Shown: positions 1 to 33,439 of the stretch, in pieces
Layout of the letters: every line of letters begins with the position of its first letter
How positions within the stretch are numbered: the first letter of the stretch is position 1
From: Hyphomicrobiales bacterium
Lineage (GTDB): Bacteria; Pseudomonadota; Alphaproteobacteria; Rhizobiales; Beijerinckiaceae
Reading direction: 5' to 3'
DNA: 33,439 nt
Assembly: GCA_027484605.1 (NCBI GenBank)
Contig: JAIXSR010000059.1
Location: 1 to 33,439, forward strand
The notes under the pieces: generated by a model
What the model saw: only the letters and a program-made list of their open reading frames with translations
The model's database searches: none
What the model was told of the DNA's origin: nothing
Made by a program: the position numbers and the translations under genes

Positions 1-25
1 AGCGCATGGAGGACGGTGGTGCCCA

Positions 26-544
26 TCAGCGCGCCTCCTGCTGGAGATGGCGCCAGCATTTGCCGAGGCGGATGTTGCTGATAAGCGTCTGGCTTACGCC
101 AAACCGCTTTGCGACCGCGTGTTGGCTTTCGGTAGAGCGCAAAATCTCGACAACCTGCTCAGGATGCAGTTTCGCATTCCCGTTCTCAGCTCCTCGCTGA
201 ACCGCATCAGGGTAGAGGCGCTTTGAGTTGCGATCCCCGCGTGCCGCTCGGCCTCGGCCCACCATGTCGGCGGAATTGTCAGCAGGGGAACCCCAGTACA
301 GGTGTTCAGGATTGCAGCATTTCGGATTGTCGCACCGATGACAAGCGAACAATTTTCCAGCCGGCTGAACGCTGCCCGACAGAATAAGCGCAATCCGGTG
401 CGCGCCGTGATTGTTGCCATTCGCGTAAAAGGCCCCATAGCCGGCGCTTCCGAAGGCGCCTCTCCACTGCCAACATGACTCTTTGGGGCCAATGTCCACT
501 TTTTCCCAAAAGTCTTCCACTCGCTTCTCGCAAAGTTGAACCAT
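26..544 (-). CDS. HNH endonuclease with C-terminal helix-turn-helix
   Basis: A 172-residue protein of the phage/homing type HNH family. The N-terminal half carries the typical W-x-W-x-G (about 25-29), GYG (35-37) and AHR (48-50) landmarks. The zinc/HNH core is at about 66-90, with H69, C71, C76, C77, N78, H81 and N90. Residues 125-166 look like a helix-turn-helix that would give site recognition (AVAKRFGVSQTLISNIRLGK). Its ATG overlaps the stop of the upstream DnaA-like gene by one base (TAATG), so translation is probably coupled. Its stop overlaps another ATG at 24-26 that reads off the window edge. Family knowledge says such enzymes nick or cut double-stranded DNA. It could be a selfish free-standing endonuclease or serve packaging or replication, and the sequence does not decide which. 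Confidence 0.88.
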   Translation of the reverse strand: MVQLCEKRVEDFWEKVDIGPKESCWQWRGAFGSAGYGAFYANGNNHGAHRIALILSGSVQPAGKLFACHRCDNPKCCNPEHLYWGSPADNSADMVGRGRAARGDRNSKRLYPDAVQRGAENGNAKLHPEQVVEILRSTESQHAVAKRFGVSQTLISNIRLGKCWRHLQQEAR

Positions 545-876
545 TAAAGTGCCGCCTTGCTACGATGATGCTTCCTGATGCCCGCAAGCACGGTGGTGTG
601 GTCGCGGCCGAACAGCTTGCCGATCCGGGGCAGGCTGTCCCCGAACCGCGCCCTTATCTCGGCCATCGCCTCCTGCCGTGCCGCCGAGACGAGGGGCGTC
701 CGGTCGCGGCCCATGATGGCGCGCACCGGGATGCCGCGGCGGTTCGCGACGGCGCCGATGACGGACAGGCGATACTGGCGCGGCGTGGGGGCGAGCTCGG
801 CGGGCAGATAGTCCCTCATGCGCACCTGCCCGTCCGGCGAGACGAGGTTGAGCGGCGCCTCTGTCACGACACGCAC
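544..876 (-). CDS. Stand-alone DnaA domain-IV-like DNA-binding protein
   Basis: A 110-residue protein whose residues 38-103 match the C-terminal (domain IV) DNA-binding module of the replication initiator DnaA. It has the helix with ARQEAM (66-71), the SLPRIGKLFG segment (81-90) and the signature GRDHTTV (90-96), which reads the DnaA box in DnaA itself. The AAA+ ATPase and the other DnaA domains are absent, so it cannot unwind an origin alone. The start is GTG, inside the end of the upstream SANT-like gene (13-nt overlap). It may bind phage or host DnaA boxes to steer replication or compete with host DnaA, or act as a transcription or packaging factor. The domain call is firm; the role is inference. 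Confidence 0.85.
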   Translation of the reverse strand: MRVVTEAPLNLVSPDGQVRMRDYLPAELAPTPRQYRLSVIGAVANRRGIPVRAIMGRDRTPLVSAARQEAMAEIRARFGDSLPRIGKLFGRDHTTVLAGIRKHHRSKAAL

Positions 877-1442
877 CCGCCGTGCTGCGACGGCACATAG
901 GCGAGCGGCTTCACCAGGGGCGCGCGCTCCACGATGCGCAGCTTGCCGGCGCGAACCAGGGCGAGCTTCTCCTCGAACGAAAGCGGCGGCAGTTCAGGCT
1001 GGCGTGCGAATCCGCCGGCCTTCACCAGCGCGCGCGCGAACGCCCTGCACGCCTTCTCGTCCGCCGCATTGTTCGGCACGCGCTCCGCCTCGGAACCGTT
1101 CGGCCGCCCGCGCCGAAGCTGCATCGCGCGCATATAGGCATCGGCGAGCCCGTTGCGGACGCACGCCTCGCGCACATTGTCGGGCAGCAGCCCCATCGCC
1201 TCGGCGATTTCGGCGCGCCCCTTGCCTTGGGTGAGCAAGGCGCGAACCGTCGCGATCTGCTCCGTGGTCCAGTCGCCGCAGTCGGTGCGCTCGACCCTCA
1301 GCTTCAGGCCGAGGTCGCGCATCCGGGTCAGAACGGAGTTGCCGGTGCGGTTCAGCTTGGTGGCCATCCGGGCAACGGGGGTGTCGGCCGCGACGAGCTC
1401 ACGCAGCAGCGCCTCTTCGGCTTCGGACCAGCGCCGCGCCAT
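864..1442 (-). CDS. SANT/Myb or GcrA-like helix-turn-helix protein
   Basis: A 192-residue, basic, probable DNA-binding protein. Residues 1-46 form a SANT/Myb-like unit starting with RRWSEAEEALLREL and ending in a recognition-helix-like NRTGNSVLTRMRDLGL. This resembles the N-terminal part of the alphaproteobacterial cell-cycle regulator GcrA. A second HTH-like unit follows at about 57-97 (DWTTEQIATVRALL ... GRAEIAEAMGLL). The C-terminal third is charged and unassigned. The same first unit recurs in the early protein at 8115-8483. The ATG overlaps the stop of the upstream gene. It could regulate phage or host promoters. Because it lies upstream of the HNH and terminase genes if the genome is circular, it is also a speculative candidate for a small terminase. 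The function is unproven. Confidence 0.7.
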   Translation of the reverse strand: MARRWSEAEEALLRELVAADTPVARMATKLNRTGNSVLTRMRDLGLKLRVERTDCGDWTTEQIATVRALLTQGKGRAEIAEAMGLLPDNVREACVRNGLADAYMRAMQLRRGRPNGSEAERVPNNAADEKACRAFARALVKAGGFARQPELPPLSFEEKLALVRAGKLRIVERAPLVKPLAYVPSQHGGCVS

Positions 1443-1915
1443 CAGCTGGACACCGAGCCGAGGGCGGTCCCGGCGAGGCGGTTGCGAAGCTCGTCCATCA
1501 CGGCGCCCGCTTCGGTGATCTCGTCCGCCATGCCGGCGAGCTCGTCGGCGCTGATCTTGCCGTCGCGCACCGCGTCGAGCACGCGGTGCAGCGCGGCGGA
1601 CAGTGTAACCCCCTTTGCCATGTCGCAGGTGGCAGTCCGACCCGCCCGGGTGAGGCGATAGCCGGTCAGCGCCAGCACCGGGTTCAGATCCTCACCCCAG
1701 CGCCGCACGGCGCGCAGGAAGGTCACCAGCCCCATGTCGCTGTCGGCCAGGCGATAGTCGCGCACCCGGTCCGGGCTCTTGTGCAGCGCGTCCCCGATCG
1801 CACCATCGGTCAACTGGTCCCGCCGCTTGATCTCGGTCAGCACATCGGCCAGCGCCTGAAGCGCGGATGTCGCGGAAAAGTCCGGCGCAAGGCCGTGGAA
1901 CTGCCGATCAGGCAT
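1442..1915 (-). CDS. Hypothetical protein, possible phage regulator
   Basis: A 157-residue, mostly helical soluble protein with no membrane segment. Residues about 18-60 (LQALADVLTEIKRRDQLTDG ... SPDRVRDYRLAD) have the helix pattern of a degenerate HTH. The C-terminal half (about 100-150) has heptad-like helices. I do not recognise the family with confidence. It sits in the Cro-initiated leftward operon between a small unknown protein and the SANT/GcrA-like protein, with 8-nt and 1-nt overlaps at its two ends. That fits a regulatory cassette. Confidence 0.6.
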   Translation of the reverse strand: MPDRQFHGLAPDFSATSALQALADVLTEIKRRDQLTDGAIGDALHKSPDRVRDYRLADSDMGLVTFLRAVRRWGEDLNPVLALTGYRLTRAGRTATCDMAKGVTLSAALHRVLDAVRDGKISADELAGMADEITEAGAVMDELRNRLAGTALGSVSS

Positions 1916-2114
1916 GAGCTACTCCAATGGCATGGTGGGCGATTTCAGGCTGGCGCAGGGGCTGAAAAGCGGGCGGGACCGAAGCCCAGCCCAGTTCGTC
2001 CTCTGCCTTCGCCATGAAGGGGGGTGGAAAGGTGGCGCGCACGGGCACGCCGGCTGCCTCGAGGATGTGGTTCACCCTCAGCGCCGCGAAGCCCCAGTGC
2101 AGCGGATATGGCAT
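1908..2114 (-). CDS. Small hypothetical protein
   Basis: A 68-residue protein whose ATG overlaps the stop of the Cro-like gene as ATGA, the usual coupling seen in this operon. That overlap fixes the start, because in-frame upstream codons only extend it antisense into the neighbour. It begins with MPYPLHWGFAALRVNHILEA and is rich in Pro, Ala and His. No known domain is visible. It is probably an accessory regulator of the immunity region. Confidence 0.5.
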   Translation of the reverse strand: MPYPLHWGFAALRVNHILEAAGVPVRATFPPPFMAKAEDELGWASVPPAFQPLRQPEIAHHAIGVAHA

Positions 2115-2329
2115 CAGGCGGCCTCGGCGGGGGAGCTGGAAATGCGCTCGAGCGCGGCAGCGGCCTCGACCTTGCCCTCGCGCTTGGCGAGATCGGCAAG
2201 CGTCGAAATGCGCCAGGACGGGATGCGCCCCTTTCGCTTCCACGAGTCGACCGTCGTGAGCGGGATGCCGGTCAGGCGCTCGATCGCTGCCGGACCGCCG
2301 AGGGCTTGAATGATGTCGGCTGTGTTCAT
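2114..2329 (-). CDS. cro: Cro-like repressor (YdaS/carph-isopro-type HTH)
   Basis: A 71-residue single-domain HTH protein. Residues 2-50 (TADIIQALGGPAAIERLTGI, then PLTTVDSWKRKGRIPSWR) match the compact Cro/YdaS-like fold in which the recognition helix carries TTVDSWK. It is the first gene of the leftward operon and is divergent from the repressor gene. It would bind the operators around 2338-2351 and 2955-2968 to favour lytic growth. No Shine-Dalgarno sequence precedes the ATG. A TTGCGA-N17-TAGCAA promoter places the expected transcription start at or next to the A of the start codon, so its mRNA may be leaderless. The fold is confident; the Cro role is inferred from size and position. Confidence 0.8.
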   Translation of the reverse strand: MNTADIIQALGGPAAIERLTGIPLTTVDSWKRKGRIPSWRISTLADLAKREGKVEAAAALERISSSPAEAA

Positions 2330-2335
2330 GCCCGA

Positions 2336-2364
2336 TTGCTACGATAATCGGATGAAACTCGCAA
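2336..2364 (-). promoter_or_regulatory. Leftward (cro) promoter
   Basis: Read on the minus strand there is a -35 TTGCGA (2364-2359), a 17-bp spacer and a -10 TAGCAA (2341-2336). The spacer and -10 resemble those of the rightward promoter at 2942-2970 (12 of 17 spacer positions identical, and TAGC in the -10). The predicted start is 6-7 nt downstream, at the cro ATG. The promoter is inferred from consensus and from this internal similarity. Confidence 0.5.
2338..2351 (-). promoter_or_regulatory. Shared operator-like box, copy 1
   Basis: On the minus strand this reads CCGATTATCGTAGC. It matches CCGACAATCGTAGC at 2955-2968 (plus strand) at 12 of 14 bases. In both places it covers the 3' end of the promoter spacer and the first four bases of the -10 element, in the same register. 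It lies in the short gap between the divergent cro start (2329) and the earliest in-frame ATG of the repressor (2352). This fits a site bound by the repressor and/or Cro. Confidence 0.5.
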
Positions 2365-2423
2365 GACCCTCTAGTGCGACTTTCGCAGCGGACGTATTAA
2401 CGGGTTCGTGCCATAGCTTGCCG

Positions 2424-2801
2424 GTGCTGACGCATGACGAAATCGTGGCCGAGCTGATCCGCCGTCGGGATGCCGGCGAGTTGCGGCCGCGCGACTTGCA
2501 GCAGCTTCTGGGGCTGCCGAGCCCGCGCGTGGCCGAGATTTTGGACCGGCGCCGGAAGCTGCAATATGACGAGGCCCGCGCGATCGTGCTGCACTACGGC
2601 CTCAATGGCGCGTCGGACTGGCGCCTTGTGCTGCCTCGGGTTCTCCAGGTCGCGGGGATGAGTGCGGACGACGCGGACTTGGCGGTGAGCATCGCGTCAA
2701 CCATTGTCGCGCAGTTGCGAGACGATGAAGCAGCCGCCGCCGATCCTTCTCTTGCGGCTCGCCTTCTAGCGCCCGCACTATGGACGCAATCTCGACACTG
2801 A
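2424..2801 (+). CDS. CI-like lysogeny repressor (HTH)
   Basis: A roughly 125-residue protein with an HTH at its N-terminus (LTHDEIVAELIRRRDAGELR, then PRDLQQLLGLPSPRVAEILD, then RRRKLQYDEARAI). It has no LexA-type peptidase domain, so any induction would not use self-cleavage. I prefer the GTG at 2424 because the fold begins right after it. The in-frame stretch from the ATG at 2352 has low third-position GC unlike the neighbours and would overlap the cro promoter. Neither start has a ribosome binding site, so 2352 remains possible. The last 20 codons also have atypical codon use. It is divergent from cro and upstream of the rightward promoter, as expected for the switch repressor. Confidence 0.7.
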   Translation: MLTHDEIVAELIRRRDAGELRPRDLQQLLGLPSPRVAEILDRRRKLQYDEARAIVLHYGLNGASDWRLVLPRVLQVAGMSADDADLAVSIASTIVAQLRDDEAAAADPSLAARLLAPALWTQSRH

Positions 2802-2842
2802 GCGCCGCCGCCATAATCTCCCCAACCTCATCATCCATACCC

Positions 2843-2863
2843 TGCCACCTCTCACTTGTGGCA
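2843..2863. repeat. Inverted repeat downstream of repressor
   Basis: TGCCAC and GTGGCA arms flank a 9-base spacer. It lies 40 bp after the repressor stop. There is no T-run, so it is either a weak transcript-end hairpin or an operator-like dyad. Nothing else in the spacing points to either. Confidence 0.35.
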
Positions 2864-2898
2864 TGATGGCTGCATTCTTCGTGCCCCTCAAGCGGTCA

Positions 2899-2924
2899 TG
2901 TCCCCGTAGTGCCAAACGGGGACA
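2899..2924. repeat. Perfect 8-bp inverted repeat upstream of early promoter
   Basis: TGTCCCCG and CGGGGACA arms surround a 10-base spacer, ending 17 bp before the -35 of the rightward promoter. The 18-bp arm-to-arm centre spacing is close to two helical turns, which fits a dimeric regulator. It could also form an RNA hairpin, but no U-tract follows. The rest of the 2802-3029 gap holds only the dyad at 2843, the promoter and the box at 2955. Confidence 0.45.
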
Positions 2925-2941
2925 CAGGTGCGAAAATCGTA

Positions 2942-2970
2942 TTGACAGTATAGTCCGACAATCGTAGCGT
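2942..2970 (+). promoter_or_regulatory. Rightward early promoter
   Basis: A perfect -35 TTGACA (2942-2947), a 17-bp spacer and a -10-like TAGCGT (2965-2970), upstream of the operon that starts at 3030. The spacer end and -10 contain the second copy of the shared box (2955-2968), so repressor binding would block polymerase. An extra ATCGTA at 2936-2941 repeats the core of that box. Confidence 0.6.
2955..2968 (+). promoter_or_regulatory. Shared operator-like box, copy 2
   Basis: CCGACAATCGTAGC differs from the minus-strand copy at 2338-2351 at only two bases. It overlaps the -10 of the rightward promoter in the same register as copy 1 overlaps the cro -10. Confidence 0.5.
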
Positions 2971-3029
2971 CACCCCATCAGCTGCTGATCGCCTCCGGGC
3001 CGAAGACGCAGCGCGATGGGAGAGACGAG

Positions 3030-3356
3030 ATGCTTCAGCTTCCTGCCTTCAAGTCGACCGGGCTCGAGAATGTCGACGCCAACCTTGCCGCCGATGACCG
3101 CAGGTTCGCCGACTGGATCGAGCTTGTCGGCGGCCTCGATGCTGCCGAGCAGATGGCGGCGGACGGCCTCGCCAATGCCGAGACCCGGCTTGCCGCGTGC
3201 TACCCCTACAGCCCCGACATGGTGTTCGCCGTGCCGCACCTTGGTTGCGACCACGAGGCGGGCGTGTGGCGGCGTGACCGGCAGAACTGGCGCGACACCA
3301 TCGAGAATCTGGCCCGCTTCCGTGCCGTCAATCCCCGCGCGCAGGAGGCCGCGTGA
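3030..3356 (+). CDS. Hypothetical early protein
   Basis: A 108-residue soluble protein, the first gene of the rightward operon. A good ribosome binding site (GGGAGAGACGAG) precedes the ATG. It is acidic in the first half (SPDMVFAVPHLGCDHEAGVW near residue 70) and has a helical C-terminus (DRQNWRDTIENLARFRA). No family is recognised. The next start overlaps its stop, and the stop is preceded by AGGAGG that serves the following gene. Confidence 0.65.
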   Translation: MLQLPAFKSTGLENVDANLAADDRRFADWIELVGGLDAAEQMAADGLANAETRLAACYPYSPDMVFAVPHLGCDHEAGVWRRDRQNWRDTIENLARFRAVNPRAQEAA

Positions 3357-3646
3357 TGGGCGAGGTTCACAGCTACCTGTCGGCCATCATGCAGATGCAT
3401 GGTGCACCGGCGCCGCTCCCCCGCCATCGTTCTTCCAGCCTGGTCGTGCATGTGCATCGGGCGGTCGAGGCGGCCGAGCTCAACCCCGGCCCGATCCAGT
3501 GGCAGCATGCGGACGGGTGCCACAGCTTCACGGTCGACACCGAGTTCGGCCCGCACGAGGTCACCGTGTCGCCGCCCGGCGAACGCGCCCGGTTGCTGGC
3601 CGAGCTAGAGGCGCTTCGGAACCGCCTGCGGGAGACGGTGGCATGA
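3356..3646 (+). CDS. Hypothetical early protein
   Basis: A 96-residue protein. The start is the ATG of a TGATG overlap, 7 nt after AGGAGG; a GTG one codon earlier (3353) is possible. The middle part (ADGCHSFTVDTEFGPHEVTV) looks like beta strands. The last 22 residues (RARLLAELEALRNRLRETVA) form a probable helix or short coiled coil. No family is recognised. Confidence 0.6.
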   Translation: MGEVHSYLSAIMQMHGAPAPLPRHRSSSLVVHVHRAVEAAELNPGPIQWQHADGCHSFTVDTEFGPHEVTVSPPGERARLLAELEALRNRLRETVA

Positions 3647-3855
3647 CCCGCCCGTCATGGCTTCACTGGGCCGAGGACCCGGATGCGCCGATGCCGCCGA
3701 GCCGTCGCACGCGCGCCGCGATGCGCCACGACAACGGCCCCATTCCGCCCGACTACGCGGCAAGGGTCGAGCGCCAGCGCTGGCGGGCTTGCTGGTTCGT
3801 CGCGCTGATCAGCTTCGCCCTGATGGTGGCGCACATGGCAGGGGTGGGGCTGTGA
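3643..3855 (+). CDS. Small single-pass membrane protein
   Basis: A 70-residue protein whose ATG overlaps the previous stop (ATGA). The first 48 residues are polar, with Pro and Arg (EDPDAPMPPSRRTRAAMRHD). Residues about 50-68 (CWFVALISFALMVAHMAGVG) form one membrane helix preceded by RVERQRWR, which suggests a cytoplasmic N-terminus. The function is unknown. Small membrane proteins in early operons can alter superinfection, but nothing here shows that. Confidence 0.6.
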   Translation: MTRPSWLHWAEDPDAPMPPSRRTRAAMRHDNGPIPPDYAARVERQRWRACWFVALISFALMVAHMAGVGL

Positions 3856-4070
3856 CCGCCCCGTTCAAGGTGGTGCCGCTGCGCATCGACCCTGCACCCT
3901 CGCCCGAAACCGTGGCGGATCTGTTCAAGGCGCTCGACGACTTGGAAACGGCGGCGAAGCAGGTTCGCGCCGAGCTCGACAGGTGCAGGCAGCAGCACAT
4001 GGTCCGCACCCGCTGCTGGGGGCTCGACCTGATCGCCTACCGGCGCGAGATCGAAGGGAGGGCGGCATGA
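3852..4070 (+). CDS. Small hypothetical protein
   Basis: A 72-residue protein starting at a GTG that overlaps the previous stop as GTGA. It is strongly helical at about 20-48 (ETVADLFKALDDLETAAKQV, then RAELDRCRQQ) and ends with WGLDLIAYRREIEGR. It lies directly before the YqaJ exonuclease gene, with a 4-nt overlap. It may be an accessory recombination protein; the family is not recognised. Confidence 0.55.
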   Translation: MTAPFKVVPLRIDPAPSPETVADLFKALDDLETAAKQVRAELDRCRQQHMVRTRCWGLDLIAYRREIEGRAA

Positions 4071-4846
4071 GGCTCCCCACCGTCGGCGACATTCTCGACG
4101 AGCTCGACGGCATCGAGGCTGCGCCTTCCCTTGCGGAAGTGGCGGCGCGGGCGAAGTCGTTTCCGTCCCGCCCGGGCGTTCGCTACTTCCCCGAGCTGGT
4201 GCAGGGCAGCGAGGAGTGGTTCGCCGCGCGCCGGGGCCTTCTCACCGCGAGCGAGGTCCGGCTCATCATGACGCCGACGCTCAAGATCGCGTCGAACGAG
4301 AAGACGCGCGCCCATGTGTTCGAGATCGCGGCGCAACGCATCACGGGCCATGTCGAGCCGAGCTACGTCGGCGATGACATGCTTCGCGGCCACGAGGAGG
4401 AGCACTTGGCCCGCGCCCTCTATGCGCAGCACTTCGCGCCGGTGACGGAGTGCGGCTTCATCACGAACGACAGCTTCGGCTTCACGCTCGGCTACAGCCC
4501 GGACGGCCTGGTCGGTGATGACGGGCTGATCGAGTGCAAGAGCCGCCGGCAGAAGTTCCAGGTCGAGACCATCGCGGCCGGGGAAGTGCCGAGTGACTTC
4601 ATCCTGCAGGTGCAAACGGGGCTGCTCGTGACGGGCCGGGATTGGCTCGATTTCGTGTCCTACTCCAACGGCATGCCCATGCCCGCGATCCGCGTCGAAG
4701 CCGACGAGGAAGTCCAGGGCGCCATCCTCGAGGCCGCCGAAGCCTTCGAGGCCAAGGTCGCCGAGACCATCAAAGCCTACCACGCCAGCCTTTCGCGCCT
4801 GCGCTCGGTCCCTACCGAGCGGCGCATTGTCCAGGAGATGTTTTAG
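4067..4846 (+). CDS. YqaJ-family (lambda-exonuclease-like) recombinase nuclease
   Basis: A 259-residue 5'-3' alkaline-exonuclease-type protein. The family entry motif is at 47-63 (GSEEWFAARRGLLTASE). The PD-(D/E)XK active site is visible as E110/E111, D146 (GYSPDGLV) and E156-C-K158 (LIECKSR). Such enzymes resect double-stranded DNA ends to give 3' single strands for an annealing protein. The ATG is preceded by GAAGGGAGGG, and the ATGA overlap fixes the start. The protein encoded just downstream is a likely partner. Confidence 0.9.
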   Translation: MRLPTVGDILDELDGIEAAPSLAEVAARAKSFPSRPGVRYFPELVQGSEEWFAARRGLLTASEVRLIMTPTLKIASNEKTRAHVFEIAAQRITGHVEPSYVGDDMLRGHEEEHLARALYAQHFAPVTECGFITNDSFGFTLGYSPDGLVGDDGLIECKSRRQKFQVETIAAGEVPSDFILQVQTGLLVTGRDWLDFVSYSNGMPMPAIRVEADEEVQGAILEAAEAFEAKVAETIKAYHASLSRLRSVPTERRIVQEMF

Positions 4847-4848
4847 CC

Positions 4849-5520
4849 ATGACCGACATGACCGCAGTGATCGTCCCCAAGAGCGACCAGGTGAATGCCG
4901 ATGATCTGATCTCGGGCCCGCGCACCATTCGCATTGCCGGGGTGAAGGTGAGCCCCGGCTCGGAGCAGCCTGTCAGCATCGCGATCGAGGGGGACAGCAA
5001 GGTTTATCGCCCGTGCAAGTCGATGGCGCGCGTGATGGTGGCGGCGTGGGGTGCGGATTCGTCGGCCTATGTCGGCCGGTCCATGACGCTCTACCGTGAC
5101 CCGAAGGTGAAGTGGGGCGGCATGGAAGTCGGCGGCATTCGCATCGCCGCGATGAGCGACATCGAGGGGCCGATGACGATGGCGCTCACCGAGACGCGGG
5201 CGCAGCGCCGGCCGTTCACGGTGAGGCCCCTCGCTGCCTCTGCGCCTGCCACGGCGCGCAAGGGCCCGTCGCCCGATGAATGGGCCGGCGCGTATCAGGA
5301 GCGGGTCGCGGCCTGTGCCACGCTCGACGAGCTGCTCGCGCTGCAACAGGAGCGCGCAAAGGGCCTTTCCACGCTGGCGGAGAAGCGGCCCGACCTGCAC
5401 CGGGCCTGCATCGAGGCCGGAACGAAGCGCGCCGCGGAACTGCGCGGCCCGGATGACGAGGACGACGCCGAGCCCATCGGCGAGGACCAGGACGACATCT
5501 TTGCCGACGCGGCCGACTAG
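4849..5520 (+). CDS. Possible single-strand DNA-binding/recombination partner
   Basis: A 223-residue protein starting 2 nt after the exonuclease stop, the place normally taken by a RecT/Erf annealase or SSB. Residues about 18-110 are rich in predicted beta strands (GPRTIRIAGVKVSPG; VSIAIEGDSKVYRPC; YVGRSMTLYRDPKVKWGG), suggestive of an OB-like barrel. A helical region with ELLALQQERAKGLSTLAEKR follows. The tail is very acidic (GPDDEDDAEPIGEDQDDIFA), as in SSB C-termini that dock partner enzymes. I do not recognise a named family, so the SSB idea rests on position, strand pattern and tail. Confidence 0.55.
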   Translation: MTDMTAVIVPKSDQVNADDLISGPRTIRIAGVKVSPGSEQPVSIAIEGDSKVYRPCKSMARVMVAAWGADSSAYVGRSMTLYRDPKVKWGGMEVGGIRIAAMSDIEGPMTMALTETRAQRRPFTVRPLAASAPATARKGPSPDEWAGAYQERVAACATLDELLALQQERAKGLSTLAEKRPDLHRACIEAGTKRAAELRGPDDEDDAEPIGEDQDDIFADAAD

Positions 5521-5557
5521 CCGCCGGCTCACAGGCATTCTGCGGAAAGGAAAGACG

Positions 5558-6145
5558 ATGACGATCTACACGGGCAAGGTGCGTGGCGACCTGACGCTGC
5601 GCAAGGGCGACGACGCCAGCAAGGTGACGGAGGTAACCGGCGGGCTCTACATCAGCGCCGAGGGTGCGCAGCTGCCGATGCTCACCAGCGTCGGCGGCGG
5701 GCTCGACATCAGCGCCGAGGGTGCGCAGCTGCCGGTGCTCACCAGCGTCGGCGGCTGGCTCTACATCAGCGCCGGCAAGCGCTTCCACGCGCCCCTCCTA
5801 CGCGAGGTCGCCGGCAAGCCCCTCCCCGATCCCGAAGTCGCCGCCGCGCTGCTGCTGGAAGTCGCCAAGGCCGCCACCGCCAGCCCCGACGCGCTCGACA
5901 TGGGCAGGTGGCACTGCGGCACGTCGCACTGCATCGCGGGCTGGGCCGTGCACCTGGCGGCGGGCGGCTACGAGCTCGAAGCTGAGATGGCGAAGAAGGT
6001 CGGCGAGGACAGGAAGACGCTCGCGGCCGGCAATCTCCTGCTCGGCGCCGAGGCGAGCTCGCTGTTCTTCCTCAGCAACGACGCCGGGCGGTCGGCCCTG
6101 CATCGCGTGCTGGAGGGCAAGCCCGCCCTGGAGCCGGCGCAGTGA
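5558..6145 (+). CDS. Beta-solenoid repeat protein with C-terminal CGTxHCxAGW domain
   Basis: A 195-residue protein with RBS AAAGGAAAG before the ATG. Residues about 29-75 contain 19-residue repeats of the type L-(Y/D)-ISAEGAQLP-(M/V)-LTSVGG, typical of short leucine-rich-like beta-solenoids. After residue 80 comes a helical domain with a compact Cys/His motif (RWHCGTSHCIAGWAVHLA, about 117-134) and a following AGNLLLGAEASSLFF segment. The two Cys and two His could bind a metal. The role is unknown. Its place after recombination genes and before uncharacterised early genes suggests a host-directed function. Confidence 0.6.
   Translation: MTIYTGKVRGDLTLRKGDDASKVTEVTGGLYISAEGAQLPMLTSVGGGLDISAEGAQLPVLTSVGGWLYISAGKRFHAPLLREVAGKPLPDPEVAAALLLEVAKAATASPDALDMGRWHCGTSHCIAGWAVHLAAGGYELEAEMAKKVGEDRKTLAAGNLLLGAEASSLFFLSNDAGRSALHRVLEGKPALEPAQ
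5644..5757 (+). repeat. 57-bp tandem repeat, two copies plus partial third
   Basis: Two near-identical 57-bp units (5644-5700, 5701-5757) followed by a truncated third from 5758. Each encodes 19 residues of the solenoid. Their high DNA identity points to recent duplication or slippage and a locus able to change repeat number. Confidence 0.8.
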
Positions 6146-6615
6146 GCGACCTGTTCGGCGAGAGCGCGATCTACGCGGCGGACAAGCTGGCGGAAGCGGC
6201 GCGCGAGGTGGGCCAGCGGCTCAGGGTCTATCCCCGTCTCGTCGAGGCCGGGAAGCTGACCCAGCCCAAGGCGGACCGGCAGATCGCGGTGATGCGCGCG
6301 ATCGAGCGGGACTACACCACGGCGGCCGCGCTTGACCGCCCGCTGGTGAAGGCGCGCCTGGTGCAGTTTTCGCCCGAGTTCCGCGACGATCGGTGCGTCC
6401 TGAGGTTCGACGTCGAGGTTGCGATTGCCGGTCAGGAACGGCCCCGGCTTGCGAACTGCGAGGTCGAGGTCGGCGGCTACGAGCTCGCCGCCATCATCCG
6501 GAGCGCGCGCGATACGCTGGCCCAGATGAACGACACGGGCGGGGAGTGGAAAGAGGGCGACCGCCGCACGGACTGGGCGAGCCCGGGCAATCTTGGACTG
6601 GGAGACGCGGCGTGA
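6142..6615 (+). CDS. Hypothetical early protein
   Basis: A 157-residue soluble protein starting at a GTG overlapping the previous stop (GTGA). The N-terminal 60 residues are helical and charged (AADKLAEAAREVGQRLRVYP; KADRQIAVMRAIERDY). The centre (CVLRFDVEVAIAGQERPRLA) is strand-rich. The end is polar. No family is recognised. The tight overlaps mark it as part of the early operon. Confidence 0.6.
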   Translation: MSDLFGESAIYAADKLAEAAREVGQRLRVYPRLVEAGKLTQPKADRQIAVMRAIERDYTTAAALDRPLVKARLVQFSPEFRDDRCVLRFDVEVAIAGQERPRLANCEVEVGGYELAAIIRSARDTLAQMNDTGGEWKEGDRRTDWASPGNLGLGDAA

Positions 6616-6899
6616 GCGACACCGAAGCAGAGAAGCGCGCCTATGCGAAGGGCTATGCCGCCGGGCGCAAGCGCACCGAAGCCGAAACGGCCGCCGCAGC
6701 GGCTCAATATGAGGAGTCGCAACAGGCACGCCGCCGCTTCAGACAGCAGGCCTTCCTTGCCGCGCTTTCAGGAACTCTGACCAGCCCACGCCAGTGGCGC
6801 AATGGCGAAAAGCCTTGGGTCGGTGTCGAAGACTATGTCCGGGGCTGCTGGAATTTCGCGGACAAGGCGACTGCGCACAACACTGAGCCATTCGCATGA
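6612..6899 (+). CDS. Hypothetical early protein
   Basis: A 95-residue protein with a GTG start in a GTGA overlap. Residues 1-50 form a long charged helix (EAEKRAYAKGYAAGRKRTEA) that could be a coiled coil. The remainder includes SPRQWRNGEKPWVGVEDYVR. The function is unknown. Confidence 0.6.
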   Translation: MSDTEAEKRAYAKGYAAGRKRTEAETAAAAAQYEESQQARRRFRQQAFLAALSGTLTSPRQWRNGEKPWVGVEDYVRGCWNFADKATAHNTEPFA

Positions 6900-7294
6900 C
6901 CAATCAGGGTCGGAAGTTGAAAGGCAGCAATCCGGCTGCCGACGGTGCTTGCAACCATCCCCCGATGGACGCCGCCGTGTCTCACAATCCCCCGCCGGCA
7001 GCAAGCGGCGGGGGGAAAGGCGGGGACTTGCGCCAGGGCGTCACACGCGCCGGGCATGCCGTCCTCGACCAGCTCGAGGCCATTGGCGGCGGCATCGGTG
7101 GCGAGAAGACCGTTCCGGCCCTCGCGCTGAAAGAGGCCCAGCGCATCCTTGCGGCGGCCATCCGCGCCGACCCGGACAACGGCATGGGGCGGCGGCGCAT
7201 CGCCATGTCCCGGGAGGCCGCAGCCCTCATCATTCGCGCCCTGGACAGCATGGACGAGGCCGGGCGCTCCAGCTTCGAAGGGACTGTCGCATGA
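6896..7294 (+). CDS. Hypothetical early protein
   Basis: A 132-residue protein with an ATGA overlap at its start. The first 45 residues are low-complexity (Gly, Pro, Asn, Lys) and probably disordered. Residues 47-130 are helical (GVTRAGHAVLDQLEAIGGGI; LALKEAQRILAAAIRADP; EAAALIIRALDSMDEAGRSS). It is unrecognised and lies immediately upstream of the ParB-like gene. Confidence 0.55.
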   Translation: MTNQGRKLKGSNPAADGACNHPPMDAAVSHNPPPAASGGGKGGDLRQGVTRAGHAVLDQLEAIGGGIGGEKTVPALALKEAQRILAAAIRADPDNGMGRRRIAMSREAAALIIRALDSMDEAGRSSFEGTVA

Positions 7295-8115
7295 CCCCAT
7301 CCATGAACCCGCCGCTTGGCTCACCGCCGACGCTGGAATGGGTGCCGGTGGCATCGATCGGCGTCGATCCGATCTACCAGCGCTCGACCGACAACATGCA
7401 GTCGCAGACGCTGATCCGAAAGATTGCGCGCTTCTGGGACTGGAACCTGTGCCAGCCTCTCGCCCTGGTGAAGCGCGAGGACGGCTCGCTCTGGGCGGTC
7501 GATGGACAGCATAGGCTGGGCGCGGCGAAGCTCCGGGGCGACATTCCCCACCTGCCCTGCGTCATCGCGCGCTATGGCACCCAGGCCGACGAGGCAGCTG
7601 CCTTCGTCGCGCTCAACAAGCAGCGCCGGCCGCTGTCGCCGGTGGATCTGTTCAAGGCCGCACTGGCTGCCGGCGATCCCGAGGCGGACGAGATCATGCG
7701 CGCGATCCGCGGTGCCCAGCTCACCCTCGCCCCGCACTCGAACTACACCGCGTGGGAGCCGGGCCAGATCTTCTGCGTCCCCGGGATCCAGCGGGCATGG
7801 CGCGGGCATGGCGAAAAGGTCGTCCGCAACGCTCTGGTCGCGCTGTCGTGCGGCTTCCATGGGCAGGTGCTTCGCTATGCCGGGCTGCTGCTCGAGGGGC
7901 TCTACGGCTTCTACGCCAGTGACGATGCCAAGCTCGGCAGCTTCGACCCCGACCTGTTCGTCGAGGTTCTGGCAGCGGGCGAACAGGGCGACTGGGTCAA
8001 CGACGCGCGCAAGGTGCAGGTGGAGACGAACCTGAGCCGCGCGGCCTCGATGACCGAAGCGATGTGGCGCGCCTATCGCGAGGCGAGCGAGATGGACGAA
8101 GAGGAAGCAGCGTGA
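7291..8115 (+). CDS. ParB/Srx-type nuclease-fold (DGQHR) protein
   Basis: A 274-residue protein. Residues about 17-92 show the ParB N-terminal/sulfiredoxin-like pattern. VPVASIGVDPIYQR is followed by a region defining 'which partners to use', and then the motif VDGQHRLGAAKLRG, where the H and R are the conserved nucleotide-binding residues. VALNKQRRPLSP follows, as in the DUF6551-type phage relatives. The C-terminal half is helical and lacks the ParB centromere HTH. Relatives act as CTP/ATP-dependent switches or nucleases, and the activity here is not determined. ATGA overlap at the start. Confidence 0.75.
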   Translation: MTPSMNPPLGSPPTLEWVPVASIGVDPIYQRSTDNMQSQTLIRKIARFWDWNLCQPLALVKREDGSLWAVDGQHRLGAAKLRGDIPHLPCVIARYGTQADEAAAFVALNKQRRPLSPVDLFKAALAAGDPEADEIMRAIRGAQLTLAPHSNYTAWEPGQIFCVPGIQRAWRGHGEKVVRNALVALSCGFHGQVLRYAGLLLEGLYGFYASDDAKLGSFDPDLFVEVLAAGEQGDWVNDARKVQVETNLSRAASMTEAMWRAYREASEMDEEEAA

Positions 8116-8483
8116 TGGGGAGGCCGTCTCAGATCGACATCACGAAGCTGGCACACCTGCGGGAAGAAAAATGGCTCTCTTACGGCCAGATTTCCAGGAT
8201 GATGGGCGTCAGCATCGGCGCAATCTCGTGGCAATGCCTGATGCACGGGATAGAGCATCCGTCCAAAGTGACGAGGCTCCGCAAGCCTTCCGGCGGGTTG
8301 GAGCATCGCAACGGATACGTCATTCGGCGCTTCACGGCCGAGGAGGATGCCGAGCTTCTTCGCTTGGCGATGGCGGGGGTCCGCACCAGCGAGATCGCCC
8401 GTAAGCTCGGGCGGAAGGGCAACAGCGTGCGCGGCCGGCTCGCGACGCTGGCCCGACACGATGCCCGGAACGACGTCCAATGA
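8115..8483 (+). CDS. SANT/GcrA-like double helix-turn-helix protein
   Basis: A 122-residue DNA-binding candidate. Residues 10-45 contain one HTH (EKWLSYGQISRMMGVSIGAI). Residues 72-118 contain a SANT/Myb-like unit (FTAEEDAELLRLAMAGVRTS, then EIARKLGRKGNSVRGRLATL). The second unit closely resembles the N-terminal unit of the leftward protein at 864-1442, sharing the x-GNSV-x-R core. The ATG is in a TGATG overlap. It likely regulates transcription of phage or host genes. Confidence 0.7.
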   Translation: MGRPSQIDITKLAHLREEKWLSYGQISRMMGVSIGAISWQCLMHGIEHPSKVTRLRKPSGGLEHRNGYVIRRFTAEEDAELLRLAMAGVRTSEIARKLGRKGNSVRGRLATLARHDARNDVQ

Positions 8484-9211
8484 CCCCCCGCTCCCTCCGC
8501 CGGTTCGACAGCATCCTGCCAGGCGGTCGCCATGTGCAGCTGTCGGCGCTCGATCCTGCCGCCCGAGCTGGCCGCACCATCTTCGGCAACCGGGTGGTCG
8601 AAGCCGGCCAGCCCGAACGCCTGCTGAAGCGCGGGCATCACAGCCGGAAGATCGGCGACGTGGTGCAGAAGGGGAAGTGGCGCGGCATGCCCATCTTCAC
8701 CCTCACCCTCGAGGAGCGCGCCACCTGCCCCCGCACCTGCAAGCAATGGCTCGGGTGCTACGGAAATTCGATGAACTGGGCCGAGCGCCTGGTGCATGGG
8801 CCCGAGCTCGAGGCGCGTCTCTGGCGCGAGCTCGGCAGCCTGCAATCGCGCAACCCGGGCGGCTTCGTGGTGCGCCTGCATGTGCTCGGCGACTTCTACA
8901 GCCTGGCCTATGTCAGCTTCTGGCAACAGGCGCTGGATTGCTACCCGGCGCTCAGGGTGTTCGGCTACACCGCGCACGATCCGGCGCACGGCATCGGCGC
9001 AGCACTCAAGGACATGGCCGACACGGAGTGGGAGCGGTTCGCCCTTCGCTTCTCGGGCTGGGGACTGGCCGAGCGGGGCGCCGAGGTCTTCGCGCACGAG
9101 CCGCCGGCCGACGCAATCCCCTGCCCCGCACAGACCGGAGCGACAGACTGCTGCGCGACATGCGCCTTGTGTTGGGCAACGACGCGCCCGATCGCTTTCA
9201 GGAGGCATTGA
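8480..9211 (+). CDS. GP88-like cysteine-rich phage protein
   Basis: A 243-residue protein resembling the phage Gene product 88 family. The clearest landmarks are the N-terminal Cys motif TCPRTCKQWLGCYG (C83, C87, C93), the core FVVRLHVLGDFYSLAYVSFW (129-148) with GYTAHD (162-167), and a C-terminal cluster C215, C224, C225, C228, C231. The pattern suggests a TIM-barrel-like fold with a metal or iron-sulfur site, but the first motif is CX3CX5C, not the CX3CX2C of radical-SAM enzymes. The biochemical role of the family is not known to me. ATGA overlap at the start. The stop is directly followed by the small pre-integrase gene. Confidence 0.65.
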   Translation: MTPRSLRRFDSILPGGRHVQLSALDPAARAGRTIFGNRVVEAGQPERLLKRGHHSRKIGDVVQKGKWRGMPIFTLTLEERATCPRTCKQWLGCYGNSMNWAERLVHGPELEARLWRELGSLQSRNPGGFVVRLHVLGDFYSLAYVSFWQQALDCYPALRVFGYTAHDPAHGIGAALKDMADTEWERFALRFSGWGLAERGAEVFAHEPPADAIPCPAQTGATDCCATCALCWATTRPIAFRRH

Positions 9212-9399
9212 TGTCCCGCCGCGCCCGCTTCCGACAGGCCGATCTCGCGCGTGCGCTGAAGGCGGCTGTGGACGCAGGGCTGAATCCGTCGCAGGTTGTG
9301 ATCGACCCCTCTGGCGAGCTGCGTCTCAGCTTCTCCACCAGCAGCACGCAGGCGGGCACCGGAAACCCGCTGGACAGGCTGCTCGGCAATGGCTCGTAA
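9211..9399 (+). CDS. Small protein preceding integrase, possible excisionase
   Basis: A 62-residue basic protein with strong AGGAGG 6 nt before its ATG. It begins RRARFRQADLARALKAAVDA, an HTH-like helix pair, followed by a strand pair (SQVVIDPSGELRLSF). Similar small proteins sit before integrases in many alphaproteobacterial phages. An excisionase or integrase-partner role is inferred from size, basic charge and place only. It overlaps the integrase start by 11 nt. Confidence 0.55.
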   Translation: MSRRARFRQADLARALKAAVDAGLNPSQVVIDPSGELRLSFSTSSTQAGTGNPLDRLLGNGS

Positions 9400-10501
9400 A
9401 CGCCGCTACCCCAACGTCTCTTCCTTCACCGATCGGCACGGCAAGCAGCGCTGGCGATGGCGAAAGGCCGGCCACCCCACCTTCTACTTCACCTGCCCGC
9501 CCGACACGCCCGGATTCGCGGAAGAGTTGAAGCTGGCCCTGGCAGGCGCGAAGGTGCAGCCCGGCGCCGAGCGCACCATCCCCCGCTCCGTCGGCGATCT
9601 CGCGGCCCGCTACTTCGCCAGCACGAACCACCTGCAGGCCAGCGAGCGCGACCGCCACCGCCGCCGTCTCATCCTCGATCCGTTCGTCGCCGAGTTCCGC
9701 AACGACCTGGTCGCGAACTGGCGCTGGGAGCACATCGAGGCCGTCGTGGCGCGCAAGCTGGAGAAGAAGCCCGACGCGCGCGGCCGGATGCTTGGCGGCC
9801 CCGTCGCGGCCCACAGCCTCAGGAAGCAGCTGATGCGCCTGTTCGCGCACGCGGTGAAGCTGGGGTGGATCAACGAGAACCCGGTCGCCCTGACGGAGCG
9901 GGTGAAGGTCCCGAAGACTGGCGGCTATCACACCTGGACCGAGGAGGAGATCGCCCAGTACAGGGCACACCACCCGCTCGGCACCATGGCCCGGCTCGCG
10001 CTCGAGATCATGCTGTGGACATGGCAGCGCCGCGGCGACGCCCGCCTGTTCGGGCCGAAGCATGTGCGCAACGGCCAGATCCAGTATCGGCAGGGCAAGG
10101 GCGGGAAGACGCTCTGGCTCCCCGCCGCGCCCCAGCTGCTCGCCGCGATCGAGGCGATGGACCGGGTCGGCATCCGCACCTTCATCGTCACGGAGCAGGG
10201 CAATCCGTTCAGCGCGGCGGGATTCGGCAACCGGATGCGCGACTGGTGCGACGCGGCGGGCCTGCCCCACTGCACCGCCCACGGCCTCAGGAAGGCAGCC
10301 GCCCGGCGCGGCGCCGAGCTGGACATCAGCCAGCAGGGCCTGAAGGCGGCAGGCGGGTGGAGCGGCGATTCGGAGGTCGCAACCTACACCGCCGCGGCGG
10401 ACCAGCGCCGCATGGCCGAAGACGCGATCACCCGCATCAGCCGGTGGGAGTTGGAACAGCAAAATCCTGTGCCGAAAGATGGGGATTTGGCTGCGGGTTA
10501 G
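9389..10501 (+). CDS. int: Tyrosine site-specific integrase
   Basis: A 370-residue lambda-type integrase. An arm-type DNA-binding N-terminus (1-65) and a SAM-like core-binding domain (about 67-165) precede the catalytic domain (about 175-355). Visible catalytic residues are R215 (WQRRGDARL), K240, H298-x-x-R301 (AHGLRK), W324 in the second histidine/tryptophan position (GGWSGDSE) and nucleophile Y333 (VATYT). It would recombine attP with attB to insert or excise the phage. It is the last gene of the rightward operon. A tRNA-3'-end-like sequence lies 73 bp downstream. Confidence 0.95.
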   Translation: MARKRRYPNVSSFTDRHGKQRWRWRKAGHPTFYFTCPPDTPGFAEELKLALAGAKVQPGAERTIPRSVGDLAARYFASTNHLQASERDRHRRRLILDPFVAEFRNDLVANWRWEHIEAVVARKLEKKPDARGRMLGGPVAAHSLRKQLMRLFAHAVKLGWINENPVALTERVKVPKTGGYHTWTEEEIAQYRAHHPLGTMARLALEIMLWTWQRRGDARLFGPKHVRNGQIQYRQGKGGKTLWLPAAPQLLAAIEAMDRVGIRTFIVTEQGNPFSAAGFGNRMRDWCDAAGLPHCTAHGLRKAAARRGAELDISQQGLKAAGGWSGDSEVATYTAAADQRRMAEDAITRISRWELEQQNPVPKDGDLAAG

Positions 10502-10573
10502 GCTACCCTGCTTGGCTAACCGAACCCGGCGGACAGCGCATGCGCCTGAAAAGGCTTGCAGAATTTCCCAACA

Positions 10574-10590
10574 TGGTACCCCCGGCCGGA
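10574..10590 (-). other. Candidate attP core (tRNA 3'-end match)
   Basis: On the minus strand this reads TCCGGCCGGGGGTACCA. That is laid out like a tRNA 3' end: the T-loop end, a T-stem strand (CCGGC), a 7-base acceptor strand (CGGGGGT), a discriminator A and CCA. No tRNA body surrounds it. Tyrosine integrases commonly use tRNA 3' ends, and the site lies in the non-coding gap just after int. The rest of 10502-10703 shows no gene. Confidence 0.45.
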
Positions 10591-10703
10591 CCGCCACAAC
10601 CGCGCGAGGCCAATGACTTGCGGTGGTGAACCTGCGATTCCCTACCCCGTTTTGCCCTTCGTGACCGTTTCGGGCTGGCAAACCTTTTCGGCCCGCGCAG
10701 GCA

Positions 10704-10737
10704 CAAAAAAAGCGCCCTCGGCCGGAGCCGGGGCGCC
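10704..10737 (-). terminator. Intrinsic terminator of the late operon
   Basis: Read leftward, GCGCCC-CGGC, loop TCCG, GCCG-A-GGGCGC (10736-10712) is followed by seven T (10711-10705). A 10-bp GC stem with one bulge plus a U-tract is a textbook Rho-independent terminator. It lies 24 bp after the Rz1 stop and faces the convergent integrase operon. Confidence 0.9.
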
Positions 10738-10760
10738 AAGTCTATCCGGGAAGGATCCGG

Positions 10761-11024
10761 TCAGTTCGTCGGCAGCTTGGCGCAGGCTTTCAGCTTGCCA
10801 TCGGCCTCGACGCCGTAGGGCTCCCATTCCAGCAGCTTGGCCAGCGCAAGGCTGAGTGCGGCCGAGGCATCGGTGGGCATGGGGCCGAGAGGGGCGGGAA
10901 GCGCGGGCACCTGGTCGACGCACGGAACCGGCACGGCTCTCGGCACCTCGACGGTGCGAATTTCGGGCAGGGGGTTGGCGGCACATCCCATGAGCAGCAG
11001 GCTAACCGCGACGACTGAGCGCAT
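10761..11024 (-). CDS. Rz1-like outer-membrane spanin lipoprotein
   Basis: An 87-residue protein with a signal peptide and lipobox LLLMGC, giving lipidated C14. The mature part is Pro-rich (EVPRAVPVPCVDQVPALPAP) and has two more Cys. It starts inside the 3' end of the Rz-like gene in another frame (23-nt overlap), with AAGGAGG 6 nt before the ATG. This is the standard Rz/Rz1 layout. The pair spans the periplasm and fuses inner and outer membranes in the last lysis step. Confidence 0.85.
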   Translation of the reverse strand: MRSVVAVSLLLMGCAANPLPEIRTVEVPRAVPVPCVDQVPALPAPLGPMPTDASAALSLALAKLLEWEPYGVEADGKLKACAKLPTN

Positions 11025-11427
11025 CCCATGCCTCCTTCTGTGCTGGCGTCAACGCTGTGGCCGGTTTTCCGCCCGTCTGGCGCGAGTCTGCTTCGAGGCG
11101 GGCGCGGAGTGCCGCCGAGCCGTCGCGCGCTTCCTTGGCCCGTTTCTCGGCTTTCGCTGCATCTGCCTTCGCCGCCTTGCCCGCCGCCTGCAGTTGCAGC
11201 ACGTCGTCGCGCATCATCGCCACGGCCGCCTCGAGCGTGCCGGCGTTCAGTCGCGACGTCTGCAGATCTTGTGCGAGCCGCGCGATCTCAGGCTCTCGGC
11301 TGTCGCGGCCTGCGTCATGACCCGCGGCATAGACGCGCCAGAGAAGCAGCAGCGTGAGCATGGCGGCCGCTCCTGCAAGCCACACCCAGCGCGGCACGCC
11401 GGTTGCCCAGGCGAGGATCCTGTCCAT
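11002..11427 (-). CDS. Rz-like inner-membrane spanin
   Basis: A 141-residue type II membrane protein. It has a basic N-terminus, one membrane helix at about 15-33 (VWLAGAAAMLTLLLLWRVYA) and a long periplasmic charged helix/coiled coil at about 40-115 (AAGKAAKADAAKAEKRAKEA). Its partner Rz1 overlaps its 3' end. ATGA overlap with the holin-like gene. Confidence 0.85.
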   Translation of the reverse strand: MDRILAWATGVPRWVWLAGAAAMLTLLLLWRVYAAGHDAGRDSREPEIARLAQDLQTSRLNAGTLEAAVAMMRDDVLQLQAAGKAAKADAAKAEKRAKEARDGSAALRARLEADSRQTGGKPATALTPAQKEAWDALSRRG

Positions 11428-11624
11428 CAGCCCTCCCCTCCATCATTTCGCGCACGGCCCACGGCATAACCGCCCAGCGCGCCGATCAGGCCGGATGCCA
11501 GCAGGTCGAGCACGCGGCCGGCCGGGTCGCCCAAGTCTTTCGCGTCGGGCAGCATGGAGGCTGCCACGACTGCGACGATGAGTGCCAGCAGTGCAAGGAT
11601 GGCGAGTTGGACGCGCTCGCTCAC
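11427..11624 (-). CDS. Holin candidate (two membrane helices)
   Basis: A 65-residue protein with two hydrophobic helices, about 5-24 (VQLAILALLALIVAVVAASM) and 40-58 (VLDLLASGLIGALGGYAVGR), and a charged polar tail (RARNDGGEG). The size and layout fit class II holins. The start is a GTG overlapping the lysozyme stop (GTGA). It would release or activate the cytoplasmic lysozyme encoded just upstream. Other small membrane proteins at 12115-12604 are rival candidates. Confidence 0.65.
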   Translation of the reverse strand: MSERVQLAILALLALIVAVVAASMLPDAKDLGDPAGRVLDLLASGLIGALGGYAVGRARNDGGEG

Positions 11625-12115
11625 GGCCTGTACCCGATCGCTTTGTCGAACTCAGCCAGCTTCCCGAGATAGAGAAGCCGCTCGGCTCGACGACGGCGGA
11701 GCAGGCCGGCGCTGGGCCTGCCCTTGGCCATTCGCCACATCAGGAAGGCGTCGGCCGCCTGCGCGAACCGTCCGGCCCTGTGGTGGCGCAGCACGCTCGA
11801 CTTCGCGAAGTTCCCCAAGCCGATGTTGTAGGCGAGGCTCACCATCGCGCCGAACTGGCCCGGGCTCGTCTGTCCAACGGCCATGTCGACGCGCGCGTCG
11901 ACACCCCGTTCGAACTTAGCCACGATCAGGCGGAACAGCTCGTCGGCTCGCGCCTGGCTGATGCGTTCCCCGGGTCGGACCTTGCGGCCGTCCTCGTAAA
12001 AGGTGTTTCCCCACCCGATCGTCCACTTCCCGGCGGGGCAAAGGTAGCTCTCGAGAGAGCAGCCTTCGAAGTGGTGCATCAACGCGGTGGCGCGCGGTCC
12101 AATCTGGCGACCCAT
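11621..12115 (-). CDS. Endolysin, GH24 lysozyme
   Basis: A 164-residue T4/P21-type lysozyme that cleaves the glycan backbone of peptidoglycan. The catalytic pattern E17 (FEG), eight residues, C26, five residues, T32 (CPAGKWTIGWGNT) is the family's Glu-(Asp/Cys)-Thr triad. The C-terminal lobe contains QFGAMVSLAYNIGLGNF and RRAERLLYL. No signal or SAR helix is present, so it needs a holin. I chose the ATG at 12115 because GAGGAGG lies 8 nt upstream. An in-frame ATG at 12139 has no such site and lies inside the tiny upstream ORF. Confidence 0.92.
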   Translation of the reverse strand: MGRQIGPRATALMHHFEGCSLESYLCPAGKWTIGWGNTFYEDGRKVRPGERISQARADELFRLIVAKFERGVDARVDMAVGQTSPGQFGAMVSLAYNIGLGNFAKSSVLRHHRAGRFAQAADAFLMWRMAKGRPSAGLLRRRRAERLLYLGKLAEFDKAIGYRP

Positions 12116-12207
12116 CAGAACCTCCTCGTCAGCATCCATGCGAGCAGCATCACGACGCCCAGCATGAAGCAGGCCGCCGAAGCAGCCCGTGCAAAGTCGA
12201 TTTCCAT
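12115..12207 (-). CDS. Tiny single-pass membrane peptide
   Basis: A 30-residue ORF, too short for most gene callers. The ATG is preceded by GGGGGATGAC. The peptide is MEIDFARAASAACFMLGVVM followed by LLAWMLTRRF, one membrane helix with a basic end. Its stop overlaps the lysozyme ATG (TGATG), and its 3' end holds the lysozyme ribosome binding site. It is a possible holin or antiholin-like element, supported by context only. Confidence 0.45.
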   Translation of the reverse strand: MEIDFARAASAACFMLGVVMLLAWMLTRRF

Positions 12208-12208
12208 G

Positions 12209-12289
12209 TCATCCCCCGATCAGCCAGGTGACGATCTGTGCCAGCCAGCGCTCCCGCCAGCGGCGAAACGAGGTAAGCAGCCGGGTCAC
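12209..12289 (-). CDS. Tiny arginine/tryptophan-rich peptide
   Basis: A 26-residue ORF starting at a GTG that overlaps the upstream stop (GTGA) and ending 1 nt before the next ATG. The sequence MTRLLTSFRRWRERWLAQIV plus TWLIGG is an amphipathic cationic helix likely to associate with the membrane. The tight coupling on both sides argues that it is translated. The function is unknown. Confidence 0.35.
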   Translation of the reverse strand: MTRLLTSFRRWRERWLAQIVTWLIGG

Positions 12290-12510
12290 TGCGGTTGCTC
12301 CCGTTCGATCCGGTCAAGACGCCGGAGGATTTCGTTGTTTTGCTGTTCCAGGGTGGCGAGCTTCGCCTTCAGGTCGACCGGCGCATTGGCCTCGAGCCGG
12401 GTGACGCGATCGTTCATCGCCTGCCATGCCGCAAAGCCCGCGAACAGCAGCGCGAGGAAGGCGAACACCGTCCCCCAGTTGACCGTGACCGGCTTTTCAG
12501 TCTCGCTCAT
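12286..12510 (-). CDS. Small membrane-anchored coiled-coil protein
   Basis: A 74-residue protein with one membrane helix at about 11-29 (WGTVFAFLALLFAGFAAWQA) followed by a charged coiled coil to the end (LKAKLATLEQQNNEILRRLD). It resembles small phage XhlA/hemolysin-like lysis accessory proteins in layout. The ATG at 12510 is preferred; an ATG 21 nt upstream is possible. Confidence 0.6.
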   Translation of the reverse strand: MSETEKPVTVNWGTVFAFLALLFAGFAAWQAMNDRVTRLEANAPVDLKAKLATLEQQNNEILRRLDRIEREQPQ

Positions 12511-12604
12511 CTTGCCGCCCCCACGCTTCAACGATGCGAGGAATCAGCACCGCGCAGGCGATGCCAAAGATGAGGAGAAGCAAGAGCCTTTCGTCCGCCT
12601 CCAT
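12497..12604 (-). CDS. Tiny membrane protein
   Basis: A 35-residue ORF with strong AGGAGG 8 nt before its ATG. Residues 5-23 (ERLLLLLIFGIACAVLIPRI) form one membrane helix, followed by a charged tail (VEAWGRQDERD). It overlaps the 3' end of the preceding membrane-protein gene by 77 nt in another frame. The ribosome binding site makes it a credible gene despite its length. Confidence 0.5.
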   Translation of the reverse strand: MEADERLLLLLIFGIACAVLIPRIVEAWGRQDERD

Positions 12605-12983
12605 AGATTGAGCCTCCTGCCAGGGTGCCAATCTGGAGCCACCCTGAGAGCGCCAGAAGGTCGAGGTAGAAGGTCGCGGCAGCCCCGTTTCCGACGACGG
12701 CGAAGGCGACGTGAAATGCGATTTGGAACAGGTAAATGGCGCCGATGATGGCTTGCGGGCGCGAGGAAGGGTGTTGCAGCACGATGGTTGCCGCCGCAGC
12801 GTCGAACAGCGCGAAGAAGACCCATGGCGTCCAGTCGTGCAGCACGAGGACGGCGAAGGTGCAGGCGGTCCAGTTGGCGAGCATGGCAAGGCCGGTGCGG
12901 GTCAGGCCGGAGCCACCCATCTTGAACGCCAACGCGGCCGCGCAGACCAGGCCGGCGAAGAAGGCCGCGGACCAGAGCATCAT
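12528..12983 (-). CDS. Polytopic membrane protein, about four helices
   Basis: A 151-residue hydrophobic protein with likely membrane segments near 4-20 (WSAAFFAGLVCAAALAF), 31-48 (LAMLANWTACTFAVLVLH), 52-70 (PWVFFALFDAAAATIVL) and 77-96 (AIIGAIYLFQIAFHVAFAVV), with a further short one at 104-118. GAGGG lies just upstream of a double ATG (12983/12980). It sits between tail and lysis genes, so it may be a holin or a superinfection-exclusion protein. The family is not recognised. Confidence 0.6.
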   Translation of the reverse strand: MMLWSAAFFAGLVCAAALAFKMGGSGLTRTGLAMLANWTACTFAVLVLHDWTPWVFFALFDAAAATIVLQHPSSRPQAIIGAIYLFQIAFHVAFAVVGNGAAATFYLDLLALSGWLQIGTLAGGSIYGGGRKALASPHLWHRLRGADSSHR

Positions 12984-13183
12984 TGTTCCCTCGGGGGCTT
13001 CGGCGTGCCACCACTCAGGGGCGCCACGTCGACGCCCATCGCGGTCAGCTCGGGGGTGAAAGCCTTGACGCCTTCGGAAAGCATGTTGTGCAGCTTTGCC
13101 GTCTCGGTCGCCGCCGCCGCGTTAGCGCGCTCGATCCTGAGTAGTTGGGCCTGCACGCGCTTGCAGAACTGGTCAGGTTTCAT
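12980..13183 (-). CDS. Small hypothetical protein
   Basis: A 67-residue soluble protein. GAGGAG 8 nt before the ATG at 13183 decides the start over a farther in-frame ATG at 13222. It is helical at 1-45 (MKPDQFCKRVQAQLLRIERA; AAAATETAKLHNMLSEGVKA) and has a Pro/Gly-rich end. The function is unknown. It lies just downstream of the tail genes. Confidence 0.6.
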   Translation of the reverse strand: MKPDQFCKRVQAQLLRIERANAAAATETAKLHNMLSEGVKAFTPELTAMGVDVAPLSGGTPKPPREQ

Positions 13184-13205
13184 GCCGTCACTCCTCGCGG
13201 GCTCT

Positions 13206-13634
13206 TCAAGCGTTGGGGGCAATCCCGGCGCGGAACTGTTCGTAGCGAGGCTGCGTCAGGTAGCCCGTCTGGAACAGCAGCAGCGCGCCCTGCTGATGGT
13301 AGGTGGAATCGAGCCGCACCTTCTGGCCGCGCAGCGTCGTGATGATGAGCCCAAGCACCAGGCCCAGCACGGCCGGCACGCCGCTCGAGAGAATGGCGGC
13401 CAGCTCGGCCTCGGTGAACAGCGCGAAGGCATCCACGATGTCGATCGCCGGCGGCGCCGGCACATCGACGAAGCCGCGCGCGTCCGCGCTCCATTGCGTC
13501 AGCGGCGGCGTCACCTTGGCCGAGCCGGGAATCCGCGCTGCCGCTTCTCCCGCGCTGGGATTGGGATTGAGCCCGGCATCGACGTAACGCAGGATTGCGC
13601 CCGTCTCGGTGTCGTAGATGAGCCAGTCTGACAC
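13206..13634 (-). CDS. Tail-end accessory protein with membrane-like segment
   Basis: A 142-residue protein starting at a GTG 4 nt after the hub-protein stop. The first 70 residues (DWLIYDTETGAILRYVDAGL; SADARGFVDVPAPPAID) look like a small beta domain common at the end of tail modules. A hydrophobic helix follows at about 84-104 (ELAAILSSGVPAVLGLVLGL). The C-terminal part (LLLFQTGYLTQPRYEQFRAG) resembles a sequence often found in such proteins. It may be a tail-fibre partner or chaperone; the function is not established. Confidence 0.55.
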   Translation of the reverse strand: MSDWLIYDTETGAILRYVDAGLNPNPSAGEAAARIPGSAKVTPPLTQWSADARGFVDVPAPPAIDIVDAFALFTEAELAAILSSGVPAVLGLVLGLIITTLRGQKVRLDSTYHQQGALLLFQTGYLTQPRYEQFRAGIAPNA

Positions 13635-13638
13635 GGAC

Positions 13639-16257
13639 CTAGACCCTGAGGTAGCTCTCGGCGGAAACCGCCGTGACGTTGGCAGCGGTGCGGGTGCCGG
13701 TGGCGCGCACTTCATAGCGCACCCCGCCCGCGCCGCCGTTGGTGAAGGTGCCGGAAGCCGTCGCCACCGTGATGTCGCCCGGACCGCCGCTGTCGGGCAC
13801 GGAGGTGCCGAACGCGGTCCAGGTTCCGCCCTCCACGCGGTATTCAAGGTTGATGTCGGTCGTCGCAGTGCCGGTGTGGTTGCCCGTCAGCTGAGCCTCA
13901 ACGCTCGCCGTCTGCCCCGGCGAAAGCACCACGGAAATCACCGCCGATGTGCTGAATCCCAGCGCGACCTGCTGACCGAAGGCTGCCACGCTCACAGCCT
14001 GCAGCTGGGTCGCGGCCTGCCAGGTGAAGTTGGCCACACTGTCGGGCCGGGTGCCGAGCGAGATCCAGATCGGATTGGCGCCCGCGGGCACGCTGCCGGT
14101 GTCGCCGTACCAGCCCGAGGGCACGCCGGTGCTGGGCGACGGCGTTGAGGGCTGGGTCGCGCTGCGCTTGTAGATCGGCTTGATGCTCTCGCCGTCGGCG
14201 CCATTGTCCAGCGCCTTCACCGCCGCGCTCCATTCGCCGCTCGTGATCGTGTCGCTCGTGCCGCCGTTGCGCGCGCCGGCATAGCGGGACCATGCCGGGT
14301 TGCCGTCTGCCGCCGGAATCGCCAGCGTCCAACCGTTCAGTGCGCCCACCGTGCTTTCGGTGAGCGTGCCGTTGAAGTCGAACACGCTGGAACCGGTCGG
14401 ACCCGCCGGCGCCGTCGCACCGCGCTTCCAGATCGTCACGATGGCAACATTGTCGCCCGCCGCGCCGGCCCCGCCGCCCGTCACCAGCAAGCTCCAGTTC
14501 GCGCTGGGCGGCCGGTTGCCGCCGCTCGAAGTGTGGGCCACGATGCAGCTGTAGGCGTTGCCGCCATCGTTCACGATATCGCCCAGGTCGTAGGCCGTCG
14601 CGGTGGCCCAGTTGCCCCGCGCGACGTTGCGGGTCGCCGCCGCCTCGATGCCCGCCATCAGCCAGCTCGCGGCGAGGCGGTTGTCGTAGGCCACCGGGTT
14701 CACCGGCGCGATGTTGCCCGTCTCGCTGGTCGACCAGGAATAGATGCTGGCCTCCTCCTCGCGCAGCCGCACGTCGACCGCGCCGCTCGCATCGGTCGCG
14801 AGCTGGATCCCTCGCACGCGGAACAGCTTGTTCGTCCACCCGCGCGAGGCCGAGGTCACGGAGACCACCATGTTCTGCCTGAGCAGCCAACCCCGGATGC
14901 CAAGGCGAACCGTGAACTCGCCTTGCTTCGTCGATCGGCGCGCCACCTGCGTCGCGATGCGCTCGGCCCGGCGCACGTCCTGCACCGGCGGCAGTTCCAG
15001 CGTCAGCACCCGCGGCGCCAGCGCGGTGCGGCCGGTCGAGACGTCGGGATAGTCGGCGAGGCTGAACAGCGACGGCGCATCGGGCAGGGTGAAGCGCCCG
15101 CGCACCACCGTGAACTGCTCCGAAAGCTCGGGCTGGGGCTGCCACTCGAACCCGCTCAGGAAATCGTCTTCGTTCAGCGCGACTTCGGCGGTCAGGTCGT
15201 TCACGGCCAGGCGCAGCGCCAGCTTCCCGCCGTCGTGCACCAGCTCGCCGTTCATCGCGTCCAGCAGCTCGGCGATCACGGCGCTGGGGTCGTCGGCGTC
15301 GGTGTAAGCCTTACCCGCCTCGTAGCGCCGGTGCGAGCCGCCCGCGGCCAGGGCCACGCTCTCGTCGCAGATGGCCGCCGCCGCGGCGAAGCTCGGCAGG
15401 TTCAGCCGCGCCGGCGGCACCCCCAGCCCCACGGAGCCAACGCCGTTGATCTTCCAGCCCAGCAGGTAGGCCAGCAGCTGCAGCGCCGGGTTGTTCCCGC
15501 GCGCCACACTGCTCGCGGTGTAGGCCCAGGTGGTGCAGTCGTTCGCGCGCTGGCTGCCCGAGCCGCCCGCCACCGTGCTGTCGCGTGCCGGGTCGTACAC
15601 CGGCATGCCGCGCCCGATCACGGTCCAGCGGCCGGAAATGCCCGAGGCGAAGGGCGACTGGCTCGTCTTGCTGTTGTCCGTCCGCTTCACGCGGACCTTC
15701 ATCGTGGTGCAGCCGGTCATCCGGCGCGTCGAGGCCCAGTTCGCCCCCGCCTCGACGGTGTGATACGCCGCCGCGCCCGCCTCGAGGATGACCTCGACGG
15801 TCAGGTAGCCTACAAAGATGCCCTGCGCCCCACCGCCCGAGGTCCAGGCCAGCTTGTCCTCGATGTAGATGCTCTCGATCGCGTCGCTCTTGTGGGCCGC
15901 GAGCGCAAAGACGTAGCTGATATACTCCTGTTTCGTGTCGCTGCTGGGCTCGGCGTAGCGCAGATCCAGCGGGAAGGCGGTGCGGCCGAACACCAGCTTG
16001 CGCACCGCGGCCTTGTCCGGGTTGACGCTCTTCGGGTCGAACGGCACGAGATTGCCGCCGCGGCGGCCGGAAAGGGAATAGGCGCCCGTCGCGGCATTGG
16101 CCAGGTTGAGGCCCGCTGAAATGAGCGGACCAACGCCGGGGATGAATGCCGCGGCGGTCGAGATCACGCTGAACAGGGCTGCGCCGGCACGCTTGTCGAT
16201 CAGGCTGACGGCTGCCGAGATCGGCGACAGCAGCACGCGCGCGACGGCCTTACCCAT
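13639..16257 (-). CDS. Tail hub/central fibre protein with carbohydrate-binding module
   Basis: An 872-residue host-recognition protein. The N-terminus has hydrophobic Gly/Ala segments (about 27-60). Residues about 70-500 have the strand-rich layout of tail-hub (gp27/J-like) proteins. A CBM5/12-like module follows at about 546-592 (GNWATATAYDLGDIVNDGGN; NRPPSANWSLL), recognised by W550, Y555, Y569 and W588. Repetitive Gly/Ser/Thr-rich segments with WKRG, WSRYAG and WYGDTG continue to about 760. The C-terminal domain is fibronectin-like (about 790-872). It overlaps the DUF6950-like gene by 8 nt. It probably forms the tail tip and binds surface glycans. Confidence 0.8.
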   Translation of the reverse strand: MGKAVARVLLSPISAAVSLIDKRAGAALFSVISTAAAFIPGVGPLISAGLNLANAATGAYSLSGRRGGNLVPFDPKSVNPDKAAVRKLVFGRTAFPLDLRYAEPSSDTKQEYISYVFALAAHKSDAIESIYIEDKLAWTSGGGAQGIFVGYLTVEVILEAGAAAYHTVEAGANWASTRRMTGCTTMKVRVKRTDNSKTSQSPFASGISGRWTVIGRGMPVYDPARDSTVAGGSGSQRANDCTTWAYTASSVARGNNPALQLLAYLLGWKINGVGSVGLGVPPARLNLPSFAAAAAICDESVALAAGGSHRRYEAGKAYTDADDPSAVIAELLDAMNGELVHDGGKLALRLAVNDLTAEVALNEDDFLSGFEWQPQPELSEQFTVVRGRFTLPDAPSLFSLADYPDVSTGRTALAPRVLTLELPPVQDVRRAERIATQVARRSTKQGEFTVRLGIRGWLLRQNMVVSVTSASRGWTNKLFRVRGIQLATDASGAVDVRLREEEASIYSWSTSETGNIAPVNPVAYDNRLAASWLMAGIEAAATRNVARGNWATATAYDLGDIVNDGGNAYSCIVAHTSSGGNRPPSANWSLLVTGGGAGAAGDNVAIVTIWKRGATAPAGPTGSSVFDFNGTLTESTVGALNGWTLAIPAADGNPAWSRYAGARNGGTSDTITSGEWSAAVKALDNGADGESIKPIYKRSATQPSTPSPSTGVPSGWYGDTGSVPAGANPIWISLGTRPDSVANFTWQAATQLQAVSVAAFGQQVALGFSTSAVISVVLSPGQTASVEAQLTGNHTGTATTDINLEYRVEGGTWTAFGTSVPDSGGPGDITVATASGTFTNGGAGGVRYEVRATGTRTAANVTAVSAESYLRV

Positions 16258-16660
16258 CGGCTCGGCCTACTGCCCACGCTGCCGTCAGGCTGTCGCGCTC
16301 CACGATGCCCAGCCCTTCGTGCGTGAAGATCACCGGCCCCGCGCCCGTCATCACGCCCAGCGCCTGTCCGTCGCTCACCACGTCGCCCCGGTGCGCCATC
16401 AGCGGCGGCATCGGCTCGCCCAGGCAGGCCGTGCAGGCCGCGTCGAGATCGGCGAACCCGGCGCGCTTCAGCGCCTTGGCCAGCCCCGCCTCGCTGCTGT
16501 AGGCGCCCATCTTCGGCCAGAGCGACACGCCGGCCACGGCGCGCACGCAGGCCGCCACGAAGCGCCCGCAATCCGCTCGCCCCATCGCGTAGGACCGCCC
16601 GGCCCAGTCCTGCACCGTCGCGGCGAGTCGCTCTTCCCAGTTCGGATGGCGCGGCATCAT
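16250..16660 (-). CDS. DUF6950-like tail protein (NlpC/P60-like position)
   Basis: A 136-residue protein directly before the hub gene, a place usually held by a cell-wall peptidase of the NlpC/P60 type. It has a DCGRFV motif (C31) in an otherwise NlpC-like helix (MGRADCGRFVAACVRAV), then RGDVVSDGQALGVMTGAG and FTHEGLGIVER. H114 is a candidate second catalytic residue. The start is one of two adjacent ATGs (16660/16657) overlapping the previous stop. It may degrade peptidoglycan during entry or be a structural remnant. Confidence 0.7.
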   Translation of the reverse strand: MMPRHPNWEERLAATVQDWAGRSYAMGRADCGRFVAACVRAVAGVSLWPKMGAYSSEAGLAKALKRAGFADLDAACTACLGEPMPPLMAHRGDVVSDGQALGVMTGAGPVIFTHEGLGIVERDSLTAAWAVGRADG

Positions 16661-17286
16661 CGCCACTGCGCCCACTGGTTCGGGTCGATCTGCGCTCCCG
16701 CGCCCAGCAGGCCCGGCACGCTCGCCGCGTTCCCGATGCTCGCGTTGCCGCTTTCGTCCGCCGAGTCGTACACTTTCTGCGTGAGGTAGGTGCGCGAAGG
16801 CGCGCCGCCGAACAGGGTCAGCCAGTTCTCGACTTCCATCGTGAAGCGCCACTCGCCCGCCGCCGGGTCGACGGCCTGCCGCGGCGTTGCCATGAAGCCG
16901 GTGTAGCCAAGGCTTGGGCTGATCTCGGTCACGGTGCCGGCGCCGTCGTGCATCACCAGCCACAGCCGGAACAGCCGGCCGACATAGAGCGAAGGGTTGT
17001 CCATCGCCGCCAGCAGCTCGGACTGGCCGGGGTGGCAGGCAAAGCCGACCGAAAGCGTGCCCGAGCCGCCCTCTTCATGGCTCACCGGCGAGATATCGAG
17101 CACGCCGTCACCCAGCGCGGTGAAGGTGAAGCCGGCGCAATCGGCGTCGGCATCGGTCAGCCCGCCCGGCACGGTCAGGTTGAACGGCGCCAGCGCGTAG
17201 CGCAGCGGCTCGTCCACGAAATCGGCGAACACCAGCAGCGCGGGGCGCACCAGCGAAGCGGAAAGGGTTGCATTGGAAAGCGCCAT
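16657..17286 (-). CDS. Tail tip/baseplate protein
   Basis: A 209-residue strand-rich protein between the distal-tail and DUF6950-like genes, where hub-forming proteins of the DUF2163/gp27 type lie. It begins MALSNATLSASLVRPALLVF and contains TFTALGDGVLDISPVSHEEG and WRFTMEVENWLTLFGG. AAGGAA before the ATG at 17286 decides the start over the longer in-frame ATG at 17358. The family is not certain; the role is inferred from position and fold pattern. Confidence 0.65.
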   Translation of the reverse strand: MALSNATLSASLVRPALLVFADFVDEPLRYALAPFNLTVPGGLTDADADCAGFTFTALGDGVLDISPVSHEEGGSGTLSVGFACHPGQSELLAAMDNPSLYVGRLFRLWLVMHDGAGTVTEISPSLGYTGFMATPRQAVDPAAGEWRFTMEVENWLTLFGGAPSRTYLTQKVYDSADESGNASIGNAASVPGLLGAGAQIDPNQWAQWR

Positions 17287-17329
17287 GGCTACGCCATTTC
17301 CTTGTTGGCCGCGAATTCCAGGCGCGGCA

Positions 17330-18385
17330 TCAGAAAGCTTCCTCGGCGCTGAATTCATGGGAATAGACCGGCCCCGGCTCCACGCCGAAGCCCGGCGTGT
17401 GGGTCGCGCGCATCAGGCCCCACGGGCGGGCCAGCTCCACCGGGGCGTCGGCGGCCGGCACCTCGCGCAGCGGGGTAGCGAGGCTCGCCGTCGCCGTGCC
17501 CGTGATCGAGGCGTTCACGTCCGCCGTCACGCGGCAAAGCTGCTCATCGCCGCTCGGCAGCACCACCGTCAGGAACTGGCCCGCAGAAAGCGCGCGCACG
17601 CTCGGCACCAGGCCACGCAGGTTCAGGCTGCGTCCGCTGCTGCCCGCCACCACCAGCGCCCGCTCCGGCATCAGCGAGGCGCGCGGGTTCGTCACGCTGG
17701 CAAAGCCGGCGGTGAGGCCGTTGTTGAAGTAGATCACGGCCGAAGCCGTCAAAGCCGGCGCAGTGACGGTGGCGCGCACCCGCTGCCACTGGTTCGGCGT
17801 GGCCAGCGAAACAAGGTTCGCGCCCAGCGTGGAGATCAGCGAGCCGCCCGCGTTGCGGAAGTTGACGGCCAGCGAAAGCGTGCCGGTGGAGCCGGTGCCG
17901 ACGAAGCAGTCGGTGGAAAGGTTCATCGTCTGGCCCGCCGACCAGGGCACGGCAACGCCTGCGTTGGCGAGCGCATTGTTGAACGCGCGCGTGCTGTCGG
18001 TGTAGAGCCCGCGCTGCGCGAAATCGACGGGCGCGCCGGTGTCGATCAGCGTGAAGGCCGATTCCAGCGTCCAGGGCGCGGAGCCACCCTCGAAGCGAGG
18101 GTTCAGGATCAGGTTATCGGCCGCGCCATACTGGCTGTCTTCCACCGCCGGCACGCGGAACCGGGCCCCCGGGATCTGGCACGCAGCTTCGAACCCGGCA
18201 TAGGTGCGGCGGGTTTCCGGGGTGGTGCGCACCACGTCGCCGCTCACGGTCCAGCGCGCGGCCGTGCCGAAATCGAGCTCGGGCCCGCGCCCGGTGAAGG
18301 CTGAGCGTTGCCGGTTCAGCCGCCCGCCCGGCTGCTCCCACTGCGCGCTCTGCAGCACGTTTCGGGGGAAGGCGATAATCGTCAT
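17330..18385 (-). CDS. Distal-tail protein with inserted carbohydrate-binding-like domain
   Basis: A 351-residue protein directly after the tape measure. Residues 1-88 and 240-351 together look like one tail domain (WEQPGGRLNRQRSAFTGRG; LVPSVRALSAGQFLTVVLPS; LARPWGLMRATHTPGFG). Between them, about 90-238, lies a jelly-roll-like block that starts with NLILNPRFEGGSAPW and includes VNFRNAGGSLISTLGAN and NQWQRVRATVTAP. This is the usual signature of CBM4/9-type sugar-binding domains. It probably forms the tail-tip ring and displays a glycan-binding domain. Confidence 0.7.
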   Translation of the reverse strand: MTIIAFPRNVLQSAQWEQPGGRLNRQRSAFTGRGPELDFGTAARWTVSGDVVRTTPETRRTYAGFEAACQIPGARFRVPAVEDSQYGAADNLILNPRFEGGSAPWTLESAFTLIDTGAPVDFAQRGLYTDSTRAFNNALANAGVAVPWSAGQTMNLSTDCFVGTGSTGTLSLAVNFRNAGGSLISTLGANLVSLATPNQWQRVRATVTAPALTASAVIYFNNGLTAGFASVTNPRASLMPERALVVAGSSGRSLNLRGLVPSVRALSAGQFLTVVLPSGDEQLCRVTADVNASITGTATASLATPLREVPAADAPVELARPWGLMRATHTPGFGVEPGPVYSHEFSAEEAF

Positions 18386-18388
18386 GGC

Positions 18389-20038
18389 TTACCCCCGGCT
18401 CCCCGGCATGCGCCCGCGTCGCGCCTGCCTGATCACGCCCCCCGCCGCCTGCGCGCCGGATTGCTGCGAAATCGCCAGCACGGTCTGCGCGAACAGCGGC
18501 GAAGGCTCGGTGCGGACGATGATCTCGGTCGGTCCGCCGCCCATGCCGATGGCGTGATTCGGGATGACCCGCCCGGCGCGGGGGAACTCGACGATCTCGG
18601 GCCCGCGCTCGCCCACCAGGTAGCGCCCGCCCGCACGCACCGGCCCGCCGTCGGCCCGCGCGCCGTCCAGCTTCAGCGAGCTGAACGCCGTCTTGAACAG
18701 GCTGGTCAGGCCCGAGCTGATCTCCTGCGCCGCGATGGCCTTCAGGCTGTTCAGCATCGCGGTGCCGAAATTCTGGCTGTAAAGGATGGCCTGCGCGAGA
18801 TTGTCGCCGAGCCGCTCCGAGAAATCCGCCGCCTTGCCCATAGCGTCGGCAAACTTGGAGGTCGGGATCTTCTGCGCGATTCGCGCGATCTCCTCATAGT
18901 CGACCCGGATCGAGGACACCGACGCCGCGGCCGAAGCGGTCTCGGTCAGCGAGCGCGCCGTCTCGGCAAAGGCTTCGCCTCGCGCCTCGGCAATGCGGTC
19001 TGCCGCGGAAGGCCCGCTGCGCCCGCCCCGCGCGGCCCGGCGCACCGCCGAAGCCCCGCTGTTGCCGGTGCCGATGCCGGTGCCGGCGCCCGCCGCAGCA
19101 GCACTCAGGCTGGCCGGCGCGGCATCTTCCAGCGCCTGCCCCAGCAGCTCGCGCACGAAGGCGCCGGTGTTCAGCTCCCCGGTGCCGCGCGTCGTGACAA
19201 GCCCGCCAAGGTAGCTCTTGTCGCCCCGCGCCGCTTCCATCGCCCGCGCAAGACGGTTGGTGTCGCGGACCTTTGCCGCAAGCTGCCCAAGGCGCGTCAC
19301 GACGCCACCGATGGCTTCGCCCAGCGCCGCGATCGAGGCCGCATTCTCGGCCACCGCCCCGGCCACGCTCACGCGCAGCACGTTCTGCATCTTGGCGATC
19401 GCGTCGGCAGCCCGATCAGCGTCCTGGATCGCTTTCGACGAAAGCACTTGCCCGGTGCGCTCGGCCTGGTCCGCGAACTCGCGCAGGCCCGAAGCGCCAC
19501 CGGAGAGCAGTGTGCCCATGCGCTGCCCGGTGCGGCCGAACAGCTCGACCAGCACCCGCGCCCGCTCTGCCGGGTCCGGGATGCGCGCCAGCGCGTCGGC
19601 CAGTTCCGGCAGCGTCTGCCCCGCCGTCTTCAAGCTGCCGTCGGCATTGCGGGTCGTGATTCCCAGTTCGGCGAAGGCCGCATTGTTGCGCCCGATCTCG
19701 AGCGTCAGCTTGCCCAACCCCTTCTCGATCTCCTCCTGGCTCAGCCCCACCTGCGTCGCGGCGTAGCGATACACCTGCAGCTCGCGGGTCGTGATGCCCA
19801 GCTGCTGCGAAATCTCTCCGAGGGAGCCGGCATAGTCGAGCGCCTGCTTCGAAACCGCCGCTATGGTGCCCACGGAAAAGGCGGCCGTGAACGCCCCCAG
19901 CGCCGTCTTCGCGCCGGAAAGCGCGCGCGACATGCCGGCCGCTGCCTTCTCCGTCTCCTTCGTCGCGCGCTTCAGATCCGTCACGAAAGACGCATCGTTC
20001 AGCGCAAGGCGAACAAACAGGCTTCCGATCTGGGCCAT
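18389..20038 (-). CDS. Tail length tape measure protein
   Basis: A 549-residue, mainly helical Ala-rich protein. The N-terminal region (SFVTDLKRATKETEKAAAGM; YAGSLGEISQQLGITTRELQ) matches lambda-type tape measures. Hydrophobic segments occur near 45-65 and 230-260. The C-terminus has GPVRAGGRYLVGERGPEIVE, a conserved tape-measure ending. It starts 2 nt after the chaperone frameshift product ends. By the usual 0.15 nm per residue, the length predicts a tail of about 80 nm. Confidence 0.9.
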   Translation of the reverse strand: MAQIGSLFVRLALNDASFVTDLKRATKETEKAAAGMSRALSGAKTALGAFTAAFSVGTIAAVSKQALDYAGSLGEISQQLGITTRELQVYRYAATQVGLSQEEIEKGLGKLTLEIGRNNAAFAELGITTRNADGSLKTAGQTLPELADALARIPDPAERARVLVELFGRTGQRMGTLLSGGASGLREFADQAERTGQVLSSKAIQDADRAADAIAKMQNVLRVSVAGAVAENAASIAALGEAIGGVVTRLGQLAAKVRDTNRLARAMEAARGDKSYLGGLVTTRGTGELNTGAFVRELLGQALEDAAPASLSAAAAGAGTGIGTGNSGASAVRRAARGGRSGPSAADRIAEARGEAFAETARSLTETASAAASVSSIRVDYEEIARIAQKIPTSKFADAMGKAADFSERLGDNLAQAILYSQNFGTAMLNSLKAIAAQEISSGLTSLFKTAFSSLKLDGARADGGPVRAGGRYLVGERGPEIVEFPRAGRVIPNHAIGMGGGPTEIIVRTEPSPLFAQTVLAISQQSGAQAAGGVIRQARRGRMPGSRG

Positions 20039-20040
20039 GC

Positions 20041-20361
20041 CTATCCCTTCATCGCCGCCTGCAAGCGCCGGAGCCGCGCCAGGACCTTTTCAGCCTCAGG
20101 CGTCGGTGGCGGCGTCCATGCCGGCAGCATGTCGTCCAGGTTGATCGGGCGGGTGCCCTCGCTTCGGTGCAGGTTGGCGAGCGCGGCGGCCGTGATGTAG
20201 GCCCGCGCGTCTTCCCGCGCCGGACCGAACGGCTCGAGCTGCCAATAGTCCATCCACTCCGCGAACTCCGCGCTGGAAAGGCCCGCCTCGAGCTCGGCGA
20301 CGGTCCGCCCCAGCGCGAGCGCCAGGCGAAACAGGAATCGCCGCTCGGGGCGGGCCGCTAG
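20041..20361 (-). CDS. Tail assembly chaperone T extension (made by -1 frameshift)
   Basis: A 106-residue -1 frame segment with no good start of its own at its 5' end. It continues from gpG at the GGGAAAC slippery site. It begins LAARPERRFLFRLALALGRT and contains VAELEAGLSSAEFAEWMDYW and QLEPFGPAREDARAYITAAA. WMDYWQLEPFGP is the hallmark of lambda gpT/DUF4035-type chaperones. The G-T fusion would be about 215 residues and helps load tail tube on the tape measure encoded next. Confidence 0.8.
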   Translation of the reverse strand, partial: LAARPERRFLFRLALALGRTVAELEAGLSSAEFAEWMDYWQLEPFGPAREDARAYITAAALANLHRSEGTRPINLDDMLPAWTPPPTPEAEKVLARLRRLQAAMKG

Positions 20362-20687
20362 TTTCCCGGCCCGGTCTTCGCCTCCCCGCCCAGCCCGGAA
20401 AGCACCAGCACCCGGTGCGCGAGTCGGTCGATCACGGCGAGCTGGTCACCGGGCAGTCCTGCGAGATCGCCCTGGCGGAACAGCGGCTCGCTGTTCTCCG
20501 TGATTGCGGCCGTTTCCACCAGCCACGCCGCAAGCGCGAAGTCGTTGCTCTTCTTGCCCTGCTCCAGAAATGCGCCCCGCTCGCCCACGGTGAGGCTGCG
20601 CAGGATGATCTCTCCGCCCCACTCCGGCACGTCGACTTTGTCCGTCGCGGGCCGGAATCGCGCCTTGAGCGCCGCCGCGTCGATCAC
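20358..20687 (-). CDS. Tail assembly chaperone G
   Basis: A 109-residue protein between the tail tube and tape measure genes. The N-terminal half is strand-rich (DKVDVPEWGGEIILRSLTVG) and the C-terminal half helical (FALAAWLVETAAITENSEPL; LAVIDRLAHRVLVLSGLGGE). It ends GPGN-stop directly at the slippery heptamer. The start is a GTG overlapping the tail tube stop (GTGA). It acts with its frameshifted form during tail assembly. Confidence 0.85.
   Translation of the reverse strand: MIDAAALKARFRPATDKVDVPEWGGEIILRSLTVGERGAFLEQGKKSNDFALAAWLVETAAITENSEPLFRQGDLAGLPGDQLAVIDRLAHRVLVLSGLGGEAKTGPGN
20361..20367 (-). promoter_or_regulatory. -1 programmed ribosomal frameshift site GGGAAAC
   Basis: The minus strand reads CCG GGA AAC TAG in the gpG frame. 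G-GGA-AAC is an X-XXY-YYZ slippery heptamer immediately before the UAG stop. Slipping back one base gives GGG AAA then CTA and opens the T frame. Lambda G/T uses GGGAAAG. Confidence 0.88.
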
Positions 20688-21121
20688 GGGGCCTCGCTCG
20701 TGACGACGGGGCCGGTGGGCTGGATCGAGCCGGAATAGGTGATTTCCGAACCAACCGCCGCGCTAGCGGGGGAGAAGCTCTCCACCACCCCGGTGAAGGT
20801 GTCGCGCGTGCCGTCGGGCAGCTGCACCCGGAACTGCTGCGTCAGGCGCGCCTCGGCAAAGCCGATCAGCGCGGCGATGCTGGTGGCCATGTCGTCGCTG
20901 CCCGCGCCCAGGATGATCTTGCCCGAGAAGCTCACCGGGCCGAAATCGTTCAGCACCGGAATGCGGGTGCGCGAGTTGTCGGAAAGCAGGGTCGTGTCGC
21001 GCAGCTCCACCCGGCGCTCCGGCCGGTTGCACTCGGTCACGCCGGCCACCACCACGAAGGTCGTGCCGCCGTCGGTCGAGTAGGACAGCACGGTCCCGTG
21101 CGACGAAACAGGCGTCGTCAT
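20684..21121 (-). CDS. Major tail tube protein
   Basis: A 145-residue strand-rich protein of the TP901-1/lambda gpV-like tube family. Landmarks are GTVLSYSTDGGTTFVVVAGV, RRVELRDTTLLSDNSRTRIP, GPVSFSGKIIL and TFTGVVESFSPASAAVGSEI. It polymerises to form the tail tube around the tape measure. It lies between the tail terminator and chaperone genes, with a 4-nt overlap to the latter. Confidence 0.85.
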   Translation of the reverse strand: MTTPVSSHGTVLSYSTDGGTTFVVVAGVTECNRPERRVELRDTTLLSDNSRTRIPVLNDFGPVSFSGKIILGAGSDDMATSIAALIGFAEARLTQQFRVQLPDGTRDTFTGVVESFSPASAAVGSEITYSGSIQPTGPVVTSEAP

Positions 21122-21124
21122 GTC

Positions 21125-21508
21125 TCAGTCTCCTTGCGTGTAAAGGGTTCGAAAATCGATGCTTCGGCGATGCAGCGCCGGAATCTCGGGCTCCTGCAGG
21201 TCGATCTCGGAAATGCACTCGGCCCACATGCCGCGCGGCGCGCCGCCCTGCACCGCGACACGAACCGCCGCCGCCAGCGCCACCACGGTGGAATGGTCGT
21301 TGGCGTAGCAATCGACCTGGAACCGGCCCGAGTCCGCCCCCAGCGGGCCGCTCAGCGCCACCATGCCCTGCCCGCTGATCCGCCGCCACACCACAAAGGG
21401 CGGCAGAGGGTCTTGCGGGGCGCGGCCGGGATAGAGCCGCTCCGCCACGATCGAGCGCACCGCCGACACATCGAGCCGGGCGTAAATTTCATCCTCGGCG
21501 CGGGGCAT
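21125..21508 (-). CDS. Tail completion/terminator protein (DUF3168, gp17-like)
   Basis: A 127-residue protein of the DUF3168/HK97 gp17-like family that caps the tail tube before joining to the head. Typical features are AERLYPGRAPQDPLPPFVVW with GRFQVDCYANDHSTVVALAA and VRVAVQGGA. ATGA overlap with the gp10-like gene. Confidence 0.85.
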   Translation of the reverse strand: MPRAEDEIYARLDVSAVRSIVAERLYPGRAPQDPLPPFVVWRRISGQGMVALSGPLGADSGRFQVDCYANDHSTVVALAAAVRVAVQGGAPRGMWAECISEIDLQEPEIPALHRRSIDFRTLYTQGD

Positions 21509-21975
21509 CAGCGGCCACCTTTCGCGCGGCGGCGCGCGGCGGCATCAATCGCTTTGCGCAGCCGGGCCGCCAGCTGGTCCTGCACAACGCCCTCCATCCT
21601 GTCCCACACCGGGCGGAACCAGGGCCGCGCCGGCATGTTCACCGTGCCGAACTCCTGGAACGCGCCCCAGAAGGCCCGGCCCGTCGTCACCATCATCACC
21701 AGCGTGTTGTCCGTCGTCGCCTTTTCCTCGCGCACCCGGATATTGTCTTTCAGCCGGCCATAGTCGGCCTGCGCCGTCGCGCCGCTCTTCAGCCGCCGCT
21801 TCCTCACCGTCGGGCCCGTCCCCACCGGCGCCGCAGCGCGCAGCTCGTTGCGGACCGCCGTGGCCTGCGCGCGAAGCCCGGCCCGGCCCGCCTTGGTCGC
21901 GCCGTCGCCCAGCTCGGCCAGGGCCTTGCGCAGATCCTCCACGCCCTCCACCTGCCACGAGCTTTGCCGCGCCAT
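21508..21975 (-). CDS. HK97 gp10-like neck/tail protein
   Basis: A 155-residue gp10-family (tail-component/head-closure) protein with VEGVEDLRKALAELGDGATK at the start, ELRAAAPVGTGPTVRKRRLK in the middle and FGTVNMPARPWFRPVWDRME near the end (the NMPARPWF motif is typical). The ATG overlaps the stop of the adaptor/beta-helix fusion (ATGA), which sets the start. It is basic and probably bridges the neck and tail. Confidence 0.88.
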   Translation of the reverse strand: MARQSSWQVEGVEDLRKALAELGDGATKAGRAGLRAQATAVRNELRAAAPVGTGPTVRKRRLKSGATAQADYGRLKDNIRVREEKATTDNTLVMMVTTGRAFWGAFQEFGTVNMPARPWFRPVWDRMEGVVQDQLAARLRKAIDAAARRRAKGGR

Positions 21976-24134
21976 CAGCCCGCCCCCGCGGTGCGCAGGT
22001 CGAGCGTCAGGCGGGTCGCGTCGGGGCGGAGGATGTCGCAGCGGTCGGCTTCGATCAGCATGCCGTCGAGGTAGTTGGCGGGGATGATGGTGTTGCCGCC
22101 TTCGGTCCAGGTGGCGCGGTTGTCTGGCGTGCCGTCCTGGTCGTCGATGTCGGGGTGGGCCCAGTTGTTGGTGAAGGTGAAGTTCGAAAGGGTGCGATAG
22201 GTCGCGATCCCGCCCGCGCCGCCCACCGCCATGCAGAGGTTGCGGGTGAAGGTGGCGCCGTCGATCACCCGCGAGCTGTTGAAGCGCACCGCCCACACGC
22301 CGGCCTCGGCCTCTTCCGTCCAGCGCGCAATGAAGACATTGCCGTCGAACACCCGGCCGCTGTCGATCAGCGGGTTGTTCGCGCTGTTCACCTGGATCGT
22401 CATCGGCCGCTCGGCCAGGTACACCAGGTTGTCGACATATTGCGTGTTCGTCTGCCCGGCATAGTTCGACATGCCGTTGGCGTGGACGCCGCCGACCCGG
22501 ATCACGATGTTCATCTCCACCCGGCCGCCCTCGATGTCGCGGCTCGAGGGAATCGCGGTGCCGCCGGCGCCGTCGATCACGTTGTGGTGCACGTGGGTGC
22601 GCAGGCCCTGGTCCGAGATGCCGCCCGTCAGCACCATGTTTTCGAAGCGGTTCCAGGCGAATTCGCTGTCGTTGGTGAAGGTGCCGTCGAGCGCGTGGGT
22701 GTTCCACTGGTCGCGGAAGGTGCAGCCCAGCACCTTCATGCCCGTTTTCCCGCCGCCCGTGCTGGTGAAGCTGACGGGGTTGACGTTGGCAAAGCCGGTG
22801 AAATCGAAGCCGCGCAGCGTGATGTGCGCGCGGGTGCCCGACACGCGCACCGCCTTCCACGTCAGCACGCTGCCGGAATCGATGGCGCGGCGGATCGCGG
22901 TTGAGCCGCGCGTCATCACGATCGCCTTGCCCGGCGCGATCACGGCATAGTTGCCCGGCTCGCTCACGTGCTTCACCGTGCTGAACAGGAACACCTGCGT
23001 GGTCGGCTCGTAGGCGGTGGGGCTGAAGGCGCCGCCGCCCAGCGTCACCGTGTCGCCCACCACCGACGCGATCGGCCGCCGCGCGAACTGCGAGCCTTCC
23101 ACCCATACCCACACCTCGGCCGAGCCGCCCACCTCGCCCGCGGCCTCGGCCGCCAGCGTGGCGTCGGTGATGGTCTGGCTGGCGTTCAGTTGCACGCCGT
23201 CCGCCGCGACGGCAAGGCCGGGCCCGGCGAAGAAGTCGTCGATCAGGTAGGGGTCAAGCGGGCGCGGCCACTGCGAGCGCAGCAGCATGCCGGCCGCGTC
23301 GTACAGCACCGGCTCCTGCCCGTCGTCGGTCCACTCCACCACCCGCATCGCGGGGTCGTTCCAGTTGGTCGCGCCGCCCGCGTCGGCCTGGCTGGTGGGC
23401 AGGCGCACCGTCACGCCGGTCGCGTCCGCCCCGTCGATCAGCGCCTGCGCGCCCGTGCCCCAGGCACAGCCGGAATAGATCACGGGGTTGCCCAGCGCGC
23501 CCGAACCCTGCGGCTCCCATCGGCCGTGGAAGCGCCCGCCGCGCCGGATGGCGATGTGATCGCCCGGCACCGGATTGTAGGCCGCGGCGTTCCCCGTCTC
23601 GCCGTCCATCCCGGGCGCGTGGCGCCAGGTGGTGGCGGGGGTGAGGCCGTCGGCGCTGTCGTCACCGGCGGCCAGGTCGACGTAGCGGGTGATCGCGGGC
23701 AGCAGCGGCAGGCCGCTGACGGAAAGGTCGCCGGCTTCGGCCGCGTGGGAATGGAGCGCGCTGGCAGCGAAAAGCGTGATGGCGGCAACAGCGGCCACGG
23801 CCCCGCTCTCGACGCCCCGCACATAGGCCAGCAGGCTGCCGTTCTTGCGGTCGAACTCGGTGCCGATCGTCTCGTAGGTCGTGCCCCGCCAGCGCAGCCG
23901 CCATTTCGCCGTGATCTGCTCGGTCACGCTGCTGATGCGCATCAGGAAGCGGTAGTCTGCCAGCGATTGCCGGGCATAATCCTCTTCGCTTTCGCGGCGC
24001 TGCAACGGAATGTCGGCGGCCCACACCATGCCGCGCGAGGTGAAGGTCTCGACCTGCTCCCCACGCGTCCCCGACGTCAGCTCGCGACTGAACAGCTCCA
24101 CCCGCTCGCGAAGTTGACCGGCGGAAATTCTCAT
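21975..24134 (-). CDS. Head-tail adaptor fused to right-handed beta-helix
   Basis: A 719-residue protein. Residues 1-107 are a phage head-tail joining/head-completion domain (RISAGQLRERVELFSRELTS; WAADIPLQRRESEEDYARQS; WRLRWRGTTYETIG), normally a complete protein of about 110 residues. A hydrophobic Ala-rich stretch follows (111-128) and ends in HAAEA like a signal-peptide cleavage region. A beta-helix domain then begins at about 148 (RYVDLAAGDDSADGLTPATT) and runs to the end, with many Asn/Gly-turn rungs (VHHNVIDGAGGTAIPSSRDI). No stop or frame break separates the parts. ATGA overlap upstream. An internal GTG at 23822 might also yield the beta-helix alone. Confidence 0.8.
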   Translation of the reverse strand: MRISAGQLRERVELFSRELTSGTRGEQVETFTSRGMVWAADIPLQRRESEEDYARQSLADYRFLMRISSVTEQITAKWRLRWRGTTYETIGTEFDRKNGSLLAYVRGVESGAVAAVAAITLFAASALHSHAAEAGDLSVSGLPLLPAITRYVDLAAGDDSADGLTPATTWRHAPGMDGETGNAAAYNPVPGDHIAIRRGGRFHGRWEPQGSGALGNPVIYSGCAWGTGAQALIDGADATGVTVRLPTSQADAGGATNWNDPAMRVVEWTDDGQEPVLYDAAGMLLRSQWPRPLDPYLIDDFFAGPGLAVAADGVQLNASQTITDATLAAEAAGEVGGSAEVWVWVEGSQFARRPIASVVGDTVTLGGGAFSPTAYEPTTQVFLFSTVKHVSEPGNYAVIAPGKAIVMTRGSTAIRRAIDSGSVLTWKAVRVSGTRAHITLRGFDFTGFANVNPVSFTSTGGGKTGMKVLGCTFRDQWNTHALDGTFTNDSEFAWNRFENMVLTGGISDQGLRTHVHHNVIDGAGGTAIPSSRDIEGGRVEMNIVIRVGGVHANGMSNYAGQTNTQYVDNLVYLAERPMTIQVNSANNPLIDSGRVFDGNVFIARWTEEAEAGVWAVRFNSSRVIDGATFTRNLCMAVGGAGGIATYRTLSNFTFTNNWAHPDIDDQDGTPDNRATWTEGGNTIIPANYLDGMLIEADRCDILRPDATRLTLDLRTAGAG

Positions 24135-26731
24135 GCCGGCACCTCCGCGCCCGCCGCGAAGCTGCCGCTCCGCGCCTCACCGGTGCGGTACACGTCGATC
24201 ACGGCGCGCTGCGCCTTGCCCAGCAGCGGCGAGCCGGCCGCGGGGCGGTAATCGCCGCCGCCGCTGTTCGTGCCGCCGTTGTAGAGCGAGCGGTCGAGGG
24301 TGAAGCCGGGCCACGTGCTGGCCACCCCGGTCGACGGGTTCACCGTGGCGCGCAGGCCGTTGAAGTCATAGTCGAAGGCGCTGGAAGTCGGGTGCCGCTC
24401 GGCCAGCACATTGCCTTCATATTCGACGCCGTAGAGCACGGCCCAGCTGCCGATCTGCGCGCCATCGAGCTGGAACACGTCGTGTTTCGTCGGCAGCCAG
24501 TCGAACACGCAGTTGCGGATCGAGTTGCCCACGTGGCGGTTCGTGTCGCCCGCGGCCGGCGCGCCGGGCGGGTCGGAATAGCCGTAATTGAAGCGCTCCC
24601 CGATGTAGGTGCAGCCCTCCACCAGGCAGTCAACGCTTTCCTCCCAGCTGCCTTCGCCGCACTGGTGCATGGGGGCGGTGTCGGGAATTCCGCTGTCGGC
24701 AAAGCTCGAGCGCTCGATCACGTTGTTCACATGGTTGTTGCGCACCGCCTGCCGGTGGTCGGCCAGCGTGCCGGCGCCGTTGTAGCCGAAGGCAAAGCCG
24801 CTGTTCGCGATCGGCGTGGCCCGGCAGCCCCACAGGAAGGTATCGGCGTTCGCGCCTTCGCTGCCCGCGGGGGGCGAGCTCCAGCCCGAGCGGAACCCGG
24901 CCTGGTTCGTGGTGACGGTGGCGTCGGCGATGAACTGCGTGGTGATGGTGCAGGGGCTGTCGCAGTTGCGGATGACTTCGCAGTTGCGCACCAGGCCGAA
25001 GCGCCGGTTCAGGCCCGTCAGGCCGCCGCCGTAGCGCCACCAGCGCGAGCGCGTCATCGACATGCCGGAACGGCCCGCCGGCATGCTGCCGTGCAGGCCC
25101 GTCGTCGCCGTCTCCGAACCCGCCTTGCCGCGCAGTGTGCAGTTGTCGAAGTGGATGTAGAGCAGCCCGATCGGGAGAGAGGTGCCACCCATCTCGAAGC
25201 TCAGGTTGCGCCACAGCCAGCGGTCGATCCGCCCCTGGTGCGACGGGCCCGTCTGGATGATGCAGTTCGTGCGCCGATCTGCGTCGTCGGGATCGCCCTG
25301 CAGGATGGCGCGGCACTCCGCCGCTTGCAGTCCCGTCGTAGGGGCGGTGCTGGTCCAGGTGTGCGTGCCAGCCTTCAGCGTGATCACAGCATTGTCGGCG
25401 GCGCGGGTGATGCTGCTGCGCCCGTTCGCCGCGGCGATGGTGCGGTTGGCGAGGTAGATGGCCTGGAGCGCGGTGTTCCAGTTCGCCGCCCGGCTCGCCA
25501 CCGGCACGATCGCGGGGTTCTTGGCGTCGGCCAGCGTCGCCTGCACCATCGCCGCGCTCGCCGTGGTGGTGCCGGCCGGGTCGATATAGACATGGGCTTC
25601 GGGGTAGCGCGTGCCCGCCGGATCCCACGCCACGTGCAGCGGCGAAAGCGCGTCGACGGAAAGGCCGGCGAAATTGTCGGTGCTGTGCGCGTTGCCGGTG
25701 CGGCGCATCGCGCCCACCCACGGATAGACCTCGGCATGAACCGAGATCAGGCCCGCCGTCAGGCCGGTCGGGTTCAGGGTCGCGCCCCAGCAGCGCAGGT
25801 TGTCGCCGTAAAGGGTGGAGGTGGAGGGGGCATCGACCCACACCTCGTGCGTGTTCGTGCCGTCATAGGCCACGAACTTCACCGCCGCCACCGCGCCCAG
25901 CCCCTCGGCCAGGATGTGCGACACCAGCAGGTCGACACGGAACGCCCCGGTCGCGCGCATGTAGCTGGGTTGCGCCCAGCGGAAGCTGGGCAGCGGCGCG
26001 GCCTTGGCGCTGTTGTTGGTGACGGTCAGTCCTACCTGCGCGCCCAGCCCAGCGCGCCAGTTCGATGCGAAGGTGGCCGTCACCACCTCGCCCGGGTGAA
26101 TGTGCCGCGAAAGCGCGATGCGCAGCTTGCGCACCCCGCCGCCCAGGTCGGTTTCCTCCAGCGCCGTCTGGTTGGGATGGGGCCGCCGCAGCGGCTTCGT
26201 GCCCACGATGCTGCCGCGGTTGCGCGACGGCGCGGCCACGGCCTGGCCACCGCTCCGGTTGAAGCCCGCCGCCGTTGCCGTCACGGCAATGCGCGGCGAG
26301 CCATCCGGGTCAGCCACGATGTCACCGAAGGCGGAGGCGCCCCAGCTCCCCGTGACGGCCAGCACCCACCCGCTCGCTTCGACTTCGACGGCCGTGATCG
26401 CGCCACCGGCCACGCCAAGCGCGCCGTCCCCGGCCACGTGCAGGTGGAACGCGGAGTCGGGCGCCATGTTCACCGCACCCAGCGTCAGCGAACCCTCGCC
26501 CGCGAAATGCAGGTGGAACGCCGAGGCCGGGAACAGGTCGGGCGCGTCGATCGAAAGCGAGCCGGCGCCCACCTCGTTCAGGTGGAACGTGGAGTCGGGC
26601 GCAAGCGCGAAGTCGCCGGCCGCCCACACCCGAACGTCCGGGCCAGGGAAGCTTAGGCGTCGACCGCCTGAAGAGGTGTAGCTGGGCACGGGCGCTTCAG
26701 CTCGGATCGCGGATTTCGATGTCCCACGCAC
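24131..26731 (-). CDS. Large right-handed beta-helix structural protein (spike)
   Basis: An 866-residue protein. Residues about 44-112 contain three repeats of the type P-x-S-x-FHL-x-(G)-x-G-(S/A)-L. A strand-rich domain spans about 115-330 (GVRKLRIALSRHIHPGEVVT). A beta-helix from about 375 to 840 starts with YPEAHVYIDPAGTTTASAAM and has typical rungs (CEVIRNCDSPCTITTQFIAD; SIRNCVFDWLPTKHDVFQLD). It ends with DYRPAAGSPLLGKAQRAVID. Such folds often bind or cut polysaccharides; no catalytic set was identified. It sits between the connector and adaptor genes, unusual for a spike. A GTG at 26689 just after the previous stop is an alternative start. Confidence 0.78.
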   Translation of the reverse strand: MRGTSKSAIRAEAPVPSYTSSGGRRLSFPGPDVRVWAAGDFALAPDSTFHLNEVGAGSLSIDAPDLFPASAFHLHFAGEGSLTLGAVNMAPDSAFHLHVAGDGALGVAGGAITAVEVEASGWVLAVTGSWGASAFGDIVADPDGSPRIAVTATAAGFNRSGGQAVAAPSRNRGSIVGTKPLRRPHPNQTALEETDLGGGVRKLRIALSRHIHPGEVVTATFASNWRAGLGAQVGLTVTNNSAKAAPLPSFRWAQPSYMRATGAFRVDLLVSHILAEGLGAVAAVKFVAYDGTNTHEVWVDAPSTSTLYGDNLRCWGATLNPTGLTAGLISVHAEVYPWVGAMRRTGNAHSTDNFAGLSVDALSPLHVAWDPAGTRYPEAHVYIDPAGTTTASAAMVQATLADAKNPAIVPVASRAANWNTALQAIYLANRTIAAANGRSSITRAADNAVITLKAGTHTWTSTAPTTGLQAAECRAILQGDPDDADRRTNCIIQTGPSHQGRIDRWLWRNLSFEMGGTSLPIGLLYIHFDNCTLRGKAGSETATTGLHGSMPAGRSGMSMTRSRWWRYGGGLTGLNRRFGLVRNCEVIRNCDSPCTITTQFIADATVTTNQAGFRSGWSSPPAGSEGANADTFLWGCRATPIANSGFAFGYNGAGTLADHRQAVRNNHVNNVIERSSFADSGIPDTAPMHQCGEGSWEESVDCLVEGCTYIGERFNYGYSDPPGAPAAGDTNRHVGNSIRNCVFDWLPTKHDVFQLDGAQIGSWAVLYGVEYEGNVLAERHPTSSAFDYDFNGLRATVNPSTGVASTWPGFTLDRSLYNGGTNSGGGDYRPAAGSPLLGKAQRAVIDVYRTGEARSGSFAAGAEVPA

Positions 26732-27068
26732 CGAAGCTCATCGTGCCGCCCGCCGTCAGCGCCTGCGAAGGGCAAGTCGTCACGTAGAGAAGCAGGCTGT
26801 TCGTCGTGTCGAGAATGGCGATGTGGTTGCCCGTGCCGCTGGCGGTGATCGCCACGCCTGTCTTCGCCGCCACCGTTGCGCGCCTGCCCGAGGTGAGGCC
26901 GTTGGCGATGGCATAGTCGCCTGGCGCCATCGCAACGCTGGCCAGTTTCGCCGACTGCGCCGCGGCGTAGCTCGCCGGCTCCGAGGGTAGGGCAACCATC
27001 AGGTTCCCCTGGTTCCTGATGATGTTCAGCGCGCCGTCCAGCACGGCGTCGCCAACCTGTTTGGCCAT
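26697..27068 (-). CDS. Virion structural/decoration-like protein
   Basis: A 123-residue protein with CGGAGACTGCA before the ATG. The sequence starts AKQVGDAVLDGALNIIRNQG. It continues with VAMAPGDYAIANGLTSGRRA, VAITASGTGNHIAILDTTN, LLLYVTTCPSQALTAGGTMS and FGAWDIEIRDPS, a pattern recurring in siphophage connector regions. The strand-rich trimer-like layout suggests a capsid or neck decoration or spike-base protein. The exact role is unknown. Confidence 0.65.
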   Translation of the reverse strand: MAKQVGDAVLDGALNIIRNQGNLMVALPSEPASYAAAQSAKLASVAMAPGDYAIANGLTSGRRATVAAKTGVAITASGTGNHIAILDTTNSLLLYVTTCPSQALTAGGTMSFGAWDIEIRDPS

Positions 27069-27084
27069 TGCAGTCTCCGATCTG

Positions 27085-27636
27085 TCAGGCGAGAAGTTTC
27101 AGGCGGAAGGAACCGATCAGGTGCGTGACGCCCAAAGGCATCTCCGCCACCTGCGATGTGAAGGCGACCGTCTCGCGGTTCGCGTAGAAGTGCGCGGCCA
27201 GCATCAGGCATGCGCGCTTCAGGTTTCTGGGGCAGGCTCCGGTCGGGTAGCCGACGTCGAGCTCGATATCGATGATGCTGTCGTCCGCGATCTCGGGCCA
27301 TTGCTGGCCGGCGCGCAGCTTCAGCTCGAAAGTCTTGGAGGCCGTCGGCCTCAGCCAGTAGATGCTGGGCGAGAGCGTCTGCACCAGTCCCGCGGTGTCG
27401 GTGTAGGTGATGCTCGTCACGGCATGCACCGGGTAGCGCACCAGCTCCCAAACATCGTCGGTCCAGCTGTCGTAGCGCAGGAACTCGGCCCGCCGCGTCA
27501 GCGCATGGCTTGTCATCTCCTCGACGTAGCGCTGGGCAGCATCGGCCATGTCGAGCAACGCGTCATCATCTTCCGTGCCGTCCACGCGGCACTGCTTGCG
27601 CAGATCCTCGATTGTCAGCAGCGGAGGAATGGACAT
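27085..27636 (-). CDS. Head-tail connector, gp6-like
   Basis: A 183-residue HK97 gp6-family connector that forms the ring under the portal. It has the N-terminal helical part (TIEDLRKQCRVDGTEDDDAL; AAQRYVEEMTSHALTRR) and the later strand/helix part (IELDVGYPTGACPRNLKRAC; LMLAAHFYANRE). GAGGG precedes the ATG. A strong hairpin terminator lies between it and the upstream gene, so its transcription depends on readthrough. Confidence 0.88.
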   Translation of the reverse strand: MSIPPLLTIEDLRKQCRVDGTEDDDALLDMADAAQRYVEEMTSHALTRRAEFLRYDSWTDDVWELVRYPVHAVTSITYTDTAGLVQTLSPSIYWLRPTASKTFELKLRAGQQWPEIADDSIIDIELDVGYPTGACPRNLKRACLMLAAHFYANRETVAFTSQVAEMPLGVTHLIGSFRLKLLA

Positions 27637-27649
27637 GGAAAATCCCTCG

Positions 27650-27678
27650 AAAAAGGGGCGAGGCCGAAGCCCCGCCCC
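27650..27678 (-). terminator. Terminator-like hairpin with UUCG loop inside late operon
   Basis: Leftward reading: GGGGCG-GGGC, loop TTCG, GCCT-CGCCCC (27678-27655), then five T (27654-27650). A 10-bp stem with one G-U pair, a stable tetraloop and a U-tract make an intrinsic terminator. It sits between the small post-capsid gene and the connector gene. Confidence 0.82.
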
Positions 27679-27698
27679 TCGTCTTCAGCCGCGCCGGA

Positions 27699-27953
27699 TC
27701 AGGACTCCGCCTTGGCTTCGGCCTTGGCCAGTGACTCGGCATACGCCACGGCGGCCTTCGAATCGTCGGCCCAACCTCCAGCCACAGCGGCAGCTGCCTC
27801 ATCCTCGGGAAGGGAGATCACATCGTTGGGTTTGTGATCATGGATGGCGAGCAGCACACGAACCTTGCGCCGCTTGACGCCAGCCTTGCTTCCGGCAGCT
27901 GCGGCTTCGGCGGCAGCTGCGGCCGCCTTTTCGTCGTCGGTCAGTTCAGCCAT
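27699..27953 (-). CDS. Small Ala-rich post-capsid protein
   Basis: An 84-residue protein with a very strong AAGGAGG before its ATG. It is Ala/Glu/Lys-rich at both ends (EKAAAAAAEAAAAGSKAG; AAVAYAESLAKAEAKAES). The central part, KVRVLLAIHDHKPNDVISLP with EDEAAAAVAGGWADD, resembles small proteins that follow HK97-type capsids. It may be a minor head component. No specific activity is known. Confidence 0.65.
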   Translation of the reverse strand: MAELTDDEKAAAAAAEAAAAGSKAGVKRRKVRVLLAIHDHKPNDVISLPEDEAAAAVAGGWADDSKAAVAYAESLAKAEAKAES

Positions 27954-27983
27954 GTATCAGCCTCCTTGAAAACGTGAAGGTGA

Positions 27984-28002
27984 GGCCGGAACAGATCCGG
28001 CC
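27984..28002 (-). other. GC hairpin after major capsid gene
   Basis: GGCCGGA and TCCGGCC form a 7-bp stem with a 5-base loop in the gap after the capsid stop. No T-run follows, so it may protect or process the capsid mRNA rather than terminate it. Confidence 0.5.
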
Positions 28003-28023
28003 CCACAAATTGACCCACGGGCC

Positions 28024-29247
28024 TCAGGTGGCGGAGTTCTGGTAGAACTTCACCGCCCCGCCGTTGTCGATCAGGTTGCCGCCCGAGCGCATCCAGGCGT
28101 TGAAACCCACCTGCGCCTTCTTGGCGTAGGCGGAGTCGTCGTAGCGCTGCAGCAGCACTTCCATCACGTCGCGGATCTGGTACTCGGCGAGCGCACCGAA
28201 GATGATCGAGCGCGCGTTCGCCGCCATCACCGCCATCGAGTTGTTCACCACGACGGGATACCCCATGATGGTGTTCAGGCGCGTCGGTGCGCCGGCGCCG
28301 GCCAGGTCGCGGGCGAAGATCGGCAGGCCGGCCGTGTCCTTGATCTTGCGGACCTGGCGGAGGGCCAGATCGTTCATCATGAACGCGGCATCGGGGCGGC
28401 GGCGGTATTCGACATCGACCGAATGCTCCAGGTCCACCAGGTCATCATAGACCACGCTGGTCGTCTGGCCGGTGGCGCCCACCTTGCCAGAGGTTGCGGC
28501 GGTCACGATGCCGGTGGGCTGGCTGGTGCCGGTGCCCGTGGTGAAGTGGTTGTTCTGGATGCGACCCAGGCGGGTGATCAGGCGCCGCGTCACGAACGCT
28601 TCGACATCCACCTGGCTGTCCTGCAACAGCTGGATCGACACCGGAACCACGAGCGACGAGTACATGAAGACCGGCAGGGCGATCTGCGTGAAGGTCGGGT
28701 CGAGGTCGGTGGCGGCGGTGTTTTCCGCAACGATCGCGCCCAGCTCGGTCGTGCCGTTGCTGGCCGGGATGAGGTACGGGTTGCCGCCTTCGGTGCGCAG
28801 GATGGTGGCCACCTCGCGCATGCCGCCGAAGGCGAGCAGGGCGTCGAGAATGTAGGTCGCCACGTCCGACTGGACAGTGAAGCCGCCCGCCGTGGTCGTG
28901 CCCACGGAAAGGTCGTTGCGGAAGGCCTTGCGCTCGTCGGCGTCCAGCGCGTTGTCGCCGAACTTGGCCCACTTGATGAACGCCCGCTGCGAAGCGCTCA
29001 GGCTCTTGCCGCTATCCCTCACGCGCTGCTCCACGCGTTCGGCCACGACGCCGCCCTCGTTCGCCTCGAAGGCCAGCTCATTCGCCTTCTGCATGCGGTC
29101 GATGCGGGCCTCGAGGTTGTTCACCTCGTCAACCATGGCATCGAACTCGCTGTTGTGCTTGGCGGGGTCGTAGTCCGTACGGTTCGCCAGTTCCTTCAGC
29201 GCATTTGCCTTCGCCGCGCGCTGTTCGCGGAGAGCTTGGATGCTCAT
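28024..29247 (-). CDS. Major capsid protein, HK97 fold
   Basis: A 407-residue capsid protein. Residues 1-100 form the helical scaffold-like delta domain (IQALREQRAAKANALKELAN; VDEVNNLEARIDRMQKANEL), expected to be cut by the upstream protease. The mature HK97 fold follows (TAGGFTVQSDVATYILDALL; GGMREVATILRTEGGNPYLI; RLGRIQNNHFTTGTGTSQPT; GIVTAATSGK). It ends GNLIDNGGAVKFYQNSAT. SD GGAGATGG precedes the ATG. GC hairpins lie on both sides. Confidence 0.95.
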   Translation of the reverse strand: MSIQALREQRAAKANALKELANRTDYDPAKHNSEFDAMVDEVNNLEARIDRMQKANELAFEANEGGVVAERVEQRVRDSGKSLSASQRAFIKWAKFGDNALDADERKAFRNDLSVGTTTAGGFTVQSDVATYILDALLAFGGMREVATILRTEGGNPYLIPASNGTTELGAIVAENTAATDLDPTFTQIALPVFMYSSLVVPVSIQLLQDSQVDVEAFVTRRLITRLGRIQNNHFTTGTGTSQPTGIVTAATSGKVGATGQTTSVVYDDLVDLEHSVDVEYRRRPDAAFMMNDLALRQVRKIKDTAGLPIFARDLAGAGAPTRLNTIMGYPVVVNNSMAVMAANARSIIFGALAEYQIRDVMEVLLQRYDDSAYAKKAQVGFNAWMRSGGNLIDNGGAVKFYQNSAT

Positions 29248-29268
29248 CGTTCCATCTCCATGTGAAAA

Positions 29269-29288
29269 GGCCCGGCAAAGGCCGGGCC
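29269..29288 (-). terminator. Terminator-like hairpin upstream of capsid gene
   Basis: GGCCCGGC, loop CTTT, GCCGGGCC (29288-29269), followed by TTTT (29268-29265). An 8-bp perfect GC stem plus a short U-tract lies in the gap between the protease and capsid genes, 18 nt before the capsid ATG. Probably a partial terminator or a stabilising 5' structure. Confidence 0.6.
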
Positions 29289-29315
29289 GGGGGATCTGCT
29301 TCGCGCGGCTTGCGC

Positions 29316-30137
29316 TCAGGCAGGGGTGAGGGCGTAGGCCCGTGCCATCCGGCGCCGACGCTCGATCTCGTTCGTGAAGTCCGCCACTTCGCCAGCTTCG
29401 ACCTCGGCTTCGGGCGCTTCCACCACCGGCGCCTCGGGCTCCGGCTCCGGCTCGGTTTCCGGCTCAGATGCCGCGGCGGGTTGCGGCGCGTTCGCAAACG
29501 CGCTCATATCCCACTTCACCGCGGCCTTCTTCTCCTTCGGCCGCTCTGCCATCCCGTCGGCCAGGCCCGCCGCCACAGCCTCGGCAGAGGTCATCCACGT
29601 CTCCGAGGCCATCAGCGCGGCAAAGTCGGGCGCGTCCGTCACGCCGCGCCGGGCTGCCGCCGCGGCATATGTGCGCGCGATCTCACCGTCGATCTTGTCC
29701 AGGATGTCGGCCTCGGCCCGCATCGCCGCCGCATTGCCCAGCGCCAGCGTCCAGGCGTTGTGAATCATGAACATCGCGCCTTCGCTCATCTCGACGCGAT
29801 CGGCCGCCTGCACCAGAAAACTGGCTGCCGAAGCCGCCAGCCCATCCACCACAGCCGTCACCTCGCCCGGATGCCCCGCCAGCGCAGCCGCCATTGCACG
29901 CCCGCCGAACACGCTGCCGCCCGGCGAATTCACACGCAGCTCAACCGCACGATCGCCCACCTCGGCCAGTTGCCGCGCAAAGTCGCCAGGGCCCACACCG
30001 CCCCAGAAGGCGGCCTCTTCGTCGGTGCCGGCGATGAAGTCGTAGAGGTAGATCACGGCCTTTTCAGCCGTCGTCTCCACCGCCACATAGCCGCGGCCCT
30101 TGTTCAGCGCCATCAGACGCAGCAGCCCATCACGCAT
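29316..30137 (-). CDS. ClpP-like head maturation protease
   Basis: A 273-residue prohead protease. Family landmarks are LRVNSPGGSVFGGRAM (68-82), the catalytic Ser in GLAASAAS (S103), and the catalytic His in FMIHNAW (H126). The C-terminus after about 200 is Pro/Glu/Ala-rich (SEPETEPEPEPEAPVVEAPE), a disordered tail. I chose the ATG at 30137, which has GAAGGA 7 nt upstream; an ATG at 30161 is also in frame. It overlaps the portal gene by 8 nt. It would remove the delta domain of the capsid protein during maturation. Confidence 0.9.
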   Translation of the reverse strand: MRDGLLRLMALNKGRGYVAVETTAEKAVIYLYDFIAGTDEEAAFWGGVGPGDFARQLAEVGDRAVELRVNSPGGSVFGGRAMAAALAGHPGEVTAVVDGLAASAASFLVQAADRVEMSEGAMFMIHNAWTLALGNAAAMRAEADILDKIDGEIARTYAAAAARRGVTDAPDFAALMASETWMTSAEAVAAGLADGMAERPKEKKAAVKWDMSAFANAPQPAAASEPETEPEPEPEAPVVEAPEAEVEAGEVADFTNEIERRRRMARAYALTPA

Positions 30138-31431
30138 TTGCAGTTCCTTCGGCAACGGCAACTGGGGCCCCGTCCCCCGTGGGCAGCACGTCGCCGCCCG
30201 GCATCGATTTCAGCTTCAGGCGCCGGCGCACTTCGTCCAGCGTCATGAAGGCCGGCTCACCGGCACGGCCCACCGCAATGCGGAAGCTCTCGAACAGGCT
30301 CTTCGTATCCGCCTGCTCCAGCTCGGTCGTGTCGAACGCCACAAATTTCCGGCCTTGCCGGAACAGCTTGCGGTTCAGCTCATTCTCGAACCGCGTCAGG
30401 TACTGGCGCAGGGTGTAGCGCACGAAGCCCACGCCCATCGCCTCCACGCCGCTGCCCCAGCTCGTCGTCTTCTCGTTGTGCCCGATCATGAAGGGCGGCA
30501 CGCCGAAGGCGCGCGCGATCTCCTCCACCTGGAACTGGCGAAGCCCCAGCAGCTCCACATCCTCCAGCGGCATAGTCAAGGGCTTCACATCGAGACCGCC
30601 CGACAGCAGCATGGGTCGACGGGAATTCTTCAGGCCGGCATGATACTCGTCCACTTGGGCACGGAGCGCCGCCAGCGCCTCCACCGACAGGCTGACGCCA
30701 GTATCCGCCTTGATGACGTAATCCGGGCGCGCGCCCTGGCTGAAGAACCTGGCCGTGTACTCCTGCATTGCCGAGGCCGCACCTGCAGCCATCCGCAAGT
30801 GGTTGCGAAGCGGCGGCACGCTGCGACGGCCGTCGAAGCCGGGGCCGGGCACGTGCACGATGTCGTCCTGGTCAAACACCTGGCTTCCGGCCACGTCCAG
30901 CCCGTCATCCGGCGTATTCGTCACCCGATACAGGAGGCGCCGTCCGTCGCTCGAGGGGCGAACCTCCACCGCCAGCGGGTGCAGAGGGCGAAGTCCGACG
31001 ACCGCCGGACCGCGCCGCTCGATCTCGAAAAAGGCATCGCCGTGCAGCAGGTTCGAACTGGCGCCATACTCCCAGCCCGGCGCGGCGGCCCAGCGCGGAT
31101 TGAACTGCTCGTTCAGCACCCACCACAGCGGATCGTCGTAAAGCTGCTGCTGCTCGCCGTTCGGGTCGCGCTGGTAGATGTTCACCGGCAGGCTCGCGAT
31201 CGCACCGGAAATCAGCTGCACGCAGGCATGCACCGCCGTCACCTGCGTCACGGTGGAGCTGCCAACCACGGGCAGGCCATCTCCGAACGCGCTGCCAGTG
31301 AAGGCCGCCCACAGATCCGTTCCCGCCGACACGCCGGAAAGCGGCACCGCAGCCTGCGGCTCGGCCTCCGGCTTGCGCCCGCGGAACGCATCCAGCACCA
31401 TGTCGAACACGGTTCGCGGCTGCGCCGTCAT
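30130..31431 (-). CDS. Portal protein, HK97 family
   Basis: A 433-residue portal protein that forms the dodecameric DNA-entry ring. Typical stretches are VHACVQLISGAIASLPVNIY, NEQFNPRWAAAPGWEYGASS, RPLHPLAVEVRPSSDGRRLL, DDIVHVPGPGFDGRRSVPPL and EEIARAFGVPPFMIGHNEKT. The ATG overlaps the terminase stop (ATGA). Confidence 0.95.
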   Translation of the reverse strand: MTAQPRTVFDMVLDAFRGRKPEAEPQAAVPLSGVSAGTDLWAAFTGSAFGDGLPVVGSSTVTQVTAVHACVQLISGAIASLPVNIYQRDPNGEQQQLYDDPLWWVLNEQFNPRWAAAPGWEYGASSNLLHGDAFFEIERRGPAVVGLRPLHPLAVEVRPSSDGRRLLYRVTNTPDDGLDVAGSQVFDQDDIVHVPGPGFDGRRSVPPLRNHLRMAAGAASAMQEYTARFFSQGARPDYVIKADTGVSLSVEALAALRAQVDEYHAGLKNSRRPMLLSGGLDVKPLTMPLEDVELLGLRQFQVEEIARAFGVPPFMIGHNEKTTSWGSGVEAMGVGFVRYTLRQYLTRFENELNRKLFRQGRKFVAFDTTELEQADTKSLFESFRIAVGRAGEPAFMTLDEVRRRLKLKSMPGGDVLPTGDGAPVAVAEGTANA

Positions 31432-33083
31432 AGCATCATCGCCATCGGCTCAGGAGCCGGCTGCTGCTGCTGCCTCATCGCCATCCCCATCGCCATGATC
31501 AGAGTCACGATCCCGTCGATCTTGTCGTTCGACTTCCGCTTCGAAGGCTTCCGGTTCCCCGCGTCGTCCTTCTCCACCGCGCAGTTCGACGCCATCCAGC
31601 GCATCACCGGGCTGCCGTCGTGCCTCAGCCGGCCGTCAATCAGCTCGGTCTCGAACGCATCGAAGGCGGGCGACATGTCCTTGAAGCCCTGGCCCCACGC
31701 CACCAGCGGAAGCGCAGGCACCCCCTCGTCCTCGATCTTCTTCTTCAGATCCTCGATCCGCCAGCGGTCGAACCCGATTGCCTCGACATCGAACTGGCCA
31801 ACCGCCCACACCAGCTTGCGCAGGATGGCCATGTCGTCACGAGCCCTGCCGGGTGTAGGAAGGATCAAGCCGTCCCTCACCCAGGCGTCATACGGCACCC
31901 GGTCCTTCTCGGCCCGCTCCCGAACCCGCTCCTTCGGCACCCAGAGCCACGTCCAGGCCGCCTGCACCTCGGGCCAGTAGAGCGTGAACGCGCTGAGGTC
32001 GCTCACCGAGCCGAGGTCGAGCGCGCCGAAGCAGCGCATGCCCACCAGGTCATCAAGCGGAACGGGCTTTGCACAAGCATCCCAGTCGGCCTGGTTGATC
32101 GCCCGCTCCACCGCGTCGACACGCTGGTTCAGGTAGAGGTTCCGAAACGCGCTCTCGAAGCTCGGCAGCCGGGTCGCGCGAATCGCCAGCGTGCGAAGGT
32201 CGGTCAGGTCCCGGAAGATGCCCAGCGCCGGATTCGCCGCCGCCCATGCCTCCTCGTCCAGAAGATCGCACCCCTCCGGCGCGGCGTAGATCCTGCCAAC
32301 GAAGCTGGGGTCGTCCGTGATGCCCTTCGCGACCTGCTCCGCATAGTCGACCAGCTCGCTCATCGGGTGATTGGCCAGCGGCGATTGCGTCGAAATCACG
32401 ATCCCCAAAGGCTCGAGGCGCCCACCCTGAGACGTCTGCAGCGTGTCGAACAGCTCCCGCTTCTTCGACTGCGCCAGCTCGTCGTAGATCCAGAGGCTCG
32501 GGCTCATCCCGTGCTTGGTCTTCGCATCCGAGCTCAGCGCCTCGTAGATCGTCCCCTTCCCCTTCCCGCCAAGCCCATTCGCGGCCGGCGGAACTCCCGT
32601 CACCTCGATCGTCTTCTTGAAGCTCTGCACGTTCGTGATCGCCGCGATCCACGGCACCGCGTCGATGATGGCCACCAGCTCCTCGAACACGAGGCCGGCC
32701 TGCTCCTTGTCGTTCGCCGCAGACGCAATCTCGCCGCGGTCCTCCGCCTCGGGGCCCACCATGTGCGCCAGAACGATGCCCACAATGAGCCCCGTCTTGC
32801 CGTTCTTCCGCGCGATCGACAGCAGCGCTTGCCGCACCGCCCGACGACCCTCATCGGTCACCGGGTCATAGATCGCCCTGATGAACTCCGTCTGGAAATC
32901 AACCAGCCGGAACAGCGTGCCAGACAGAATGCCCTTCGTGACGGGCAACGTCTCGATGAATGCAATCACCCGTCCCGAGCGGGACAGGATGGGGTTCAGC
33001 CAAGGCGTCTTCGGAGGACCGGCATCAAGCGCCGCCGCCTGAATCTTCGCCTGCGGCCGGGCGCCAGGGCCCCGCTTGCCCAT
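31428..33083 (-). CDS. terL: Terminase large subunit
   Basis: A 551-residue packaging motor. The ATPase half has a variant Walker A ARKNGKTG (91-98) and Walker B LWIYDE (197-202), with STQSPLANH (231-239) as the coupling motif. The nuclease half begins at about 345, with the acidic D356 in GALDLGSVSD and later acidic residues in IGFDRWRIEDLKKKIEDEG. The start is an ATG directly following the HNH stop. No small subunit precedes it in the window. Confidence 0.95.
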   Translation of the reverse strand: MGKRGPGARPQAKIQAAALDAGPPKTPWLNPILSRSGRVIAFIETLPVTKGILSGTLFRLVDFQTEFIRAIYDPVTDEGRRAVRQALLSIARKNGKTGLIVGIVLAHMVGPEAEDRGEIASAANDKEQAGLVFEELVAIIDAVPWIAAITNVQSFKKTIEVTGVPPAANGLGGKGKGTIYEALSSDAKTKHGMSPSLWIYDELAQSKKRELFDTLQTSQGGRLEPLGIVISTQSPLANHPMSELVDYAEQVAKGITDDPSFVGRIYAAPEGCDLLDEEAWAAANPALGIFRDLTDLRTLAIRATRLPSFESAFRNLYLNQRVDAVERAINQADWDACAKPVPLDDLVGMRCFGALDLGSVSDLSAFTLYWPEVQAAWTWLWVPKERVRERAEKDRVPYDAWVRDGLILPTPGRARDDMAILRKLVWAVGQFDVEAIGFDRWRIEDLKKKIEDEGVPALPLVAWGQGFKDMSPAFDAFETELIDGRLRHDGSPVMRWMASNCAVEKDDAGNRKPSKRKSNDKIDGIVTLIMAMGMAMRQQQQPAPEPMAMML

Positions 33084-33401
33084 TCACTTCCTCGCCCAGG
33101 CGTGCGTCGGATCAAGCGGCGTACCATCAGGATGGCAGCCCTTCCGCGGGCGAGACGACTTCACCGCCCCCGCCTCAACTCCCCGCGCCGTCTTCGCCGA
33201 GTGGCACGGCCCGCAGTAGCTCGCCAGCCCGTCATGGTCCGGGAACGCCGGCCCACCCGCGCTGATCGGAACCACGTGGTCGACCGTGTTCGCCGGCACC
33301 ACCAGCCCGATGCGATCGCACTCCCGACACATCGGCTCGCGCGCCAGGTGCTGCCTGCGAAGCCGCCCCCAACGCGCCGTCGAGTAGGGCCAGTCAGCCA
33401 T
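33084..33401 (-). CDS. HNH endonuclease beside terminase
   Basis: A 105-residue HNH protein of the packaging-associated type. Zinc-type Cys pairs are C25-x-x-C28 and C63-x-x-C66. The catalytic core is VDHVVPISAGG (40-50, D41/H42), followed by DHDGLASYCGPCHSAKTARG. In HK97-like phages such a protein acts with terminase in cos cleavage. It abuts the terminase start. No ribosome binding site of note precedes its ATG, so it may be translated by coupling from upstream. The remaining 33402-33439 has no complete gene. Confidence 0.88.
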   Translation of the reverse strand: MADWPYSTARWGRLRRQHLAREPMCRECDRIGLVVPANTVDHVVPISAGGPAFPDHDGLASYCGPCHSAKTARGVEAGAVKSSRPRKGCHPDGTPLDPTHAWARK

Positions 33402-33439
33402 GCCGATAGTCCCGAAGCGGAACTAACTCTGGAAAGACG

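Follow-up and report, generated by a model that had tools for sequence, protein, structure and literature searches.

The gp12 protein of phage phi29 is a beta-helix. Twelve gp12 trimers form the collar spikes of this phage, which digest wall teichoic acid (PMC9863714). In TP901-1-type phages, the neck passage structure (NPS) consists of elongated, neck-anchored proteins with carbohydrate-binding modules at their end, and the paper states that how the NPS attaches to the neck is unknown (PMC10747895). A neck ring holds fibers in cyanophage A-1(L) (PMC10966104). For the neck rings themselves, in the RcGTA structure the stopper is hexameric and lies between an adaptor of twelve subunits and a terminator of six, with the stopper C terminus in contact with the terminator (PMC7296036), and the TP901-1 model likewise seats six stoppers on twelve adaptors (PMC10747895).

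Here we describe a locus in which the stopper (head-closure protein, Hc1) and a beta-helix-type domain form a fusion protein of 719 residues, encoded in a single frame on the minus strand (24134-21975). The window, by which we mean the whole stretch of DNA that was analyzed, is an entire contig of 33,439 bases from a 4.0-Mb genome in 171 contigs. Its gene cluster has a siphophage-like order: large terminase, portal, protease, capsid, an 84-residue gene, adaptor (Ad1), a 123-residue gene, an 866-residue gene, the fusion, a gp10-like gene, terminator, and tail tube. The large terminase, portal, and protease were named by reading their translations and from gene order. The features needed below are as follows.

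21125..21508, minus strand: tail terminator/completion protein (PF11367, E 2.3e-14).
21508..21975, minus strand: HK97 gp10-like neck/tail completion protein (PF04883, PHROG 5).
21975..24134, minus strand: Hc1-beta-helix fusion protein P0001, 719 residues (open reading frame and translation).
21978..23732, minus strand: beta-helix-type domain of P0001, residues 135-719, with homology demonstrated for 146-572 (profile match).
23733..23804, minus strand: hydrophobic, signal-peptide-like linker of P0001, residues 111-134, last residues A-E-A (hydrophobicity, predicted helix, homolog N termini).
23814..24134, minus strand: complete head-closure (stopper, Hc1) domain of P0001, residues 1-107.
24131..26731, minus strand: separate putative spike gene, 866 residues, with N-terminal stalk-like repeats; start uncertain.
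26697..27068, minus strand: small 123-residue protein adjoining the spike genes, 41% identical over 86 residues to its counterpart in the related contig L009.
27085..27636, minus strand: head-tail adaptor (Ad1, gp6-like), separate in the window (PF05135, E 1.4e-9; PHROG 442, E 3.7e-28).
28024..29247, minus strand: HK97-fold major capsid protein (MCP), the query for relatives (PF05065, E 5.2e-63).

The N-terminal part of P0001 matched PF05521 at 43.1 bits, above the curated cutoff of 25, and PHROG 25 at an E value of 4e-11, and its residues 4-113 aligned with SPP1 gp16 across the full length of gp16. The NCBIfam equivalog model for gp16_SPP1 (TIGR01563) scored 16.8 bits (E 0.0055), below its cutoff of 20.6, and P0001 is therefore not filed there. 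Structure prediction of this part returned a complete stopper fold followed by a helix at residues 113-133; by profile and predicted fold, residues 1-113 are thus a complete stopper. The original prediction had read P0001 as a neck ring protein, complete within residues 1-107, whose frame continues into a beta-helix, and both halves of that reading stand (PF05521, the gp16 alignment, and the C-terminal profile match at E 1.8e-25 described below). The ring, however, had been taken for the adaptor and is here reassigned to the stopper; Ad1 is a separate gene. As is usual for PF05521 stoppers such as SPP1 gp16 and RcGTA g7, gp10-like and terminator genes lie downstream. The order Ad1-Hc1-x-terminator is kept, but two extra genes lie between Ad1 and Hc1, a departure from usual stopper loci that gives an Ad1-Hc1 distance of 3, whereas the published neck gene spacing tolerates a distance of 2 (PMC4362835). 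A second departure is length: the solved stoppers matched have about 90-140 residues, but P0001 continues in frame for 612 residues past residue 107.

The start of this extension is the most hydrophobic part of P0001 (maximum at residues 111-127), as expected from the hydrophobic, signal-peptide-like linker that had been predicted. Seventeen hydrophobic residues are followed by HSHAAEA-G, which by reading is the layout of a Sec signal peptide, and the predicted helix at residues 113-133 has a pLDDT of 60-80. For the domain beyond the linker, searches with P0001 of samples of 298 genomes of the same family, 397 of the same order, and 385 of the same class returned, beyond the window, partial matches only: three in G180 (another genus of the same family) and one each in G053, G1017, and G933. 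The G053 match was dropped, as its locus has no neck profile match and its frames read as a transporter region, and the one in G933 is an unremarkable short frame (125 codons). All three G180 proteins (L002, L004, and L005) contain PF13229 (Beta_helix), and a profile built from these three alone matched P0001 at residues 146-572 with an E value of 1.8e-25, with none of 200 shuffles reported up to E 10. In Pfam (up to E 0.1), only PF05521 was found in P0001, with no direct match to PF13229, and for that reason we call the C-terminal part beta-helix-type and do not file it as PF13229. The AlphaFold model of this part has a mean pLDDT of 31, from an alignment of six rows. A profile that includes P0001 gave the only solved-structure matches, which are weak (E 0.0047-0.0078), cover the initial part of the domain, and fall on PL6 alginate lyases. 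The beta-helix fold of the C-terminal part is thus assigned by homology; of the predicted right-handed beta-helix, relatedness to PF13229 proteins holds, and a direct family match does not.

Further relatives of the C-terminal part are encoded on eight viral contigs, of which two duplicate others and one was unmatched by the profile; the five read were L143, L144, L146, L149, and L150. A profile of five phage homologs reached only residues 148-243, about the first hundred of the C-terminal part (E 1.3e-14). The P0001 linker aligned with the signal-peptide-like N termini of most homologs read. In L002 and L004 such a segment stands immediately ahead of a shared (T/R)YYVD...HAPG stretch, and in the listed open reading frame of L005 it is absent; four of the five viral-contig homologs (L143, L144, L146, and L150, with L149 the exception) have the same lead. 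The linker resembles a signal peptide left over from a beta-helix protein, and the suggestion that the beta-helix came from a secreted protein has gained ground from finding such N termini at the same place in two of three bacterial-genome homologs and four of five viral-contig homologs. By gene content, the four homolog loci examined (L143, L144, L149, and L151) are phage structural regions: in L144, a head protease and a capsid-like protein are encoded downstream of the homolog; the L149 homolog neighbors a protein whose beta-helix match falls slightly under the Pfam cutoff; the L143 homolog lies near a YadA-head-like protein; and the surroundings of L002 (L151) are a Mu-like prophage with a tail-fiber protein. 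The signal-peptide-like starts of beta-helix proteins in phage or prophage regions (L143, L144, L146, L150, L002, and L004, with surroundings examined for L143, L144, and L002) are odd for virion parts, and these proteins may be secreted.

Such a segment would likewise be unexpected in a virion protein that stays in the cytoplasm throughout, and one alternative is that the gene has two products, the fusion and a free, secreted beta-helix enzyme made from an internal start or by signal peptidase cleavage after A134. The Sec-like layout of the linker and the leads of most homologs fit this alternative. The internal start first proposed for a free form, the GTG at 23822, turned out to be weakly supported at best: its Shine-Dalgarno energy of -2.0 is background (random median, -2.6). 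The GTG at 23798 (residue 113) is middling at -5.3, stronger than the starts of some ordinary window genes, such as the portal (-2.1) and gpJ-like (-3.7) genes, but about a quarter of random sites reach a similar strength (25th percentile, -4.9), and starting there would leave the hydrophobic stretch without a preceding charged n-region. We regard a dual product as unlikely, while the fusion may be present in just a fraction of the subunits, or there may be a free form.

It is quite unlikely, in our judgment, that the locus is really two genes whose separating stop, at the end of Hc1, was lost, either through an error in sequencing or assembly or because this prophage mutated recently, leaving a nonfunctional fusion. 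The junction falls exactly where a normal Hc1 ends, a single substitution would turn GAG codon 109 into a stop, three annotated relatives have a separate Hc1 of 108-112 residues, and C-terminal extensions of Hc1 are normally short. However, the Hc1 part and the C-terminal part are one coding frame throughout: third-position G+C is 0.81-0.96 along the whole fusion frame, with its minimum in Hc1 (0.81-0.89) and values of 0.93-0.96 over most of the C-terminal part, compared with 0.66-0.92 for 13 other cluster genes. The fusion ATG, which overlaps the stop codon of the 866-residue gene before it, has a strong Shine-Dalgarno sequence (energy, -10.8), and the fusion stop codon overlaps the gp10 ATG. 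A separate downstream gene would need its own start, and only weak ones lie near the junction, which argues against it only moderately because some ordinary genes are equally weak. An assembly substitution at precisely this site is a priori unlikely, and a second C-terminal Hc1 fusion is strongly supported (see below). In the sequence, the in-frame fusion of a complete stopper to a beta-helix-type domain is confirmed, and a lost stop looks unlikely.

To place this fusion among other stoppers, we assembled a survey of 108 loci, including the window, from capsid-based searches (one of which kept the best 80 of 299) and three annotated phages, and scored it with our own neck profiles. Of these, 81 contain Hc1 with a closed 3' end and represent 67 distinct domain sequences, the window included; the window extends 625 residues past the profile match and the other 80 extend at most 28. 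The extension is 1-4 residues in thirty additional Hc1 loci of the same bacterial family and 14 residues in another two viral loci, and the second Hc1 of the window's own genome (G000:C82) is normal. Long Hc1 frames were taken up from searches with PF05521 in three overlapping genome samples (298 from the family, 372 from the class, and 239 from the phylum); all frames of more than 300 codons among the matches listed were measured, along with some shorter ones, and a few of 250-300 codons were left out. Of the 27 such loci measured, 26 extend 2-12 residues and, among the matches listed, one, on contig C34 of genome G812, extends 605. Hc1 is therefore C-terminally fused in 2 of 140 measured loci (the window and G812), a count that is not a rate, with 27 loci picked by length and some near-duplicates. 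The long Hc1 frames checked elsewhere were nearly all spurious upstream extensions in G+C-rich DNA, and N-terminal extensions in the survey are unreliable for the same reason. No relative of the whole of P0001 was found in 50,697 phage records or in peptide-pattern scans of genome and viral contigs, and none of these searches returned its exact type of fusion in another phage. Two other viruses have comparable fusions, one of Hc1 (L165) and one of Ad1 (L009).

The second Hc1 fusion, of 709 residues, lies on a viral contig of G812, a genome of another family in the same class (L165, 1651-3780, minus strand). It consists of a PF05521 domain (residues 4-104, E 8.9e-25), about 140 residues of leucine-, alanine-, and glycine-rich repeats (by reading), and a Laminin_G_3 domain (residues 295-420, E 9.4e-13), and it is located between Ad1 and gp10, surrounded by capsid, Ad1, a 150-residue open reading frame, gp10, and terminator. 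An IMG/VR contig of the same size as the G812 contig (L189) encodes a protein 100% identical to it, and a separate contig (L190), which stops short of the junction, encodes a segment 90% identical to its C-terminal 210 residues, with gp10 and terminator next. The alignment of this protein with P0001 is limited to the Hc1 part (E 6e-5), from which we infer that C-terminal fusion of Hc1 arose at least twice.

A neck ring fusion of another kind is found in a close relative, the IMG/VR contig L009, whose MCP is 69% identical to that of the window and whose Hc1 is separate, at 110 residues. Here, a 1,071-residue frame (5737-8952, plus strand) has the Ad1 adaptor (PF05135, residues 892-933; TIGR02215, residues 885-1067, E 1.5e-20) at the C-terminal end of a spike-like part of about 885 residues. 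Ahead of the adaptor are a front part with a GQSG motif, which we take to resemble that of carbohydrate esterases, and then two or three repeats. The front part has no library match; it is related to an open-ended open reading frame of 448 residues that occupies the corresponding position in L119 (a Sphingomonadales MAG). We accepted this N-terminal extension because the adaptor ends a 1,071-residue frame whose third-position bias is good along most of the examined portion and because the front part has a relative. A free adaptor may possibly also be made from the GTG at residue 887 (energy, -6.2). In two other close relatives, the large neck-interval open reading frames are separate genes, of 675 residues with a He_PIG domain (L041) and of about 1,295 residues without a Pfam match (L042). 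Across the 69 loci with a complete interval from capsid to gp10 or terminator, an open reading frame of at least 400 residues is present in this interval in every one of the four whose MCP identity exceeds 60% (window, L009, L041, and L042; fairly counted, three of three, because the window was the starting point) and in 7 of 65 more distant loci, including two near-duplicate pairs. The fusion gene is not beside the tip protein gene gpJ but between the 866-residue gene and gp10. No spike-sized open reading frame follows the window's gpJ-like gene (13639-16257), the largest on the minus strand down to 11600 having 213 residues, and none on the same strand follows that gene in the stretches covered of L158 and L161. 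We infer that the spikes of this lineage sit in the neck module. Elsewhere in the survey, L053, L055, L057/L060, L092/L096, L110, and L133 have open reading frames of 441-857 residues in the interval from capsid to Hc1, with no convincing Pfam match; these are candidate neck or head decorations.

The 866-residue protein encoded next to the fusion matches neither Pfam nor PHROG at E values up to 0.1, and its residues 237-383 are 27% identical to the L042 neck-interval protein (E 2e-4). Its N terminus carries repeats of about 23 residues of the FHLHFAGEGSLTL type, and its GTG start at 26731 overlaps the small gene. We considered whether it and P0001 are duplicates and rejected this, the best mutual match being only E 0.015 over 41 residues. 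A small protein of 123-130 residues lies beside short stalk-like repeat proteins in three settings (window 26697-27068, L009:5291-5683, and L072:19835-20182), in L072 directly after a 1,377-residue gene that reads as tape-measure-like; it is possibly a partner of stalk-repeat proteins. In the left part of the window, an open reading frame at about 5276-6145 (plus strand) contains repeated GGLYISAEGAQLPMLTSVGG-like units, a short solenoid-like repeat.

We propose, with a probability of roughly 0.6, that the stopper of this phage carries a host-surface-acting spike covalently on its C terminus. Stopper subunits would assemble into a six-fold ring between adaptor and tail terminator, and the C-terminal extension of each would project a beta-helix sideways from the neck, where these domains would bind or cut host surface polysaccharide at adsorption; about six copies are expected because the stopper is described as a hexamer. 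The adjacent 866-residue protein could serve as a second, noncovalent neck spike, and the L009 adaptor fusion could present up to twelve projecting domains. Because the RcGTA stopper C terminus contacts the terminator, a large C-terminal domain could clash, and the linker would have to direct the chain outward. Presence in virions, projection from the neck, and a polysaccharide target are predictions of this model. The idea of a collar appendage, already part of the original prediction, is strengthened by the L165 and L009 fusions; with the window, modules appear to have been joined to neck rings at least three times. It is possible, and we hold this tentatively, that the stopper and adaptor rings are recurrent covalent mounts for beta-helix, lectin, and esterase-like modules, such that six- and twelve-fold sets replace tail-tip spikes in some siphophages, reading and digesting the surface, and tools are swapped by gene fusion. 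That the C-terminal part is instead a structural collar stabilizing the neck, like the collar rings of phage 7-7-1, is very unlikely: scaffold-like collars have been described and no catalytic site was identified in the C-terminal part, but it is homologous to beta-helix proteins that mostly have signal-peptide-like starts and weakly to PL6 lyases, and the parallel L165 fusion carries a lectin-type domain.

The covalent stopper spike proposed here has consequences beyond this locus. Anchoring on the stopper fixes the expected copy number and permits a single-gene test, and it suggests that surface enzymes could be displayed on siphophage particles via the neck ring. An annotation that ends at "head closure protein" can miss host-interaction genes. 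The fusions point to the neck as a mounting place for phage host-surface tools. A different arrangement is seen in VarioGold, which has related head genes (MCP 42.7% identical) and a pectate-lyase-like tail spike, VG_p19 (pectate-lyase superfamily); its spike gene follows the tip protein gene J, whereas the spike-like genes of the window are in the neck module. Like phi29 gp12, P0001 would place surface-acting spikes at the collar, but phi29 is short-tailed, and its gp12 trimers are made from a protein of their own that is not covalently part of a neck ring. In A-1(L), a contractile phage, the fibers are separate proteins (gp82/81/80) on a 15-fold ring, and the text available describes no fusion (PMC10966104). 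The TP901-1 NPS is also a separate protein, whereas for P0001 the proposed anchor is the stopper itself; a stopper chain running into the appendage would by construction settle how attachment works in this phage. Searches of open-license PMC papers listed no title or abstract opening that describes a spike fused to a stopper or an adaptor. Neck appendages are thus already known, in the accounts available, as separate proteins (phi29 gp12, the TP901-1 NPS, and the A-1(L) fibers); P0001 is one frame with Hc1, with its neck position predicted from the Hc1 domain, and this stopper-fused form is what appears to be new.
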